Positions 1-64,000 of a stretch of DNA of 64,000 bases are shown here, piece by piece. Under the pieces are notes generated by a model. That model saw only the letters and a list, made by a program, of their open reading frames with translations. It ran no database searches and had not been told where the DNA came from. Each line of letters starts with the position of its first letter. The first letter of the stretch is position 1. Source of the DNA: Gammaproteobacteria bacterium (lineage in GTDB: Bacteria > Pseudomonadota > Gammaproteobacteria > Burkholderiales > Burkholderiaceae_C); NCBI GenBank assembly GCA_025359085.1, contig JANYHL010000057.1:1-64000 (forward strand), in the 5' to 3' direction. A program made the translations under genes and the position numbers.

Positions 1-607
1 TCGACGTCGATCCGCCCGGCATCAACATCGGCATGTCGTTCAGGCACTGGGGGAACGGGCCGTGCAGCTGGGGCTTGAGCTTTGGCGCACAGAAGAAGCT
101 CATGCTGCTGCTGCCCAGCGGGTGGCTGAAGGCCTTGACACTGATGCGGCGCGGCAGCGGCTCATCTGCAATCACCAAGTCCAACCGGTGCAAGGCCAAT
201 TGCGCCAACAAATCAGGAAACTTGCCTTCGCTGCAGATGAGCTTGACAGGTTCCTTCACCGACAAGGCGGGTTCCAGCAACCGATACACCACCGACTTGG
301 CCACGGAGTCCGCCACCCCGACGCGGAAGTCCAGCACCCGCCGCCCGCCGCGGGCCTGGCGCACGGCGGCCTCCAATTCAGCGCCCAGTGTGAATATCTG
401 CTCGGCATAGTCCAGCGCCAGCCGACCGTCTTCGGTCAGTTCAAGCTGGCGGCCGCTTTTGCGAAAAAGTTTGCGCCCGAGCCACTCTTCGAGCAGCTTG
501 ATCTGGCCGGACAGGGTTTGCGGCGTGGTGTGCAGTTGCTCGCCCGCGCGCATGATGCCCCCAGCCTTGGCCGTGACCCAAAAATAATACAAATGCTTGA
601 AGTTCAT
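1..607 (-). CDS. nhaR: NhaR-type LysR-family regulator (5' part, cut by window edge)
   Basis: The reverse strand from 607 down to base 1 is one open frame without a stop, absent from the ORF track because its end lies outside the window. It starts MNFKHLYYFW and continues with the helix-turn-helix TPQTLSGQIKLLEE, which is the N-terminal pattern of NhaR (NHLYYFW..., TPQTITGQIR). About 202 residues are present: the DNA-binding domain and part of the effector domain. NhaR activates the Na+/H+ antiporter gene nhaA in E. coli, but no antiporter is visible here, so the target is unknown. It is divergent from the Rrf2 gene, with 183 bp between the two starts. Confidence 0.8.
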   Translation of the reverse strand, partial: MNFKHLYYFWVTAKAGGIMRAGEQLHTTPQTLSGQIKLLEEWLGRKLFRKSGRQLELTEDGRLALDYAEQIFTLGAELEAAVRQARGGRRVLDFRVGVADSVAKSVVYRLLEPALSVKEPVKLICSEGKFPDLLAQLALHRLDLVIADEPLPRRISVKAFSHPLGSSSMSFFCAPKLKPQLHGPFPQCLNDMPMLMPGGSTS

Positions 608-790
608 GAGGCAGCTCCCGCTTTATCCCTGGGTCTTGCGCTGGCGGGCGCGCGTCACCTGTTCGCCATCCGCCTATATTATTCGTTTTTTTCGAAGTTA
701 AATTGTCATAAATACGACTTTACACGAAGTAATTGGAACTTTATAGTGCCTCTTGTCTCACACCATGTGATTGAAACAGGAGAACAAACT

Positions 791-1339
791 ATGCGACTCA
801 GTACCAAAGGCCGATTTGCCGTCACGGCGATGATTGACGTGGCGCTACGCGAAAAATTGGGTCCGGTCCCCCTGTCCGACATTGCGATGCGGCAGCAAAT
901 TTCGCTTTCCTACCTGGAGCAAATGTTCAGCAAGCTGCGCCAGCACGGCTTGGTGGCCAGCACGCGCGGACCCGGTGGCGGCTATGCGCTCGGGCAGCAA
1001 GCTGACCGCATCACGGTCGCTGACATCATCGGTGCAGTAGAAGACGGTACCGATCCCGGCACCAAAGACATCGTCCGCCACGCCAAGACCGCCGCCACCC
1101 GCCCGGCCAAGGACATGGCACAGGACCTGTGGGATAGCCTGAACACCAAAATGATGGACTATATGCAGTCGGTGACTTTGCGCAGCCTGGCACTCGGGCA
1201 ACTGGCCAAAGGCGTTCGGGTTGAAGAAAAACCGGCACCCAACCGGGGGGTCTTCAAAAAACCCAAACAGGAAACGATGCAGCGCAGTGTGCCCAACTCG
1301 GTTTTTGCACTGGGTCAAGCAGTGCTGGCCCGGGGTTAA
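791..1339 (+). CDS. Rrf2/IscR-like transcriptional regulator lacking cluster cysteines
   Basis: This 182-residue protein starts MRLSTKGRFAVTAMIDVAL, the classic start of IscR, followed by the winged-helix segment ISLSYLEQMFSKLRQHGLVASTRGPGGGYAL. The longer track ORF beginning at 62 is an artefact. The ATG at 791 has a GGAG ribosome site about 8 bases upstream. In IscR three cysteines between residues about 90 and 105 bind a 2Fe-2S cluster. Here the matching stretch (AVEDGTDPGTKDIVRHAKTA) has no cysteine, and I see none in the whole protein. It therefore probably does not sense through a cluster in the usual way. The C-terminus is extended and basic. Confidence 0.85.
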   Translation: MRLSTKGRFAVTAMIDVALREKLGPVPLSDIAMRQQISLSYLEQMFSKLRQHGLVASTRGPGGGYALGQQADRITVADIIGAVEDGTDPGTKDIVRHAKTAATRPAKDMAQDLWDSLNTKMMDYMQSVTLRSLALGQLAKGVRVEEKPAPNRGVFKKPKQETMQRSVPNSVFALGQAVLARG

Positions 1340-1378
1340 CGCCTTGGGCGTCAGTTCCGCACATCGCTGGAAATAAGT

Positions 1379-1749
1379 GTGAAGCCCACCGATAAGCCGG
1401 ATTCTGTGCATTGAAGTTGCCCTCAATGTGACTGCCATTAATCTGGGCCGTTGGTCGCCCAACGGCTCGGTGCTACCTACCCGCACACTCCGGGGGCCCC
1501 GTCAACGTGTGCCTACTTGGTATTGCTGCGCGTAGAGATTGCCCGTTTCACCCGAACTTAATCGGCTCGTCTCTGTTGCTCTGATCCTCACCTTATAACG
1601 CGCACTTGCGTGCACGCATTTCAGTGGACAGCCGTTAGCTGCTACGCTGCCCTATGCAGTCCGGACGTTCCTCCAGTGCGGTGTTTCCACCCGACGCTTC
1701 TCGCGTCGTCCTTGCGGCTTGCACCAGCGGCAGTCTGGCGGGCTTCACG
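1379..1749 (-). ncRNA. rnpB: RNase P RNA component (bacterial class A)
   Basis: On the minus strand the sequence begins GTGAAGCCCGCCAGAC, carries GGAGGAACGTCCGGACTGC and CATAGGGCAG near the 5' end, and finishes with CCGGCTTATCGGTGGGCTTCAC. These match conserved parts of RNase P RNA, and the first and last 12 bases pair to form helix P1, which sets the ends. The length, about 371 nt, is normal for class A. It is the catalytic RNA that trims the 5' leader of tRNA precursors. It lies between the Rrf2 gene and cysK. The ORFs drawn through it (for example 845..1486) are not genes. Confidence 0.95.
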
Positions 1750-1861
1750 CTCGTATTATCGTGGTTGAGCGTGGCTTACAGCCTTGGCTTCTAAACTTAT
1801 ACCCAAAACAATTGATCAAGTGGTTCAAAATAACTGCTCAATCACTTTTTGAGGAGCCCCC

Positions 1862-2779
1862 ATGAAAGCCGACAACATCCTGCAAACCATCGGCAACACG
1901 CCGCACGTGCGCATCAACCGCCTGTTTGGCAACAGCCACCACGTGTGGATCAAGTCCGAGCGCGGCAACCCCGGCGGCTCCATCAAAGACCGGATTGCGC
2001 TGTCCATGGTGGAAGCCGCGGAAAAAAGCGGTGAGCTCAAACCAGGCGCCACCATCATCGAACCCACCTCGGGCAACACCGGCGTCGGTCTGGCGCTGGT
2101 GGCGGCCGTGAAGGGCTACAAACTTATTCTGGTGATGCCCGACAGCATGAGCATCGAGCGCCGCCGCCTGATGCTGGCCTATGGCGCTTCCTTTGACCTG
2201 ACGCCGCGTGAAAAGGGCATGAAAGGTGCCATTGCCCGCGCAGAAGAATTGGTCGCGCAAACACCCGGCAGCTGGATGCCGCAACAATTTGAGAACCCCG
2301 CCAACATCGACGCACATGTGCGCACCACGGCGCAAGAAATTCTGGCCGACTTCCCCGATGGCATCGACGCGCTGATCACCGGTGTCGGCACCGGCGGCCA
2401 CCTCACCGGCGTGGCGCAGGTGCTGAAAGCCAAATGGCCCCAACTCAAGGTATATGCGGTGGAGCCGGTGGCGTCTGCGGTGATCTCGGGCGGCGCGCCC
2501 GGACCGCACCCGATTCAGGGCATTGGCGCGGGTTTCATTCCCAAAAACCTGCACTTGGAGCTGCTCGACGGTGTGATTCAGGTCGATGCCGAACCGGCGC
2601 GCGAATACGCTCGGCGCAGTGCGCGCGAAGAAGGTTTGCTGGTGGGTATTTCCAGTGGCGCCACCTTGGCCGCGATCGCCCAAAAACTGCCAGAACTGCC
2701 GCCCGGCGCCACCGTGCTGGGCTTCAACTACGACACTGGCGAGCGCTACCTGTCGGTCGAAGGCTTCTTACCGGGCTGA
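1862..2779 (+). CDS. cysK: Cysteine synthase (O-acetylserine sulfhydrylase, PLP enzyme)
   Basis: This 305-residue fold-type II PLP enzyme makes L-cysteine from an activated serine (O-acetylserine) and sulfide in the cytoplasm. The PLP lysine is in GGSIKDR (about K42), the substrate loop PTSGNTG is near residues 68-74, and the phosphate-binding glycine loop is [10 protein letters not shown]. The start ATG is preceded by GAGGAGCC. CysK and CysM types are hard to separate by eye: the length and ISSGAT C-terminal region fit either. It stands alone, downstream of the oppositely directed rnpB gene. A recent name such as cysM is possible. Confidence 0.9.
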
Positions 2780-2874
2780 TCTCAGCTGCGCTGCTAGCGT
2801 GCACCGATGGTCCCGGGGCGCCCGTAAAATTGGCGACTTCTGCTTGATAAACACAAGCCTACCTGGCCCACAAG

Positions 2875-4575
2875 ATGATCCGACTCTCCGAGCTCAAGCT
2901 CGCGCTTGACCACACGCCTGAGGACCTGCAGGCCCTCGTCCTGCAAACCCTGGGTATTGCGTCCCCTCAGCTGGCGCAGTGGCAGATTTTCAAGCGCAGT
3001 TTTGATGCCCGCCAGGCCCAGGTGCGGGTGGTGTACATCGTGGATGCAGCGCTGACTGACCCGGCGCAGGAAGGCATTGTGCTGCAGCAGCACGCTGCCA
3101 ACCAGCACGTTCAAGCCACGCCCGACATGGGCTACCGGCTGGTGGCGCACGCCCCGGCGGATCTGGCCGTGCGCCCGGTCGTGGTGGGCTTCGGTCCGTG
3201 TGGCATTTTTGCCGCACTTATCTTGGCGCAAATGGGCTTGCGGCCGATCGTGCTGGAGCGTGGCAAAAAAGTGCGCGAACGCACCCAGGACACCTGGGGC
3301 CTGTGGCGCAAGCATGTGCTGAACCCCGAATCCAACGTGCAGTTTGGCGAAGGCGGCGCCGGCACGTTCTCGGACGGCAAGCTCTACAGCCAGATCAAGG
3401 ACCCGCGTTTTCTTGGCCGCAAAGTGATGCACGAGTTCGTCAAGGCCGGTGCGCCGCCAGAGATTCTGGTGGATGCCCACCCGCATATCGGCACCTTCAA
3501 GTTGGTGAAGGTGGTGGAGAACCTGCGCGAGCAGATCATTGCGCTGGGCGGCGACATCCGCTTTCAACAACGGGTGACAGATGTGTTGATCGAGGGTGAA
3601 GGGGACGAGCGCCAGGTGCGCGGCCTCACCGTGCTGGATCAGTCCAGCGGCCAATCCTACGAATTGGCGACCGAGCAGGCGGTGCTGGCGCTGGGCCACA
3701 GCTCGCGCGACACCTGTACCATGCTGTACCAGCGCGGCGTGGCGATGCAGGCCAAGCCGTTCTCGATCGGATTTCGCATCGAACACCCGCAAAGCGTGAT
3801 TGACCGCGCCCGCTGGGGCCGCCACGCCGGTCACCCCAGCCTGGGCGCCGCCGACTACAAACTGGTGCACCACGCCCACAATGGCCGCTCGGTCTACAGC
3901 TTTTGCATGTGCCCCGGTGGCACCGTGGTGGCGGCCACCTCGGAGCCCGGCCGCGTGGTGACCAACGGCATGAGCCAGTACTCACGCAACGAACGCAACG
4001 CCAACGCCGGCATCGTGGTCGGTATTGACCCGAGCGACTACCCCACCGATGCTGAATCTTTCCATGCCACCCTGGGCGAGCAGGTGCAGGCCCAAGCTGC
4101 GTCCGGCGCGATGTACCATCCGCTGGCCGGCATCGTGCTGCAACGCCAGCTGGAATCGAATGCCTATGTGATGGGCGGCTGCGACTACAACGCGCCGGCG
4201 CAACTGGTGGGCGACTTCCTGGCAGCCAAAGCCTCGACACAAGTGGGTGCCGTAGAGCCGTCCTACCAGCCAGGAGTCACGCTGTGCGATCTGAGCCCGG
4301 CCCTGCCCGGCTACGCCATCGACGCGATCCGGGAAGCGCTACCTGCCTTTGCCCGCAAGATCAAGGGCTTTGACATGCCGGACGCGGTACTCACCGGCGT
4401 CGAAACGCGCACCTCATCGCCCTTGAAAATGCCACGCGGCGATGATTTTCAGAGCATCAATACGAAGGGCTTGTACCCGGCGGGTGAAGGCGCCAGCTAT
4501 GCCGGTGGCATTTTGTCGGCCGGGGTCGACGGCATCAAGGTGGCCGAGGCGGTGGCCAGGCGCTTGCTGGCTTGA
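2875..4575 (+). CDS. NAD(P)/FAD-dependent dehydrogenase, COG2509-like
   Basis: This 566-residue protein has a roughly 100-residue N-terminal region and then a dinucleotide-binding motif VVVGFGPCGIFAAL (about 101-115). Further on are ERGKKVRERTQDTW, FGEGGAGTFSDGKLYSQIKD and a C-terminal FAD-contact segment GLYPAGEGASYAGGILSAGVDG. These are typical of the uncharacterised FAD-dependent dehydrogenases of the COG2509 type. The substrate is unknown. It starts 95 bp after cysK in the same direction and may be co-transcribed, but nothing ties it to cysteine synthesis. Confidence 0.85.
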   Translation: MIRLSELKLALDHTPEDLQALVLQTLGIASPQLAQWQIFKRSFDARQAQVRVVYIVDAALTDPAQEGIVLQQHAANQHVQATPDMGYRLVAHAPADLAVRPVVVGFGPCGIFAALILAQMGLRPIVLERGKKVRERTQDTWGLWRKHVLNPESNVQFGEGGAGTFSDGKLYSQIKDPRFLGRKVMHEFVKAGAPPEILVDAHPHIGTFKLVKVVENLREQIIALGGDIRFQQRVTDVLIEGEGDERQVRGLTVLDQSSGQSYELATEQAVLALGHSSRDTCTMLYQRGVAMQAKPFSIGFRIEHPQSVIDRARWGRHAGHPSLGAADYKLVHHAHNGRSVYSFCMCPGGTVVAATSEPGRVVTNGMSQYSRNERNANAGIVVGIDPSDYPTDAESFHATLGEQVQAQAASGAMYHPLAGIVLQRQLESNAYVMGGCDYNAPAQLVGDFLAAKASTQVGAVEPSYQPGVTLCDLSPALPGYAIDAIREALPAFARKIKGFDMPDAVLTGVETRTSSPLKMPRGDDFQSINTKGLYPAGEGASYAGGILSAGVDGIKVAEAVARRLLA

Positions 4576-4615
4576 GTCGGCCCAGGCCCCAGGGGCCTCA
4601 CTCCAACAACAGGGG

Positions 4616-6037
4616 TTAATAGCGTGCGCTGCCCGGCGTTCTCGGAAATGGAATCACATCACGCACATTGGACAAGCCGGTGATGTAGGAGACGGTCCGC
4701 TCGAATCCCAGGCCGAAGCCCGCATGGGGCACCGTGCCGTAACGCCGGAGATCGCGATACCAGCCGTAATGCGCCGGATCGAGCCCGCACTCCACCATGC
4801 GCTTATCGAGCACATCCAAGCGCTCCTCGCGCTGCGAGCCGCCAATGATCTCGCCAATGCCGGGCGCCAGCACGTCCATGGCGGCGACCGTTTTTTCATC
4901 GTCGGACAGGCGCATGTAGAACGCCTTGATTTCCTTCGGGTAGTTCATCAGCACGGTCGGACCGTTGACGTGCTTCTCGGCGATAAAGCGTTCATGCTCG
5001 GATTGCAGGTCGATGCCCCACTTGACGGGATAGTCGAATTTTTCTTTGCTGCTCTCCAGCACCTTGATGGCCTCGGTGTAATCCATGCGCACGAATTCGG
5101 ATTTGACGATGTGTTCGAGTTTCGCAATCAGGCCCTTCTCGACCCGATCCTCGAAAAAGGCCATGTCGTCGGCGCGCTCCGTCAGCACCCGCTTGATGAT
5201 GTACTTCAACAGCGCTTCAGCCAGCGTCGCGTCGTCGGCCAAATCGGCAAAGGCGATTTCAGGCTCGATCATCCAGAATTCGGCCAGGTGGCGCGAGGTG
5301 TTGGAATTCTCGGCGCGAAACGTGGGGCCAAAGGTGTAAACCTTGGACAGCGCCATGCAATAGGTCTCCACGTTGAGCTGGCCGGACACGGTCAGGAACG
5401 CTTCCTTGCCAAAAAAATCCTGTGAAAAATCGATTTTCCCGTCGGTTTTTTTGGGCAGGTTCATCATGTCCAGCGTGGAAACGCGGAACAACTCTCCCGC
5501 GCCCTCGGCGTCCGAGGTGGTGATGATCGGCGTGTTCACCCACAGGAATCCCTGTTCGTCGAAAAAGCGATGAATCGCCGACGCAATGGTGTGGCGCACC
5601 CGGGTGGCGGCGCCGATCACGTTGGTGCGCGGCCGCAAATGGGCAACCTCGCGCAGGAACTCCATGGTGTGGGCTTTCGGTGTGATCGGGTAGGTGTCGG
5701 GATCGTCCACCCAGCCGACCACCGTGATCTTGCTGGCCTGCATTTCAAACGGCTGGCCCTTGGCCGGGGAGGCAACGATCACGCCGGTGGCTTCGACCGC
5801 ACAGCCGGCCGTGAGCCGCTGCACCTCATCGGCGTAGTTGGCCAGCGTGCTCGGCGCCACCACCTGCACCGGATGAAAGCAGGAGCCGTCAGACACATTG
5901 ACGAAGGACAGGCCGGCCTTGGAATCGCGGCGGGTTTTCACCCATCCTTTGATCGTCACCTGGGCCTCGGCGGGCCCGAGGGCGGTTTTGCCGGAGAGGA
6001 CCTCGTGACAGGTGACGGAAGACGAAGAATGAGACAT
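4616..6037 (-). CDS. asnS: Asparaginyl-tRNA synthetase
   Basis: This enzyme of about 473 residues charges tRNA-Asn with asparagine. It has an N-terminal OB-fold anticodon-binding domain ([26 protein letters not shown]), a class II motif 2 ([22 protein letters not shown]) and motif 3 at the end ([30 protein letters not shown]). I chose the start MSHSSS at 6037 instead of the track start at 6052, because alignment-like similarity begins there. The C-terminus is complete. It converges with the FAD dehydrogenase gene, 40 bp away. Confidence 0.95.
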
Positions 6038-6216
6038 GTAGAAGCCCTGCAAGAATTCGTGGTTGGTTGGTCGATGGTACCGGGTTCGGAGCAGGCAACC
6101 CGCCAGCCGACCACGAAGCCGCCCCTGCTGAAAAACTGGACTGAAATACAGACCTGGCCGGAGTCAGGACCCTGCTGCCAATGCCGTGCCGTCGGCGGGC
6201 CGACGCGGCGCCCGGC

Positions 6217-6660
6217 TTACTTGCCGCTGATGGCCAGTAATTCGACTTCAAACAGCAGCGTGGCGTTGGGCGGGATGGTGCCACCGGCGCCGCGCTCACC
6301 GTAAGCAATGGCTGGCGGGCAAGTCAGCTTGGCTTTGCCGCCAACTTTCATGCGCTGCACGCCTTCGGTCCAGCACTTGATCACGTTGCCCAAGGGGAAT
6401 TCAATCGCCTGGTTGCGCTTGTAAGAGCTGTCAAATTCCTTGCCATCCGGAAAGGTGCCACGGTAGTTGACTTTGACGGTGTCGCTGGCCTTGGGGCTGG
6501 CACCGGTGCCGTCTCTGAGCGAGCGGTACACCAGCCCACTGGCGCTGACCTCCGCACCGGGTTCCTTGGCCGAGGCATCCAGGGTGGCATCGCCGGCGCA
6601 GGCGGCGCTGAAAAAAGACAAGGCAGTGGCCAGAAGGGTCAGGGGGAGTATGGTTTTCAT
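6217..6660 (-). CDS. FKBP-type peptidyl-prolyl isomerase, exported lipoprotein-like
   Basis: This 147-residue protein starts MKTILPLTLLATALSFFSAAC, a signal peptide ending in a lipobox-like SAAC, so it is probably an envelope lipoprotein. The rest is one FKBP domain: VKVNYRGTFPDGKEFDSSY, the active-site stretch FPLGNVIKCWTEGVQRMKVGGKAKLTCPPAIAYGERG and the end TLLFEVELLAI. It would catalyse cis-trans isomerisation at proline bonds. The track ORF starts 10 codons earlier, but the signal peptide supports 6660. It lies upstream of asnS on the same strand, with 179 bp between them. Confidence 0.9.
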   Translation of the reverse strand: MKTILPLTLLATALSFFSAACAGDATLDASAKEPGAEVSASGLVYRSLRDGTGASPKASDTVKVNYRGTFPDGKEFDSSYKRNQAIEFPLGNVIKCWTEGVQRMKVGGKAKLTCPPAIAYGERGAGGTIPPNATLLFEVELLAISGK

Positions 6661-6822
6661 AAGTTGGAGCAAGGTTGAAGTAAGTGACACACGTCAGATT
6701 CTCGCTGAGACTGACGCGGCCCGCAAAAGCCCCTCCAATCTGTTCGACGGTCGAGCCTTTTGAAGTGCCCATGGAGGAGGGAAAACGCCAGCGCACGGGC
6801 TTCCGCCAAACACTCCATAATT

Positions 6823-6892
6823 AGAGGAAAATCAGGCTCTAGCCCGCGTGAAATAAGCGTTAGTAGCTATTATTATAGTAGCAAACGAAAGC
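6823..6892 (-). repeat. Dispersed GCTAT/GCGGGCTAGAGCC repeat, copy 1
   Basis: Read on the minus strand this copy is GCTACTATAATAATAGCTACTAACGC, a short spacer, then CACGCGGGCTAGAGCCTGATTTTCCTCT. The same plan (a GCTAT...ATAGC half hairpin, then GCGGGCTAGAGCC, then a T-rich tail) recurs at eight other places in the window. Function is unknown. Confidence 0.8.
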
Positions 6893-6960
6893 TGGGCTGA
6901 AATCCAGATCCGGCCAGGGTCAAGAGGCGGGGCCAGCGCCGTGCCCTTCACTTGCAGCCC

Positions 6961-7590
6961 TCAGCCGGCGCGCTTGAACAGGGCCAGCAGTGAACCGGCC
7001 AGCACGAACAGGCTGCCAAAGGTGCGGTTCATGGCGCGGATATGGGCGGGTGACTTCAACGCCCCGAGCACGCGCGCGGCCAGCGCGGTGTAGCCCGCCA
7101 TCACCACCAGGTCGGTAAAACCCAGCGTGCCGGCAATGATCAGGTACTGCGGCAGCAGCGGTTGCGCCAGGTTCATGAACTGCGGCACCACCGCCAACAA
7201 GAACACCGTGCCCTTGGGATTGACCGCGTTGATCATCAGCGCGCGCAGCACCATCGAGCGGCGACTCACGAGCACGCCCTCCTCGACCTGGGTCACCATC
7301 GGCGTCGCGGGCGCGCGCCACTGCGCAATGCCGAGCCACACCAGATAAGCCACCCCCAGCCACTTCACCACCAGAAAAGCCGTGCTGGAGGTCGCCACCA
7401 GCGCTCCCAGCCCCAGGCTGACCACCACCACCTGCAGCCAGATACCCAGCACCAAGCCAAAGGTGGTGAAGTAACCGCGGCGAAAGCCATGGTTCAGTCC
7501 GGCACTCATGGCCGCCACCGCCCCGGCCCCGGGCGAAATGCTGATCGCCCAGGAAGCCGCAAAAAAGGCGAGCCAGGTGGAAAGTACCAT
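6961..7590 (-). CDS. LysE/RhtB-family amino-acid exporter
   Basis: This 209-residue membrane protein has about six hydrophobic segments and the family hallmark SISPGAGAVAAMSAGLNHGFRRG near the N-terminus, with the conserved AVNPKGTVFLLAVVPQF in the middle. Family members export amino acids such as lysine, threonine or homoserine lactones from the cytoplasm. The specific substrate cannot be told. The start at MVLSTWLAFFA (7590) replaces the upstream track start because the first membrane segment begins right there. It is followed on the same strand by nothing obvious and is preceded by htpX, 10 bp away, so the two may share a transcript. Confidence 0.88.
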   Translation of the reverse strand: MVLSTWLAFFAASWAISISPGAGAVAAMSAGLNHGFRRGYFTTFGLVLGIWLQVVVVSLGLGALVATSSTAFLVVKWLGVAYLVWLGIAQWRAPATPMVTQVEEGVLVSRRSMVLRALMINAVNPKGTVFLLAVVPQFMNLAQPLLPQYLIIAGTLGFTDLVVMAGYTALAARVLGALKSPAHIRAMNRTFGSLFVLAGSLLALFKRAG

Positions 7591-7600
7591 GCTGCCCGGC

Positions 7601-8476
7601 TCAGAGTGGCGCGTTTTGCAAGGCGGCGATGCGCTCTTCAATCGGCGGGTGGGTCGAGAACAGCTTGCCAATGCCGCCGGCAATGCCCATGGCCGCCATG
7701 CTCTTGGGCAGTTCAGCGGGCACCATGCCGCCCAGACGTGCCAGCGCGTTGATCATCGGCTGCTTGCGGTTCATGAGCTGGGCGGCACCGGCATCGGCCC
7801 GGAATTCACGGTGACGCGAGAACCAGGCCACGACGATGGCGGCGGCAAAACCCAGCACGATGTCAAGCACGATGGTGGTGACCATGTAGCCGATGCCGGG
7901 ACCGGAATCGCGGCTATCGCCCTTGCGCAGGAAACCGTCAATGGCATAGGCGATGACGCGGCTCAGGAACACCACAAAAGTATTCATGACCCCTTGAATC
8001 AGGGCCATGGTCACCATGTCGCCATTGGCCACGTGGGCGATTTCATGGCCAATCACGGCCTCGATCTCTTCCCGCGTCATGCCCTGCAGCAAGCCCGTCG
8101 ACACTGCCACCAGCGCCGAGTTTTTGAAGGCACCGGTGGCAAAGGCGTTGGGTGCACCGTCAAAAATACCCACTTCCGGCATCCCGATGCCAGCGGTGTC
8201 CGCCAGTTTGCGCACGGTCTCCACGATCCAGGCTTCGTCCACGTTTTGCGGCTGGCTGATGAGGCGCACACCGGTGGTCCATTTGGCCATCGGCTTGCTG
8301 ATCAACAGTGAAATGATGGCACCGCCAAAACCCATCACCAGGGCGAAACCGAGCAAGGAGCCCAGGTTCAGCCCGCTGGCTGTCAGGTAACGGTTGACCC
8401 CGAGCAAGCTGGCCACGATGCCCAGCACCACCACCACGGCAACATTGGTCAAAACAAACAAAAGAATGCGTTTCAT
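7601..8476 (-). CDS. htpX: Membrane-bound zinc metalloprotease HtpX
   Basis: This protein of about 291 residues starts [31 protein letters not shown], the standard HtpX opening, with two N-terminal membrane helices. The zinc-binding HEIAH is at about 143-147 and further membrane segments follow ([33 protein letters not shown]). HtpX degrades damaged inner-membrane proteins and is usually heat- or envelope-stress induced. The C-terminal [11 protein letters not shown] and [14 protein letters not shown] are family-typical. An upstream TTG start at 8488 is possible. Confidence 0.95.
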
Positions 8477-8716
8477 GATTTCTTTCAAAGAGGACTCCCA
8501 TCAAGGAGTCAGAGGCACGGATGTTAGGGGCGCGCCGCCCGATTTCAAGACTTTGCGCTGCAATTGCCCATGAAGTTTACGGGCATTGGCCTGCGCTTCA
8601 AAGCAGCGCACCGGTGCTGACTTTGGGCAGACGAAACACGCTGGCATCGATTAAAAAAACATTCATAGCAGGTGCCGGTGGGCGCGGCCCGCTTCAGGCC
8701 GACAGCGCAGTCGCGT

Positions 8717-9763
8717 TTAGCTGATCAATTTCCACGGCAAGGTTTCACCCGCGCGCAAGGGCTTGAGTTCGGCCTCACCCAAGACAAAGCTGTCGGGCAC
8801 AGTCCAGGCCTCGCGTTTCAACGTGATGGTGCCGGTGTTGCGCGGCAGGCCATAAAAATCGGCCCCATGAAAGCTGGCAAAAGCCTCCAACTTGTCCAGC
8901 GCCCCCACGGAATCAAACGCCTCGGCATACATCTCCAGGGCGGCGTGGGCCGTGTAGCAGCCAGCGCAACCGCTGGCGTGCTCTTTCAGGTGGGCCGGAT
9001 GCGGCGCACTGTCGGTGCCCAGAAAAAACTTGCTGGAGCCGCTGGCGGCCGCTTGCAGCAAGGCCTGGCGGTGAACCTCCCGCTTCAACACCGGCAAACA
9101 GTAGTAATGCGGCCGGATGCCGCCGCTAAAAATGGCATTGCGGTTGTAAAGCAAATGATGCGCGGTGAGGGTCGCGGAGGTGAAACGATCCGCCTCGGCA
9201 ACGTACTGCGCAGCCTCTTGGGTGGTGATGTGCTCAAACACAATTTTGAGTTCCGGAAAATCGCGGCGCAGGGGAATCAGCTGCGTATCAATGAACACCG
9301 CCTCGCGGTCAAAAATATCAATCTCGGGCGCGGTGACTTCACCATGCACCAGCAGCAGCATCCCCGCGCGTTGCATCGCTTCCAGCGTTTTGTAGGTTTG
9401 GCGCAGGTCGGTCACGCCGGCATCGCTGTTGGTGGTGGCACCCGCCGGGTAGAGCTTGAGCGCGACCACGCCCGCGTCGCGCGCGCGCTGGATTTCATCG
9501 GCAGGCAGGTTGTCGGTGAGGTAAAGCGTCATCAAGGGTTCAAACTGAACCCCGGCTGGCACCGCGGCCTGGATGCGCGCCCGGTAGGCCAGCGCTTGCG
9601 CCGTCGTCGTTACCGGGGGCCGCAGGTTGGGCATGATGATGGCACGGCCAAACTGGGCGGCGGTGTGCGGCACCACGGTGCGCAGGGCCTCGCCATCACG
9701 CACATGCAGATGCCAGTCGTCGGGTCGGGCCAGGGTGAGGGTGAGAGCTTGCGCTTGGGTCAT
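8717..9763 (-). CDS. pyrC: Dihydroorotase
   Basis: This metal-dependent amidohydrolase of about 348 residues closes carbamoyl-aspartate to dihydroorotate in pyrimidine synthesis. It shows the metal-binding HLH in [12 protein letters not shown], the carbamylated-lysine region [15 protein letters not shown], the histidines in LLVHGEV and [10 protein letters not shown], and [10 protein letters not shown] near the C-terminus. It is of the class II (E. coli PyrC) size. I chose MTQAQ (9763) as the start. Two upstream methionines in frame are possible. The LysR gene ends just upstream of it on the same strand. Confidence 0.95.
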
Positions 9764-9781
9764 GGTCGGCATGGTCCCCAA

Positions 9782-10798
9782 TCACCCGACCGAACCAAGC
9801 TCGGGCGGCACCCCATCGGTCGCTTTCTTGTGCCCCTGCGCCAGTAGATAGTGCCACAAGGATTGCGCCGCACTCTTGGCCGCGCGCTCAGCGGAGGGGG
9901 CGGCCCTGTGCCCGCCCAGCTTGCTGCTTTCCTTGACCGAAGGCCGTTCCCGGTAGACCCGCACCTCCATGGTGATCTGCAGACCTTTCAGGTCCGGGGG
10001 CGCGGCACTCACCAGCCTTCGGGCGTACAAATCTTTCTTGACCGCACTGAAAGGCAAAAAGGCGATGCCATGGCCTTCCAGCGCCATCGCCTTCAGGCCT
10101 TCTGCCATGTCGGTCTCATAAACGCGGTCAAAATGAATGGCGGTACCGGACTGTTTGAGGATCAGCTCCACCATCTGCCCCAGGTAGGCGCCCGGCGCGT
10201 AGCCCAGGTAGGGCAAGGGGTGACCGGCGCGCCCCGGCAACTGAAACATCGGCGCGCCGTCTGCATCCGGTTTGACATAAGGCGCCACCACCTCTTCGCC
10301 CAGACTGACCATCTCATAGCGATCGGCATCGAGCTGAAAGGGCTGCGACGGATGATGATAGGCAATCAGCAGGTCGCAACTCCCCTCTACCAGCCGCATG
10401 ACGGCGTCATGCACATTGAGCGCAATCAGGCGGCTCTTGATCGGGCCGAATTGCTGCCGCAAGGCCGTCACCCAGGCCGGAAAAAACGTGAACGCCAGCG
10501 TGTGTGGCACGGCAAATTCGATCACATCCTGCCCCACCGAGGTATGCCCGCGCAGCATGGCGCGCGTGCTTTGCAAGGCCTGCAACACCTCCAGTGACTG
10601 GGCATAGAGCGTTTCACCGGCCGGGGTGAGACGCGTCGGGTAATTGCTACGGTCGACCAGATCGGTGCCAGCCCAGGTTTCAAGCGACTGTATGCGCCGC
10701 GAAAACGCCGGCTGCGTCACGTGGCGCAGCAGTGCGGAGCGACTGAAACTGCGGGTCTCAGCCAAACTGACAAAATCTTCCAGCCATTTGGTGTCCAT
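9782..10798 (-). CDS. LysR-family regulator, HypT/YjiE-like
   Basis: This 338-residue regulator has an N-terminal winged helix (MDTKWLEDFVSLAETRSFSRSALLRHVTQPAFSRRIQSLE). The phrase ETKWL-DF-L...QPAFSRRI...LE is shared with E. coli HypT (YjiE/QseD), the hypochlorite-responsive activator. The C-terminal effector domain fits the family, but the tail beyond about residue 290 is longer and low in similarity. Whether it senses hypochlorite cannot be seen from sequence. It ends right before pyrC on the same strand but is likely independent. Confidence 0.85.
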   Translation of the reverse strand: MDTKWLEDFVSLAETRSFSRSALLRHVTQPAFSRRIQSLETWAGTDLVDRSNYPTRLTPAGETLYAQSLEVLQALQSTRAMLRGHTSVGQDVIEFAVPHTLAFTFFPAWVTALRQQFGPIKSRLIALNVHDAVMRLVEGSCDLLIAYHHPSQPFQLDADRYEMVSLGEEVVAPYVKPDADGAPMFQLPGRAGHPLPYLGYAPGAYLGQMVELILKQSGTAIHFDRVYETDMAEGLKAMALEGHGIAFLPFSAVKKDLYARRLVSAAPPDLKGLQITMEVRVYRERPSVKESSKLGGHRAAPSAERAAKSAAQSLWHYLLAQGHKKATDGVPPELGSVG

Positions 10799-10887
10799 AG
10801 GCGTGAATTATGCGCGAATTGCAGGGGCTCAATCCCGCTGTGTCAGCCAGCGGCAATGAAGGCAGGTCGCCTCGTTGCGCCGCTAAT

Positions 10888-10953
10888 TTGCTATTATTTA
10901 AATAGCTGCTTGCGTAGGACAGCAAAGGGCTAGCGTCGAATTTAATAAAATTT
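10888..10953 (+). repeat. Dispersed GCTAT/GGGCTAGCG repeat, copy 2
   Basis: The plus strand reads TTTGCTATTATTTAAATAGCTGCTTGCG, a short spacer, then AAAGGGCTAGCG and a T/A-rich tail. It sits between the convergently facing HypT-like regulator promoter and the 3' end of the aldo/keto reductase gene. Member of the same family as the copies at 6.8, 28.8, 32.6, 42.6, 50.3, 51.8, 59.4 and 62.9 kb. Confidence 0.75.
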
Positions 10954-12007
10954 ATCCGTTAAGGGGCAAGCCGGCGTCCAGGCCGCAAAGGCGCGGGCGC
11001 GGGCCGAGCGGTAAGCGACCCGTGAGCGGATACGCGGGATCGGTATAGCCCGGCGTGGACGGGTGGCCTGGCCTGACCAGGCTATCCACCAGCGCTTCAT
11101 CTTCCTGGGTCACCGCATAGTCCAGCGCGGGCAGGTAGGCTTGCCACTGCGCCAGCGTACGAGGCCCCGCAATGACCGAGCTGACCACCGGGTTGGCCAG
11201 CACCCAGGCCGTGGCGAACTGGGCCAGGCTGATGCCTTGGGTCTCTGCATGCACTTTAAGCTGCTGCGCAATCAGCAATGACTCTTGCCGAAACTCGGTC
11301 TCTGCCATGCGCTTGTCGGCGCGGCCGGCGCGGCTGTCCGGCGCCGGGGTCTGGCCCGGTGGGTACTTGCCGGTGAGCACGCCGCGCGCCACCGGGCTGT
11401 AAGGCGTGACGCCAATGCCATAGTGGGCGCAAGCCGGCAGCACCTCGACTTCCGGCATGCGGTTGAGCAGGTTGTAATAGGGTTGGCACACCACCGGTCC
11501 GGGCATCCCGAGCTGACCGGCCAGACGCATCATCTCGGCCATGCGCCAGCCGCGAAAATTAGAGACGCCCCAGTAGCGGATCTGGCCCGCTCGCAGCATC
11601 GCGTCCAAGGCACGCAGGGGCTCTTCCAGGTTCATGCCGTTGAAGTCACGGTGCAGGTAAAGGATGTCCACGTAGTCCGTTTGCAGGCGAGCCAGCGAAG
11701 AGGCGACTTCGCGCAGCATCCAGCTGCATGAGTAATGACCTTCGTTCACCCGCTCTGACATGCTGTTGCCCAGCTTGGTGGCCACCACCCAGTCATGACG
11801 CCGACCCTTGAGCAGCGCGCCCACCAGGGTCTCCGACCCCCCCTTGCTGTACACGTCTGCCGTGTCGATGTAATTGACGCCGTGCTCGTGGGCAGCGGCC
11901 ACGATGGCCCCGGCCTCGACTTGATCGGTCTGGTCGCCAAACATCATGGTGCCCAGACACAGGGCGGAGACTTGCAGATTGCTTTTGCCGAGGTTGCGGT
12001 ATTGCAT
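10952..12007 (-). CDS. Aldo/keto reductase
   Basis: This 351-residue NADPH-dependent oxidoreductase starts MQYRNLGKSNLQVSALCLGTMMFGDQTD. The catalytic tetrad is visible as D and Y in DTADVYSKGG, K in VVATKLGNSM and H in LYLHRDF. The cofactor-binding end VVSSVIAGPRTLAQW is typical. Such enzymes reduce aldehydes and ketones in the cytoplasm. The physiological substrate is not evident. It ends in the dispersed repeat at 10.95 kb, and its stop codon lies within the last bases of that repeat. The next gene upstream, at 12041, is on the same strand. Confidence 0.9.
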   Translation of the reverse strand: MQYRNLGKSNLQVSALCLGTMMFGDQTDQVEAGAIVAAAHEHGVNYIDTADVYSKGGSETLVGALLKGRRHDWVVATKLGNSMSERVNEGHYSCSWMLREVASSLARLQTDYVDILYLHRDFNGMNLEEPLRALDAMLRAGQIRYWGVSNFRGWRMAEMMRLAGQLGMPGPVVCQPYYNLLNRMPEVEVLPACAHYGIGVTPYSPVARGVLTGKYPPGQTPAPDSRAGRADKRMAETEFRQESLLIAQQLKVHAETQGISLAQFATAWVLANPVVSSVIAGPRTLAQWQAYLPALDYAVTQEDEALVDSLVRPGHPSTPGYTDPAYPLTGRLPLGPRPRLCGLDAGLPLNG

Positions 12008-12040
12008 GGGGGCCTTTGGGATGGAAGGGGGAAAGTGAAA

Positions 12041-12646
12041 TCAGCGTCGAACCAAAGCGCCATAAGCCTGACGTGTCTCGGGCGACACGCACGCAAGCAA
12101 CTGCGCGTAAGGTGTTTGGTGGCGCATCAGCATCCGCGCCGAGGCCACTGTTTTGGAGCGGCAGAACCAGTGGCAGGTGTGCTGCATCAAGAACAGCTCC
12201 GCCGATACGGTGAAGGCTTTGTTCTTTTGCGTCAGATGGCGGCTGTTCTGGGCCACCTGTTCAATACCCCTGGCATGAATGCTCAGCGCCTGGCGCAGAT
12301 CAAACGTGCTGTCGGGCAGCAGCTTGTCAATCCAGGGAAGCGCCAAGGCCAGGCGACTGACCCGCGTTTGCGCCCCGTCAACGCCCGAAAACTCAATCAC
12401 GAAACGATTGAACTGCTCGCACAGCGTCACCTCCGCCGCGTCCAGCATGTGCCAGATCTGCGCCTGACGTTCGGGGTCGTCCTCGGACAGCGCGCGCAGG
12501 TAACCGTCGGTCAGGCTTTCCATCAGTTTTTCAATCTTGTATTTGCTCAGATAAGTTCCCAGCAAGACAATGCGACGGCCCTGCTCCCGCGATTTGACTC
12601 CATAGGCGCCAGCGGCAAGCAAAGCGAAAAGTACGAGTAGTTCCAT
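12041..12646 (-). CDS. Conserved hypothetical protein with N-terminal membrane anchor
   Basis: This 201-residue protein starts with one hydrophobic segment (MELLVLFALLAAGAYGV) and then a charged, mainly helical body with two cysteine/histidine clusters (LMQHTCHWFCRSKT; LLACVSPE). I do not recognise a family. It is on the same strand as the aldo/keto reductase, 33 bp upstream of that gene's start, so the two may be transcribed together. Codon use matches its neighbours, so I take it as a real resident gene. Confidence 0.7.
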   Translation of the reverse strand: MELLVLFALLAAGAYGVKSREQGRRIVLLGTYLSKYKIEKLMESLTDGYLRALSEDDPERQAQIWHMLDAAEVTLCEQFNRFVIEFSGVDGAQTRVSRLALALPWIDKLLPDSTFDLRQALSIHARGIEQVAQNSRHLTQKNKAFTVSAELFLMQHTCHWFCRSKTVASARMLMRHQTPYAQLLACVSPETRQAYGALVRR

Positions 12647-12725
12647 GGCGGGGTGCGGTGATGGTTGAAGGCGGCTTGAGTGTAGTGGCGCTCTGGAGCC
12701 ACCAGAAGTCTAAAATTTACCACTC

Positions 12726-13928
12726 ATGTTTGCCAACACCCTACACCCGTCTTTTCTTCAGAGCTGCAAACAGGCTTCCGGGCTGATCGTCTGGTTGATT
12801 GGCTTTTTTGCCTTTCTGAATGTCTACTCCATGCAGGCGGTGTTGCCCATGGTGATGAACGATTTTCAGGCTTCTCCCGTGCAAGCCGGCGTGACGGTGG
12901 GGGCGACCATCCTGGCGGTGGCGCTAGTTTCCCCCTTCATGGGGATGCTGTCCGACGCGTTCGGACGCAAAATCATTATTTGCGCCTCGATGTTCGTCCT
13001 GACGGTGCCGACGGCCCTGATCCCCCTGGCCGACAGCCTGAACGCGCTGATTGCCCTGCGTTTCCTTCAGGGGCTGGCGATTCCTGGCATCGTGGTGGTC
13101 CTGATTGCCTATATTTCCGAGGAATTCCATGCTGGCGGGGTCGCCCGTATGACCGCCACTTATGTCGGTGGCACGGTCATGGGTGGTTTTTGCGGCCGTT
13201 TTATCACGGGCCATGCGGGTCATTTGTTAGGCTGGCGAGGGGCGTTCCTCACTTTGGCGATCCTGAATTTTATTGGGGCTTTGCTGGTGGTGTGGCTGCT
13301 GCCGCCCTCCCGTTGCTTTGTTCCCAACCGCAATGTGAAAGCGGGGTTGAGCACACTGTGGCGCCACATGCATCACAAGCGACTGATGGCGGCTTGTGCC
13401 GTAGGTTTCTGCGTGCTGTTCTCGCTGGTGGGCACATTCACCTATGTCAACCTGCACTTGGCCTCTGCCCCCTTCTTTCTCTCTTCGGCTGGCCTGGCCA
13501 ATGTTTTCAGCGTCTATCTGGTCGGTGTCTTGGTGACCCCATTGGCCGGACCTTCTATTGTCCGGCTCGGTTTCCTGAAGTCGCTGCTGGCGGCCTTATC
13601 CCTGTCTGCCGCCGGCCTGCTCATGACGCTCTTGCCTTCCTTGACTGCAGTCATCATCGGTCTGACCGTGTGTTCCAGCGGCGTGTTCATTTGCCAGTCC
13701 GCCACCATCAGCGCGATTGCTCAAAACGTCAGCGAGGGACGCTCCTTGGCCACAGGCCTCTACTACATGAGCTATTACGCGGGCGGAGCGGCTGGCACCT
13801 TGGTGGCCGGGCTCGCCTACGAAGCCGGGGGTTGGCCCGGCGCGGTGTTCTCCATCGCACTCATGCAGGGGTTGGCTGGCGTCATCGCGGTTGTCGTTTG
13901 GCGCGCTCCAGCTGCAGGCAACACTTGA
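12726..13928 (+). CDS. MFS transporter, YnfM-like drug/metabolite exporter
   Basis: This 400-residue protein has about twelve hydrophobic segments and the MFS loop signature GMLSDAFGRKIII between helices 2 and 3. The N-terminal FLNVYSMQAVLPMVMNDFQASPVQAGVTVGATILAVALVSPFMG resembles the YnfM/Bcr-type exporters of the inner membrane. The substrate is unknown. It converges with the ABC permease gene at 14056, with 127 bp between them that hold no clear terminator hairpin. Confidence 0.88.
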   Translation: MFANTLHPSFLQSCKQASGLIVWLIGFFAFLNVYSMQAVLPMVMNDFQASPVQAGVTVGATILAVALVSPFMGMLSDAFGRKIIICASMFVLTVPTALIPLADSLNALIALRFLQGLAIPGIVVVLIAYISEEFHAGGVARMTATYVGGTVMGGFCGRFITGHAGHLLGWRGAFLTLAILNFIGALLVVWLLPPSRCFVPNRNVKAGLSTLWRHMHHKRLMAACAVGFCVLFSLVGTFTYVNLHLASAPFFLSSAGLANVFSVYLVGVLVTPLAGPSIVRLGFLKSLLAALSLSAAGLLMTLLPSLTAVIIGLTVCSSGVFICQSATISAIAQNVSEGRSLATGLYYMSYYAGGAAGTLVAGLAYEAGGWPGAVFSIALMQGLAGVIAVVVWRAPAAGNT

Positions 13929-14055
13929 ATTCACGCTTCTTCGTTGCCTCGCTCATTCGTTTCTTGACCATGCCTGATATCTCCAAACATCCGTTGAAGA
14001 TATAACGCATGAGGCGACAAAAGATTGTCATGAGTTATGGAAAGATCAACAGGAC

Positions 14056-14931
14056 TCAATGCAGTTCTTGCAATGGCGCGGGACGCCATTTCGCCAGTCG
14101 GTTCTCAACCAGCGTCATGGCGTATTCAGCAGCAAGGGCGACGACCATGATGATCACGATGGCGGCATACATGCCTGCCGCGTCAAACGAACCTTTGGCC
14201 ACATTGATGAGCAAACCGATGCCATAGCGGGCACCGACAAATTCACCCACGATGGCGCCCACAATGGCGAAACCAAAACTCACGTGCAGGGAGGCAAATA
14301 TCCAGCTCATGGCGGACGGAATCACCACCGAACGGGTGAGCTGCCAGCCCCTGGCACCCAGAATCTGAGCATTGGCAAGCAGATTGCGGTCAGCCTCCAC
14401 CACGCCCTGGAAGGCGTTGGAAAACACCACAAAGAACACCATGACAAAGGACAAGGCCACTTTGGAAGTCAAGCCCAAACCAAAGATCATGATGAAAATC
14501 GGTGCCAACACCACCCGCGGCACGGAGTTGATGACCTTGATGTAGATCGAGAACACATCGGCCAGCATCCGGTTGCGTCCCAAGGCAATGCCAGCCACGA
14601 TACCGGCGATGGAACCGGAAAAGAAACCAAGTAGGGATTCTTCCATGGTGACCCAGAGGTGGAACCACAATGGTCCTTCCGACGTGCCGTCCACGATCCA
14701 TTCAACCAGGCGCATGACGATGGCCGACGGGCTTGAGAAAAAGAAGGGATCCAATAGCTTGAACTTGACAGCCAATTCCCAGCCCCCCAAAAAGAAGACG
14801 AGGATAAAGTAACGCCAAAAATAGACAGCAAATTTGCGCTGGCGCGTCGCTTTGGCAGCCTTGGCTTCAATTTCTGCGTCAGAGGTGCCAGGCTGAAAAA
14901 TGGCGCCTGCGGTAATAGTTGCATTAGTCAT
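14056..14931 (-). CDS. ABC importer permease, SsuC/TauC type
   Basis: This 291-residue inner-membrane permease has about six hydrophobic segments and the EAA-loop region GARGWQLTRSVVIPSAMSWIFASLHVSFGFAIVGAIVGEFVGA. It belongs to the nitrate/sulfonate/taurine family of permeases. It is the last gene of a three-gene set (binding protein 16783, ATPase 15759, permease 14931) with 9- and 13-base gaps, so one transcript is expected. The substrate is not evident. Confidence 0.9.
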   Translation of the reverse strand: MTNATITAGAIFQPGTSDAEIEAKAAKATRQRKFAVYFWRYFILVFFLGGWELAVKFKLLDPFFFSSPSAIVMRLVEWIVDGTSEGPLWFHLWVTMEESLLGFFSGSIAGIVAGIALGRNRMLADVFSIYIKVINSVPRVVLAPIFIMIFGLGLTSKVALSFVMVFFVVFSNAFQGVVEADRNLLANAQILGARGWQLTRSVVIPSAMSWIFASLHVSFGFAIVGAIVGEFVGARYGIGLLINVAKGSFDAAGMYAAIVIIMVVALAAEYAMTLVENRLAKWRPAPLQELH

Positions 14932-14940
14932 GTTGACTCC

Positions 14941-15759
14941 TTAGGCCACCAAGGCTTCTTCACGGGCCACCCCACGCTGCACCTCGTCGCGCAGATCTTC
15001 CCAAATGGTGCGAGAAATGTCGATAAAGCGTTTGTCGTAGCGGATATCGCTCACGATGCGGGGACGAGGGAGATCGACGGGGTACACCGACTTGACCGTG
15101 GCGGGTCCCGCAGTGAGCACATAAACCTTGTCAGCCAGGGCGACGGCCTCTTCAAGGTCATGTGTGACAAAAACCACGGAGGCCTTGGCCTGCGACCACA
15201 GGCGCAGAAGCTCCTCATGCATCAAGGCGCGGGTCTGCACATCCAGCGCTGAAAATGGCTCATCCATCAACAAAATTTGCGGTTCATTGATGAAGGTCTG
15301 TGCCAACGAGACGCGTTTTCGCATACCGCCGGAGAGTTGATGGGGATACTTTGATTCGTGACCAGAAAGATTCACACGCGCCAGCCACTCACGCGCTTTG
15401 ACGTAGGCCTGTTCTTGGGGCATACCGCGAAACAGCGGTCCCGCAACCACATTGTCAATCACACTTCGCCATGGGAAAAGTGCATCCGTCTGGAAAGCAA
15501 AGCCGATGCGTGGATGGATGCCTGTGACCGGGGCGCCCATCACCCGAACCTCCCCTGCCGAGGGCTTGGCCAGACCAGTGACCAGGTTCAAGGTGGTGGA
15601 TTTTCCGCAACCGGTCGGGCCGACCACCGCGACAAACTCACCACGCGTAACGGACATGTTGAAGTCCCGCAAGGCGGTCATGGATTTTCCGTCCGGGGTA
15701 AGAAAACGGCGACTGACGTTGATTAACTCAATCGCCGGGCTATCGTTGTGATCGGTCAT
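14941..15759 (-). CDS. ABC importer ATPase, SsuB/TauB type
   Basis: This 272-residue ATP-binding subunit has Walker A GPTGCGKST (about 45), the Q loop in GFAFQTDALFPW, the signature LSGGMRKR, Walker B ILLMDEPFSALD and the switch histidine VTHD. It energises the permease encoded immediately downstream. The family serves sulfonates, nitrate and related small anions. In Comamonadaceae many copies carry aromatic or other organic acids, so the substrate stays open. Confidence 0.92.
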   Translation of the reverse strand: MTDHNDSPAIELINVSRRFLTPDGKSMTALRDFNMSVTRGEFVAVVGPTGCGKSTTLNLVTGLAKPSAGEVRVMGAPVTGIHPRIGFAFQTDALFPWRSVIDNVVAGPLFRGMPQEQAYVKAREWLARVNLSGHESKYPHQLSGGMRKRVSLAQTFINEPQILLMDEPFSALDVQTRALMHEELLRLWSQAKASVVFVTHDLEEAVALADKVYVLTAGPATVKSVYPVDLPRPRIVSDIRYDKRFIDISRTIWEDLRDEVQRGVAREEALVA

Positions 15760-15772
15760 TGCTTGCTCCAGC

Positions 15773-16783
15773 TTACTTCGCGTTCTTCACGAACTCCGTG
15801 GTGTAGGTCTTCGACAAATCTACGGTCTTGCCTTTGACATTCTTCGAGAACGCAGACAACACGGAGAGAACAGTTTCTGGACCTCCCGCGGGCATCACGC
15901 CATCGGCGGTGAACATCGCCTTGCCGTCAGCCAGGGCCTTGACGTAGCCTTCTTTATCACCCGCGTAGAAATCCTTGGGCATCTTGTCGGCAATCTCGGC
16001 TGCACTGTGCGTGCTGATGTACTTCAGCGTTTTCACGAAAGCATTCGCCAATTTTTGTACCGTCGGCTTGTTTTTCTCGACCCAATCGGTGGGCATGTAC
16101 AGCGACGCTGCAGGATAGGTACCGCCCAGCGCCTGTTTGGTCTTCTCCACAGTTCGCATATCCACCAGAATGCGGGCCTCGCCCGTCTTGAGCATGCGCG
16201 AGATGGTGGGCTCAGTGGTCATGCCGGCCTGAATCTTGTCCTGGGTCATTGCGGCGATAAAGGTCGTCCCCGCGCCCACCGGTATGGTCGAGAATTCGCC
16301 CAGCGGAACGCCCGCCTTGACCATCAGGTACTGCGAGAGAAAATTGGTGGAAGAGCCCAAGCCGGTGACGCCCAGGCTTTTGCCACGCAGGTCAGCCATG
16401 GATTTAATTTCAGGGTGTTTGGTGGACACCAGTTCAACTTCACCGGGGGCTTGGCTGAACTGCACCACGGATTCAACGTATTTGCCTTTGGTCTGCAAAT
16501 CAACACAGTGGTCGTAGAAGCCCACCACACCTTGCACCGCGCCTGCCAGCATTTCATTTTCGGCATCCACGCCAGAGCCTTCGTTCAGCAACTCAACGTC
16601 CAGCCCTTCAGCCTTGAAATATCCCAAGCCTTCCGCCAGTTTGGCCGGCAAATAAATGTGCTTTTCATAGCCGCCAACCATAATGATCACTTTGTCGGCG
16701 GCCACGGCAGCGCAGGACGCGAGAACAACAGTGGCAAGGGCCAAGGCCTTGAAGAGCCGGGTCGGGTTTGAATTGAGTTTCAT
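15773..16783 (-). CDS. ABC importer substrate-binding protein, NMT1/SsuA type
   Basis: This 336-residue protein begins with a signal peptide (MKLNSNPTRLFKALALATVVLASCAAVAADK) and then an NMT1/THI5-like periplasmic binding fold: KHIYLPAKLAEGLGYFKAEGLDVELLNEGSGVDAENEMLAGAVQ. It collects a small ligand in the periplasm for the permease and ATPase downstream. It is first in the operon and divergent from the response regulator, with 151 bp between starts. That arrangement suggests the two-component system controls this transporter. Confidence 0.92.
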   Translation of the reverse strand: MKLNSNPTRLFKALALATVVLASCAAVAADKVIIMVGGYEKHIYLPAKLAEGLGYFKAEGLDVELLNEGSGVDAENEMLAGAVQGVVGFYDHCVDLQTKGKYVESVVQFSQAPGEVELVSTKHPEIKSMADLRGKSLGVTGLGSSTNFLSQYLMVKAGVPLGEFSTIPVGAGTTFIAAMTQDKIQAGMTTEPTISRMLKTGEARILVDMRTVEKTKQALGGTYPAASLYMPTDWVEKNKPTVQKLANAFVKTLKYISTHSAAEIADKMPKDFYAGDKEGYVKALADGKAMFTADGVMPAGGPETVLSVLSAFSKNVKGKTVDLSKTYTTEFVKNAK

Positions 16784-16934
16784 GGGTGCTCCTGAGTTGA
16801 TGGGGTAGCGGACGATAGATGCGGCCTGCTTTCAGTCCGCTTTCAATTATCGAAACCTAGGGAAAGTACTGAGTCGTTTCTACAGGTCTATGATTTGCCA
16901 TCATTTTTTTGCCATCTCCCTGCAACTGCACACC

Positions 16935-17609
16935 ATGCGAATCCTGGTAGTCGAAGACAACACTGAATTGGCGCAATGGCTGGGGCGCACCTTGCGCAAA
17001 GAGCAATACACCGTAGACTGCATCGACAACGGCGCGGATGCTGACTTCGCCCTGAAGTCTGAAAACTACAACTTGGTCATCCTCGATCTCGCCTTACCCA
17101 GGCTGGATGGAAAAGAAGTGTTGCGACGCCTGCGGGCACGCCATGACCAGACGCCGGTGCTGATCCTGACCGCCAACAACACGATCCAGAGCCGGGTCAG
17201 TGAACTTGACCAGGGCGCAGACGACTACATGGCCAAGCCCTTTGAGATCGAAGAACTCGAAGCGCGTATCCGCATGCTCTTGCGGCGATCTTCAGGCCAC
17301 ACCACCCCCCTGATTGCCTGCGGCAATCTGAGCTACAACACCAACACGCGCGAATTCCAGATTTCCCAGCAGCCCATGGCGCTGACGCCCCGAGAGCGCG
17401 CGGTGCTGGAGATGCTGCTACGCAAATCGGGCACCAGCGTCACCAAACAAGCGTTGGCCCAAAGCCTGTTTTCCTTAAGCGAGGATGCGTCCACCGATGC
17501 CATCGAGATCTACGTACACCGCTTGCGCAAAAAACTGGAACACAGCTCCGCGCAGATCATGACATTGCGTGGATTGGGCTACCTGCTGCGCCAAGCGGAT
17601 AATGACTAG
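16935..17609 (+). CDS. OmpR-family response regulator, TctD-like
   Basis: This 224-residue regulator starts MRILVVEDNTELAQWLGRTLRKE. The phosphate-accepting aspartate is in LVILDLALPRLDGKE (about residue 51), with T/K switch residues in LILTANN and YMAKPFE. The C-terminal winged helix (LTPRERAVLEMLLRKSG...SDAIEIYVHRLRKKL) marks the OmpR/PhoB class. It resembles TctD, which governs tricarboxylate uptake. The start at 16935 was preferred over the track start at 16890. It overlaps the kinase start by 8 bases (ATGACTAG), so the two are translated together. Confidence 0.92.
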   Translation: MRILVVEDNTELAQWLGRTLRKEQYTVDCIDNGADADFALKSENYNLVILDLALPRLDGKEVLRRLRARHDQTPVLILTANNTIQSRVSELDQGADDYMAKPFEIEELEARIRMLLRRSSGHTTPLIACGNLSYNTNTREFQISQQPMALTPRERAVLEMLLRKSGTSVTKQALAQSLFSLSEDASTDAIEIYVHRLRKKLEHSSAQIMTLRGLGYLLRQADND

Positions 17610-18975
17610 CAGCCTTCGAAGGCAGTTGCTGGCCTGGGTTTTATTGCCCTTGATGTGCGCCGTCGCAGTGGATACCTGGCTCGCATACAAAAGTTCCGTG
17701 GCTACGGCGTCGGTCGTGCAGGACCGCTTGCTGCTGGGCTCGGCACGAATGATTGCAGAGCAGATCAGCTTTGAAGACGGTTCATTTCAGCACCAGATAC
17801 CGCCAGCCGCGCTGGATCTCTTCCAGTCAAAGGAGTCTGATCGAATTTTCTATCGCGTGACCACGGGTTCGGGCCAGCTTCTAGCCGGCTATACAGATTT
17901 GCCGGTGCCCAGGCTGACATTTTCAGCCGATTCATCCTACTTTTTTGGTGCCACCATGCGAGGTGAAGCCGTGAGAGTAGTTGCTTTCTTTCAGCCTGTC
18001 ATTGGCAATCCATCGGCCCTGCCGGTGGTCGTGGAAGTGGCGCAAACAACCCATGGTCACGCGCAACTGACGTCTAAACTGTGGCTGCATGCGGTGGGGC
18101 AGCAGTTGCTGATATTGGCCCTGGCCACCATCTTCATTCTGTATGGCCTGCATCGCGGCCTGCAACCCTTGACTCGTTTGCACCAGGATGTCCGCTCACG
18201 CAAAGAGGGTTCCTTACAGCTTCTGCAGACCGACCGAATTCCGACTGAATTAGCGCCCTTGGTGGATTCATTCAATGACTACATCCAGCGACTGGAGAGC
18301 TATACCAACCTTCGCAGCACCTTCATCCAGAATGCGGCACATCAACTGCGTACCCCACTTGCCGTATTGAACACCCAAATCAGCGATGCTCTGCGCGCTG
18401 AAAACAAGGAAAGCGGCGAAAGGTCGATGGTTGCGGCACGCAGGACGCTCCAGCAAACCGGGCGCCTGGTCAACCAGTTTTTGAGTCTGTCTTCTGCGGA
18501 AGCCTATGTCGCCACCAAGACGCGGATGTCAACTCAGGAGTGCTGCGACATCGTCCAGAGGGTTTTGGAAGATCTTGCCGTTCAGGCCCACAGCAAGAAT
18601 ATCGATTTGGGCTTTGAGCGCATCGGCGCCGACGCTGTCATAGCAACTGATCCGGCTGCATTGCGCGAAATCGCAGTCAACATCATCGACAACGCCATTC
18701 GGTACACGCAAGCTCACGGCGTGGTTACCGTGCGGGTGCAGTCAGCCGAGGGGAAAATTTCTCTGGCTGTTGAAGACAATGGACCGGGTGTACCTTTCGA
18801 GAGCCAGGAAAAAATATTTCAGCGCTTCTACCGCATGGGCGGTGCAGACTCAACGGGTAGTGGCCTCGGTCTTGCCATCGTCAAAGAGCTCGCGTCCCAA
18901 TGCGGGTGCACGGTACGTGTGGACACACCGCCCCATGGGCGCAGAGGTCTTTTAATAATGATTGATTTCTTCTGA
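17602..18975 (+). CDS. Sensor histidine kinase, TctE-like
   Basis: This protein of about 457 residues has a membrane segment near the N-terminus (LLAWVLLPLMCAVAVDTWLAY), a periplasmic region of about 140 residues, a second segment (LLILALATIFILYGL) and a cytoplasmic kinase. The phosphorylated histidine is in FIQNAAHQLRTPLAVL, and ATP-binding boxes are NIIDNAIRYT, VEDNGPGVP and GSGLGLAIVKELASQ. The layout matches TctE-type kinases of organic-acid transport. Both this pair and the flanking ABC and dctA genes suggest it senses a carboxylate, but that is inference. Confidence 0.92.
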   Translation: MTSSLRRQLLAWVLLPLMCAVAVDTWLAYKSSVATASVVQDRLLLGSARMIAEQISFEDGSFQHQIPPAALDLFQSKESDRIFYRVTTGSGQLLAGYTDLPVPRLTFSADSSYFFGATMRGEAVRVVAFFQPVIGNPSALPVVVEVAQTTHGHAQLTSKLWLHAVGQQLLILALATIFILYGLHRGLQPLTRLHQDVRSRKEGSLQLLQTDRIPTELAPLVDSFNDYIQRLESYTNLRSTFIQNAAHQLRTPLAVLNTQISDALRAENKESGERSMVAARRTLQQTGRLVNQFLSLSSAEAYVATKTRMSTQECCDIVQRVLEDLAVQAHSKNIDLGFERIGADAVIATDPAALREIAVNIIDNAIRYTQAHGVVTVRVQSAEGKISLAVEDNGPGVPFESQEKIFQRFYRMGGADSTGSGLGLAIVKELASQCGCTVRVDTPPHGRRGLLIMIDFF

Positions 18976-19338
18976 GAATGCCCCTCGCTGGGTTCCAGCA
19001 GCGCATCTGGGCTGATTGCCCAGGACGCAGAAAAACAGTGCTCGGTATCTCCACCCAAGCGGCTAACGCCTGCGTTTAGATGTTTCTTCCACGCCACGTT
19101 CCCTGCTGCGACCAAGACAACTTTCAGTGCCCGCAAGGGCAAGACTCCTGTGTCAGGTGCAATGCGCCTGACTATTTGAAACAAGGGTAAACCCTACTGT
19201 TGAACGCCACAGTTGGCGCTGAAGCGATGGGTACATATCATCGGCAGCGTTTCCGCGTTGGGTTCGCTGATTGGCTATGCCCCACGTGAATCGGAACGCC
19301 CAACCTTCTTTATCACCCCGTTCAAGGCCCTAGCCATC
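18976..19338. other. Gene-free stretch upstream of dctA
   Basis: I found no coding sequence, RNA or convincing terminator in these 363 bases. The small ORFs in the track do not look like genes. The promoter of dctA is probably here. I looked for the sigma-54 pattern common in front of dctA genes and saw no good match. Confidence 0.5.
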
Positions 19339-20685
19339 ATGTCAAAGACGTCCACGCGCAAGCCACTCTACAAATCACTTTATGTTCAGGTCCTGTTCGC
19401 CGTCACCATTGGCGTGTTGCTGGGCCACTTCTCCCCGGATCTGGGTACACAGATGAAACCTTTGGGTGACGGTTTCATCAAGTTGATCAAGATGATCATC
19501 GCGCCTATCATCTTCTGTACCGTGGTGGTCGGCATTGCCGGCATGGAAGACATGAAGAAGGTGGGCAAGACAGGGGGTTTGGCGCTTCTCTATTTCGAAG
19601 TGATGTCTACCTTGGCCCTGCTCGTAGGTTTACTCGTCGTCAATGTAGTGCAGCCTGGCACCGGAATGCATGTGGATCCTTTGTCACTGGACACCAAGGG
19701 AATTACCGCTTACACGGCACCCGGCAAGATGCAAGGCTCTGTGGATTTTCTGCTCAATGTCATTCCGTCCTCGGTGGTAGACGCATTTGCCAAGGGTGAG
19801 ATCCTGCAGGTTCTGTTGTTCTCCGTATTGTTTGGCTTTGCACTGCATAAATTCGGCGGACGCGGCACGATGGTGTTTGACTTCATTGAGAAGTTTTCCC
19901 ACGTTTTATTCGACATTGTCGGCATCATCATGAAGGTCGCTCCGATTGGTGCCTTCGGTGCCATGGCGTTCACGATCGGGAAATACGGTCTGGGATCGCT
20001 GTTTTCTCTGGGCAAGCTCATGGGCGCGTTTTACCTGACCTGCCTGATCTTTGTTTTCGGGATATTGGGCATCGTCAGCCGTCTGAATGGTTTCAGCGTG
20101 TTCAAGTTTGTGCGCTATATCAAGGAAGAATTACTGATCGTTCTGGGCACCTCGTCTTCAGAATCGGTGTTGCCCCGCATGATGGAAAAGATGGAAAACC
20201 TGGGTGCGCGCAAGTCGGTGGTCGGGTTGGTGATTCCAACTGGTTACTCCTTCAACCTCGACGGCACGTCAATTTACCTGACCATGGCCGCGGTATTCAT
20301 CGCTCAAGCCACGGATACTCCGATGACGCTGGTGCAGCAAGCGACGCTGTTGGCCGTGCTGCTGCTGACGTCCAAGGGCGCCGCAGGTGTCACGGGCAGC
20401 GGGTTTATCGTGCTGGCAGCGACCTTGTCCGCTGTGGGCGGCGTACCAGTGGCGGGCTTGGCGCTTATTCTTGGGATTGACCGCTTTATGTCAGAGGCGC
20501 GCGCGTTGACCAACTTGGTGGGCAACGGTGTGGCAACGCTGGTGGTGGCGAAATGGACTGGGGATCTGGACATGAATCGCTTGCACCAGGGATTGGACAA
20601 CCCCACCATGCTGGAGTCGCAGGAGCCGGAGGCGATTTTGGACTTGCAGGTCTCGCACATGAATGTGATGAAGGCCAAGACCTGA
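19339..20685 (+). CDS. dctA: C4-dicarboxylate:proton/sodium symporter
   Basis: This transporter of about 448 residues takes up succinate, fumarate and malate across the inner membrane. It shows family landmarks [24 protein letters not shown], the reentrant-loop serine stretch [18 protein letters not shown], and the substrate-binding [19 protein letters not shown] and [14 protein letters not shown]. The start MSKTSTRK at 19339 is the usual DctA start. The track ORF begins 42 codons too early. It follows the two-component pair in the same direction. Its 3' end is the last ordinary gene before the integron region. Confidence 0.95.
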
Positions 20686-20742
20686 AACGGTTCAATTTAT
20701 GGCTGAATAAAGGCGGTTTCCTCTGCAGGAGATCGCCCTTAT

Positions 20743-20758
20743 TGGTTCATACGAACCA
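20743..20758. other. Short inverted repeat after dctA
   Basis: TGGTTCATACGAACCA has six-base arms around ATAC. It lies 58 bases past the dctA stop. No run of T follows, so it is a weak terminator candidate at best. Confidence 0.35.
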
Positions 20759-20808
20759 TAATTTACGACTGAGATGTACCGCCAACACAGGCAAAAAATC
20801 ACTCCGAA

Positions 20809-20912
20809 CTCTGCTGGAGCGCCCACATCTGCGCATAACGGCCATTCAATACCAACAACGCTGCATACGAGCCACGCATCAATGATGCGCCCAGCGTCCA
20901 TCACCTTGGCGA
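20809..20912 (-). pseudogene. 3' fragment of an ABC exporter gene (frameshifted)
   Basis: In reverse the fragment encodes VMDAGRII and then, after one extra base, RGSYAALLVLNGRYAQMWALQQSSE and a stop. The intact exporter at 26465 ends VMEAGRIIERGSHAELLAAGGRYAEMWALQQSAE. The two DNA stretches line up without gaps apart from that one base, at about three quarters identity by eye. So the piece is the end of a diverged homologue, broken by a +1 frameshift. It has the same orientation as the intact gene, and the whole integron remnant lies between them. Confidence 0.8.
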
Positions 20913-20985
20913 TACGCGCCGCCCACGCGATGGCCTCGTCGCGCGAAGACAGTTCCAACACGGTGAAGCCGCCATCGAGCGTGGG
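20903..20985 (-). pseudogene. YCII-domain-like fragment fused to the ABC fragment
   Basis: Directly upstream of the exporter fragment, the same reading frame encodes TLDGGFTVLELSSRDEAIAWAARIA, which resembles the end of YCII-family proteins (DGPFTEAKE..GGFTVLEL.S.DEAIEWA). A stop codon lies just before it, so only a remnant is left. The join to VMDAGRII makes a chimeric frame (the 89-residue track ORF 20692..20961). I infer a deletion or recombination joint at about 20.91 kb. Confidence 0.6.
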
Positions 20986-21001
20986 CGCTCAAGGATAGAG
21001 G

Positions 21002-21478
21002 TCACGTTTGCCAAGACTGCCACCTAGCAACGTATTCGTTGAGAACCTCCAATTGCTTGGAGGGAAACTCGTGTTGGACCCATTTCTCTTTGTAGGTAAC
21101 AAGACCATGCTCGGCGAGCACACTCGCGGCGGCTGACTGCACGGCCAGACCAAACTCAAGCGGATGGCAGGAGAACTCGACCAGCAACTGACCTTCGGAG
21201 TCAGGGAGATTGCTCCAGAGTTCGGAAAACTTTAAGAGGCGAATCTTGATCTCGGTTGGCGTGACTCGGTTGACGCTCCAACGGTACTCGCCTGGTTCTT
21301 CATCAAACCCGAAGGAAACGCTTGCGAAGCCAGCCAAGACCGAACATGCACCGAGGACTAGAGTGGCCAGGGCATCAGAGAGATACGACGCCGAGAGTTC
21401 GCACTCGAGTTCTTCGGACGTGACTTTGCACCGAGACCACCCGGCGCCAACGAGCTGATAGTCGATGGAGAGCTTCAT
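21002..21478 (-). CDS. Integron cassette protein, unknown function (cassette 4)
   Basis: This 158-residue protein (MKLSIDYQLVGAGWSRCKVTSEELECELSASYLSD...) is not recognised. It appears soluble, with no signal peptide or membrane helix. It begins 4 bases after the core of the attC at 21482, the normal spacing for a gene cassette, and reads away from the integrase. It has no attC of its own. The sequence after its stop at 21002 passes straight into the YCII/ABC chimera, so the cassette has lost its recombination site. Base composition is lower in GC than the neighbouring core genes. Confidence 0.75.
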   Translation of the reverse strand: MKLSIDYQLVGAGWSRCKVTSEELECELSASYLSDALATLVLGACSVLAGFASVSFGFDEEPGEYRWSVNRVTPTEIKIRLLKFSELWSNLPDSEGQLLVEFSCHPLEFGLAVQSAAASVLAEHGLVTYKEKWVQHEFPSKQLEVLNEYVARWQSWQT

Positions 21479-21481
21479 GAC

Positions 21482-21562
21482 CGCTAACGTTGCCGCTAAC
21501 CGGCCCGAAACGGCGGCGCAACGCGCCGCTGTTGGGGGTCCGTGTTCATCGGCGGGTTAGAC
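21482..21562 (-). other. attC recombination site (cassette 3)
   Basis: On the minus strand this 81-base site reads GTCTAAC (R''), then AACACGGA (L''), a GC-rich hairpin GGCGGCGCGTTGCGCCGCC in imperfect form, then CCGGTTAG (L') and CGTTAGCG (R'). The stop codon of the cassette 3 gene lies inside R'', as is common. The site is complete enough to be recombination competent. Confidence 0.9.
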
Positions 21563-22117
21563 CTGTGCTTGCGTAAGACGAATATCGACTTCTCGGTCGA
21601 CGTATTTCCATTCCTCTGACGCACGCAGTTCGGAAAGCAGCATGTTGAACTCAACCTCATGAATTGGCGCGTATTCGAACCAATTCAGAAAATCGAACGG
21701 TTCACTTTCTGAGAGGTCGCGGCAGTGGTGGAGCTTGCGCGCTACTGCAGGCAAGTATTGAAGCCCGATTTGGACGTGCTTCGACTGTTCGAAAACGCTC
21801 CGGCGTTCGTCTTGCGTGAGCTCCCACCAAGCTGCGTTCTTCCGGATCGGTATTAGCGCAGCGAACGTTGCTTCTGGGCGCGCCAGACCTTGCTGCTTCG
21901 CTACAATTTCATTCTTCTCTGCGCGCATGACATATCGTTCATTGCTGGTTATTCCACGAAGTATCCAGGGTGCATTGGTTTCAGATTGCACCTCTGAAGC
22001 GGATACGACGTTGAGCCTTTTGGCTTCAGGCAGTGGCTCGCCAACTCTGGTTTCGGCCCTGACAATCCGCCAAGGGCCAATGTCTGCGCCGACGAATGCA
22101 AATAATCGTGTATTCAT
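21557..22117 (-). CDS. Chlorite dismutase-family protein in an integron cassette (cassette 3)
   Basis: This 186-residue protein (MNTRLFAFVGADIGPWRIVRAETRVGEPLP...) has a C-terminal half rich in chlorite-dismutase family features: RYVMRAEKNEIVAKQ, ARPEATFAALIPIRKNAAWWELTQDERRSVFE, LQYLPAVARKLHHCRDLSESEPFDFLNWFEYAP and EWKYVDREVDIRL. The HHCRD histidine is the likely heme ligand. Family members split chlorite or act as heme proteins or heme-synthesis enzymes. Small, cassette-borne members are not characterised to my knowledge. Its neighbours are unrelated cassettes. Confidence 0.8.
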   Translation of the reverse strand: MNTRLFAFVGADIGPWRIVRAETRVGEPLPEAKRLNVVSASEVQSETNAPWILRGITSNERYVMRAEKNEIVAKQQGLARPEATFAALIPIRKNAAWWELTQDERRSVFEQSKHVQIGLQYLPAVARKLHHCRDLSESEPFDFLNWFEYAPIHEVEFNMLLSELRASEEWKYVDREVDIRLTQAQV

Positions 22118-22136
22118 TTCAACCTTTCGTGTTGAG

Positions 22137-22199
22137 GTCTAACGTTTGAAATCAGGGGACGCCAGCTTGCTGGCGGTCCCCTGGATTGAATTGTTAGAC
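22137..22199 (-). other. attC recombination site (cassette 2)
   Basis: This 63-base near-palindrome starts GTCTAAC and ends GTTAGAC, with the internal arms AGGGGACGCCAGC and GCTGGCGGTCCCCT. Conserved R and L boxes and the unpaired bases typical of attC are visible. The cassette 2 stop codon lies inside R''. It is the clearest attC in the array. Confidence 0.95.
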
Positions 22200-22895
22200 G
22201 GCAGCATTTGAACGGACCCCATATTTTTGGAAGTGTTGTTCCATCATTTCGTCTCCGCCAAAGTCCCGCTGTAGTAGCCGAAGTCTTTGAAGGTTTTTGT
22301 CGTCCCCTTCATAGGGGATGTCCGTCCAACCTCTCGGAAGTCCGACGGACTCTTCAATGTCTTCAATTGTCCAGCCAAGTGCGGCAAGACCTTTCTCTGT
22401 GAAGATTGCTCGCGGATCAACGTACGCCCAGAAGTCTCGATAGCAACGTTCAATTACCTTTAGTACCTCTACGAAATATTCCTCAGCAAGTCTTGTGACC
22501 TCTCCAGCCGGAGCCTTTTCTAGCCCGCCGATGTCCACAAAATACGACAGGTGCTTTACTTCGCCGTTACGCATTGTTCCTGTGTGTCCTACCGGTATTT
22601 CTCCAACTTTTTGCAAGTAATTTCTAAGGTTTACGAAATATTTGGCGAGATCATTTGACCTCAATCCTTCTTGCTCTCGTGCGTACCAAGAATCGAAATC
22701 TGGATACTTTGACATTACGGCCTGAAGAGAAAATGTGATGCTTCTCGCTGCGGATGTGAATGCGCTTAGGACGTATGAGAATTCGTGATAGCGCCCTTGA
22801 ACCGATTTCAGCATTTCAAGAAAGTAATCGGCCTCTCCAACTTTTTGCGCGACGATGTAGAAGCCTTTGGACGGGAATTGAAACTTTTCAGTCAC
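22194..22895 (-). CDS. Integron cassette protein, unknown function (cassette 2)
   Basis: This 233-residue protein (MTEKFQFPSKGFYIVAQKVGEADYFLEMLKS...) is not recognised. It looks soluble and mostly helical, with an aromatic-rich middle (YPDFDSWYAREQ; NLRNYLQKVGEIPVGHTG). The gene is bracketed by attC sequence: its stop is inside the R'' of the site at 22137, and its start follows an R' core (GTTAGAA) at 22915. It reads away from intI like the other cassettes. AT content is clearly above that of the surrounding core genes, in line with transfer. Confidence 0.75.
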   Translation of the reverse strand: MTEKFQFPSKGFYIVAQKVGEADYFLEMLKSVQGRYHEFSYVLSAFTSAARSITFSLQAVMSKYPDFDSWYAREQEGLRSNDLAKYFVNLRNYLQKVGEIPVGHTGTMRNGEVKHLSYFVDIGGLEKAPAGEVTRLAEEYFVEVLKVIERCYRDFWAYVDPRAIFTEKGLAALGWTIEDIEESVGLPRGWTDIPYEGDDKNLQRLRLLQRDFGGDEMMEQHFQKYGVRSNAAV

Positions 22896-22910
22896 CTCAA
22901 ATTTCCTTTG

Positions 22911-22926
22911 GCCGTTCTAACGAATG
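22911..22926 (-). other. attC core (R') next to the IS, 3' end of an upstream site
   Basis: The minus strand reads CATTCGTTAGAACGGC. GTTAGAA fits the attC core GTTRRRY and lies in the right place just before cassette 2. The rest of a full attC does not follow. Instead the sequence passes into the insertion element. The ten bases CTAACGAATG (plus strand, 22917..22926) recur at the other end of the element. Confidence 0.6.
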
Positions 22927-23041
22927 AAAGGGATTTCCCCGTCCCGAGCAAGCCGCGCCCCGTGGGGGTTGCGGTTTACGGCAACTGAGTGCCAAGATGG
23001 AGAGGCAAATCTTTTCATCAACTCACTTGAGAGGGGAAATC

Positions 23042-24058
23042 ATGGCTATCGTAACCGTTGGAATCGATCTCGCCAAGAACGTCTTTGCAGTGCACGGCGT
23101 CGATGAGTTCGGCAAACCTGTGTTGGTGCGCCCGGAGGTGCCCCGCGCCAAACTTCTGGAGCTCATCGCCAATCTGCCACCCTGCCTGATCGGCATGGAA
23201 GCGTGCTCCGGCGCCCACCACTGGGCCCGAGAGTTCGCCAGGTTCGGGCACACCGTGCGTATGATGGCGCCGAAGTTCGTTGTGCCCTATCGCATGAGCG
23301 GCAAGCGCGGAAAGAACGATGCGGCCGACGCGGCAGCAATCTGCGAAGCCGTTACACGGCCCAACATGCGCTTTGTGCCTGCCAAAAGCATCGAGCAGCA
23401 GTCGCGCCTGTTTGTGCACCGTGCGCGCCAGGGCTATGTGGAGCAGCGCACCGCGCTTATCAACCGCATTCGAGGCTTGTTGTCCGAACTTGGCATCGTG
23501 CTGCCGCTCAAAGCCGCCACCGTGCGCCGTGAAGCACACCAGCATCTGGAGGACCTGCCAGGATGGTGCAACACCGTGGTGGGCGATGCTCTGAGTGAAC
23601 TCACTCGCCTGGACGAACGCATTACCCAGTACGATAAATACATCGCCCAGTCAGCTAAGGACGATGCACAGGCCAGACGGCTCATGCAGCTCGGTGGCAT
23701 TGGTCCGGTCACTGCCAGCGCCATTGTCGCCACCGTGGGGAAAGGCCACGACTTCAGTTGCGGACGTCAGTTCTGTGCTTGGCTGGGCTTGGTTCCAGGT
23801 CAATACAGCTCGGGTGGCAAGCAGCGCCTGGGCCGCATTACCAAGGCCGGTGACCCGTACTTGCGCACCCTGTTGATCTTGGGTGGCAAAGCCGTGCTGG
23901 CGGCAGCCAAAAATAAGACCGATCCAGTGAGCCGCTGGGCGATTTCAGTACAGGAGAGACGCGGCTATTGGAAAGCCGTGGTGGCTATCGCGGCAAAGAA
24001 TGCGCGCATGTGTTGGGCCATGCTGCAGCGCGGCGAGGCGTTCAAGATGCCTGCGTAA
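23042..24058 (+). CDS. IS110-family (IS1111-group) transposase/recombinase
   Basis: This 338-residue protein has the N-terminal RuvC-like DEDD domain (VGIDLAKNVFAVHGVDE; CLIGMEACSGAHHWARE; KNDAADAAAICEA) and the C-terminal Transposase_20 domain (LMQLGGIGPVTASAIVATVG...FCAWLGLVPGQYSSGGKQRLGRITKAGDPYLRTLLI). The serine in QYSSGGK is the likely catalytic nucleophile. The frame is intact. The start at 23042 follows a GAGGGGAAATC ribosome site. In the IS1111 group the guide RNA lies after the gene, where here about 150 bases are non-coding. Confidence 0.92.
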   Translation: MAIVTVGIDLAKNVFAVHGVDEFGKPVLVRPEVPRAKLLELIANLPPCLIGMEACSGAHHWAREFARFGHTVRMMAPKFVVPYRMSGKRGKNDAADAAAICEAVTRPNMRFVPAKSIEQQSRLFVHRARQGYVEQRTALINRIRGLLSELGIVLPLKAATVRREAHQHLEDLPGWCNTVVGDALSELTRLDERITQYDKYIAQSAKDDAQARRLMQLGGIGPVTASAIVATVGKGHDFSCGRQFCAWLGLVPGQYSSGGKQRLGRITKAGDPYLRTLLILGGKAVLAAAKNKTDPVSRWAISVQERRGYWKAVVAIAAKNARMCWAMLQRGEAFKMPA

Positions 24059-24210
24059 TCAGGTCAATGTGGCAGTATTTGAAATCGAAGTTGTTGATGT
24101 CACCGTGTGATGACTTGTCGTTGATGAGTGAAAGGTTTAGACCTGCGCCGGGGAATGCTCGTTTAGCTCAAGGAGGTCAACTGGGTTGGGCAACCAATTC
24201 TGAGCCTCGA
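24059..24210 (+). ncRNA. Candidate bridge/seek RNA region of the IS element
   Basis: IS1111-group elements encode a guide RNA in the 3' non-coding end that selects the target. This 152-base stretch between the transposase stop and the provisional element end is in that position. It contains attC-core-like strings, GTTTAGAC at about 24147 and CTCGTTTAG at about 24168, which could be guide segments for the CATTCGTTAG target. I have not folded it. The RNA is inferred from position. Confidence 0.45.
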
Positions 24211-24432
24211 CTAACGAATGGAGCCCTCGGCGCGCGTCTTTCATCAGGGTCCGCTGCAAGCAAAGCAGCCTCGAATGACCGTTTGTAGTTTCGCCGTCCA
24301 CATGCCTTGCGCTCTATAGGCAACGACCGATAGCACGGGAGATACAGAGGGAGAAAGGGATTCAGGTTTCGTGGTCAATCGCTGCGCGATTCAACCACGA
24401 TGGAATTCTGTTTGACAAAGGTAGGGAAGCCC
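24211..24432 (-). other. Non-coding remnant between the IS and the cassette 1 attC
   Basis: The minus strand begins with a complete-looking core CATTCGTTAG next to the element and contains the hairpins GCTGCTTTGCTTGCAGC and GTGGTTGAATCGCGCAGCGATTGACCAC. I see no open frame. It may be the remains of a cassette whose gene has been lost, or a non-coding cassette. The string AAACTACAA occurs in it and again in the damaged R' of the next attC. Confidence 0.4.
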
Positions 24433-24500
24433 TTGTAGTTTGAGGTAACCGGCCTCGCGCGCTTTATGCGCGAGGTCGGTGTTGACCGAGAGGTTAGCCA
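24433..24500 (-). other. attC-like site of cassette 1 with eroded R'
   Basis: On the minus strand GGCTAACC (R'', containing the cassette 1 stop), then AACACCGAC (L''), the hairpin CCTCGCGC...GCGCGAGG, and CCGGTTA (L') are clear. The last box should be a GTTRRRY core, but reads AACTACAA. The cassette can probably no longer be excised at this end. The track ORF 24391..24777 is a read-through of this site. Confidence 0.75.
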
Positions 24501-25216
24501 TCACCGTCTTTCCTTTGCACTCGTGATGGCAACTTTGTGGTACACGACTGAAGTGATTCGGCTGCTTGTTCGATGAGAGCTGATAGCTCGGAAACCGCTT
24601 GTGCCTCTTTATCTGCACTAACAGGTACCTTGAAATACCTAAGTCCTGCAACCTCAATGCGGTCACGTTCGTGAACGAACAGCCTATGCACTGAGAGAGA
24701 CATGAGCGGCGCATCTGCACGAGTGTCGACTGGCCGAACGAAGGGGAATACCTGCCCTTTTTCACCTTCTTTTGCATTACGCACCGTCAGAACTAGCGAC
24801 GGTCCAAGCACGCCGTTGGCTTGGCTTTGGCTAAAGTTACGCGGATACGCCTCCACACCCTTCTGGTTTTGGGCTGAGAGATTTCCGATCTCCACTTCCA
24901 CCGATCTTCCCGCAGGAACAGTCGATGCCACAACAAATATTGCCGTCATGTCGTTAAAGGCGGCACGGCTGAAGTAAAGCGTGTTGTTGTTATACATCGC
25001 CTCAGCAAGTGCGTCCGCATCATTGGCGCGAGGGAATGTTAGACAGAATACATTTCCGAAGCGGTGCTGCCCGTTCCACAGTTGTTGTTTTCCGGAAAAC
25101 CTCGCCTCCAGAAACTTAGAAGATAGTTGAAAGGATTGCTGCGCCGACACCGTACTTGTTTCAACTAAGGCCATGGCGGCTGAAAAGACGAGTAGGAACG
25201 AGTGGGGAATTTTCAT
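24494..25216 (-). CDS. Secreted integron cassette protein, unknown function (cassette 1)
   Basis: This protein of about 240 residues starts MKIPHSFLLVFSAAMALVETSTVSAQQ, a signal peptide with a probable cut after VSA, so it is exported to the periplasm or beyond. The start at 25216 was chosen over the track start at 25300 because of that peptide and because the longer start would run through the attI core. The mature part is not recognised. It includes ARFSGKQQLWNGQHRFGNVFCLTFPRANDAD and repeated beta-type stretches. It is the first cassette next to attI. Confidence 0.7.
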   Translation of the reverse strand: MKIPHSFLLVFSAAMALVETSTVSAQQSFQLSSKFLEARFSGKQQLWNGQHRFGNVFCLTFPRANDADALAEAMYNNNTLYFSRAAFNDMTAIFVVASTVPAGRSVEVEIGNLSAQNQKGVEAYPRNFSQSQANGVLGPSLVLTVRNAKEGEKGQVFPFVRPVDTRADAPLMSLSVHRLFVHERDRIEVAGLRYFKVPVSADKEAQAVSELSALIEQAAESLQSCTTKLPSRVQRKDGDG

Positions 25217-25242
25217 GGCGGCGGTCGCGTGGTGGTTGTGAT

Positions 25243-25249
25243 GGCTAAC
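25243..25249 (-). other. attI core (cassette 1 insertion point)
   Basis: The minus strand reads ACGTTAGCC, and GTTAGCC matches the GTTRRRY crossover site and the R'' box of the cassette 1 attC (GGCTAACC). It lies between the integrase promoter and the first cassette, so it is the expected attI/cassette joint. The rest of attI would be toward 25383. Confidence 0.65.
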
Positions 25250-25342
25250 GTAATGTAGATGGCAAAAGCCGGTCGATACATCCAGCCGTTGACGATACAT
25301 CTTCTATACAAAAACCCTGCAAACCGCTTGCAGCATGGTTAC

Positions 25343-25378
25343 TTGACTCATATACTGTATTTATATACAGGTATAAAT
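25343..25378 (+). promoter_or_regulatory. Integrase promoter region
   Basis: TTGACT at 25343 is a good -35 element. AT-rich -10 candidates follow (TATACA inside the LexA box; TATAAA at 25373) but spacing is not ideal for either. It is the only promoter-like sequence in front of the integrase ATG at 25384, and there is no clear ribosome site. Confidence 0.5.
25355..25370 (+). promoter_or_regulatory. LexA (SOS) box at the integrase promoter
   Basis: CTGTATTTATATACAG matches the LexA consensus CTGT-N8-ACAG exactly, with an AT-rich centre. It overlaps the integrase promoter 14 bases before the ATG. SOS control of intI by LexA is well established for integrons, so the site fits both sequence and context. 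Confidence 0.9.
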
Positions 25379-25383
25379 TTTTC

Positions 25384-26298
25384 ATGAAACCCGGCACTCC
25401 TCCGTTGAAATCGGCCCGCTTGCTCGATCAGGTGCAAGAGCGGGTTCGTTACCTGCACTATAGCCTCAAGACCGAAAAGGCTTATCTTTATTGGATACGT
25501 TTTTTTATTCGCTGGAATGCTGCCCAAGGGTCAGGTATGCGACACCCGCGCGACATGGGCGTGACGGAAGTTGAGGCCTTCCTCACCATGATGGCCACCG
25601 AACGCAAGGCATCTGCTTCCACCCATAACCAGGCACTGAGTGCGTTGTTGTTTCTTTATCGCGAAGTGCTCAATATCGATTTGCCGTGGTTAAACAACAT
25701 TGGGCGGCCGCAACAAACCAAACGCATTCCATCCGTGTTGACGAAAGACGAAGTTGCTGGTCTTCTGGCCCAAATGGATGGCATTGCCGCGCTGCTGGCA
25801 AAGCTGCTGTACGGCACGGGCATGCGCTTGATGGAGGGAATCCGCCTTCGGATCAAGGATGTGGATTTTGACCGCCACGTCATCATCGTTCGCGAGGCCA
25901 AAGGTGGCAAGGATAGCGTGGTCATGCTGCCGCATTCGCTGGCACCGACCTTGCGTTTGCAAATGCTGGCGGCGCGGGCGCAGTGGGAGGCAGACCGCCA
26001 AGCGCAGCGCGGCGGTGTAGAAACCCCGCACGCGCCGGAGCAGAAATACCCCCAGGTGGGCAATACGTGGGGGTGGTTCTGGATGTTTCCATCGCCAACG
26101 CTTTCAATTGACCCACGCAGTGGTGTCGAACGGCGGCACCATTTGTTTGAAGAGCGGCTACAACGGGCGCTCAAGAAGGCCGTGCCACTGGCTGGCATTC
26201 ACAAACCAGTTTCAGTCCACATCCTTCGCCATTCATTTGCCACCCACCTTCTGCAAGCTGGCACCGACATCCGCACGGTGCAAGATAGCCTGGTGTGA
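25384..26298 (+). pseudogene. intI: Integron integrase, truncated before the catalytic tyrosine
   Basis: The 304-residue product is an IntI tyrosine recombinase: N-terminal core-binding domain (LHYSLKTEKAYLYWIRFFIRWN), first catalytic arginine in LYGTGMRLMEG, the IntI-specific insert (EQKYPQVGNTWGWFWMFPS...DPRSGVERRHH) and HILRHSFATHLL. A normal IntI goes on about 25 more residues after TDIRTVQ to LLGH...YTH, which holds the last histidine and the tyrosine nucleophile. Here it ends TVQDSLV and a stop. It should be unable to recombine. The reading frame is otherwise undamaged, so the loss looks recent. Confidence 0.92.
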
Positions 26299-26365
26299 TG
26301 AATGACCGCTCCCGCCGCCCTTCGCAGCAGCCCCAAACTTGTTACGTGATCCCAGAACGCGACCC

Positions 26366-26444
26366 GCAGAGATTGGGGCATGGGTCCCCGCCGATTTCTG
26401 GGCATTTGACAGCATGAGGCGGGGGGCCATGCCCCAATCTCTGC
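26366..26444. repeat. 27-bp inverted repeat between intI and the ABC exporter
   Basis: GCAGAGATTGGGGCATGGGTCCCCGCC at 26366..26392 pairs with GGCGGGGGGCCATGCCCCAATCTCTGC at 26418..26444, with two mismatches in 27 and a 25-base loop. It begins 67 bases past the broken intI end and ends 20 bases before the exporter stop. It could be a strong terminator-like hairpin or a remnant of a small inverted-repeat element. Confidence 0.85.
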
Positions 26445-26464
26445 CACCAAAGCCATGACTTGCG

Positions 26465-28279
26465 TCACTCAGCCGACTGCTGCAACGCCCACATCTCCGC
26501 ATACCTCCCACCCGCTGCCAACAATTCCGCATGCGAACCCCGCTCAATAATCCGCCCCGCCTCCATCACCAGAATCTCATGCGCGTCCACCACCGTGGAC
26601 AAGCGGTGCGCAATCACCAGCGTGGTCTTGTTCTGCGCCACACTTTGCAGCTCGGCCTGGATGGCGCGCTCGTTGGCGGAGTCCAGCGCTGACGTGGCTT
26701 CGTCGAAGATCAATATCGGCGGGTTTTTCAGCAGGGTGCGGGCAATCGCCACGCGCTGTTTTTCGCCGCCCGAGAGTTTGAGCCCGCGCTCGCCCACCAT
26801 GGTGTCGTAGCCCTTGGGCGTGGCGTTGATGAAATTGTGAATGTGGGCGCTGCGGGCCGCATCGATCACTTGCGCGCGCGTGGCGCCGGGTTTGCCGTAA
26901 GCGATGTTGTATTCCACCGTGTCGTTGAACAGCACGGTGTCCTGCGGCACGATGCCGATCGCTTGCCGCACCGACGCTTGGGTGACTTGCTTGATGTCCT
27001 GCCCGGCAATCAATATTTGGCCTTGCTGTACATCATAAAAACGGAACAAGAGCCGCGCCAACGTGGACTTACCGGAGCCCGAGGGGCCGACCACCGCCAC
27101 GGTTTTGCCGCTTGGTATCTCGAAGCTGATGTCATGCAGGATCGGCCGCGCCGCCTCATAGGCGAAGTTGACGTGGCTAAACGTCACGTTAGCGCCATCC
27201 ACCCTGAGCGGCTGCGCACCCGGCAGGTCGGCAATTTCGCGCTCGCGCTCCATCAGGGTGAACATCTTGTCCAGGTCGGTCAGGCTTTGCTTGATCTCGC
27301 GGTACAGCACGCCCAAAAACCCGAGCGGAATGTAGAGCTGGATCATGAACGCGTTGACCATCACCAGGTCACCCAGCGTCATGTGGCCGTCGACCACGCC
27401 TTGCGTCGCGCGCCACAGCATGGCGACCAGGCCGGTGGCGATGATGAGCTGCTGGCCGGTGTTGAGCAAGCTCAACGTGCGCTGGCTCTTGAGGGCTGCC
27501 AGGCGGTAATTCTTCAGGTTTTCGTCGTAACGGTGGGCCTCGAACTCTTCGTTGTTGAAGTACTTGACGGTCTCGAAGTTCAACAGCGAGTCGATGGCCC
27601 GACTGTGCGCTTTGGAGTCGAGTTCGTTCATGACCTTGCGAAACTGGGTGCGCCACTCGGTCACGGTCACGGTGAAGCTGATGTAGAACACCAGCGCAAT
27701 GATGGTGATCAGGGCAAACCAGATGTCAAACTTGACCGCCAGGTAGGTCAGCACCATGGTCACTTCGATCAGCGTCGGGATGATGCTGTAGAGCGAATAC
27801 GAAATCAGCGAATTGACCGCGCGCGTGCCGCGCTCGATGTCGCGCGTCAGGCCGCCGGTCTGGCGTTCCAGGTGAAAGCGCAAGCTCAGGGCGTGCAAAT
27901 GGCGAAACACTTGCAGCGAGATCGTGCGCGACGCGCCCTCGGTGGCTTTGGCAAACACCAGCTCGCGCAACTCGGCGAACAAGGTGGTGGACAGGCGCAG
28001 CAAGCCATAGGCCAGCAGCAAGGCCGCTGGCACCACCAGCAAGGCGGTGGCGTCGATGCCGCCCTTGGGGTTCATGGTGTCGATCAGTTGCTTGAGCAGC
28101 AAGGGCACGCTCACGTTGGCTGTTTTGGCCGCCACCATGAACGCCAATGCGGCCATCACGCGCCATTTGTACTCCCACAGATAAGGGAACAGGCGCCTGA
28201 GCGTCGCCCAGTCAGAACGGGTGGGGGCAGGAACGGGCGCTGCAGGGGCGCCGTGGTCGGCGGAGGAATGGTGGCGCAT
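26465..28279 (-). CDS. ABC exporter, fused membrane and ATPase domains (ATM1/MsbA type)
   Basis: This protein of about 604 residues has about six membrane segments in the first 330 residues, then an ATPase with Walker A GPSGSGKST, Q loop GIVPQDTVLFNDT, signature LSGGEKQR, Walker B ILIFDEATSALD and H-loop IAHRLST. The membrane part (TANVSVPLLLKQLID; LRELVFAKATEGASRTISLQVFRHLHALSLRFHLERQTGGLTRDIERG) resembles the ATM1 heavy-metal/glutathione-linked exporters more than lipid flippases. The start at ATG 28279 was preferred to the TTG at 28288. It is divergent from the YciA-like gene, 35 bp away. A fragment of a homologue lies at 20.8 kb. Confidence 0.9.
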   Translation of the reverse strand: MRHHSSADHGAPAAPVPAPTRSDWATLRRLFPYLWEYKWRVMAALAFMVAAKTANVSVPLLLKQLIDTMNPKGGIDATALLVVPAALLLAYGLLRLSTTLFAELRELVFAKATEGASRTISLQVFRHLHALSLRFHLERQTGGLTRDIERGTRAVNSLISYSLYSIIPTLIEVTMVLTYLAVKFDIWFALITIIALVFYISFTVTVTEWRTQFRKVMNELDSKAHSRAIDSLLNFETVKYFNNEEFEAHRYDENLKNYRLAALKSQRTLSLLNTGQQLIIATGLVAMLWRATQGVVDGHMTLGDLVMVNAFMIQLYIPLGFLGVLYREIKQSLTDLDKMFTLMEREREIADLPGAQPLRVDGANVTFSHVNFAYEAARPILHDISFEIPSGKTVAVVGPSGSGKSTLARLLFRFYDVQQGQILIAGQDIKQVTQASVRQAIGIVPQDTVLFNDTVEYNIAYGKPGATRAQVIDAARSAHIHNFINATPKGYDTMVGERGLKLSGGEKQRVAIARTLLKNPPILIFDEATSALDSANERAIQAELQSVAQNKTTLVIAHRLSTVVDAHEILVMEAGRIIERGSHAELLAAGGRYAEMWALQQSAE

Positions 28280-28314
28280 GGGGGACAATCTGAAAAACTA
28301 CCTCGATTGTGCCC

Positions 28315-28752
28315 ATGTCTTCCTCCTTAAGCCGAAACACCGCCCACAGCCGCACACCCAGCGTCCAGTTACCGACCGACCAGGAGCTGGTGCTCAAGGT
28401 CATCCCCATGCCGGGTGACTGCAACGCCAATGGCGACATTTTTGGCGGCTGGGTCATGGCGCACGTCGATCTGGCCGGCTCGGTGGTGCCGGCGCGTTAC
28501 GCCGGCGGGCGCATGGCGACGGTGGCCGTGAATGAGTTTGTGTTCAAGCACCCGGTGCGGGTAGGCGATATTCTGTCGTTCTTCGCCAAGCTGACCCGCA
28601 TCGGCCGCACCTCGATCACAGTCAAGGTTGAGGTCTTTGCCGAACGGTTTGGCTCGCAGGGTGAATACACCAAGGTGACCGAAGCGTCACTCACTTATGT
28701 GGCGATTGACGAGACGGGCCAGCCGCGAGAAGTGCCAAAAAGACCAGTTTGA
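28315..28752 (+). CDS. Acyl-CoA thioesterase, YciA-like hotdog
   Basis: This 145-residue hotdog-fold protein has the family stretch PMPGDCNANGDIFGGWVMAHVDLAGSVVPARYAGGRMATVAVNEFVFKHPVRVGDILSFFAK. The acidic residue in NANGDIFGGW is the catalytic region. It hydrolyses acyl-CoA esters to free acids in the cytoplasm. YciA of E. coli is the nearest well-known relative. The ATG at 28315 was chosen over the GTG at 28309. Confidence 0.9.
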   Translation: MSSSLSRNTAHSRTPSVQLPTDQELVLKVIPMPGDCNANGDIFGGWVMAHVDLAGSVVPARYAGGRMATVAVNEFVFKHPVRVGDILSFFAKLTRIGRTSITVKVEVFAERFGSQGEYTKVTEASLTYVAIDETGQPREVPKRPV

Positions 28753-28825
28753 ATTTGCTATATTTATTATAGCTATAAACACATATATGACGCGGGCTAG
28801 CGGCTTATTTTCCTTAAATTTTCCG
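28753..28825 (+). repeat. Dispersed GCTAT/GCGGGCTAGCG repeat, copy 3
   Basis: Plus strand TTTGCTATATTTATTATAGCTATAAAC, a spacer, GACGCGGGCTAGCGGC and TTATTTTCCTTAAATTTTCCG. It starts at the stop codon of the YciA-like gene. Confidence 0.8.
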
Positions 28826-29022
28826 TGAACGCCCGATCCGGCTCATCGCCAAGCCCGCGCCTGTAGACGGGTTTCTGCAATTATCCGCAGTCGCCTGTCG
28901 TTTGCCCGACAGCGTGTCAGCCAAAAACCATGTCGATTTTCCAGCCTATGACCGATCTAACCGGAAGGCCAGGAAAGCTCTGAGTCATCCGCCACCCATT
29001 GGAATAGAGGGAAAGCAGGTCA

Positions 29023-29511
29023 CTAGGAGACGATATAGGCGCCGGAGCCAGTCGACAGCAATTTGCCGTCGGCGCCCAAAAACTCCATCCGGGTCGACGC
29101 CACCCGCGAGCCCAGCCGCATGACTTCAGCCCGCAATTCAAAGTACTCACCAATGCCGGGACGCAGGTAGTCGATGCGAAGGTCGATGGTGCCGAGCTTG
29201 CCAAACCGGTGCAGCCGTTGGAGGGGCGTCTCGTCCATATGGCGTGCGCCCAGGGCGGCCATCACGGCCAGGCCGCCCATGGCGTCGAGGCCAGCGCTGA
29301 TAACGCCGCCGTGAAGCCGGTTGAAACTGAAGTGGCCAACCAAGTCAGGTTTCATGTCGATGCGGGCCCGCACCTGGTTCGGCTTGAGCGACGTGATCTT
29401 CAAACCGAGTACCTGGTTGAAAACAATCATTTCCTCAAAGATTTTTTTCAGTCCGGTGACGAATTCGTCTTCGAACTCAACCTCGGGTTCAACTTGAATG
29501 TGTTTGGTCAT
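29023..29511 (-). CDS. Thioesterase-family hotdog protein
   Basis: This 162-residue protein has a hotdog thioesterase core: VRARIDMKPDLVGHFSFNRLHGGVISAGLDAMGGLAVMAAL, then DLRIDYLRPGIGEYFELRAEVMRLGSRVASTRMEFLGADGKLLSTGSGAYIV. The LHGGVISAGLD segment carries the usual catalytic acidic residue. The acyl substrate is unknown. It is adjacent to an acyl-CoA dehydrogenase gene on the same strand (10-base gap), so the pair is probably one operon for fatty-acid breakdown. Confidence 0.88.
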   Translation of the reverse strand: MTKHIQVEPEVEFEDEFVTGLKKIFEEMIVFNQVLGLKITSLKPNQVRARIDMKPDLVGHFSFNRLHGGVISAGLDAMGGLAVMAALGARHMDETPLQRLHRFGKLGTIDLRIDYLRPGIGEYFELRAEVMRLGSRVASTRMEFLGADGKLLSTGSGAYIVS

Positions 29512-29521
29512 ACCCTGATTT

Positions 29522-30688
29522 TCACAGACCGAGCTGACGCGAGGCCAACTCTTTCATGATTTCCTCGGTACCGCCGCCAATCATCATGACCTTGACCTCG
29601 CGGTAGATGCGCTCGCAAGCGGTGCCGCGCATGAAGCCCATGCCACCCAGAATCTGCACGCCCTGGTCGGCGCAGAACTGCATCGTCTGCGTCGCGTGGT
29701 TCTTCAGCAGGCAGACCTGCGCGACCCACTCCGCGCCCTTCGCGCTTTTGTCACCCGAGTCCGCCCGGCTTGAGACGGTATCCAACCAGGCGCGGGTGGA
29801 TTCGATGCGCATCTTCATGTCCATCAGCTTGTGGCGAATTACCTGATGGTCCACCAACGCGGTGCCAAAGGTCTTGCGCTGGCGCGCCCAGGCCAGTGCC
29901 TCATCAAAACAGCACTCTGAAAAACCCAGCGCCATCGCCGCCATGGACAGACGCTCGCCATTGAAATTGCTCAGGATCATCTTGAAGCCGGCACCTTCCT
30001 CGCCGACCAGATAGCGGGCGGGCACACGCACGCCGTCAAGGCGCAGCTGCGCCGTGTCGGAGCACAGCCAGCCCATTTTTTTCAAGGGGCTGCGCGACAA
30101 GCCTGCTGCATCGCCCGGCACCATCAGCATCGAGATGCCGCCCGGGCCTTGGTCTTTCAGGCCGGTACGCACCGCCACGGTGAACCAGTCGGCGCGCATG
30201 CCCGACGTAATGAAGGTCTTGTCGCCATCCACCACATACTCGTCGCCGTCCAGCCGCGCCGTGGTGCGCAGCGCCGACACATCAGTGCCGCCGCCCGGCT
30301 CGGTGATGGCCAGCGCTGCAATTTTTTCTCCGCGCAACACCGATGGCACCACCTCCTGCTGCAACGCGGCGCTGCCGTGCCGGATCAACGGCGGCAAACC
30401 AATGTTGTGGCTGAACAGACCGGCCATCAGCCCGCCGCTGCCGCCAAACCGCGCCAGCGCGACCGTCATGGCATTGCGCAAGCGCCACGGACTGGGCGCG
30501 CCGCCCAGGGCCTCCGGGTAGCCCAGCGCCAGCCAGCCCAGCTCGGCGGCCTGGCGGTACAAGTGGCGCGGGAACTCACCCGCCTCTTCCCAATCGTTGA
30601 TATGCGGGGCGATCTCGGTCAAAGCAAAACGGCGCGCGGCGTCTTCGAGCAGACGGACATCTTCATCCAGAATTTCGGGCATCGACAT
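29522..30688 (-). CDS. Acyl-CoA dehydrogenase
   Basis: This flavoenzyme of about 388 residues makes trans-2-enoyl-CoA from acyl-CoA. It shows ALAITEPGGGTDVSALRTTARLDGDEYVVDGDKTFITSG and the C-terminal helix QILGGMGFMRGTACERIYREVKVMMIGGGTEEIMKE. The GGGTEEI end, instead of EGT, suggests the catalytic glutamate lies earlier, as in the long-chain or isovaleryl types. It starts at MSMPEIL (30688). Its neighbours (thioesterase 29023, SDR 30872, TetR) point to an acyl-CoA oxidation locus. Confidence 0.9.
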   Translation of the reverse strand: MSMPEILDEDVRLLEDAARRFALTEIAPHINDWEEAGEFPRHLYRQAAELGWLALGYPEALGGAPSPWRLRNAMTVALARFGGSGGLMAGLFSHNIGLPPLIRHGSAALQQEVVPSVLRGEKIAALAITEPGGGTDVSALRTTARLDGDEYVVDGDKTFITSGMRADWFTVAVRTGLKDQGPGGISMLMVPGDAAGLSRSPLKKMGWLCSDTAQLRLDGVRVPARYLVGEEGAGFKMILSNFNGERLSMAAMALGFSECCFDEALAWARQRKTFGTALVDHQVIRHKLMDMKMRIESTRAWLDTVSSRADSGDKSAKGAEWVAQVCLLKNHATQTMQFCADQGVQILGGMGFMRGTACERIYREVKVMMIGGGTEEIMKELASRQLGL

Positions 30689-30871
30689 GGCTTTCCTTAA
30701 AGCTATATTTTTAGAATGAAACAACAACTAGCGGCCTGCGTTGGGTGTCTGACGTAGCGAAGTTAAGGAGGAGGCACGGGCGAAGCCCGAAGCCGGGGGA
30801 CATTCGCGGAGTCAGACAACCAGCGCGCGCTGCGGGTTAAAGTAAAGCAACAGCCCTTCACGGCGATCGGC

Positions 30872-31756
30872 TCAGCTTGATAGCACCTTGGGCAGCTGGA
30901 CGCGGTGAAAACCATTGAACGGCTTGATGGCCGCGCGCTGCAATACTTCTTTGGCAGCCACCCGCATCGGCCAGCCCATGCGCACCTGCGGGCGCGCGCC
31001 GTCGATGCGCAGCGTGCTGCCGCTGATAAAAGCCGCCGCCGGGCTGAGCAGAAAAACAATAGCGGCTGACACTTCGGCTTCGGTGCCAAAGCGACCCAGG
31101 GGAATGGTTTGGGTCATCTCGCGCAACATCGGCCCCATCTCGGGCGGGTAATGGTCCAGGCCACTGGAAGCGATGTAACCCGGCGCCACCGCATTGACCC
31201 GCACCCCGCGCCCGGCCCATTCCAGGGCTGCGGTTTCCGTGAAGCTGACCATGCCGGCGCGCGCCGCGCCGCTGTGGCCCATGCCGGGCATGGCGCCCCA
31301 CATGTCCGCCACCATATTGACAACACTGCCGCCGTGCTTGGCCATCGACTGCACAAAACATTCGCGCGCCATCAAGAAGCCCCCGGTCAGATTGGTGCTG
31401 AGCACCGCCTCCCAGCCCTTGGCACTGATGGCTTCCAGCGGCATCATGTACTGGCCCCCGGCGTTGTTGACCAAGCCGTCAATGCGGCCCTGCGCGGCCA
31501 CCACGGCCGCCACCGTCTGCTTGACCGCGGGCTCCTGCCGGATGTCGCAGACATGAAAGCTGGCAACGCCGCCATCCTGGTAAATCTCATCGACCACGCT
31601 TTGCAACTTGTCCGCCTTGCGCCCGATCAGCACCGCATGCGCGCCCAGCGCCGCCACCTCATGCGCCACGCAGCGGCCAATACCGGAGCCCCCGCCAGTG
31701 ACGAGTATCACCTGGCCCGCAAACAGACCGGGCGCGTAAACAGATTGATAGTTCAT
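30872..31756 (-). CDS. Short-chain dehydrogenase/reductase, acyl-CoA related
   Basis: This 294-residue SDR has the NAD(P) loop TGGGSGIGR near residue 22, NNAGGQYMMP, the catalytic region with GMGHSGAARAGMVSFTETAALEWAGRGVRVNAVAPGYIASSG and a C-terminal STLRIDGARPQVRMGWP. The usual YxxxK catalytic pair reads HSGAARAG here, a departure from the family pattern that needs a check. It shares 4 bases (ATGA) with the upstream TetR gene end, so both are co-translated. Enzymes of this type include 2,4-dienoyl-CoA reductases, for which the altered Tyr/Lys would be normal. Confidence 0.85.
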   Translation of the reverse strand: MNYQSVYAPGLFAGQVILVTGGGSGIGRCVAHEVAALGAHAVLIGRKADKLQSVVDEIYQDGGVASFHVCDIRQEPAVKQTVAAVVAAQGRIDGLVNNAGGQYMMPLEAISAKGWEAVLSTNLTGGFLMARECFVQSMAKHGGSVVNMVADMWGAMPGMGHSGAARAGMVSFTETAALEWAGRGVRVNAVAPGYIASSGLDHYPPEMGPMLREMTQTIPLGRFGTEAEVSAAIVFLLSPAAAFISGSTLRIDGARPQVRMGWPMRVAAKEVLQRAAIKPFNGFHRVQLPKVLSS

Positions 31757-32463
31757 CGGGATTCCTTTAAAAACAAAGCCATGGCGGCGTCGGTCAATTC
31801 ATCCAGCGACGCACCTTTTTTTTCATCAAACCACTGCACGGACCAGTTCAACGCCCCCAGAATCAGCAACCGGGACAACTTGACCGGGGCACACAAATGG
31901 CCGCTCGCTTGCAGCGCTTCGAGCACCGGCGTCCACGCTGATTCATAGGCTACTTGCAGCTGGGCCAGCGCCGCACGCTGGCGCACATTCAAAGACCGGT
32001 GCTCATACAGCATGACCGGCACAAAGTCATTGCCCGGCCCCAGCAGCGTGTCAAAGTGAGCGCGAATCAGGCGCCGGAGTTGCAGCAGGGATGCACTGGC
32101 CGCAGGCACTGCACCCGCCGCCGCACGGGAACCCGCCTCTGCGCCCTGCAGTGCCTCGGCCTGGCGCGCCAGGGCCGAGCGCATGCCCTCCTCCATCACC
32201 GCCAACAGCAGCGCGTCCTTGCTTTTAAAGTGATAAAACGGCGAGCCGCTGTGCATGCCAACCGCGGCCGCAATGTCACGCGTGCTGGTGGCGTCAAAGC
32301 CTTTTTCGCGAAACAGCCGGGCGGCGGCAGTGAGCAACTGATGACGCCGATTGCCGTCGTCGCGCTCATCCTCGGTCTTGCGCGGGCGCCCGCGGGCGCG
32401 CTTGGGGAGCAGGTCGGTCAGCGGACCCAAAACAGGCTTGAAGGGAAGAGCATGTGCAGTCAT
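31753..32463 (-). CDS. TetR-family regulator of the acyl-CoA locus
   Basis: This 236-residue regulator has the DNA-binding domain RHQLLTAAARLFREKGFDATSTRDIAAAVGMHSGSPFYHFKSKDALLLAVMEEG. The first 45 residues include an unusual basic RARGRPRKTED stretch, an AT-hook-like motif (RGRPRK). The ATG is preceded by a perfect palindrome 33 bases upstream, a likely auto-regulatory operator. Its stop overlaps the start of the SDR gene, so it probably controls the SDR and perhaps the acyl-CoA dehydrogenase downstream. Confidence 0.88.
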   Translation of the reverse strand: MTAHALPFKPVLGPLTDLLPKRARGRPRKTEDERDDGNRRHQLLTAAARLFREKGFDATSTRDIAAAVGMHSGSPFYHFKSKDALLLAVMEEGMRSALARQAEALQGAEAGSRAAAGAVPAASASLLQLRRLIRAHFDTLLGPGNDFVPVMLYEHRSLNVRQRAALAQLQVAYESAWTPVLEALQASGHLCAPVKLSRLLILGALNWSVQWFDEKKGASLDELTDAAMALFLKESR

Positions 32464-32495
32464 TGCCGCGCAGCATAGCCAACTTGGTTATTTTT

Positions 32496-32509
32496 AGCAA
32501 GCGCTTGCT
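32496..32509. promoter_or_regulatory. Palindromic operator upstream of TetR gene 31753..32463
   Basis: AGCAAGCGCTTGCT is a perfect 14-base palindrome flanked by A/T-rich sequence (TTATTTTT... and ...GTAAAAATAA). TetR-family dimers bind such sites, and it lies 33 bases before the TetR start codon, which fits self-repression. No other copy was noticed in the window. Confidence 0.75.
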
Positions 32510-32847
32510 TTGTAAAAATAAAAGAATTAATTCGCCCTGGTCCAGCGGATGGGTGCCGTCCCGGCGGCAGCACGCCTGCGCTGATGCAGGATAAAGTGCT
32601 CGCCAGCTGTCATTTTTTGGGCGGCATTGTTTAACAAATTGATAGCAATAGGCGCTTGTTTGACGCGGGCTAGAGCCTGATTCTATCTAAATTTTTGAGA
32701 AATCCGGCTTGCCCCTTTCCAGGAACGCGCGACTCGATGCAGCCTCGGGGCACAGGCCCAGATTGACGCAGGGCATGGAAAACGCAGCGTTGTCCCCGGC
32801 CTCAACCAAATCACCATGAAACAGCCGGAGAGTGCCGCTGCTGCGCA
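32510..32847. other. Gene-free region around dispersed repeat copy 4
   Basis: Apart from the repeat copy at 32637..32700 I saw no coding sequence or RNA here. The promoter of the TetR gene is expected at its left end. Confidence 0.5.
32637..32700 (+). repeat. Dispersed GATAGCAAT/GCGGGCTAGAGCC repeat, copy 4
   Basis: Plus strand AATTGATAGCAATAGGCGCTTGTTTGACGCGGGCTAGAGCCTGATTCTATCTAAATTTTTGAGA. The right half matches the family exactly. The left hairpin half is shortened. Confidence 0.8.
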
Positions 32848-33699
32848 TTATTCTTTGTAATAAACCAGCTGATGCGTGGTGACCAGCAAGCTGCCAGCGG
32901 CATTCCAGAGTTGCCCGGCATGATCAAAAAAACCGTTGCAATAACCCTGCCCGCGCGCCTGCGCCAGCAGGAAACCGGTGCCGGTCTCGGCCAGTTGTTC
33001 CGGCCCGGCATGAAAATAAACGGTGAGCGACACCGTGCCGGCCGGCACCAGCAGCGCCCGGCGCAACCAGACGCGCGGAAAAAATCCGTCCGCCATGGCC
33101 ACCAGGGACGTGAAGTCCAGCGGGCGCGCCGGCTCGTCGCGAATCCAGAGCTGCGTCAGGCTGGCCTGCTGCGGGTCGGCACTGGCGGCCCCCCCATCCC
33201 AGTGAGAGGGGAGCGGACCGGTAATTGACCGCATGTCGTAGCGCGAAAGCCAGGCCAGCGCGCCCGGCGGTGGGGCCAGACGGGCCAGCGCCTCGGCCCG
33301 GGGCAGCTCGGGACAGGGAAGGTCACTGGCGCTCCAGGTGTCGCGCCGCAAAGCGGTGATGGCGGTGCCCGTCAACGCCACAATGTCCACCCCATTGGCA
33401 TCGGTTTGGCGCAAGCTCAGGATCCAATGCTGGGTCGACCGATTGGTCCGCACCGGCGTGGCCACGACTTTGAATCCACCTGGCGACAGGCCATTGCTGT
33501 AGTTGACCGTCAAGGCCACCGGGTCGCCCAAACGGGCAGGATGCGTCATGACGGCGTTCAGGGCAATCGCCGCTGTCACGCCGCCGAAGGGCCCCACCAT
33601 GTTCCACCAGGCGGGGCTGGTTTGGCCCAAAAATTGGTCGGGTGCCGCGTCAAAGTCCGGCCTCAAAACCAGCGCCGTGTCAAAAGGGTGTGAGCTCAT
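32848..33699 (-). CDS. Acyl-CoA thioesterase, double-hotdog (TesB-like)
   Basis: This 283-residue protein resembles the thioesterase II superfamily: VGPFGGVTAAIALNAVMTHPARLGDPVALTVNYSNGLSPGGFKVVATPVRTNRSTQHWILSLRQ in the first hotdog and FDFTSLVAMADGFFPRVWLRRALLVPAGTVSLTVYFHAGPEQLAETGTGFLLAQARGQGYCNGFFDHAGQLWNAAGSLLVTTHQLVYYKE in the second. The closing phrase LLVTTHQLVYYK is typical of the family. It hydrolyses acyl-CoA. The acyl chain is unknown. Confidence 0.88.
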   Translation of the reverse strand: MSSHPFDTALVLRPDFDAAPDQFLGQTSPAWWNMVGPFGGVTAAIALNAVMTHPARLGDPVALTVNYSNGLSPGGFKVVATPVRTNRSTQHWILSLRQTDANGVDIVALTGTAITALRRDTWSASDLPCPELPRAEALARLAPPPGALAWLSRYDMRSITGPLPSHWDGGAASADPQQASLTQLWIRDEPARPLDFTSLVAMADGFFPRVWLRRALLVPAGTVSLTVYFHAGPEQLAETGTGFLLAQARGQGYCNGFFDHAGQLWNAAGSLLVTTHQLVYYKE

Positions 33700-33933
33700 G
33701 GGCCGCAGTATGGCAGCCCCCGCGGTGGCCGAGCGTCATCTGGGTGACGACGGGTTTTGCTAGGCGGTTGGCCCCTGCGGCCATGGGTCGGGCAATGCGC
33801 GTAGACGAGACTTTTGGGTTTGGTGCCTGTTGAACTTCGTTACATCTGAAACGCCTTCTGCGTCACCTTCCCCCTAGAGTCGCACGTTGTAAATCTACCA
33901 GCCGTCAATCAGGCTTATCAACCGGAGTATCCA

Positions 33934-34434
33934 ATGGAAATGAATCAACCCACGAACCGCATTCACCCCTTGATGGCGGGCGCAGCCGTGTCCGTCATGC
34001 TTGTGAGCCTACTGGGCATTGCAGCCATCACTGGCGTGTTACCGAATTCGCGTGCCACTGTTGCGCAAACTACGCCGATGACCGCACAGGCTCCCACCGT
34101 CGCACCGATAGCTGCACCCGCGCAGCAAGTCGTGCCTCCAGTCGCTGTTGCTCCGGCAATTCGCGATAAAGGCGCCATGCGCAAAACTGTCGTGCATCAT
34201 CATGCGGTCCAGCACGCACAGGCCCAGTCCAGCCCACCGTACTCCCAGGCACCTGTGTACCAGCAACCCGCACCTGTTGCACAAAATAGCCCGATTGGCA
34301 TCGGCATCGGCGCGGTGGTCGGTGGATTGCTGGGCAACCAGGTCGGTGGCGGCAATGGCAAGACCTTGGCCACCGTGGCCGGGGCTGTGGGTGGCGGATA
34401 TCTTGGCAATGAAATTGCCAAGCGAAATCCATAA
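33934..34434 (+). CDS. Glycine-zipper (2TM) surface protein
   Basis: This 166-residue protein has an N-terminal hydrophobic segment (LMAGAAVSVMLVSLLGIAAITGVL), a proline- and glutamine-rich linker (QYSQAPVYQQPAPV-type, residues about 80-115) and a C-terminal glycine zipper SPIGIGIGAVVGGLLGNQVGGGNGKTLATVAGAVGGGYLGNEIAKRNP. That domain is found in outer-membrane lipoproteins of the SlyB/OsmB kind. The precise role is unknown. A terminator hairpin lies shortly downstream. Confidence 0.85.
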   Translation: MEMNQPTNRIHPLMAGAAVSVMLVSLLGIAAITGVLPNSRATVAQTTPMTAQAPTVAPIAAPAQQVVPPVAVAPAIRDKGAMRKTVVHHHAVQHAQAQSSPPYSQAPVYQQPAPVAQNSPIGIGIGAVVGGLLGNQVGGGNGKTLATVAGAVGGGYLGNEIAKRNP

Positions 34435-34482
34435 GGTTTGGGGTGCACAGTAATTGGTCAATGGCCAAAATTGGTTTTGACG

Positions 34483-34512
34483 AAAAAAAGGCCACTGTTA
34501 TGTGGCCTTTTT
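34483..34512. terminator. Bidirectional rho-independent terminator
   Basis: AAAAAAAGGCCACTGTTATGTGGCCTTTTT: a seven-base stem GGCCACx with A run before and T run after. It stands between the convergent glycine-zipper gene and the thiolase gene and can serve both. Confidence 0.85.
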
Positions 34513-34527
34513 CAACTGACTTAGCGA

Positions 34528-35715
34528 TTAAACGCGCTCGAAAATACCCGCTGCGCCCTGCCCCATGCCTATGCACATGGAGAGCATGCCGTACTTGCCC
34601 TGCGTGCGCTGCAGCGCATGGATCAGCGTGGCCGCACGGATGGCGCCGGTCGCCCCGAGCGGGTGGCCCAAGGAAATGGCGCCGCCCATCGGGTTGACGC
34701 GGGCCTGATCGAGGCCCAAGGTGTTGATCACCGCCAGCGACTGCGCAGCGAAGGCTTCGTTGAGTTCAATCCAGTCGATGTCGTTGAGCGTCAAGCCGGC
34801 GTAGCGCAGCGCCGCTGGAATGGCCTCGATCGGGCCAATGCCCATGATCTCGGGCGGCACGCCTTTGACCGCACAGCTGACAAACCGCGCCAACGGCTTC
34901 AAGCCAAATTGCTTGACCGCTTTCTCGCTGGCCAAAATCAGGGCACCGGCGCCGTCCGAGGTTTGCGAGCTGTTGCCCGCGGTGACCGAACCACGCGCGG
35001 CAAACGGCGTCTTGAGCTTGGCCAGGCCTTCGAGCGAGGTGTCGGCGCGCGCACCTTCGTCCACGCTCACCGTGCGCTTCTTCTCGATCACGCCGCCGGT
35101 CGCCAGATTGGGCGCGCGGTCGGTCACTTCAATCGGTGTCGTCTCGGCGGCAAAAAAACCGGCTGCTTGCGCCGCCAGCGCGCGCTGGTGCGATTGCAGC
35201 GCAAACGCGTCCTGCGCCTCACGGCTGATCTTCCATTGGGTTGCCACTTTCTCGGCGGTCAGGCCCATGCCGTAGGCAATGCCGACGTTCTCGTCATTGG
35301 CAAACATCAGCGGCGAGAAAGACGGCGCATTGCCGCCCATCGGCACCATGCTCATGCTTTCGACGCCCGCGGCAATCATCACCTCGGCTTCACCGACGCG
35401 AATGCGGTCCGCCGCCATCTGGATCGCGGACAGGCCGGAGGCGCAAAAGCGGTTGATGGTGACCCCCCCGACGCTGGTGGGCAGGCCCGCCAGCACAGCA
35501 GCGGTTCGCGCAATGTTCAGGCCCTGCTGGCCTTCGGGCATGGCACAGCCGCAGATCAGATCTTCAATCATGTCGGGGTCGAGCGAGGGCACCTGCGCCA
35601 GCGCCGACTGCAAGACCTTGACCAGCAGATCATCCGGGCGGGTGTTGCGGAAAAACCCGCGATGCGAACGCCCGATGGGCGAACGCGTGGCGGCAACGAT
35701 ATAGGCTTCTTGCAT
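34528..35715 (-). CDS. fadA: Acetyl-CoA acyltransferase (thiolase)
   Basis: This enzyme of about 395 residues cleaves 3-ketoacyl-CoA to acetyl-CoA and a shortened acyl-CoA. Catalytic residues are in NRFCASGLSAIQMAADRI (first Cys), GHPLGATGAIRAAT (His) and SMCIGMGQGAAGIFE (second Cys). It starts MQEAYIVAATRSPIGRSHRGFF. Two in-frame methionines lie 6 and 9 codons further upstream. It is last in the operon TetR, acyl-CoA dehydrogenase, DUF2147, FadN-type enzyme, thiolase. Confidence 0.93.
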   Translation of the reverse strand: MQEAYIVAATRSPIGRSHRGFFRNTRPDDLLVKVLQSALAQVPSLDPDMIEDLICGCAMPEGQQGLNIARTAAVLAGLPTSVGGVTINRFCASGLSAIQMAADRIRVGEAEVMIAAGVESMSMVPMGGNAPSFSPLMFANDENVGIAYGMGLTAEKVATQWKISREAQDAFALQSHQRALAAQAAGFFAAETTPIEVTDRAPNLATGGVIEKKRTVSVDEGARADTSLEGLAKLKTPFAARGSVTAGNSSQTSDGAGALILASEKAVKQFGLKPLARFVSCAVKGVPPEIMGIGPIEAIPAALRYAGLTLNDIDWIELNEAFAAQSLAVINTLGLDQARVNPMGGAISLGHPLGATGAIRAATLIHALQRTQGKYGMLSMCIGMGQGAAGIFERV

Positions 35716-35891
35716 TTGTTTCATATAAATCTTTCGGGTCAATTCATTAATTGAGCTTTGTTCGTGACTGGGAGAGCGTAGCGAGCGGTCATCAGGCTAG
35801 GCGGACGGAGCGCAGGAACCGCAACGTACTGCCTGTACGTGAGGATTCCGAGCACCGCCCAACGACGCATGGTGACCGCACAGTAGCTCTA

Positions 35892-38291
35892 TCAGTTACG
35901 AACCGGCTTGCCGGTGGACATCATGCCCATGATGCGTTCTTGCGTCTTGGGGTGGGTCAGCAGCGAGCAGAAGGCCTGACGCTCCAGCGTCATCAGGTAC
36001 TCCTCGCTCACCAGGCTACCCGCATCCACATCGCCGCCGCACACCACGTTGGCGATCAGGCTGGCGATATGAAAATCGTGCGCACTGATGAATCCGCCGT
36101 CGCGCATATTGACCAGCGATCCCTTCATCGTGGCGACGCCACTGCGTCCCGCCACGGCGAACAAACGCTTGTGCGGCGCCCGGTAGCCCGAGTTGAACAT
36201 TGCTTTGGCCTCGTTGATGGCCACATACAGCAACTCGTCCTTGTGCGGCACGACCACGTCGCTCTCGAGCACATAACCGAGCTTGCGAGACTCCAGCGCG
36301 CTGGTTCCCACCTTGGCCATGGCCGCGGCGATGAAGCCTTCGGTCAGGAAGGGCAACAAGTCCTTGCCGGTCGATGCCGCCGCATTCTCGGCGGCGCGCC
36401 GGGCGATGTAGGTCAGGCCGCCGCCACCGGGCACCAGGCCGACGCCGACTTCAACCAGGCCGATATAACTCTCCATCGCCACCACGCGCTTGGCCGAATA
36501 GGCTGCCAGTTCGCAGCCACCACCAAGCGCCAGTCCACGCACCGCCGATACCACGGGCACGTTGGCATAGCGCAACTTGAGCATGGCCTCCTGCATTTCA
36601 AGCTCAGCACCATCAATCGCCTTGGCGCCACCCATCATGAAGGCGGGCAGCATGGCTTGCAGGTCGGCGCCGGCTGAGAACAGTTCGTCATCAGACCAGA
36701 TCACCAGACCCTGGTAGCTGGCTTCGGCCAGTTCCAAGCCCTTGAGCAGGCCCTCGATGACGGCGGGGCCAATGGCGTGCATCTTGGTCTTGATGCTGGC
36801 AATCACCACGTCGTCTTTGATCGTCCACAGGCGAATCGCCTCGTCTTCAAACAGGGTCTTGCCCGCAGTTTTGGCATTGGGCGCATCAGCACCCAGCACG
36901 CTCTCGGGGAAATGCTGGCGCGTGTACACCGGCAGGTTGCGCGGCAGCACGAACTGAGCCGTCGTCGGGTTCCACGAACCGCGCAAAGTGTGCACCCCAC
37001 CGGCTTCTGCCACCGGGCCTTTAAAGACCCAATCGGGCAGCGGTGCCTTGCACAAGGCTTTGCCGGCGTCGATGTCCTCTTTGATCATGTTGGCCACGTT
37101 GAGCCAACCGGCTTCTTGCCACAACTCGAACGGACCCTGCTTCATGCCAAAGCCCCAGCGCATGCAGAAGTCGACGTCGCGCGCGTTGTCGGCAATGGCT
37201 TCCAAGTGCACCGCAGCGTAATGAAAGGCGTTGCGCAAAATGGCCCACAGGAATTGGCCTTGCGCGCCTTCGCTGTCACGTAGCAGTTTCAGCCGTTCGG
37301 CAGCCGGTTTTTTCAGCATGCGCGCATACACTTCATCGGCCTTCTGGCCACCAGGCACGTACTCTTTGGACGCCCCATCAAAGCGCAATACATCGCGACC
37401 GACTTTCTTGAAAAAACCGGCTTTGGTTTTTTGGCCCAGGTTGCCCATTTCCAGCAAGGTCTGGAGCACCGCTGGCGTGGCAAAACTCTCATAGAACGGG
37501 TCTGTTTCGAGCGTCAAGGTGTCCTGCAGGGTCTTGATCACGTGCGTCATCGTGTCGAGCCCCACCACGTCGGCGGTGCGGAAGGTGCCGGAGCTGGCGC
37601 GGCCCAGCTTCTTGCCGGTCAGGTCGTCGACCACGTCATAGCTCAGACCAAAATTCTCGACTTCTTTCATGGTCAGCAACATGCCGGCGACGCCGACGCG
37701 GTTGGCGATGAAGTTGGGGGAATCCTTGGCCCGCACCACACCCTTGCCCAGGTTGCTGGTGACAAAGGCTTCCAGGTCGTCCAGGATCTGCGGCTGCGTC
37801 GTGGGCGTGTTGATCAACTCCACCAGCATCATGTAGCGCGGCGGGTTGAAGAAGTGAATGCCGCAAAAGCGCGGCTTGATTTCTTCCGGCAACACTTCAC
37901 TGAGCTTGGTGATCGACAGGCCCGAGGTGTTGGACGCGACGATGGCGTGCGGCGCCAAAAAGGGGGCTATTTTTTTGTACAGATCGAGCTTCCAGTCCAT
38001 GCGCTCGGCAATCGCTTCAATCACCAGGTCGCAGTCTTTCAGCAGCTCCAGGTGTTCTTCGTAGTTGGCCTGCTGAATCAGGTCGGCATCGCCGACCACG
38101 CCGAGCGGCGCCGGTTTGAGCTTCTTCAGGCCGTCAATGGCGCGCGTGACGATGCCATTTTTCGGGCCTTCTTTGGCGGGCAGGTCAAACAGCACCACCG
38201 GTACTTTGCAATTGACCAAATGGGCGGCAATTTGCGCACCCATCACGCCGGCACCGAGCACAGCGACTTTTTTGACTTGGAATCTTGACAT
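35892..38291 (-). CDS. fadN: 3-hydroxyacyl-CoA dehydrogenase/enoyl-CoA hydratase (FadN type)
   Basis: This 799-residue beta-oxidation enzyme has the dehydrogenase first (NAD loop VAVLGAGVMGAQIAAHLVN at about 10, then the C-terminal hydroxyacyl dehydrogenase domain) and the crotonase domain last (RGLALGGGCELAAYSAKRVVAMESYIGLVEVGVGLVPGGGG). That order is the reverse of E. coli FadB and the same as Bacillus FadN. The 5' end is complete (MSRFQVKKVAVLG). It lies between the DUF2147 gene and the thiolase, both on the same strand. Confidence 0.93.
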   Translation of the reverse strand: MSRFQVKKVAVLGAGVMGAQIAAHLVNCKVPVVLFDLPAKEGPKNGIVTRAIDGLKKLKPAPLGVVGDADLIQQANYEEHLELLKDCDLVIEAIAERMDWKLDLYKKIAPFLAPHAIVASNTSGLSITKLSEVLPEEIKPRFCGIHFFNPPRYMMLVELINTPTTQPQILDDLEAFVTSNLGKGVVRAKDSPNFIANRVGVAGMLLTMKEVENFGLSYDVVDDLTGKKLGRASSGTFRTADVVGLDTMTHVIKTLQDTLTLETDPFYESFATPAVLQTLLEMGNLGQKTKAGFFKKVGRDVLRFDGASKEYVPGGQKADEVYARMLKKPAAERLKLLRDSEGAQGQFLWAILRNAFHYAAVHLEAIADNARDVDFCMRWGFGMKQGPFELWQEAGWLNVANMIKEDIDAGKALCKAPLPDWVFKGPVAEAGGVHTLRGSWNPTTAQFVLPRNLPVYTRQHFPESVLGADAPNAKTAGKTLFEDEAIRLWTIKDDVVIASIKTKMHAIGPAVIEGLLKGLELAEASYQGLVIWSDDELFSAGADLQAMLPAFMMGGAKAIDGAELEMQEAMLKLRYANVPVVSAVRGLALGGGCELAAYSAKRVVAMESYIGLVEVGVGLVPGGGGLTYIARRAAENAAASTGKDLLPFLTEGFIAAAMAKVGTSALESRKLGYVLESDVVVPHKDELLYVAINEAKAMFNSGYRAPHKRLFAVAGRSGVATMKGSLVNMRDGGFISAHDFHIASLIANVVCGGDVDAGSLVSEEYLMTLERQAFCSLLTHPKTQERIMGMMSTGKPVRN

Positions 38292-38302
38292 TTATTTAAT
38301 CT

Positions 38303-38374
38303 CCGTTCGGGCTGAGCTTGTCGAAGCCCTTGAATGTGTTCATAAATGCCCTTCGACAAGCTCAGGGCGAACGG
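38303..38374. repeat. Inverted repeat, TTCGACAAGCTCAGG type
   Basis: CCGTTCGGGCTGAGCTTGTCGAAGCCC (38303..38329) pairs nearly perfectly with GCCCTTCGACAAGCTCAGGGCGAACGG (38348..38374) around an 18-base loop. The motif CTTCGACAAGCTCAGG is a widely shared intergenic palindrome in proteobacteria. It lies between the FadN-type gene and the DUF2147 gene inside the operon and would form a strong hairpin in RNA. Confidence 0.85.
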
Positions 38375-38382
38375 TTAATTGA

Positions 38383-38817
38383 TTACGGGACGCGCGTCCA
38401 GGTTTGGGTTCGATAGAAGAACGCGATGTAGCCGCGCACCTGGAGCTGCTTGCCACCGTCCATCGGCGTCAGACGCAAGGTGTAGTCCTTGCCGTTGTCC
38501 GGGTCCAGTATCTTGCCCCCTTCCCAAACATCCTTGCCATCGGTTTTTTTGCCGCCCCGGATGATCTCCAGCCCGAGCACCGGCTTGTTTTTGCGCTCAT
38601 CGGTGCATTTGTCGCAGACATCGTCCTGCTTGGTATCCTTGCGCAGGAGCTTCTCAATCCGGCCGGAGAGCACGCCAGCGTTATCGCTGATACGCACCTC
38701 GGATGACACCTCACCGGTTTTGTCATCCACCGTGCGCCAGACGCCCACGGGCGTCATCTGGGCCAGAACGGGCAGTGTCAGGGCACTGATAAGAATGGCG
38801 GCTATCGATTTATGCAA
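38383..38817 (-). CDS. DUF2147-family secreted protein
   Basis: This 144-residue protein has a signal peptide (MHKSIAAILISALTLPVLAQ) and the DUF2147 pattern TPVGVWRTVDDKTGEVSSEVRI..., CDKCTDERKNKPVLGLEIIRG, DGKDVWEGGKILDPDNGKDYTLRLTPMDGGKQLQVRGYIAFFYRTQTW. The family role is unknown. It occurs between acyl-CoA dehydrogenase and FadN-type genes, within the beta-oxidation operon. Confidence 0.88.
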   Translation of the reverse strand: MHKSIAAILISALTLPVLAQMTPVGVWRTVDDKTGEVSSEVRISDNAGVLSGRIEKLLRKDTKQDDVCDKCTDERKNKPVLGLEIIRGGKKTDGKDVWEGGKILDPDNGKDYTLRLTPMDGGKQLQVRGYIAFFYRTQTWTRVP

Positions 38818-38877
38818 AATGATCTCTCCTCAACGGTGGGACTTAGAGACCCCGCTCGCGCGGGGTCCACGCTACTG

Positions 38878-40674
38878 TCAGGCCAGGGCAGCATCCGTAT
38901 CCATCAACACCTTGCTGCCGGCGCGTGCCGTGCGCATCAGTGTTGCGGTTTCGGGGAACAGTTTGGCAAAGTAGAAGCGCGCTGTCTGCACCTTGGCCAA
39001 GTAGAAGGGGTCGGCGTTGCCCGCGGCAATTTCACGCAGCGCTACTTGCGCCATGCGAGCCCAGAGGTAACCAAACACCAGGTGCCCGGTCACGCGCAGG
39101 TAGTCCACCGCTGCCGCACCCACTTCGTCGGCATTCTGGAAACCCTTGAAACCAATTTCGGTGGTGAACTTGGTCATCTGGTCGCCCAGAATGGCAATCG
39201 GGGTGATGAATTCGGCCATCTTTTCGTTGACGCCTTCTTCGGCCACCAGCTGACCGATGAGCTTGCCAAACTTGCGCAAGGTGGCGCCGTTGTTGCCCAG
39301 GATCTTGCGCCCCAGCAAATCGAGCGACTGGATGGTGTTGGTGCCTTCGTAAATCATGTTGATGCGGTTGTCGCGCGCATACTGCTCCATGCCCCATTCT
39401 TTGATATAGCCGTGGCCACCAAACACCTGCAGGCAGGCGTTGGTGGAGATATGGCCGTTATCCGTGATGAAGGCTTTAACAATCGGGGTCAGCATGGCCA
39501 GCATTTCGCCGGCGTCCTTGCGGATCTTTTCATCGGGGTGGCTGTGTTCTTTTTCCAGCAACATGGCGCTGTAGCACAACAAGGCGCGACCGCCCTCGGC
39601 GTAGGCCTTGGCCGTGAGCAGCATCTTGCGCACGTCCGGATGCACGATGATCGGATCGGCCGGCTTGTCCTTGGCCTTGATGCCGGTAAGTGAGCGCATC
39701 TGGATGCGATCCTTGGCGTAGGCCAGGGCGTTTTGGTAGGCGACTTCGGTCTGACCGAGCGACTGGTTGCCGACCCCGAGGCGGGCCGCGTTCATCATCA
39801 CAAACATGGCCTGCATGCCCTTGTTGGGTTGCCCCACCAAGGTGCCGACCGCATTGTCAAGCACCAGCTGCGCCGTGGCGTTGCCACGGATGCCCATTTT
39901 GTGCTCCAGGCCGCCACAATAAATGCCGTTGCGCGCGCCCACCGAGCCGTCCTGATTGACCAGGAATTTTGGCACGATGAACAGACTCACGCCCTTGATG
40001 CCGACCGGCGCATCGGGCAGCCGGGCCAACACCAGATGGATGATGTTGCTGGCCATGTCATTTTCACCGGCGCTGATAAATATCTTTTCACCACTGATTT
40101 TGTAGGTGCCGTCGGCCTGCGGCTCAGCCTTGCTGCGCATCAGGCCCAGGTCAGTGCCGCAATGCGCTTCGGTCAGGCACATGGTGCCCAGCCACTCGCC
40201 ACTGGTCATTTTGTGCAGATAAGTCTGCTTTTGCGCTTCGGTGCCGTGCGCGTGCAAGGCAGCATAGGCGCCGTGCGTCAGCCCCGGGTACATGGCCCAG
40301 GACTGGTTGGCACTGTTGAGCATTTCATAAAAACACTGGTTCAAGATGTGCGGCAAACCCTGACCACCGTATTCCGGTTCGCAGGCCAGCGCAGCCCAAC
40401 CGCCTTCAACGTACTTCTTGTAAGCCTCCTTGAAACCGGTGGGCGTGGTGACCTCATGCGTCACCGGGTCTAGCTTGCAGCCCTCGGCATCACCACTCTG
40501 ATTGAGTGGGAAAGCGACCTCAGCGGCAAATTTACCGCCTTCTTCCAGCACGGCGTTGATGGTGTCAACATCGATATCGGCGTGTTTCGGGATAGCCGTC
40601 AAATCGTCAACGACATGGAGCAGTTCGTGCATGACAAACTGCATGTCGCGCAGCGGGGGGGTATAGCTAGGCAT
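38878..40674 (-). CDS. fadE: Acyl-CoA dehydrogenase with long C-terminal domain
   Basis: This 598-residue flavoenzyme is longer than ordinary acyl-CoA dehydrogenases because of a C-terminal extension of about 150 residues. It shows MCLTEAHCGTDLGLMRSKAEPQADGTYKISGEKIFIS and VFGGHGYIKEWGMEQYARDNRINMIYEGTNTIQSLDLLGRKI, with the catalytic glutamate in YEGTN present. It oxidises acyl-CoA as the first step of beta-oxidation. The TetR gene precedes it on the same strand, 3 bases away, so they form one operon. Confidence 0.92.
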   Translation of the reverse strand: MPSYTPPLRDMQFVMHELLHVVDDLTAIPKHADIDVDTINAVLEEGGKFAAEVAFPLNQSGDAEGCKLDPVTHEVTTPTGFKEAYKKYVEGGWAALACEPEYGGQGLPHILNQCFYEMLNSANQSWAMYPGLTHGAYAALHAHGTEAQKQTYLHKMTSGEWLGTMCLTEAHCGTDLGLMRSKAEPQADGTYKISGEKIFISAGENDMASNIIHLVLARLPDAPVGIKGVSLFIVPKFLVNQDGSVGARNGIYCGGLEHKMGIRGNATAQLVLDNAVGTLVGQPNKGMQAMFVMMNAARLGVGNQSLGQTEVAYQNALAYAKDRIQMRSLTGIKAKDKPADPIIVHPDVRKMLLTAKAYAEGGRALLCYSAMLLEKEHSHPDEKIRKDAGEMLAMLTPIVKAFITDNGHISTNACLQVFGGHGYIKEWGMEQYARDNRINMIYEGTNTIQSLDLLGRKILGNNGATLRKFGKLIGQLVAEEGVNEKMAEFITPIAILGDQMTKFTTEIGFKGFQNADEVGAAAVDYLRVTGHLVFGYLWARMAQVALREIAAGNADPFYLAKVQTARFYFAKLFPETATLMRTARAGSKVLMDTDAALA

Positions 40675-40676
40675 GG

Positions 40677-41393
40677 TTACTTATCTTTCAGGTTGCGGTG
40701 AGATGCGGGGGTACGCGGTGATGCGCTGGCGCCAGACTTGCCGTAGCGCGAGATAATGTTTTCAAAGCCGATGTTGGCACGCTCAACGGCGCCGGGTAAG
40801 CCCAAAAAACGCGCCTCGAAATGCAGGGCCAGAATGAGCCCATGAATCTCAAAAGCCATTTGATGCGCTTCGGTATCGGGCTTGATGTGGCCGACTTCCC
40901 GGGCCTGTTCAACGGCGCGATCTACCGCCGCCAACCAGATGTTGACCGAATTCACCAGCGCGTCGCGCACTGGCCCGGGTCGATCATCAAATTCCACGGC
41001 ACCGCTGATAAAGATGCAACCGGATTGAATCTCCACGGACACACGCTTCATCCAGTTCGCAAAAAGTGCCCGTACGCGCGGCAGACCCCGATCGGCCTGC
41101 ATGGACGGCTCAAAAACATGGGCATAAAAGCTCTCGAAGTGCGCCCGAATAACAGAGATCTGCAGCTCTTCACGCGATCCGAAATGGGCAAAGACGCCCG
41201 ATTTACTCATCCGGGTCACCTCGGCCAGGGCACCAATGCTCAGACCTTCCAGCCCGATCTCTGCGGCCAAGCCCAAGGCGGCGTCAACAATGGCTTGCTT
41301 GGTTTGCTGGCCTTTTTGCAGGGCCGACCCAGCGCCCGCACCCAAGCGGCGGCTGGAAGATGCAGAGGGGGCAAGTGATTGTTTAGGTGTCAT
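40677..41393 (-). CDS. TetR-family regulator of the beta-oxidation operon
   Basis: This protein of about 238 residues has the helix-turn-helix KQAIVDAALGLAAEIGLEGLSIGALAEVTRMSKSGVFAHFGSREELQISVI. It starts MTPKQS at 41393 (the track ORF starts 12 codons further upstream, across the operator). The gene leads the operon (ends 3 bases before the acyl-CoA dehydrogenase start) and has a palindrome 11 bases before its ATG. It probably represses the operon until acyl-CoA binds. Confidence 0.9.
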   Translation of the reverse strand: MTPKQSLAPSASSSRRLGAGAGSALQKGQQTKQAIVDAALGLAAEIGLEGLSIGALAEVTRMSKSGVFAHFGSREELQISVIRAHFESFYAHVFEPSMQADRGLPRVRALFANWMKRVSVEIQSGCIFISGAVEFDDRPGPVRDALVNSVNIWLAAVDRAVEQAREVGHIKPDTEAHQMAFEIHGLILALHFEARFLGLPGAVERANIGFENIISRYGKSGASASPRTPASHRNLKDK

Positions 41394-41403
41394 GGCGCAA
41401 AAA

Positions 41404-41417
41404 AGAACGATCGTTCT
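41404..41417. promoter_or_regulatory. Palindromic operator of the beta-oxidation TetR
   Basis: AGAACGATCGTTCT is a perfect 14-base palindrome (extended AAAAGAACGATCGTTCTATTTT). It sits 11 bases before the TetR start codon, in the place of the promoter or leader, so binding would block transcription of the operon. Confidence 0.8.
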
Positions 41418-41649
41418 ATTTTGCAGCAATTCGGTTCGCAGCGGATCAGAAAAACCTCAACTAGAGAGATTTTTCTAGTAAGAGCAAGGGTTTACCCGCA
41501 AAAACAAGCGCTTATTGGGCGCCACCGGCTGCTGTTGTGCGCCCAAACCCTCAATACCCAAGGTCTCGAGGTCACTTTTTTTCAGTCACTTCGGCGCCGT
41601 CTTGCCGACCCGACCCTAAGGGACAAACTTCACGGTAGCGTGGACTGGT

Positions 41650-42372
41650 TCAGAGCATCAGGGCCAGGCTGGCTTCGAGGTGCTCGCACGGCAATCGCTT
41701 GAAATGGGAGCGCGCAAAGCGCTGCAGGCGTCCGACGACAAAAGCAATCAGGACGGACGCGCGCACCTGGGTATCCAGACTGGGCGTGGCCGAACCACTC
41801 AACTCGGCACCTGCGCGCAGACTTTGTTTGAGACCGGACTCGATTTTATCGAAAAATTGGTTCATGCGCTGTTGCAGGCGCTCGTTCTCGAACACCAGCG
41901 CATCGCCCACCATGACGCGGGTCATGCCAGGGTTTTTTTCGGCAAATTGCAGCAGCATGGTGACCACCTGTGCGGCCTGGCGCACGCCGGACTGGGCGAC
42001 TGCCTCGACATCCAGCGCTGGACCCGTCCCGGCGGGTGCCAAGGTCGGCAGGACGGGCGAACTTTGGCGTTCGGCAATTTGGTTGACCAGCGAAAACACC
42101 GAGTGTTCAATGAACTCAATCAGACCCTCAAACATCTGTGCCTTGCTGGCAAAGTGTCGGTACAGCGCGGCCTCGCTGACTTCGAGACGCGCTGCCAGGG
42201 CGGCGGTCGTGATGCGCTCGGCGCCGGGCTGCTCCAGCATCTGCGCCAGGGCCTGCAAGATCTGCTCCCGTCGCTCGCCCGGCCTCAGCCGCTTGCGCGT
42301 TGGAACGGCCGGTTCACGCTGGCCCACGCTTGGGAAAGAGAGCAGGGAGGAGGTTAATTCAGCGTCAGACAT
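41650..42372 (-). CDS. slmA: Nucleoid occlusion factor SlmA (TetR family)
   Basis: This protein of about 240 residues has [68 protein letters not shown], which closely follows SlmA ([14 protein letters not shown]...[39 protein letters not shown]). SlmA binds chromosomal sites and blocks FtsZ assembly over unsegregated DNA. It starts MSDAELTS at 42372. An unrelated function is unlikely given the close helix-turn-helix match. Confidence 0.88.
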   Translation of the reverse strand: [240 protein letters not shown]

Positions 42373-42696
42373 GGGCACAGGGTGATGGATTGAATCCATT
42401 TTCGCATAGCGCTACCAAGGGTTTTTGCGGGGGTGACGTTCAGGCCGGAAAGACCAGGGTGAAACAAGCACCGCGCGCTGCCCACGACACAACCCACGAT
42501 CCCCGTGATGCACACGGGTGGCGTCGCGCCAACGCCGACTTTTATCGCTTGAAAATGACTCCGCTTAAACTCCTAATGATGCACTTTGTAGTTGAATCCG
42601 CGAATAAAACGGGACGCTAGCCCGCGTGGAATAAGCCTATGCAGCTATAAATTCAGGATAAACCGGCGCAAGCAATCCCGCACGGCGAGGTGCAAA
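42373..42696. other. Gene-free region containing dispersed repeat copy 5
   Basis: No coding sequence is convincing here. The repeat copy occupies 42610..42660. Otherwise nothing was seen. Confidence 0.5.
42610..42660 (-). repeat. Dispersed GCTAGCCCGCG repeat, copy 5
   Basis: Minus strand TATCCTGAATTTATAGCTGCATAGGCTTATTCCACGCGGGCTAGCGTCCCG: the ATAGCTGC and GCGGGCTAGCG parts are present, the left hairpin half is short. Confidence 0.75.
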
Positions 42697-43461
42697 CTAC
42701 AGCAGCGCGTCGTGCAAGGCCACATATTCCTGTGTGAGCTTGTGGCTCGGTTCCAGAAAGATCATCGGCCGGGACTGCTCGTGCGACTCTCGAATCTTGA
42801 CCGAGGAACTCAGGTAGGGCTGCAACACCGGCAGGCCTTCGTCAATCAGCGCCTGCACCAGGCGCTGCGGCAGGTTGGCGCGCGGCTGAAACTGGTTGAC
42901 GATGATGCCCTCGACCTGCAGGTCGGCATTGTGGTCGGCCTTGATCTCCTGCACGTTCTCCAGCAGCGTGTAAAGCGCCCGGCGCGAAAAATCGTCGCAA
43001 TCAAATGGAATCAGGCAGCCCTGCGCCGCCGTCAGGGCCGAGCGGGTGTAGAAGTTGAGCGCTGGTGGCGTGTCGATGTAGATCTGGTCGTAATCAGCGG
43101 CCAAAGCGACAAGCGCGTCGCGCAACTTGTAAATCTTGTGGCGCGATTCGAGCTTGCCATGCAGTTCATCGAGCAGCGCGTGCGAGGGCATCAGGTCCAG
43201 TCCCTCCCAGCGGGTGTTGACGATGAAATCGCCCGGCGGCTTGTCGCGGATGGTGAACTTCAGGCTTTGCTCAAAGAACTCGGCCACGTTGGGTTGCTTG
43301 GCGGTGGCCTCATCGCCGAGCAGGTAGCGGGTCGAGTTGCCCTGCGAGTCGAGGTCGATCACCAAAGTGCGCAAGCCCTGCCAGGCACTGATGGCCGCCA
43401 GATTGCAGGTGATGGTGGACTTGCCGACGCCCCCTTTTTGGTTGAACACGACATGCTGCAT
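42697..43461 (-). CDS. ParA-family ATPase
   Basis: This 254-residue protein starts MQHVVFNQKGGVGKSTITCNLAAISAWQGLRTLVIDLDSQGNST, with the deviant Walker A KGGVGKST and the Walker B-type YIDTPP. ParA-like proteins position DNA or protein cargoes. No parB or parS-like partner is adjacent, so this is probably an orphan ParA (MinD/ParA-type) with a chromosomal role. It lies 45 bases upstream of the comM stop codon, with comM on the same strand. Confidence 0.9.
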   Translation of the reverse strand: MQHVVFNQKGGVGKSTITCNLAAISAWQGLRTLVIDLDSQGNSTRYLLGDEATAKQPNVAEFFEQSLKFTIRDKPPGDFIVNTRWEGLDLMPSHALLDELHGKLESRHKIYKLRDALVALAADYDQIYIDTPPALNFYTRSALTAAQGCLIPFDCDDFSRRALYTLLENVQEIKADHNADLQVEGIIVNQFQPRANLPQRLVQALIDEGLPVLQPYLSSSVKIRESHEQSRPMIFLEPSHKLTQEYVALHDALL

Positions 43462-43506
43462 AACAAGCGCCCGTTTGAGTTGTGATGACGCCTAGTTTAA
43501 GACCTG

Positions 43507-45042
43507 CTAAGCCGAACGCAGCGCCCGGCGGTACTGCATCGCCTCGGCTACATGCGTCACCTGGGTGGTGCGGGCAGCGGCCAGGTCGGCGATGGTACGC
43601 GCCACTTTCAGGGCCCGGTGCGTACTGCGTGCCGACCAGCCCAGGCGGGCCGCGGCCATGTTGAGAAACTGGGCGGCAGCCTCGTCGAGCAACAAGTGGT
43701 GGTCTATTTCCTGGCCCTGCAGCGCCTGATTGGCCTTGCCTTGGCGCGCCATGGCGCGCTCGCGCGCCGCGGTGCAGCGGGCGCGGATGTCGGCGGTGGC
43801 CTCGCCCGCGCTCGCCTGCAGCAACTCCGCCGCCGGCAAGGCCGGTACCTCCACATGCAGGTCAATCCGATCCACCAGCGGGCCGCTCAGCTTGCTCTGG
43901 TAGCGCGCCACCTGGTCCGGCGTGCAACGGCAGACCTTTTGCGCCGAGCCGAGGTAGCCGCAGGGGCAGGGATTCATGGCGCCAATCAATTGAAAACGGG
44001 CCGGAAATTCGGCGCGTCGGGCCGCGCGTGAAATCGTGATGACACCCGACTCCAGCGGCTCGCGCAGCGCCTCCAGCGCCGCGCGCGGGAACTCAGGCAA
44101 TTCATCCAGAAACAGCACACCATGATGCGCCAGTGAAATCTCGCCGGGCCGCGGTGGCGAGCCGCCCCCCACCAGCGCCACGGCACTGGCGGTGTGGTGC
44201 GGGCTGCAGGTGGGCCGCTGCGCCCAGCGCTCCAGCGAGAAGCGCCCGCCCAAACTGGCCACGGCCGCGCTTTGCAGCGCCTCCTCGGTCGTCATGGCCG
44301 GCAGCAGGCCGGCAAAGCGTTGCGCCAGCATCGACTTGCCCGAGCCCGGTGGCCCCATCAGCAGCAGACTGTGCCCGCCCGCTGCTGCAATCTCCAGCGC
44401 GCGTTTGGCGCCCAGTTGACCCTTGACATCGGCCAGATCCAGGTATCGGACAACCTCGCCCTGGGGTGCGGCCCGGACGCGCGACCAGCCGGGCGCGGGC
44501 CCTGCTGGTGGCGTCTGGGCGTCTTGCGGTAAAAAATGCTGCACCACGTCGAGCAGATGGCGTGCGCTATAGACCTGCGCATCCGGCACCAGCGCGGCTT
44601 CTTCGGCGCTGCCCGGCGGCAACACCAGTTGCGTCACCACCCCGCTGGCGTGCAAAGCCAGGCTCATGGCCAGGGCGCCGCGCACCGGGCGCAGCTCGCC
44701 CGACAGCGACAACTCGCCGGCAAACTCATAGCCGGCCAGCCGCGCCGCGTCGATCTGGCCACTGGCGGCCAGAATGCCCAGTGCAATCGGCAGATCAAAA
44801 CGACCGGAGTCTTTCGGCAGGTCAGCGGGCGCCAGATTGACCGTGATGCGCTTGTTGTTCGGAAACTCCAGCCCCGAGTTTTGAATCGCCGAACGCACCC
44901 GCTCGCGCGCCTCTTTCACCTCGACATCGGCCAGACCGACCAGCGTGAAGCTGGGCAGGCCATTGGCCAGATGCACTTCCACGGTCACCGCCGCGGCCTC
45001 CAGGCCAAGCAGGGTACGGCTTTGCACCAAAGATAAACTCAT
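43507..45042 (-). CDS. comM: Mg-chelatase-like AAA+ ATPase ComM
   Basis: This protein of about 511 residues starts MSLSLVQSRTLLGLEAAAVTVEVHLANGLPSFTLVGLADVEVKEARERVRSAIQN, the Lon-substrate-like N-domain typical of ComM/YifB. The ATPase has GPPGSGKSMLAQRF (Walker A) and GVLFLDELPEF (Walker B), then MNPCPCGY and the C-terminal zinc-like and helical parts. ComM is a branch-migration helicase used in natural transformation. The track ORF starts 92 codons too early, through an intergenic region. Gene order with the ParA is not conserved to my knowledge. Confidence 0.93.
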   Translation of the reverse strand: MSLSLVQSRTLLGLEAAAVTVEVHLANGLPSFTLVGLADVEVKEARERVRSAIQNSGLEFPNNKRITVNLAPADLPKDSGRFDLPIALGILAASGQIDAARLAGYEFAGELSLSGELRPVRGALAMSLALHASGVVTQLVLPPGSAEEAALVPDAQVYSARHLLDVVQHFLPQDAQTPPAGPAPGWSRVRAAPQGEVVRYLDLADVKGQLGAKRALEIAAAGGHSLLLMGPPGSGKSMLAQRFAGLLPAMTTEEALQSAAVASLGGRFSLERWAQRPTCSPHHTASAVALVGGGSPPRPGEISLAHHGVLFLDELPEFPRAALEALREPLESGVITISRAARRAEFPARFQLIGAMNPCPCGYLGSAQKVCRCTPDQVARYQSKLSGPLVDRIDLHVEVPALPAAELLQASAGEATADIRARCTAARERAMARQGKANQALQGQEIDHHLLLDEAAAQFLNMAAARLGWSARSTHRALKVARTIADLAAARTTQVTHVAEAMQYRRALRSA

Positions 45043-45095
45043 CCGGATTCCTTCCCAAAAGGGTGCGCCAAAGTTTGTTGAGCGCTCACCCATGC

Positions 45096-45110
45096 GCACC
45101 AAGGCAGTGC
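45096..45110. promoter_or_regulatory. Possible NtrC-like site upstream of torF-glnK-amt
   Basis: GCACCAAGGCAGTGC resembles the NtrC palindrome (TGCACCA...TGGTGCA) in its two halves GCACCA and AGTGC. It lies about 95 bases before the sigma-54-type promoter, a normal distance for an enhancer site. The match is partial, so this is only a suggestion. Confidence 0.35.
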
Positions 45111-45190
45111 CACCTGTTTTTTTATACAGATATCTTAACGCAGCCGCGACGAACCGGTTTACGGGGGCAGCACCGCAGACAAGCGGAAGT

Positions 45191-45206
45191 TGGCACGGAC
45201 CGTGCA
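45191..45206 (+). promoter_or_regulatory. Sigma-54-type promoter for torF-glnK-amt
   Basis: TGGCACGGACCGTGCA follows the consensus TGGCACG-N4-TTGC(A/T), with GTGC in place of TTGC and the GG/GC spacing kept. It is 36 bases before the torF start codon. Such promoters need an activator (NtrC) and are the rule before glnK-amtB operons, so nitrogen limitation should switch on this operon. Confidence 0.75.
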
Positions 45207-45241
45207 TAGAGATCTCATCCCTTAACTCTCTGGAGCACTTT

Positions 45242-46150
45242 ATGAAGCTGAAAAGAAACAATGCCCTCATCCTGAGCACACTGCTTGTCAGCGCCGCCGC
45301 GATAGCGCAAACCGCCACACCTGCGCCGGCCGCCGCAGCCGCGCCTGCGTCACCTTTGACGGAAAACCTCGGACTGGTAAGTCAATACGTGTTTCGTGGT
45401 TTGACCCAAACCAACGGCCAACCTGCGTTTCAGGGCGGCCTGGATTATGCCCATCCGTCAGGCTTTTATGTCGGTACTTGGCTCTCAAATATTAGTTGGT
45501 TCACCGACCAGAATGCCGGCGTCAAGAGCGCGCCGGTGGCGCTTTCTTCCCCGGCCAGCGTCGGCGCTCCCTACACGCCCGGGGCAAGCAACGCGGCCAG
45601 TTTGGAATGGGATATGTACGGTGGCTACAAAAATACATTCGCCACTGACTGGAACTACGATGTCGGCATCATCCAGTACTACTATCCGGGCCGCTATGAC
45701 AGCGTTGGCGCATACCGGCAGCCCAACACGACGGAGGTTTATGGCGCAATCGGCTACAAGTGGTTAAGTCTGAAATATTCCAAGGCAATCAGCTCCTATA
45801 CCTTTGGTGTCAATGAAAGCAAAGGGGCGGACTACATCGATTTGTCGGCGGCAGTGCCCTTGGGCGAAAGCGGCGTGAGTTTGCAAGCCCATGTTGGCCA
45901 CCAGCGCTATCCGGGCAATCCCAATGTCGGCTACTGGGGTGGCTCCGGCGGCAACAACAGCTACTTCGACTACACGGACTACAAACTGGGGCTGACCAAG
46001 GAATACCAAGGTTTCAATTTTGGCCTCGCCTGGACCTATGCGGACACCAAAGATACCGCGCCGGACAACGACACGACCACCTACATGAACGCATTTGGCA
46101 AGAACATTGGAGGTAATCGAGTGGCCTTGTCAGTGACCAAGACCTTTTGA
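45242..46150 (+). CDS. TorF-family putative porin
   Basis: This protein of about 302 residues has a signal peptide (MKLKRNNALILSTLLVSAAAIAQ), an alanine/proline-rich stretch, then an outer-membrane beta-barrel pattern of the TorF family: TENLGLVSQYVFRGLTQTNGQPAFQGGLDYAHPSGFYVGTWLSNISWF and a final VALSVTKTF. It probably forms an outer-membrane channel. The start at 45242 follows GGAGCACTTT and the track ORF starts 99 codons too early. It precedes glnK by 54 bp, suggesting a role in ammonium or nitrogen compound entry. Confidence 0.88.
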   Translation: MKLKRNNALILSTLLVSAAAIAQTATPAPAAAAAPASPLTENLGLVSQYVFRGLTQTNGQPAFQGGLDYAHPSGFYVGTWLSNISWFTDQNAGVKSAPVALSSPASVGAPYTPGASNAASLEWDMYGGYKNTFATDWNYDVGIIQYYYPGRYDSVGAYRQPNTTEVYGAIGYKWLSLKYSKAISSYTFGVNESKGADYIDLSAAVPLGESGVSLQAHVGHQRYPGNPNVGYWGGSGGNNSYFDYTDYKLGLTKEYQGFNFGLAWTYADTKDTAPDNDTTTYMNAFGKNIGGNRVALSVTKTF

Positions 46151-46162
46151 GCCGAAAAGTAA

Positions 46163-46543
<381 letters not shown>

Positions 46544-46585
46544 GCGCTGCCAGCACCTCACACCCCACCTGATGAGAGAACTACC

Positions 46586-48136
46586 ATGAAAAAATTACTT
46601 GCCTCCCTCACCCTGGGCTTCTGCCTGTTGGCCGGCAGCACCGCCGCACTGGCACAAACCCCGGCTGCCGAGCCCGCAGCGGCTCCCATCGCCGCCGCCT
46701 CGGCGGATGTCAAGCCCGCTGACACGGCGGCACCGGCTGCTGGGGCCGTCGCTGCCGCAGCCACGCCGGCCGCCGCAGCGGCCGTTGCCGCCCCGGCCCC
46801 GATGCCCAACAAGGGCGACACCGCCTGGATGATGGTCTCCACCTTGCTGGTGATCCTGATGACGGTGCCGGGTCTGGCGCTGTTTTACGGCGGGCTGGTG
46901 CGCTCTAAAAACATGCTGTCGGTGCTGATGCAGGTGCTGGTGACGTTCTCGCTGATCGTCGTGTTGTGGTTCATCTATGGCTACAGCCTGGCGTTCACCG
47001 AGGGCAACGCCTTCGTCGGCGGCTTTGACCGGCTGTTCATGAAAGGCATCTGGGACAACGTGGCGGGCACCTTTGCCAACGCGGCTACATTCAGCAAGGG
47101 GGTGGTGATTCCCGAGATCGTGTTTGCCGCTTTCCAGGCTACTTTTGCCGGTATCACTTGCACCCTGATCGTCGGCGCCTTTGCCGAACGCATGAAGTTC
47201 TCGGCCGTGCTGATGTTCTCGGCGCTTTGGTTCACCTTCAGCTACGCCCCGATCGCCCACATGGTGTGGTTCTGGATGGGTCCTGACGCCTATGGCACCA
47301 AGGAGGTGGTGGACGCGATGAACGCCAAAGCCGGCTACGTCTGGCAATCGGGCGCGCTTGACTTTGCGGGTGGCACGGTGGTGCACATCAACGCGGCGGT
47401 GGCCGGTTTGGTCGGCGCCTTCATGGTCGGCAAACGCATTGGCTACGGCAAGGAATCCATGGCCCCGCACAGCCTGACCTTGACCATGGTGGGCGCCTCC
47501 CTGCTGTGGGTCGGTTGGTTCGGCTTCAATGCCGGCTCGGCCCTGGAAGCCAACGGCTTTGCCGCGCTGGCTTTCATCAACACCTTCGGCGCCACGGCGG
47601 CCGCGGTGCTGGCCTGGTCTGTGGGCGAAGCGTTGATGCGCGGCAAGGCCTCCATTCTGGGGGCGGCCTCGGGCGCGGTGGCGGGCCTGGTCGCCATCAC
47701 ACCGGCCGCTGGCAATGTGGGCGTCGGCGGTGCCCTGGTGATTGGCACGGTGGCCGGCTTTGCCTGCCTGTGGGGTGTCAATGGCCTGAAGAAACTGCTC
47801 GGTGCCGATGACTCACTCGATGTGTTTGGCGTGCACGGTGTCGGCGGTGTCGTCGGTGCGCTGCTGACCGGCGTCTTCAACTCGCCCGCCCTGGGTGGGC
47901 CCGGCTATGTGGCCGACTGGGTCACCGCCACCATGGTGACCAGTGCCGACTACTCGATTGCAGCGCAGGTCTGGATTCAGGCCAAGGCGGTGTTGACCAC
48001 CATCGTCTGGTCGGGCGTGGTGTCCCTCGTTGCCTACAAGATCGTTGACCTGACCATCGGTCTGCGGGTGAGCGAAGAAGACGAGCGCGAAGGCCTCGAC
48101 ATTACCTCGCACGGCGAGACCGCTTACAGCCGCTGA
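46586..48136 (+). CDS. amtB: Ammonium transporter
   Basis: This 516-residue protein has a signal peptide (MKKLLASLTLGFCLLAGSTAALAQ), an unusually long alanine/proline-rich linker (about residues 25-75), then eleven hydrophobic segments of the Amt/Rh family. Conserved parts include GLALFYGGLVRSKNMLSVLMQ, DFAGGTVVHINAAVAGLVGAFMVGKRIGYG (pore histidine in VHI), and FGVHGVGGVVGALLTG (the second pore histidine). GlnK, encoded immediately upstream, gates it. A terminator follows. Confidence 0.95.
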   Translation: MKKLLASLTLGFCLLAGSTAALAQTPAAEPAAAPIAAASADVKPADTAAPAAGAVAAAATPAAAAAVAAPAPMPNKGDTAWMMVSTLLVILMTVPGLALFYGGLVRSKNMLSVLMQVLVTFSLIVVLWFIYGYSLAFTEGNAFVGGFDRLFMKGIWDNVAGTFANAATFSKGVVIPEIVFAAFQATFAGITCTLIVGAFAERMKFSAVLMFSALWFTFSYAPIAHMVWFWMGPDAYGTKEVVDAMNAKAGYVWQSGALDFAGGTVVHINAAVAGLVGAFMVGKRIGYGKESMAPHSLTLTMVGASLLWVGWFGFNAGSALEANGFAALAFINTFGATAAAVLAWSVGEALMRGKASILGAASGAVAGLVAITPAAGNVGVGGALVIGTVAGFACLWGVNGLKKLLGADDSLDVFGVHGVGGVVGALLTGVFNSPALGGPGYVADWVTATMVTSADYSIAAQVWIQAKAVLTTIVWSGVVSLVAYKIVDLTIGLRVSEEDEREGLDITSHGETAYSR

Positions 48137-48151
48137 ACCGGATCGCGCAGC

Positions 48152-48186
48152 AAGCCCCCCGAGCCAGCGGCTCGGGGGGCTTTTTT
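48152..48186 (+). terminator. Rho-independent terminator after amtB
   Basis: AAGCCCCCCGAGCC AGC GGCTCGGGGGGCTTTTTT: a long GC stem (AGCCCCCCGAGCC/GGCTCGGGGGGCT) followed by six T. It starts 16 bases after the amtB stop. Confidence 0.95.
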
Positions 48187-48325
48187 GCATGGTTGATGGG
48201 CGTTTTCTGGCGTTACGACTAAGATTCAGGACCGGCAGCGCTTCTTCATCCAGGGGAACTCTGCAACGCAGGGCACAATCTCCGCTCTGACGACAGCGCT
48301 GAAAATGGAGAGCGAGCAGGGTCTT

Positions 48326-49279
48326 ATGGGCTTAATCAAGAGCAACTGGCAAACCATCACCCCCCAACCCTGCCTGCTGGGCGAATCGCCGTTTTGGCAT
48401 CCGCACGAGCAACGGCTGTACTGGGTCGATACTGCGGGCCGCAAGATCCTGCGCACCCAGCCCGGCCAGGACGTGATTGAGACCTGGGCCATGCCGAGCG
48501 AGCCTGGCTGCATCGCCCCGGCCGCCAACGGCGGCTTGGTGCTGGCGCTGCGCCACGGTGTGTTTCGCGCGCGCGAATGGGGTGGGCCGCTGCAATCCAT
48601 CGCCACGCTCGATTACAACCCGACGCAAATGCGCGCCAATGATGGCAAGTGTGATGCGTTCGGACGTTTCTGGATTGGCACGCTGGACGAAACGCGGGTG
48701 GCGCGCAATGCCGCGCTCTATTCGATGGATTGCCGCGCGGGTGCCACGCCGCAGATCGAGCGCCAGCTCGATCAAACCGTGTTGCCCGCCAGCACCGCCA
48801 ACGGCCTGGCCTGGAGCCCGGATGACCGCACTCTGTACTGGGCCGACACCCCCAGCCACACGATTCACGCTTGGGACTACGACCTGAGCCGCAATCGCCT
48901 GACGGGGCAGCGCACTTTCGCTCAGTTCGCGCCCAAGCCACCGGGCTGGCAGTTTGACCGGGCCGACGACAACGCGGGCTACCTGGGCCGCCCGGATGGC
49001 GCGGCCGTCGATGTGCAGGGCAACTACTGGGTCGCCATGTACGAGGGGCGGCGCGTCTGCCAGCTGGCGAGCGACGGCACGTTGTTGGCCGAATTTGTCA
49101 CACCAGCGCAATGCCCGACCATGCCCTGCTTTGGCGGCGAGGACTTGCAGACGCTGTATCTCACCACGGCGCGCCAGGGCCGCAGCGCGGCCGAGCTGGC
49201 CCACTTGCCCGAGTCGGGCTGCGTGCTGGCCATGCGCGTCCCGGTGCCGGGCCTGCCGGTCAACTTCTTCGTCGATTAA
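48326..49279 (+). CDS. SMP-30/gluconolactonase-family lactonase
   Basis: This protein of about 317 residues is a six-bladed propeller of the SMP-30/gluconolactonase family: LGESPFWHPHEQRLYWVDTAGRKILR, NDGKCDAFGRFWIGTLDE, TVLPASTANGLAWSPDDRTLYWADTPSHTIHAWDYD and DGAAVDVQGNYWVAMYEGRRV. The glutamate and aspartate metal ligands of the family (GESP, N-D pairs) are present. It hydrolyses sugar-acid lactones. The start MGLIKSN at 48326 replaces the track start, seven codons upstream. It lies 52 bp before glcE. Confidence 0.9.
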   Translation: MGLIKSNWQTITPQPCLLGESPFWHPHEQRLYWVDTAGRKILRTQPGQDVIETWAMPSEPGCIAPAANGGLVLALRHGVFRAREWGGPLQSIATLDYNPTQMRANDGKCDAFGRFWIGTLDETRVARNAALYSMDCRAGATPQIERQLDQTVLPASTANGLAWSPDDRTLYWADTPSHTIHAWDYDLSRNRLTGQRTFAQFAPKPPGWQFDRADDNAGYLGRPDGAAVDVQGNYWVAMYEGRRVCQLASDGTLLAEFVTPAQCPTMPCFGGEDLQTLYLTTARQGRSAAELAHLPESGCVLAMRVPVPGLPVNFFVD

Positions 49280-49331
49280 GCGTTACCCTTAGCGTCATTG
49301 CCCACCCCGCCACTCTTCAAGCCCGCACCCC

Positions 49332-50507
49332 ATGGACTCACTACTGCATCAGATCACAGAGCGCGTTCGCGCCGCCGCTGCCGAGCGCACCCCGCTGCGC
49401 CTGCGCGCGGGCGGCAGCAAAGACTTCTACGGCCAGGCACTGCACGGCGAGTTGCTCGACCTCAGTGGTTTGGCCGGCATCCTCAGTTACGAGCCCAGCG
49501 AACTGGTGGTGACCGTGCGCGCGGGCACGCCGCTGGGCGAACTGGAAACCGCGCTGGCGCAACAAGGCCAGTGCCTGGCTTTTGAGCCGCCGCGCTTTGC
49601 CGGGGCCGGGGCCAGCACCGCCGGCGCCACCGTGGGCGGCATGGTGGCGGCCGGCCTGAGCGGCCCGGCCCGGGCCAGCGTCGGTGGCGTGCGCGACTAT
49701 GTGCTGGGCGTCAAGCTGCTCAACGGACGCGCCGAGTTGCTGACTTTTGGCGGCCAGGTGATCAAAAACGTGGCCGGCTATGACGTCTCGCGCCTGATGG
49801 TGGGCGCCCTGGGAACACTGGGTGTGCTGACCGAAATTTCACTCAAGGTGCTGCCGCTGGCGCCGGCCGAGGTGACCTTGATGGCCAGCAACATCACGCA
49901 GCCCGCCGCCCTGGCTTTGCTGCAGCGCTGGGGCGGCCAGCCGCTGCCTTTGAATGCCAGCTGCTGGGTGCGAGACGACAGCGTCAGCCCGGCGCGTGAC
50001 ACCTTGTTTGTGCGCCTGCGCGGCGCGGCCGCTGCGGTGGCGGCGGCAGCGCCGCGCCTGCTGGCGGACTTGCAAGCCGCCGGTGGCGATGCCGCGCGTC
50101 TGGACAACGCGCAGGCCGGTCCCGACTGGGACGCCTGTCGTGATCAAACCCTGCCGTTCTTCACACCGCGCGCGCCCGACCTGGGCCTGTGGCGCCTGTC
50201 GCTTCCCGCCACCGCGCCTGCGCTGGCCTTGCCGTATGCGCCCTTGATCGAGTGGCATGGCGGCCTGCGCTGGTTGTGGGCACCCCTGGCGGCGCAAACG
50301 CAATTGCGCCAAGCGGCGACCGAGGCGGGAGGCAATGCTACTCTTTTCAGAGCACCTCAAGAAGGTAACACGGGGGCTAGCGCCCGTTTTCATCCCTTGA
50401 GTCCGGTGCTGGTGCAGATTCACCAGCGCTTGCAGGCCGAGTTTGACCCGGCTGGTATCTTCAACCCTGGCCGGATGTACCCCGATGCAAACCCAACTCG
50501 CCCCTGA
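49332..50507 (+). CDS. glcE: Glycolate oxidase FAD-binding subunit GlcE, with inserted repeat-derived segment
   Basis: This 391-residue FAD-binding subunit (LRLRAGGSKDFYGQALHGELLDLSGLAGILSYEPSELVVTVRAGTPLGELE) is part of glycolate oxidase. Near the C-terminus it has a segment ATLFRAPQEGNTGASARFHPLSP where I expect ATLFRGGDRS..FHPLSP. DNA for that extra stretch (50337..50392) matches the dispersed repeat family, so a repeat copy seems to be inserted in frame. glcF follows with a 23-base overlap. No glcD gene precedes it in this window, which is unusual. Confidence 0.9.
   Translation: MDSLLHQITERVRAAAAERTPLRLRAGGSKDFYGQALHGELLDLSGLAGILSYEPSELVVTVRAGTPLGELETALAQQGQCLAFEPPRFAGAGASTAGATVGGMVAAGLSGPARASVGGVRDYVLGVKLLNGRAELLTFGGQVIKNVAGYDVSRLMVGALGTLGVLTEISLKVLPLAPAEVTLMASNITQPAALALLQRWGGQPLPLNASCWVRDDSVSPARDTLFVRLRGAAAAVAAAAPRLLADLQAAGGDAARLDNAQAGPDWDACRDQTLPFFTPRAPDLGLWRLSLPATAPALALPYAPLIEWHGGLRWLWAPLAAQTQLRQAATEAGGNATLFRAPQEGNTGASARFHPLSPVLVQIHQRLQAEFDPAGIFNPGRMYPDANPTRP
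50337..50392 (+). repeat. Dispersed repeat copy 8, inside glcE coding sequence
   Basis: GCTACTCTTTTCAGAGCACC...GGTAACACGGGGGCTAGCGCCCGTTTTC: the GGGGGCTAGCGCCCGTTTT part and a GCTACT left part match the family. It reads in frame as part of glcE. Weaker than the intergenic copies. Confidence 0.55.
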
Positions 50508-51753
50508 ATACCAAGGCACGCCCGACGGCCTGGCCGCCGAAGCGATCCTGCGCAAGTGCGTGCACTGCGGTTTTTGCACCGCGACCTGCCCGACCTACCA
50601 GTTGCTCGGCGATGAACTCGACGGCCCGCGCGGGCGCATCTACCTGATCAAGCAGGTGCTCGAAGGCGCCACGCCGACGCGCAAAACCCAGCTCCACCTG
50701 GACCGCTGCCTAACCTGCCGTTCGTGCGAAAGCACCTGCCCGAGCGGCGTGCAATACGGCCAGCTGCTCGACATCGGACGCAAGCTGGTCGATGCCCAAG
50801 TGCCGCGCCCGGCCGGTGAGCGTGCCCTGCGCTGGGCGCTGAAAGAAGGCCTGCCATCACCGCTGTTCGCCCCCGCCATGGCGCTGGGGCAGCTGGTGCG
50901 CCCCTTGTTGCCCGCCGCCCTGCAAGCCAAGGTGCCCGCCAAACAAAACGCGGGTGCCTGGCCGACGCGCGGCCACGCGCGCCAGGTGCTGCTGCTGGCG
51001 GGTTGTGTGCAACCGGCCATGGCGCCCAACATCAACAACGCCACCGCCCGCGTGTTCGATGCGGCCGGTGTCCAATGCGTGATCGCGCCAAAAGCCGCTT
51101 GCTGTGGGGCGGTCAAATTTCACCTGAACGACCAGGACGGTGGCAAGGCCGAGATGCGCGCCAATATCGACGCCTGGTGGCCGTATCTGGACGGCCACAA
51201 CGGCCAGGCCGGGGTAGAGGCGATCCTGATGAATGTGTCGGGCTGTGGCGCCACGGTCAAAGAATACGGCCACATCCTGCGCGACGACCCGGCCTATGCG
51301 GCGAAGGCCGCCCGCATCAGCGCCCTGACGCAGGACGTGAGCGAATGGCTGCCCGAGCTGAGCGAAAAATTGCGCCGTCAAGTCTCCCCGCAAGCTGCCC
51401 AGCAGGCCGGCGCCCTGGCGTTTCATCCGCCCTGCACGCTGCAGCATGGCCAGCAGCTGCGCGGCGGCGTTGAGCGTTACCTCGGTGAGCTGGGCTTCAA
51501 CATCAAAGTCACCGGCTTCGAGGCGCACCTGTGCTGTGGCTCGGCCGGTACTTATTCGGTGCTGAACCCGGATTTGTCCCATCAGTTGCTTGAGCGCAAG
51601 CTCGGCCACCTGAACACCACCTTTGGCGCGGCACCCCCGGATGTGATCGTCTCGGCCAACATCGGCTGCATCACGCACCTGCAAAGCGGCACCGCTCTGC
51701 CGGTGCGCCACTGGATCGAAGTGCTGGACCAGGCGCTGCATGACGCACCCTGA
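50485..51753 (+). CDS. glcF: Glycolate oxidase iron-sulfur subunit GlcF
   Basis: This protein of about 422 residues has two 4Fe-4S motifs at the N-terminus (CVHCGFCTATCPTYQ; CLTCRSCESTCPSGV) and two CCG/cysteine-rich domains later (AACCGAVKFHLND; LCCGSAGTYSV). It passes electrons from the flavin subunits to the membrane. The start MQTQLAPEY at 50485 is inside the end of glcE, a normal overlap. Confidence 0.93.
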   Translation: MQTQLAPEYQGTPDGLAAEAILRKCVHCGFCTATCPTYQLLGDELDGPRGRIYLIKQVLEGATPTRKTQLHLDRCLTCRSCESTCPSGVQYGQLLDIGRKLVDAQVPRPAGERALRWALKEGLPSPLFAPAMALGQLVRPLLPAALQAKVPAKQNAGAWPTRGHARQVLLLAGCVQPAMAPNINNATARVFDAAGVQCVIAPKAACCGAVKFHLNDQDGGKAEMRANIDAWWPYLDGHNGQAGVEAILMNVSGCGATVKEYGHILRDDPAYAAKAARISALTQDVSEWLPELSEKLRRQVSPQAAQQAGALAFHPPCTLQHGQQLRGGVERYLGELGFNIKVTGFEAHLCCGSAGTYSVLNPDLSHQLLERKLGHLNTTFGAAPPDVIVSANIGCITHLQSGTALPVRHWIEVLDQALHDAP

Positions 51754-51757
51754 ACAA

Positions 51758-51825
51758 GCTATAAAATATATAGCTGCTTACGCAGATACTACGCGGGTTA
51801 GAGCCCTATTTCTTTAAATTTTCAG
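51758..51825 (+). repeat. Dispersed GCTAT/GCGGGTTAGAGCC repeat, copy 6
   Basis: Plus strand AGCTATAAAATATATAGCTGCTTACGC, spacer, TACGCGGGTTAGAGCCCTATTTCTTTAAATTTTCAGC. A clear copy, between glcF and argB. Confidence 0.85.
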
Positions 51826-51915
51826 CAAAGACAGCAGGCGTAGCGAGCAGGCCGCAGGCCACCCAGCGCTGGGGTCGGCGCGGGCCCGGCAGGGTCGCCT
51901 TGCGACTCGCTTTTG

Positions 51916-52806
51916 TCAATGCGAGCGAATCATCGTGCCAAAGGCCTGATCGGTCAAAATCTCCAGCAGCAACACATGGGGCACCCGGCCGTCAATAATA
52001 TGCACCGAATTGACGCCGCTCCTGGCGGCATCGAGCGCACCACTGATCTTGGGCAGCATGCCGCCGCTGATGGTGCCGTCGGCAAACAAGTCATCAATCT
52101 GGCGCGCACTCAGGTTGGTCAGCAACTTACCCGCTTTGTCGAGCACGCCGCTGATGTTGGTGAGCATCATCAGTTTCTCTGCCCTGAGCACGGTGGCGAG
52201 CTTGGCAGCCACCACGTCGGCATTGATGTTGTAACTCTCGTTGTTTTCACCAAAACCAATCGGGCTGATGACCGGGATGAAGGCGTCGTCCTGCAGCGCC
52301 TTGACGACGCTCGGGTCAATGCTGACGATGTCACCGACCTGACCCAGGTCGTGCTCGATGCTGGAGTCGGTGTTGTCCCGCATTTTCAGCTTTTGCGCCC
52401 GAATCATGCCGCCATCGCGCCCGGTCAGGCCCACCGCCTTGCCCCCCGCCTGGTTGATCAGGCCCACGATGTCTTGCTGCACTTCGCCTCCCAGCACCCA
52501 CTCGACAATTTCCATGGTTTCAACATCGGTCACGCGCATGCCCTGGATGAACTCCCCTTTTTTGCCCAAACGCTTCAAGGCAGCTTCAATCTGGGGCCCG
52601 CCGCCATGCACCACCACCGGATTGATGCCAACCAGCTTGAGCAGCACCACGTCTTCCGCAAAATCGGCCAGCAAGGCCGGGTCGGTCATGGCGTTGCCCC
52701 CATACTTGATAACCATGGTCTTGCCATGGAACTTGCGGATATAAGGCAACGCTTGGGCCAGAATCTCGGCTTTGTCACGCGGGGGGATGTTGCTAACGTC
52801 GGTCAT
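51916..52806 (-). CDS. argB: Acetylglutamate kinase
   Basis: This 296-residue enzyme phosphorylates N-acetylglutamate in arginine synthesis. It starts [45 protein letters not shown], with [18 protein letters not shown] for substrate binding, and [38 protein letters not shown] at the C-terminus. It stands alone, downstream (in its own direction) of the H-NS gene. Confidence 0.95.
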
Positions 52807-52881
52807 GGGGTGGTGTGGCCTGTGGCTAAAAAGTCGGTCTGAAAATTGTGCCGCAGGCCGCGCCTGGCAACCGCTGCGGCC

Positions 52882-53262
52882 TCAACGCTTGACGGTGAAA
52901 TCTTCTTTGGTTTTGCCGTCAACCAGCAAGGCCGTCAACCAGCGCGGCGTCAAACCGCGGCCGCTCCAGCCCTCGCCGTTGGGGCCGAAGTACTTGGCCG
53001 CCACCGGCCCCGCCACTTTCTTGGCAACACCGGCAGCCTTGTCAGCCGCCCTGCCCTTGGTGGTTTTAATGGTTTTGATGGCTTTGACTTTACCCTTGGC
53101 CCCGCGCGCCTTGCCCGGCTGCAAATCCTTCAGGGTGATACCAAAAGCCTGCATCTTGACCAAAATATCCTGCACCGTTTTGCCAAATTCCCGGGCCTTG
53201 ATCTCAGCGGCCTGTTTTTGCAGTTTCTCTATCTGACTTTGAAGCTCGATTAAATCGCTCAT
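52882..53262 (-). CDS. H-NS histone-family DNA-binding protein
   Basis: This 126-residue protein has a coiled-coil oligomerisation part (MSDLIELQSQIEKLQKQAAEIKAREFGKTVQDIL), a lysine/alanine-rich linker (about 50-85) and the C-terminal DNA-binding motif KYFGPNGEGWSGRGLTPRWL (family core GRGRxPxW, here SGRGLTPRW). H-NS-like proteins compact AT-rich DNA and silence acquired genes. The region upstream of its start is AT-rich. Confidence 0.9.
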   Translation of the reverse strand: MSDLIELQSQIEKLQKQAAEIKAREFGKTVQDILVKMQAFGITLKDLQPGKARGAKGKVKAIKTIKTTKGRAADKAAGVAKKVAGPVAAKYFGPNGEGWSGRGLTPRWLTALLVDGKTKEDFTVKR

Positions 53263-53554
53263 ACTGAATCCTTTTTTATTAAAAATATGAACATCCCTGT
53301 CAGGGCGGTTTCGACTGGCTATTATTCAAAAATATTTGAATAGCTCACATTATCTATTCAAACATCCTTTCAGCCCAGTACAGTGATGACTTTAATTTCC
53401 GACAGTTAATACCAAGCGTCCCGAAATTTAATATCCTGCGCCGAATGAGATATTCCCAGAATATTTGGAAAAAACAATTTAAAACGGCACTTGAAGATTT
53501 CAGATCACGGTTTCAAGACGGGTCGGGTTTGCATTGATCAATGGAGCAAGCAAC
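53263..53554. other. AT-rich intergenic region upstream of the H-NS gene
   Basis: No gene is visible. The stretch 53273..53480 is clearly more AT-rich than the rest of the window (for example ATTCAAAAATATTTGAATAG, an imperfect palindrome). It probably holds the H-NS gene promoter, and its AT content could itself be bound by H-NS. Confidence 0.5.
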
Positions 53555-55552
53555 TCAAAAATGAATCCCCCGCATCATCTGCTGCAGGGCGACCGCCTCT
53601 GGCGACAAGTGCTGCTTGACCACTTTGTCGCCCGGCTTTGCCCCTTTGGCGGCGCCGGAGTCGGGAAACATCCGGAAGCTGGTGTTCATGGCGATTTGCG
53701 CCACCCGCGGCAGCACGGCATGCAAAATCTGGCCGGTAATGCCCAACCGGGTGGCAACGCGCACTGGTTTGAAAATACAGGCTTCGGCAATCATGTCGGC
53801 GGCTTCTTCGGGCGCCAGCGTGGGCACGTTGTTGTAGAGACCGGTCGGCGCAATCATGGGGGTGCGCACCAAGGGCATGTTGATGGTGGTAAAGGTCACG
53901 CCCTGGTCGGCAAATTCGCTGGAGGCGCAGCGCGCCCAGGCTTCCAGCGCCGCTTTGGAAGCCACATAAGCGCTGAAGCGCGGTGCGTTGGTGAGCACGC
54001 CAATGGAGCTGATATTGACGACATGGCCGTGGTGCTTGGCCACCATGCCCGGCAGCAGGCCCATGGTGACGCGCAGACAGCCAAAATAATTGAGCTGCAT
54101 GGTGCGCTCAAAATCATGGAAGCGGTCGTAGCTTGACTCAATGGCACGGCGGATGGAGCGCCCCGCATTGTTGATCAGGAAATCCACGCCGCCATGGTCC
54201 TCGAGAAGCGGTTTGATAAACCGGTCGCAGTCGGTCATGTCGGCAATGTCCACTGCATACGAAACGAAACTGTAGCCTTTGGCCTTGGCCTCCTGGCAGG
54301 CTGCTTCCAGTTTGTCGACATCCCGCCCACAGATGATGGTGATGGCTCCGGCCTCGGCGAACTTGTGCGCAGTCGCCAGGCCGATACCCGATGAGCCCCC
54401 GGTAATCAATACCACCTTGCCCGCCACCGTGCCGCGCAGGGTATGGTCAATGTGCAGAGCGGGGTCGAGATGACGCTCCCAATAGTCCCACAGGCGCCAG
54501 GCGTAGTCATTCAGGTTGGGGCACGCAACGCCTGAACCTTTGAGCGCGGCAAGCGTGTCGCGGCAATCAAACCGCGTCGGGTAATTCACAAACGTGAGCA
54601 GGTCTTCGGGCAGGCCCAGGTCTTTCATGATGGCCTGGCGCACCCGGCGCACCGGGGCCAGCGCCATCAGTCCCTTGGTGAGGCTGCGCGGAATAAACCC
54701 GAGCAAGGCGGCGTTGACGAACAGATTCATCTTGGGGGCGTGCGCGGCACGGCTGAAAATGTCGAGCACGTCGCCCACTCGGTAGCCCACCGGGTCCACC
54801 AAGTGGTAGCATTTTCCGGAGATTCCCTTTTGGTGACTGATCACGTCCAGTGCGTCCACCACAAAGTCCACCGGCACAATATTGACGCGCCCACCTTCCA
54901 GGCCCACCGAAGGCAGCCAGGGGGGCAACAACTGACGCATGCGTTGAATCAGCTTGAAAAAATAGTAGGGGCCGTCGATCTTGTCCATCTCCCCGGTGCT
55001 GCTGTCGCCCACCACCATGGCCGGCCGGTACACCGACCACGGCACTTTGCACTCCTGGCGCACGATTTTCTCACTCTCATGCTTGGTCCGAAAATAAGGG
55101 TGCTCATAGTTCTCGGCCTCCTCAAACATGTCCTCGCGGAACACGCCCTCGTACAAACCAGCGGCCGCAATTGAGCTGACAACATGAAAGTGCGCAGCAT
55201 GAAGGACGCCGGCCAGTTCCACCGTGTTGCGGGTACCATCAACGTTGACGGCGATCTGGCTGGCTTCAACCGCGCCCAGGTCATAGATGGCGGCCAGATG
55301 GTAGAAATGGTCAATCTGACCTTTCAACAGCTTGATGACATCGCCCGACAGACCCAGCTTTTTGGCGGTCAGGTCACCAAACACCGGCACCGTGCGCGCC
55401 GCGCTGGCACCCCAGTATTTGCGCAGGCCCGCCACCTTGCCCTCACTCTCCTGACGAATCAGAAAGTGCACCACTGAGCCTTTGCGCTCCAGCAGCTTCT
55501 TGACGAGACGTTTGCCAATGAATCCGGTGGCACCGGTAACAAAATACTGCAT
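53555..55552 (-). CDS. Two-domain fatty acyl-CoA reductase (FAR, Marinobacter type)
   Basis: This protein of about 665 residues is a fusion. The N-terminal half is an extended SDR: MQYFVTGATGFIGKRLVKKLLERKGSVVHFLIRQESEGKV, VSSIAAAGLYEGVFREDMFEEAENYEHPYFRTKHESEKI. The C-terminal half, from about 370, is a classical SDR: GKVVLITGGSSGIGLATAHKFAEAGA, NNAGRSIRRAIESSYDRFHDFERTMQLNYFG, YVASKAALEAW (YxxxK). This matches the bacterial fatty acyl-CoA reductases that make fatty alcohols for wax esters. It starts at MQYFV (55552). The neighbouring lipid genes support that use. Confidence 0.9.
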   Translation of the reverse strand: MQYFVTGATGFIGKRLVKKLLERKGSVVHFLIRQESEGKVAGLRKYWGASAARTVPVFGDLTAKKLGLSGDVIKLLKGQIDHFYHLAAIYDLGAVEASQIAVNVDGTRNTVELAGVLHAAHFHVVSSIAAAGLYEGVFREDMFEEAENYEHPYFRTKHESEKIVRQECKVPWSVYRPAMVVGDSSTGEMDKIDGPYYFFKLIQRMRQLLPPWLPSVGLEGGRVNIVPVDFVVDALDVISHQKGISGKCYHLVDPVGYRVGDVLDIFSRAAHAPKMNLFVNAALLGFIPRSLTKGLMALAPVRRVRQAIMKDLGLPEDLLTFVNYPTRFDCRDTLAALKGSGVACPNLNDYAWRLWDYWERHLDPALHIDHTLRGTVAGKVVLITGGSSGIGLATAHKFAEAGAITIICGRDVDKLEAACQEAKAKGYSFVSYAVDIADMTDCDRFIKPLLEDHGGVDFLINNAGRSIRRAIESSYDRFHDFERTMQLNYFGCLRVTMGLLPGMVAKHHGHVVNISSIGVLTNAPRFSAYVASKAALEAWARCASSEFADQGVTFTTINMPLVRTPMIAPTGLYNNVPTLAPEEAADMIAEACIFKPVRVATRLGITGQILHAVLPRVAQIAMNTSFRMFPDSGAAKGAKPGDKVVKQHLSPEAVALQQMMRGIHF

Positions 55553-55760
55553 GAAAGCCTCCAATTAGATCGCCTATTCTGGCTGAACTTGGACCAATAT
55601 CCATTCAGCATAAACCCGCGCCCGGCTAGAGCCAACGCCTTAGAAAATTAGGATGTCCCATCTACACGCGGCATCAACCAGCCTTTACAGTGCCGCCCAT
55701 GCACTAAATTTCCCTAGTGCAATCTGATTTAAACGATTCAACCCCCATCTGGAGTATTTC

Positions 55761-56363
55761 ATGGTCAAAAAACTGAAAAAAATAACCCCCCAAAAGAAAA
55801 CCAGCATACCGCTCAAGGTCTCAGTGAAGGATTCAGCCCAGCAAATCTGGCAGGCGGGTCTGGGCGCTTTCAACAAGGCCCAGGCCGAAGGCTCCAAGGC
55901 CTTTGAAGCCCTGGTTAAGGAAGGCGTGAGTTTGCAGCGCAAGACACAGTCCGTTGCCGAAGAAAAAATATCGGAAGCCACCAGCAAGATGTCCACCATG
56001 GCCACCGACATTTCGTCCAAGGCCTCCGGCCAGTGGGACAAGCTGGAAAACATTTTTGAAGAACGCGTGGCCAAAGCACTGAACAAGCTGGGCGTGCCAT
56101 CCGCCAAAGACGTCAATGCCCTGATCGCCCGCATTGAGGAGCTCAACAAGAGCGTGCAAAAACTCTCAACCAAAGGTTCGGCACCCAAAACTGCTGCAAA
56201 AACCGCTGTCAAAACTGCGCCTGCCAAGGCCGTCAAGACCGCCGCCAAGCCGGTTGCCAAACCTGCCGTTAAAGCGGCGCCCAAGCCCGTGCTCAAACGC
56301 GCGGCACCGGCACGCAAAGCAGCGATGGTCGAAACGGTTCAAGCCGCTGCAGCGCAAGCCTGA
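55761..56363 (+). CDS. Phasin-family (PHA granule-associated) protein
   Basis: This 200-residue protein has the phasin-like helix KDSAQQIWQAGLGAFNKAQAEGSKAFEALVKEGVSLQRKTQSVAEEKISEATSKM and a long C-terminal tail of lysine/alanine/proline repeats (KTAAKTAVKTAPAKAVKTAAKPVAKPAVKAAPK). Such proteins coat polyhydroxyalkanoate granules, and the tail can bind DNA, as in PhaF. It is divergent from the acyl-CoA reductase gene and a terminator follows. Confidence 0.88.
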   Translation: MVKKLKKITPQKKTSIPLKVSVKDSAQQIWQAGLGAFNKAQAEGSKAFEALVKEGVSLQRKTQSVAEEKISEATSKMSTMATDISSKASGQWDKLENIFEERVAKALNKLGVPSAKDVNALIARIEELNKSVQKLSTKGSAPKTAAKTAVKTAPAKAVKTAAKPVAKPAVKAAPKPVLKRAAPARKAAMVETVQAAAAQA

Positions 56364-56429
56364 TCGCAGGGCGTCGTGAAAGCACTGAGGCCGCTGATGC
56401 GGCCGGTGCCGACAAAATGACTTCTCGGG

Positions 56430-56453
56430 AGGGCGCTTAGGCGCCCTTTTTTT
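56430..56453 (+). terminator. Rho-independent terminator after the phasin gene
   Basis: AGGGCGCTTAGGCGCCCTTTTTTT: stem GGGCGC/GCGCCC with a four-base loop and seven T. It starts 67 bases after the stop. Confidence 0.9.
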
Positions 56454-56585
56454 CGACTTTTGAAACCGACCGTGCTCCACGAATCGAAGAAGCTCTGCCC
56501 CCGGCTGATTAACAACTAAATAGGACTACCGCTCTTGTTGCGTTGCAGCAAATTTTCATATCCATCACCCCTACACTTTGCGCTT

Positions 56586-57848
56586 ATGAAACTGAAAACA
56601 TCTCGCCCGCCAAGAATCGCGCTGGCATTGGCGGGTGGTGGTCCGCTGGGTGCCATTTACGAAATCGGCGCGCTGTGTGCGCTGCAGGAGTGCCTGAACG
56701 GCATCGACTTCACCAAATTGCAGCACTATGTTGGCGTATCCGCTGGCGGCTTCATTGCCGCCGGCCTGGCCAATGGCATCACGCCGCAGGAGCTGTGTGC
56801 GTCATTTATCGAGAGCGACAACGAGACGTCCGAGAAATCCGATACATTCGATCCGTCCTGGCTGTTGGAGCCCGCCTATGGCGAGTTTGCCCGTCGCGCC
56901 CTCATGTTCCCCGGTTTGTTGCTCTCGGCCCTGTGGCATTTCACAGCCGGGCGAAAATCGTTCATCCGGGCGCTGGAGCGGCTTAGTCCCGGCCTGCCTA
57001 CCGGGATTTTTTCCAACGAGCAAATCCATGTTGAACTGGCCCGGCTGTACGCGCGCGAGGGGCGCACCAACGACTTCCGCCAGCTCAAAACCCAGCTCAC
57101 CCTGGTGGCCACCAATCTGGACAGCAGCGTGGCGGTGCCTTTTGGTCGCCCGGGCTGGGACCACGTGCCGATCTCCAAAGCGGTGCAAGCCAGTGCGGCA
57201 CTGCCGGGCCTGTTTCCACCGGTGGAAATTGATGACAACTACTATGTTGACGGTGCGTTGAAAAAGACCATGCACGCCTCCGTGGCGCTGGCCGGTGGCG
57301 TGGACCTGATGCTGTGCCTGAACCCGCTGGTGCCGTTTGATGCCACAGCACCCCAGGTCGCCAAAGTCATGCAACGTGGTCTGTCACCTGAAAAGCACCA
57401 CATCCCGCGCATCATCGACGGTGGCCTGCCCGCCGTGCTGAGCCAGGCGTTTCGCTCCATGATCCACTCCCGCCTGAGCCTGGGCATGCAGCACTACCAG
57501 CACCTCTACCCCAACACCGACATCATCCTGATCGAGCCCGACCACCGCGACCCTGAGATGTATCTGGCCAATACCTTCAGCTACGCCCAACGCCGCAACC
57601 TGGCCGAGCACGCGTACCAGCAAACGCGCCAGATGCTGCGCTCCAACAAAACCGGACTCTCTGAAAAATTGTGGCGTCACGGCATCAGCCTGCATCATGA
57701 AGCACTGGACGACCCCAAACGGCACCTCAGTGCGCCCCTCAAGCCTGCCAGCCAGGTGGGGCGCGCCATTGCGAATCTGCAGGAAATCATGGACGATCTG
57801 GGCCATGTCGTGCGCTCGGTGTCACACCAGTCGAAGCCTTCATGGTGA
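56586..57848 (+). CDS. Patatin-like phospholipase
   Basis: This protein of about 420 residues has the oxyanion-hole GGGPLGAIYEIGAL, the nucleophile elbow GVSAGGF (GxSxG, serine about 52) and a downstream DGA at VDGALKKT. Family enzymes hydrolyse acyl esters of lipids. It starts MKLKTSRPP at 56586. The track ORF is 17 codons too long. The TetR gene starts inside its last codons, so they are co-transcribed. Confidence 0.9.
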   Translation: MKLKTSRPPRIALALAGGGPLGAIYEIGALCALQECLNGIDFTKLQHYVGVSAGGFIAAGLANGITPQELCASFIESDNETSEKSDTFDPSWLLEPAYGEFARRALMFPGLLLSALWHFTAGRKSFIRALERLSPGLPTGIFSNEQIHVELARLYAREGRTNDFRQLKTQLTLVATNLDSSVAVPFGRPGWDHVPISKAVQASAALPGLFPPVEIDDNYYVDGALKKTMHASVALAGGVDLMLCLNPLVPFDATAPQVAKVMQRGLSPEKHHIPRIIDGGLPAVLSQAFRSMIHSRLSLGMQHYQHLYPNTDIILIEPDHRDPEMYLANTFSYAQRRNLAEHAYQQTRQMLRSNKTGLSEKLWRHGISLHHEALDDPKRHLSAPLKPASQVGRAIANLQEIMDDLGHVVRSVSHQSKPSW

Positions 57849-58504
57849 AAAAAGCGCCACGACGCACCGCTGAGCGGATTCTGGAGGTCACGTTGGAGTT
57901 GTTCAACCGCTTTGGCGAACCCAATGTCTCCACCACCCTGATCTCGGCCGAACTGGGGATCAGCCCGGGCAACCTGTACTACCACTACCCGGCCAAAGAC
58001 GAGCTCATCAACTCGCTGTTTGACCGCTACGAGCGCGCCTTGAACGAGCTGCTCAACGCCAGCGATGGGGTGCGCGACGTGGAAGACGCCTGGTTCTTCA
58101 TGCACAGTCTGTTTGAATTGATCTGGCAGTACCGGTTTTTATACCGCGACCTCAATGACTTGCTGAGCAAGAACCGGCGACTCGAAACCCATTTCCAAGC
58201 GGTCCTGAAAAACAAGACCCGGGCCGTCAAAGCCTTGCTGGATGGCATGAGCCGAACGGGCGCCGTGCGTATTGATTCCCGTGAGGTTGAAGCCACCGCC
58301 ACCAGCATGGTGGTAGTGCTGACCTACTGGCTGAGTTTTGAATACGTGCGTGACCCGCGCCGCGCCCTCGAGCCGGAAAACGCGCAAGCCGCGTTGCTGC
58401 GCGGTGCGCACCACGTTTTGAACCTGCTGGTGCCTTATCTGGAGCCCGGCCAGCGCCTGCATTTGCTGCAATTGGTGGGCGCCTACAATCACGGCGAGAA
58501 ATAA
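57842..58504 (+). CDS. TetR-family regulator of the lipid locus
   Basis: This 220-residue regulator has the helix-turn-helix RTAERILEVTLELFNRFGEPNVSTTLISAELGISPGNLYYHYPAKDELINSLF. Its start overlaps the patatin stop by 7 bases, so translation is coupled. It may regulate the patatin and the following gene. No clear palindrome was seen upstream of the operon. Confidence 0.88.
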   Translation: MVKKAPRRTAERILEVTLELFNRFGEPNVSTTLISAELGISPGNLYYHYPAKDELINSLFDRYERALNELLNASDGVRDVEDAWFFMHSLFELIWQYRFLYRDLNDLLSKNRRLETHFQAVLKNKTRAVKALLDGMSRTGAVRIDSREVEATATSMVVVLTYWLSFEYVRDPRRALEPENAQAALLRGAHHVLNLLVPYLEPGQRLHLLQLVGAYNHGEK

Positions 58505-58545
58505 GAAAAAAGAAAAGCCGGGCACACCGGCCACAGGAGACCCAA

Positions 58546-59319
58546 ATGGCCCAATGGACCGCTTTCCCGTTCGCGGGTGATTATGTTTTTACCGCTGCCA
58601 GCGTTAAAAAAAACTGGGAGCGACTGCATCTGGGCGACGCCGAGCCCCTGCCCAAAGATGCCAAAGTGCTGCAAGCCTGGGCGCTGTTTCACAACGGTGA
58701 ATTCCAGAAGGCCCGGGAGATGGGGCTGAAAATCGGCGGTGCCGGCCTCACCGTTGCCAACAAGGCCGCCTGCATTTATGCCACCTACCTGGAACAACAA
58801 GAAAAAGCCCGGCTCGACCTGTACATGGATGTGGCCCGACGCGCCAGTGCCCAAGCCGCAGAAGACCCCGCCAACTTCAACGCCTTGTACTGGCAAGCTT
58901 ATGCACTGGGTCGCTACAGCCAGGGCATCAGCGTCGCCAAGGCGCTGGCTCAGGGTCTGGGCAGCAAGGTCAAAAAAAAACTGGAACACGTCATCACCAT
59001 CGAGCCCAAACACGCCGATGCGCGCATCGCCCTGGGCTCGTTTCATGCTGAGGTGATTGACAAGGTGGGCTCACTGATTGGCGGCATGACTTACGGGGCC
59101 AAAAAAGACATCGGCCTGCGGCTGTTCCAGGAAGCCCTGAATCTCAACTTTCAATCTGCCATTGGCATGATCGAATACGCCAACGCCATGCTCATGCTCG
59201 ACGGCGACAAGATGATGAAAGAGGCCACCCGGCTGTACCAGCAAGCCGCCGCGGCCAAGCCGATCGATGCGATGGAGCGACTGGATGTGGAGATGGCCCG
59301 AGTAGAACTGGCAGACTGA
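58546..59319 (+). CDS. TPR-like conserved protein in lipid operon
   Basis: This 257-residue protein has helical repeats of TPR-like look (DAKVLQAWALFHNGEFQKAREMGLKIG; DPANFNALYWQAYALGRYSQGISVAKALAQGLG; KHADARIALGSFHAEVIDKVG). It has no signal peptide or membrane segment. I do not recognise a named family. It is the third gene of a run patatin-TetR-TPR in one direction, with 41 bases after the TetR gene. Role unknown. Confidence 0.75.
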   Translation: MAQWTAFPFAGDYVFTAASVKKNWERLHLGDAEPLPKDAKVLQAWALFHNGEFQKAREMGLKIGGAGLTVANKAACIYATYLEQQEKARLDLYMDVARRASAQAAEDPANFNALYWQAYALGRYSQGISVAKALAQGLGSKVKKKLEHVITIEPKHADARIALGSFHAEVIDKVGSLIGGMTYGAKKDIGLRLFQEALNLNFQSAIGMIEYANAMLMLDGDKMMKEATRLYQQAAAAKPIDAMERLDVEMARVELAD

Positions 59320-59434
59320 AAATTTGAAGTTCATTTGCCCCTGAGCGCGCCCCCTGGCGCCCGGCAAACAGCGGCCTTGAAGATTTTCAAGCAGTCGGGT
59401 TTTGCGACAATGGGCGGTTTTCTTAGAATACCTA

Positions 59435-59502
59435 TTAATTTAAGCATTTTGAGGCTCCAGCCCCCGTGTTAGCTGCGCAAGCAGCTACTATATCTATAGT
59501 AA
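59435..59502 (-). repeat. Dispersed repeat copy 7
   Basis: Minus strand TTACTATAGATATAGTAGCTGCTTGCGCAGCTAACACGGGGGCTGGAGCCTCAAAATGCTTAAATTAA. The hairpin half and the GGGGCTGGAGCC half are clear. Confidence 0.8.
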
Positions 59503-59531
59503 ATAAAAATCCAAATACAAGGCTGATCGCC

Positions 59532-60443
59532 ATGAAAATTCTTCTTTTTGGCCGGGGTGGCCAAGTCGGCTGGGAACTGCAACGCAGTCTGTCGGTGCTG
59601 GGCGAGCTGGTCGCGCTGGACTTTGACCCGGCCCACAACCCGGCCGGCTTGTGCGGCGACTTCAGCAATCTGCCCGGGCTGGCTGAAACCATCCGCCGCG
59701 TCCAGCCCGACGTGATTGTCAATGCCGCTGCCCACACTGCGGTGGACAAGGCCGAGGCCGAGCCCGAGCTGGCCCGCGCCGTGAACACACTCGCTCCCGG
59801 CGTGCTGGCCAGCGAGGCGCAAAAACTGGGTGCCTGGTTGGTGCACTACTCCACCGACTATGTGTTTGACGGTAGCGGCCAGCAGCCCTGGCGCGAGTCG
59901 GATCGCACCGGTCCCTTGAGCGTCTATGGGCAAACCAAGCTCGAAGGCGAGCACGCCGTGGCCACCTGCGCCAAACACCTGATTTTCCGCACCAGCTGGG
60001 TCTATGGCGCCCGCGGGGGCAACTTCGCCAAGACCATGCTGCGCCTTGCCGGTGAGCGCGAAACATTGACGGTGATTGACGACCAGATCGGCGCGCCGAC
60101 CTCAGCCGAACTGCTGGCTGACGTCACGGCGCATGCCCTGCGGGCGGCCCTGCACCAGCCCGGGTTGGCGGGCCTGTACCACTGCGTGGCAGGCGGCGAA
60201 ACCAGTTGGCATGGCTACGCGCGATACGTGCTGGGCCAGGCACAGGCGCTGGGCTGGCAGCTCAAAGCGGGGCCGGATCAAATCACCCCCACGGTGAGCG
60301 CCCACTACCCGACGCCGGCGCGTCGACCCTTGAATTCACGCCTGGACACGGCCCGGCTGCAAGCCGCTTTCGGGCTGTTCCTGCCCCCCTGGCAGCAAGG
60401 CGTGGCGCGGATGTTGACCGAAACCCTCAGCCCGCCCCTTTAG
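59532..60443 (+). CDS. rfbD: dTDP-4-dehydrorhamnose reductase
   Basis: This enzyme of about 303 residues makes the last step of dTDP-rhamnose. It starts [30 protein letters not shown], with [34 protein letters not shown] (YxxxK: YGQTK) and [21 protein letters not shown]. It is the first of four nucleotide-sugar genes. rfbA, rfbB and rfbC are not in this window. The start at 59532 follows the repeat copy. Confidence 0.93.
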
Positions 60444-60451
60444 CGCACCTC

Positions 60452-61471
60452 ATGGCCATGATTTTTGTCACCGGCGGTGCCGGCTATATCGGCTCGCACA
60501 CCTGCGTCGAACTGCTCGCTGCAGGTCATGACGTCACCGTCTTTGACAACTTCTGCAACAGCCAACCCGAAGCCTTGACGCGGGTGCAGCGCATTACCGA
60601 CCGAAGCCCACGCCTGGTGCAAGGCGACATTCGTGACCGGGCGGCGCTGGTGGCCGCTTTGGCGCAAAGCGGCGCCACCGCCGTGATCCACTTCGCCGGG
60701 CTCAAGGCCGTCGGCGAATCGGTGCAACAGCCGCTGGCCTATTACGACAACAACGTGGTGGGAACGCTGCGATTGCTCGAAGCCATGACGGAATGTGAGG
60801 TCAAAACCCTGGTGTTCAGCTCCTCCGCCACCGTCTACGGCGAGCCACAGCGCCTGCCGTTGACCGAAGACCATCCGCTCTCAAGCACCAACCCGTATGG
60901 CCAGACCAAACTGGTGATCGAAAACATGCTGCGCGACCTGTACCGCAGCGACCCGGCCTGGCGCATCAGCTTGCTGCGCTATTTCAACCCGGTCGGTGCG
61001 CACGCCAGCGGCCTGATCGGTGAAGACCCGCAGGGCACGCCCAATAACCTGCTGCCCTTTGTGGCCCAGGTCGCGGTCGGGCGGCGCGCGTTTCTGAATG
61101 TTTGGGGTGACGATTACCCCACGCCTGATGGCACCGGTGTGCGCGACTATATTCATGTGGTTGATCTAGCGCTGGGCCACCTCAAGGCACTGGAGCGACT
61201 GCAACAGCACACCGAATGCCAGGCCCTCAACCTGGGCACCGGCGTCGGTTACAGTGTGCTTGACATGGTGCGCGTCTTTGAACAGGCCAGCGGCCAGCCG
61301 GTCCCCTACCAGGTGGCGCCGCGCCGCGCCGGTGACATTGCCGCGTGCTACGCTGATCCCGCCTTGGCATTCTCGTTGCTGGGTTGGCGTGCCGAGCGCG
61401 GACTCGACGCCATGTGCCGAGACACCTGGCGCTGGCAAAGCAACAACCCCAATGGCTATAAACCAGCCTGA
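60452..61471 (+). CDS. galE: UDP-glucose 4-epimerase
   Basis: This enzyme of about 339 residues starts [42 protein letters not shown] and has [33 protein letters not shown] (Y-x-x-x-K: YGQTK) and [30 protein letters not shown]. It interconverts UDP-glucose and UDP-galactose for surface polysaccharide. It begins 8 bases after rfbD. Confidence 0.95.
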
Positions 61472-61492
61472 ATGGCAATCATCAAGGAAAAA

Positions 61493-62617
61493 ATGAAAAA
61501 AAAGAGCAAAACGATGACCAAAGGGATGATTCTGGCCGCCGGACAAGGGACGCGGGTGCGCCCCCTGACCCTGGACCTGCCCAAACCGATGGTGCCGATT
61601 CTGGGCAAACCGGTGATGGAATACCTGATTGAGCACCTGGCGCGCCACGGCATCACCGAGATCATGGTCAACGTGGCCTGGCACCACCAGAAAATTGAAG
61701 AGTATTTTGGCGACGGCAGTCGTTGGGGCGTGGAGATTGGCTATGCCTATGAGGGCATCCGCGACCATGGTGACATCCTGCCGCGACCGATGGGCTCGGC
61801 CGGGGGGATGCGCCGCATCCAGGACTTTGGTGGTTTTTTTGATCAGACCACGCTGGTGCTGTGCGCCGATGCCCTGATCGACCTCGACATCACTGCGGCC
61901 ATTGCGGAACACAAGGCCAAAGGCGCCATCGCCAGCGTGGTGGCGATGGATGTGCCGCTGGCCGAAGTGCAGGCCTATGGCATTGTGGTGGCGGCGCCGG
62001 ACGGTCGCATTGAGGCATTTCAGGAAAAACCAGCGCCTGCCGAGGCCCAATCCACGCTGGCCAGCACCGGCATCTATCTTTTTGAACCCGAGGTGCTGAA
62101 CCTGGTACCTTCGAACACGATTTACGACATCGGCTCGCAGTTGTTCCCGCAACTGGTTGAGCAGAAGCTGGCGTTTTATGTCCAGAACCGGCCCTTCAAC
62201 TGGATCGACATTGGCCGGGTCAGCGACTACTGGTCGGTGTTGCAGCGCGTGCTGCGCGGTGAAATCGAGCAGATGAAGATGCCCGGGCATGAAGTCAAGC
62301 CCGGCATCTGGGTCGGGCTCAACACCAATATTGCCTGGGACCAGGTGACGATCGAAGGGCCGGTTTACATTGGCGCCAGCGTGCGCATTGAACCCGGCGC
62401 CTGTATCACCGGGCCGGCCTGGATTGGGCATGGCAGCCACATTCGGACCGGCGCCAAGGTGGTGCGCAGCATCTTGTTTGAGTACACCCGGATTGCCGCC
62501 GACATGCGGTTCACCGAAATGATTGTCTCGCCCGACTACTGCGTTGATCGCCACGGCGAGACCTTGTACCGTGGCGACGACACCGCCCAGCTGCGCTGGG
62601 GCGATGCCCGCGCCTGA
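61493..62617 (+). CDS. Nucleotide-sugar (mannose-1-phosphate-type) nucleotidyltransferase
   Basis: This protein of about 374 residues has the nucleotidyltransferase N-domain (MILAAGQGTRVRPLTLDLPKPMVPILGKPVMEYLIEHLARHGI) with LVLCADALIDLD, and a C-terminal left-handed beta-helix (WVGLNTNIAWDQVTIEGPVYIGASVRIEPGACITGPAWIGHGSHI). The sugar is not certain. The AAGGA ribosome site supports ATG 61493. ATG 61472, right after the galE stop, and ATG 61514 are alternatives. It may make GDP- or UDP-sugars for the same polymer as manC downstream. Confidence 0.85.
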   Translation: MKKKSKTMTKGMILAAGQGTRVRPLTLDLPKPMVPILGKPVMEYLIEHLARHGITEIMVNVAWHHQKIEEYFGDGSRWGVEIGYAYEGIRDHGDILPRPMGSAGGMRRIQDFGGFFDQTTLVLCADALIDLDITAAIAEHKAKGAIASVVAMDVPLAEVQAYGIVVAAPDGRIEAFQEKPAPAEAQSTLASTGIYLFEPEVLNLVPSNTIYDIGSQLFPQLVEQKLAFYVQNRPFNWIDIGRVSDYWSVLQRVLRGEIEQMKMPGHEVKPGIWVGLNTNIAWDQVTIEGPVYIGASVRIEPGACITGPAWIGHGSHIRTGAKVVRSILFEYTRIAADMRFTEMIVSPDYCVDRHGETLYRGDDTAQLRWGDARA

Positions 62618-62652
62618 GCGCCACCACCCTTCCCCTCATTCTTGACCTTGAC

Positions 62653-64000
62653 ATGACAACTACTGTATTGATCCAGCCGGTTATTCTCTCTGGTGGCTCG
62701 GGCACGCGCCTGTGGCCGCTCTCGCGTGAAAAATATCCCAAGCAACTGCTGCCGCTGATGGGCGCCGACTCGCTGCTGCAGGCCACCGTGCGCCGCGTGG
62801 ACGGCATTGCCAACGCCGAACTGGCGCCACCGATGGTGGTGTGCAACGAGGAATACCGCTTTGTCATCGCCGAGCAACTGCGCCTGCTCGGCAAGCCGGG
62901 CACCATCGTTCTCGAACCTTTTGGACGAAATACGGCTCCAGCCCTTACCCTGTCTGCCTTAGCTGCTATTAAAAATAATTCAGACCCGGTCTTGCTGGTG
63001 ATGCCCGCCGACCACGTCATCACCGACCTTGCCGCGTTTCAACGCGGGGTCAGCCAGGGTGCCCAGCTCGCCGCCGAGGGCGCGGTGGTCACCTTTGGCA
63101 TCACGCCCGATGCACCCGAAACCGGCTACGGCTACATCCAGTGCGGCGCCGCCTACGCGGGAATACAAGGAGTGCAAGACAGCAACGCCTGCCTGATTGC
63201 CCGCTTTGTCGAAAAGCCCGACCTCGCCACCGCGCAAACTTATCTGGCAGCGGGCGCTTATGTGTGGAACAGCGGCCTGTTCATGCTGCGCGCGTCGGTC
63301 TGGCTGGCCGCCATGAAGAGCTGCCGCCCTGACATTCTGGCTGCCTGCCAGTCGGCCTGGGAGCAAGGCACCACCGATGGCGAATTTGTACGCGTCGGCA
63401 AAGAGGCTTTTGCCCAGTGCCCAAGCGACTCGATCGATTACGCGGTGATGGAGCGCCTGGCGGCTGGCGCAGCAGGCCCGGCCGCGACTGCGCCCGGACT
63501 GCCGACCGGGGTGGTGATTCCCTTGACCGCCGGTTGGTCCGACGTTGGCGCCTGGGATGCCCTGTGGCAGGTGTTACCCAAAGATGCCTGCGGCAATGTC
63601 AGCCAGGGCGATGTGATGCTGCAAGATTGCGAGAACACGCTGGCATTGTCCGAGGGTCGCTTGATCGCCTGCGTGGGCGTCAGTGATCTGGTGGTGGTGG
63701 AAACGGCGGACGCCATTCTGGTGGCGCACAAAGACAAGACGCAGGACGTGAAGAAAATCGTCGACCGCCTCAGACAACAGGGCCGCCCTGAGGGCACCAT
63801 TCACCGCAAGGTATTCCGGCCCTGGGGCTGGTACGACGGCGTCGACGCTGGCGAGCGCTTTCAGGTCAAGCGCATTGTGGTCAAACCGGGCGGCACGCTG
63901 TCACTGCAAATGCACCACCACCGCGCCGAGCACTGGATTGTGGTCAGCGGCACCGCCCGGGTCACCTGCGGCGACAATGCCTTCTTGTTGTCCGAAAACC
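62653..64000 (+). CDS. manC: Mannose-1-phosphate guanylyltransferase/mannose-6-phosphate isomerase (cut by window edge)
   Basis: The frame is open to the right edge of the window. It starts MTTTVLIQPVILSGGSGTRLWPLSREKYPKQLLPLMGADSLLQATVRRVDGI, then RNTAPALTLSALAAIKNNSDPVLLVMPADHVI, VEKPDLATAQTYLAAGAYVWNSGLFML and, at the end, VFRPWGWYDGVDAGERFQVKRIVVKPGGTLSLQMHHHRAEHWIVVSGTARVT, which is the isomerase-type domain. It makes GDP-mannose. The codons of LSALAAIKNNS are oddly AT-rich and match a dispersed repeat. Confidence 0.95.
   Translation, partial: MTTTVLIQPVILSGGSGTRLWPLSREKYPKQLLPLMGADSLLQATVRRVDGIANAELAPPMVVCNEEYRFVIAEQLRLLGKPGTIVLEPFGRNTAPALTLSALAAIKNNSDPVLLVMPADHVITDLAAFQRGVSQGAQLAAEGAVVTFGITPDAPETGYGYIQCGAAYAGIQGVQDSNACLIARFVEKPDLATAQTYLAAGAYVWNSGLFMLRASVWLAAMKSCRPDILAACQSAWEQGTTDGEFVRVGKEAFAQCPSDSIDYAVMERLAAGAAGPAATAPGLPTGVVIPLTAGWSDVGAWDALWQVLPKDACGNVSQGDVMLQDCENTLALSEGRLIACVGVSDLVVVETADAILVAHKDKTQDVKKIVDRLRQQGRPEGTIHRKVFRPWGWYDGVDAGERFQVKRIVVKPGGTLSLQMHHHRAEHWIVVSGTARVTCGDNAFLLSEN
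62933..62982 (-). repeat. Dispersed repeat copy 9, inside manC coding sequence
   Basis: The plus strand CGGCTCCAGCCCTTACCCTGTCTGCCTTAGCTGCTATTAAAAATAATTC resembles copy 7 (GGCTCCAGCCC...TTAGCTGC...). It reads in frame within manC, with codons unlike the rest of the gene. The match is shorter than in the intergenic copies. Confidence 0.5.

Follow-up and report, generated by a model that had tools for sequence, protein, structure and literature searches.

The window, by which we mean the whole stretch of 64,000 nucleotides analysed here, harbours an integron integrase gene (intI) with an attI site at its side and a series of attC cassettes that read away from it, an arrangement that identifies the locus as an integron on the basis of motifs and folding rather than of a trained attC model. 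The features are as follows.

21002..21478, minus strand: cassette 4 ORF, encoding an unknown protein; the last recognisable cassette
21482..21562, minus strand: probable attC (CGCTAAC...GTTAGAC), read by eye, with its right-hand core GTTAGAC listed as a motif
21557..22117, minus strand: cassette 3 ORF, with a modest Pfam match to chlorite dismutase (E 1.3e-9)
22137..22199, minus strand: attC of 63 nt, with consensus RYYYAAC/GTTRRRY ends and a strong hairpin
22194..22895, minus strand: cassette 2 ORF, encoding an unknown protein
22918..24455, plus strand: IS110-family element at the boundary of cassettes 1 and 2 (transposase 22997-24058)
24494..25216, minus strand: cassette 1 ORF, with no Pfam or NCBIfam match
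25243..25249, minus strand: putative attI/cassette crossover core GTTAGCC, placed by motif
25355..25370, plus strand: LexA box CTGTATTTATATACAG in the intI promoter region, 15/16 to the consensus
25384..26298, plus strand: intI, integron integrase with an internal in-frame deletion (ORF, family and structure matches, comparison with relatives)
26285..26286, plus strand: deletion joint, 96 nt missing by alignment to the intact relative L036
26286..26318, plus strand: native intI 3' end (last codons SLV, TGA stop, first bases of the 3' flank), matching an intact relative at 29/33
26313..26464, plus strand: flank native to the 3' side of an ABC exporter in related genomes, with a dispersed hairpin repeat at 26366-26444

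The IS110-family element (22918-24455) occupies the place where the attC of cassette 1 would be expected, and it may be an attC-targeting IS. This region is 80% identical to an IS110 region of a Polaromonas plasmid, and only the IS110 part found a match in the plasmid records searched. An Rfam search of 20000-27000 returned no relevant match.

The intI ORF encodes 304 aa, compared with 335 aa in L036. Its product scores 374.9 bits against TIGR02249 (the NCBIfam integron integrase model), well above the cut-off of 265, while the match covers model positions 1-286 of 315 only. The same picture emerged from comparison with the Vibrio IntI structure 2a3v, which is alignable over residues 13-303 of the window protein, including the conserved R, K, H, R catalytic positions; the alignment spans 2a3v residues 5-291 of 320 and ends just before the second histidine. 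In 2a3v, H293 is the second catalytic histidine and Y302 the tyrosine nucleophile. The structure-sequence alignment revealed that the counterparts of both residues are absent from the window IntI, as is the C-terminal tail, all of which the Vibrio protein keeps. The R-K-H-R-H-Y catalytic set is thus incomplete, with R148, the lysine region K173-K176, H279 and R282 retained and the second histidine and the tyrosine deleted. In addition, the IntI-specific extra region before box II (SPTLSIDPRSGVERRHHLFEE) is present and aligns without gaps with 2a3v and the IntI relatives. The ORF at 25384-26298 is an IntI by descent, predicted to be inactive from the absent catalytic residues.

The reading frame reaches the joint at 26285/26286 with GTGCAAGA on its left and TAGCCTGGTG on its right. 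Compared with L036, 96 nt (32 codons, in frame) are absent here, including the codons of the second catalytic histidine and the tyrosine; the ancestral tail length is itself deduced from relatives, so that the deletion size may differ by a few codons. The bases that follow GTGCAAGA, TAGCCTGGTGTGATGAATGACCGCTCCCGCCGC, match the last codons, the stop and the 3' flank of intact relatives. Over the 33 nt from the joint, 29 are identical to the native tail and 3' flank of the intact L036 and L131, whereas the best of 20,000 shuffles reached 22. Moreover, a run of 19 nt, TAGCCTGGTGTGATGAATG, covering the last codons, the stop and the start of the 3' flank, is identical in L011, though the L011 protein is only about 59% identical. 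The alignment shows the lesion to be an internal in-frame deletion of about 96 nt with the native gene end kept, not a terminal loss.

These results agree in large part with the preliminary description, which had the protein running intact, without stop or frameshift, to TVQ and then ending in SLV-stop, with the last histidine and the tyrosine nucleophile missing and a deletion joint at about 26.29 kb. The frame is indeed free of stops and frameshifts upstream of the lesion and reads TVQ-DSLV-stop where intact relatives continue past TVQ; both the TIGR02249 and the 2a3v matches stop before the two catalytic residues; and the joint lies about 5 bases from the estimate. The notion that the 3' end of the gene had been lost did not survive, as the 33 nt past the joint are native tail and flank. 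Likewise, a sequencing error near 26290 with the missing end in frame behind it was looked for downstream and not found, and a frameshift or sequencing error hiding that end is rejected, since the bases that follow belong to the native gene end and, past it, to the chromosomal flank.

The loss of about 96 nt extends from within the Glu codon of QELLGH up to a codon near the gene end. It probably came about via illegitimate recombination, as little or no homology flanks the joint; any repeat there is too short to point to homologous recombination or to repeats collapsed during assembly. Since 96 is divisible by three, the native stop codon and the frame survived, as the alignment shows. The product keeps its N-terminal domain and the greater part of the catalytic core, while the second histidine, the tyrosine and the bulk of the C-terminal tail are gone; binding to att sites may persist, but DNA cleavage is not to be expected.

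We were also able to ask how the remainder of the protein compares with its relatives. The window IntI deviates at five positions where conservation among the other relatives is 97% or more (Q18, M70, R178S, L218P and T280I), compared with 0-2 such departures in each of 30 relatives of at least 72% identity. Those at Q18 and M70 are common to L054 (Rhodoferax sp. UBA5149, draft genome), whose intI is 98% identical, whereas only the window has R178S, L218P and T280I. All 70 relatives carry R178 and T280, and 68/70 carry L218; L054 and the outgroups keep R178 and L218, while T280I cannot be polarised against L054, which is without that part of the gene. These three substitutions at near-invariant positions suggest that constraint on the window intI is relaxed. 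The earlier statement that all other motifs are undamaged consequently stands for the remaining catalytic residues and fails at these three sites.

Over 228 codons, dN/dS between the window intI and L054 is about 0.15 (0.0097/0.064). Most of the divergence between the two therefore arose under constraint, and the value, which largely covers the period preceding the loss, gives no date for it. The LexA box, by its motif, would mark an SOS-regulated integron. Given the intact box and the persistence of the attI and attC motifs, the inactivation looks fairly recent, with first signs of drift. A recent loss, as proposed in the preliminary description, is plausible in view of the open frame, the LexA box at 15/16 and the dN/dS of about 0.15 to a 98% identical relative.

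Several relatives also carry broken intI genes. In L054, the nearest relative, the gene breaks off after about 228 codons and runs into hairpin-repeat DNA that in the genome of the window sits upstream of another gene, on contig C30. This loss is independent, being a different lesion at a different locus, with the reservation that the L054 genome is also a draft. Besides, the lesions of L025, L035, L075, L077 and L095 fall in the last catalytic segment (frameshift, truncations); that of L095 (Rhodoferax lacus) is a similar in-frame deletion. We claim no hot spot from this accumulation of lesions towards the 3' end, as the locus search favours long-coverage matches, and the class of broken or partial genes includes those cut by contig ends and is not a pseudogene rate.

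Taken together, we consider it very probable that the gene encodes the chromosomal integron integrase of a Rhodoferax-type betaproteobacterium and that a small internal deletion has inactivated it. An artefact of assembly or binning, in which the organism has an intact gene and the draft introduced the 96-nt gap, appears very unlikely: the genome is indeed a draft of 149 contigs, which leaves a small probability for an assembly error or a mixture of strains, but the joint offers no direct repeats for a short-read assembler to collapse, the gap is exactly in frame, and private substitutions that hit near-invariant sites independently of the gap speak for real decay. A search of viral contigs found no independent copy of the joint.

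The open frame, the intact LexA box and the retention of most of the fold could also be read as signs that the shortened IntI has been kept for a non-catalytic role, for instance binding folded attC or the attI/promoter region under SOS control. We regard such a role as very unlikely, since three near-invariant sites carry private changes, the deletion is not common to any close relative and L054 was broken independently. It is equally hard to credit that in-frame loss of the nucleophile has left a dead, SOS-induced binder of att sites that now protects or regulates the array instead of recombining it. The idea of a terminal truncation, in which a larger deletion or rearrangement swapped the 3' end for unrelated chromosomal DNA and SLV-stop is accidental, draws on the foreign flank (ABC exporter side, hairpin repeat) that starts only about 15 nt past the stop and on the L054 gene, which was truly cut and joined to such a repeat, but it has next to no probability against the tail homology of 29/33.

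If the gene was inactivated by internal deletion, the fate of the array depends on rescue in trans. Searched for the integrase family, the whole genome (97% complete, in its 149-contig draft) yielded one IntI and no second intI, and the missing 3' end was found nowhere else in it. The only other matches were weak, Xer-like ones on contigs C101 and C145 and a degenerate one of 38 residues on contig C89. With no second IntI and no in-frame missing end downstream, the array is probably frozen, which lends support to the earlier suggestion that it would be so unless another integrase acts in trans; cassettes should no longer be captured or shuffled. Were a plasmid to bring in an integrase, it could still act, although none is present in the assembly.

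Decay of resident integrases is well documented. About one third of intI genes were reported to be pseudogenes (PMC2426708), and in another survey 43-46% were predicted to be inactive, with inactivation correlating with loss of LexA control (PMC3108266). The window gene shows the same decay as these surveyed pseudogenes (PMC2426708; PMC3108266), whereas its LexA box is intact and inactivation usually goes along with loss of the box (PMC3108266). Most Xanthomonas strains lack integrase activity owing to frameshifts, stops or deletions, and their chromosomal integrons, likewise with inactivated intI, have arrays that turn stable after inactivation (PMC12444791). In contrast to the large deletions, frameshifts and stops at the ilvD site in Xanthomonas, the window carries a 96-nt in-frame deletion in a Rhodoferax-type integron beside an ABC exporter. 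The class 2 integron (PMC2426708) is likewise a platform with a dead integrase, although intI2 has an internal stop codon in a mobile integron and the window gene has lost active-site residues by deletion. The window intI is accordingly a clear example of a common gene decay and not a new kind. It adds one case to the known pattern of frequent integrase loss and opens no new question alone; its value is that of a clean snapshot of an integron soon after integrase death, with LexA site, attI and cassettes in place, and of two closely related genes (window and L054) with different lesions.

The hairpin repeat beside intI (26366-26444) also occurs on contigs C16, C122, C30 and C119 of G000 and at L039, L112-L126 and L143. 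Its long, GC-rich stem varies in sequence from copy to copy, with 19-24 of the first 24 positions paired (15 copies), and its loop is nearly invariant (GATTTCTGGGC[AC]TTTGACAG[CT]ATGA). Within the same genus, 10-14 of 23 genomes contain it, against 0/14 searched outside the genus. No Rfam family reached threshold for the repeat, which has the look of a structured repeat or RNA/DNA hairpin not yet catalogued. The closely related window and L054 integrons each adjoin a copy at different chromosomal sites. As the L054 break abuts the same repeat, the copy beside the stop was considered as a cause of the window deletion and rejected: the joint falls within the gene itself, and in the related genomes G001 and G018 the repeat is a native part of the ABC-exporter flank.

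To the right of intI, the DNA is chromosomal from 26313 onward, as in G018. On the far side of the array, 20796-20905 holds what is left of an ABC exporter 3' end. This remnant is about 76-77% identical to the G001 and G018 copies and resembles the end of the intact exporter at 26465-28288, so that two copies of the same gene end bracket the integron.
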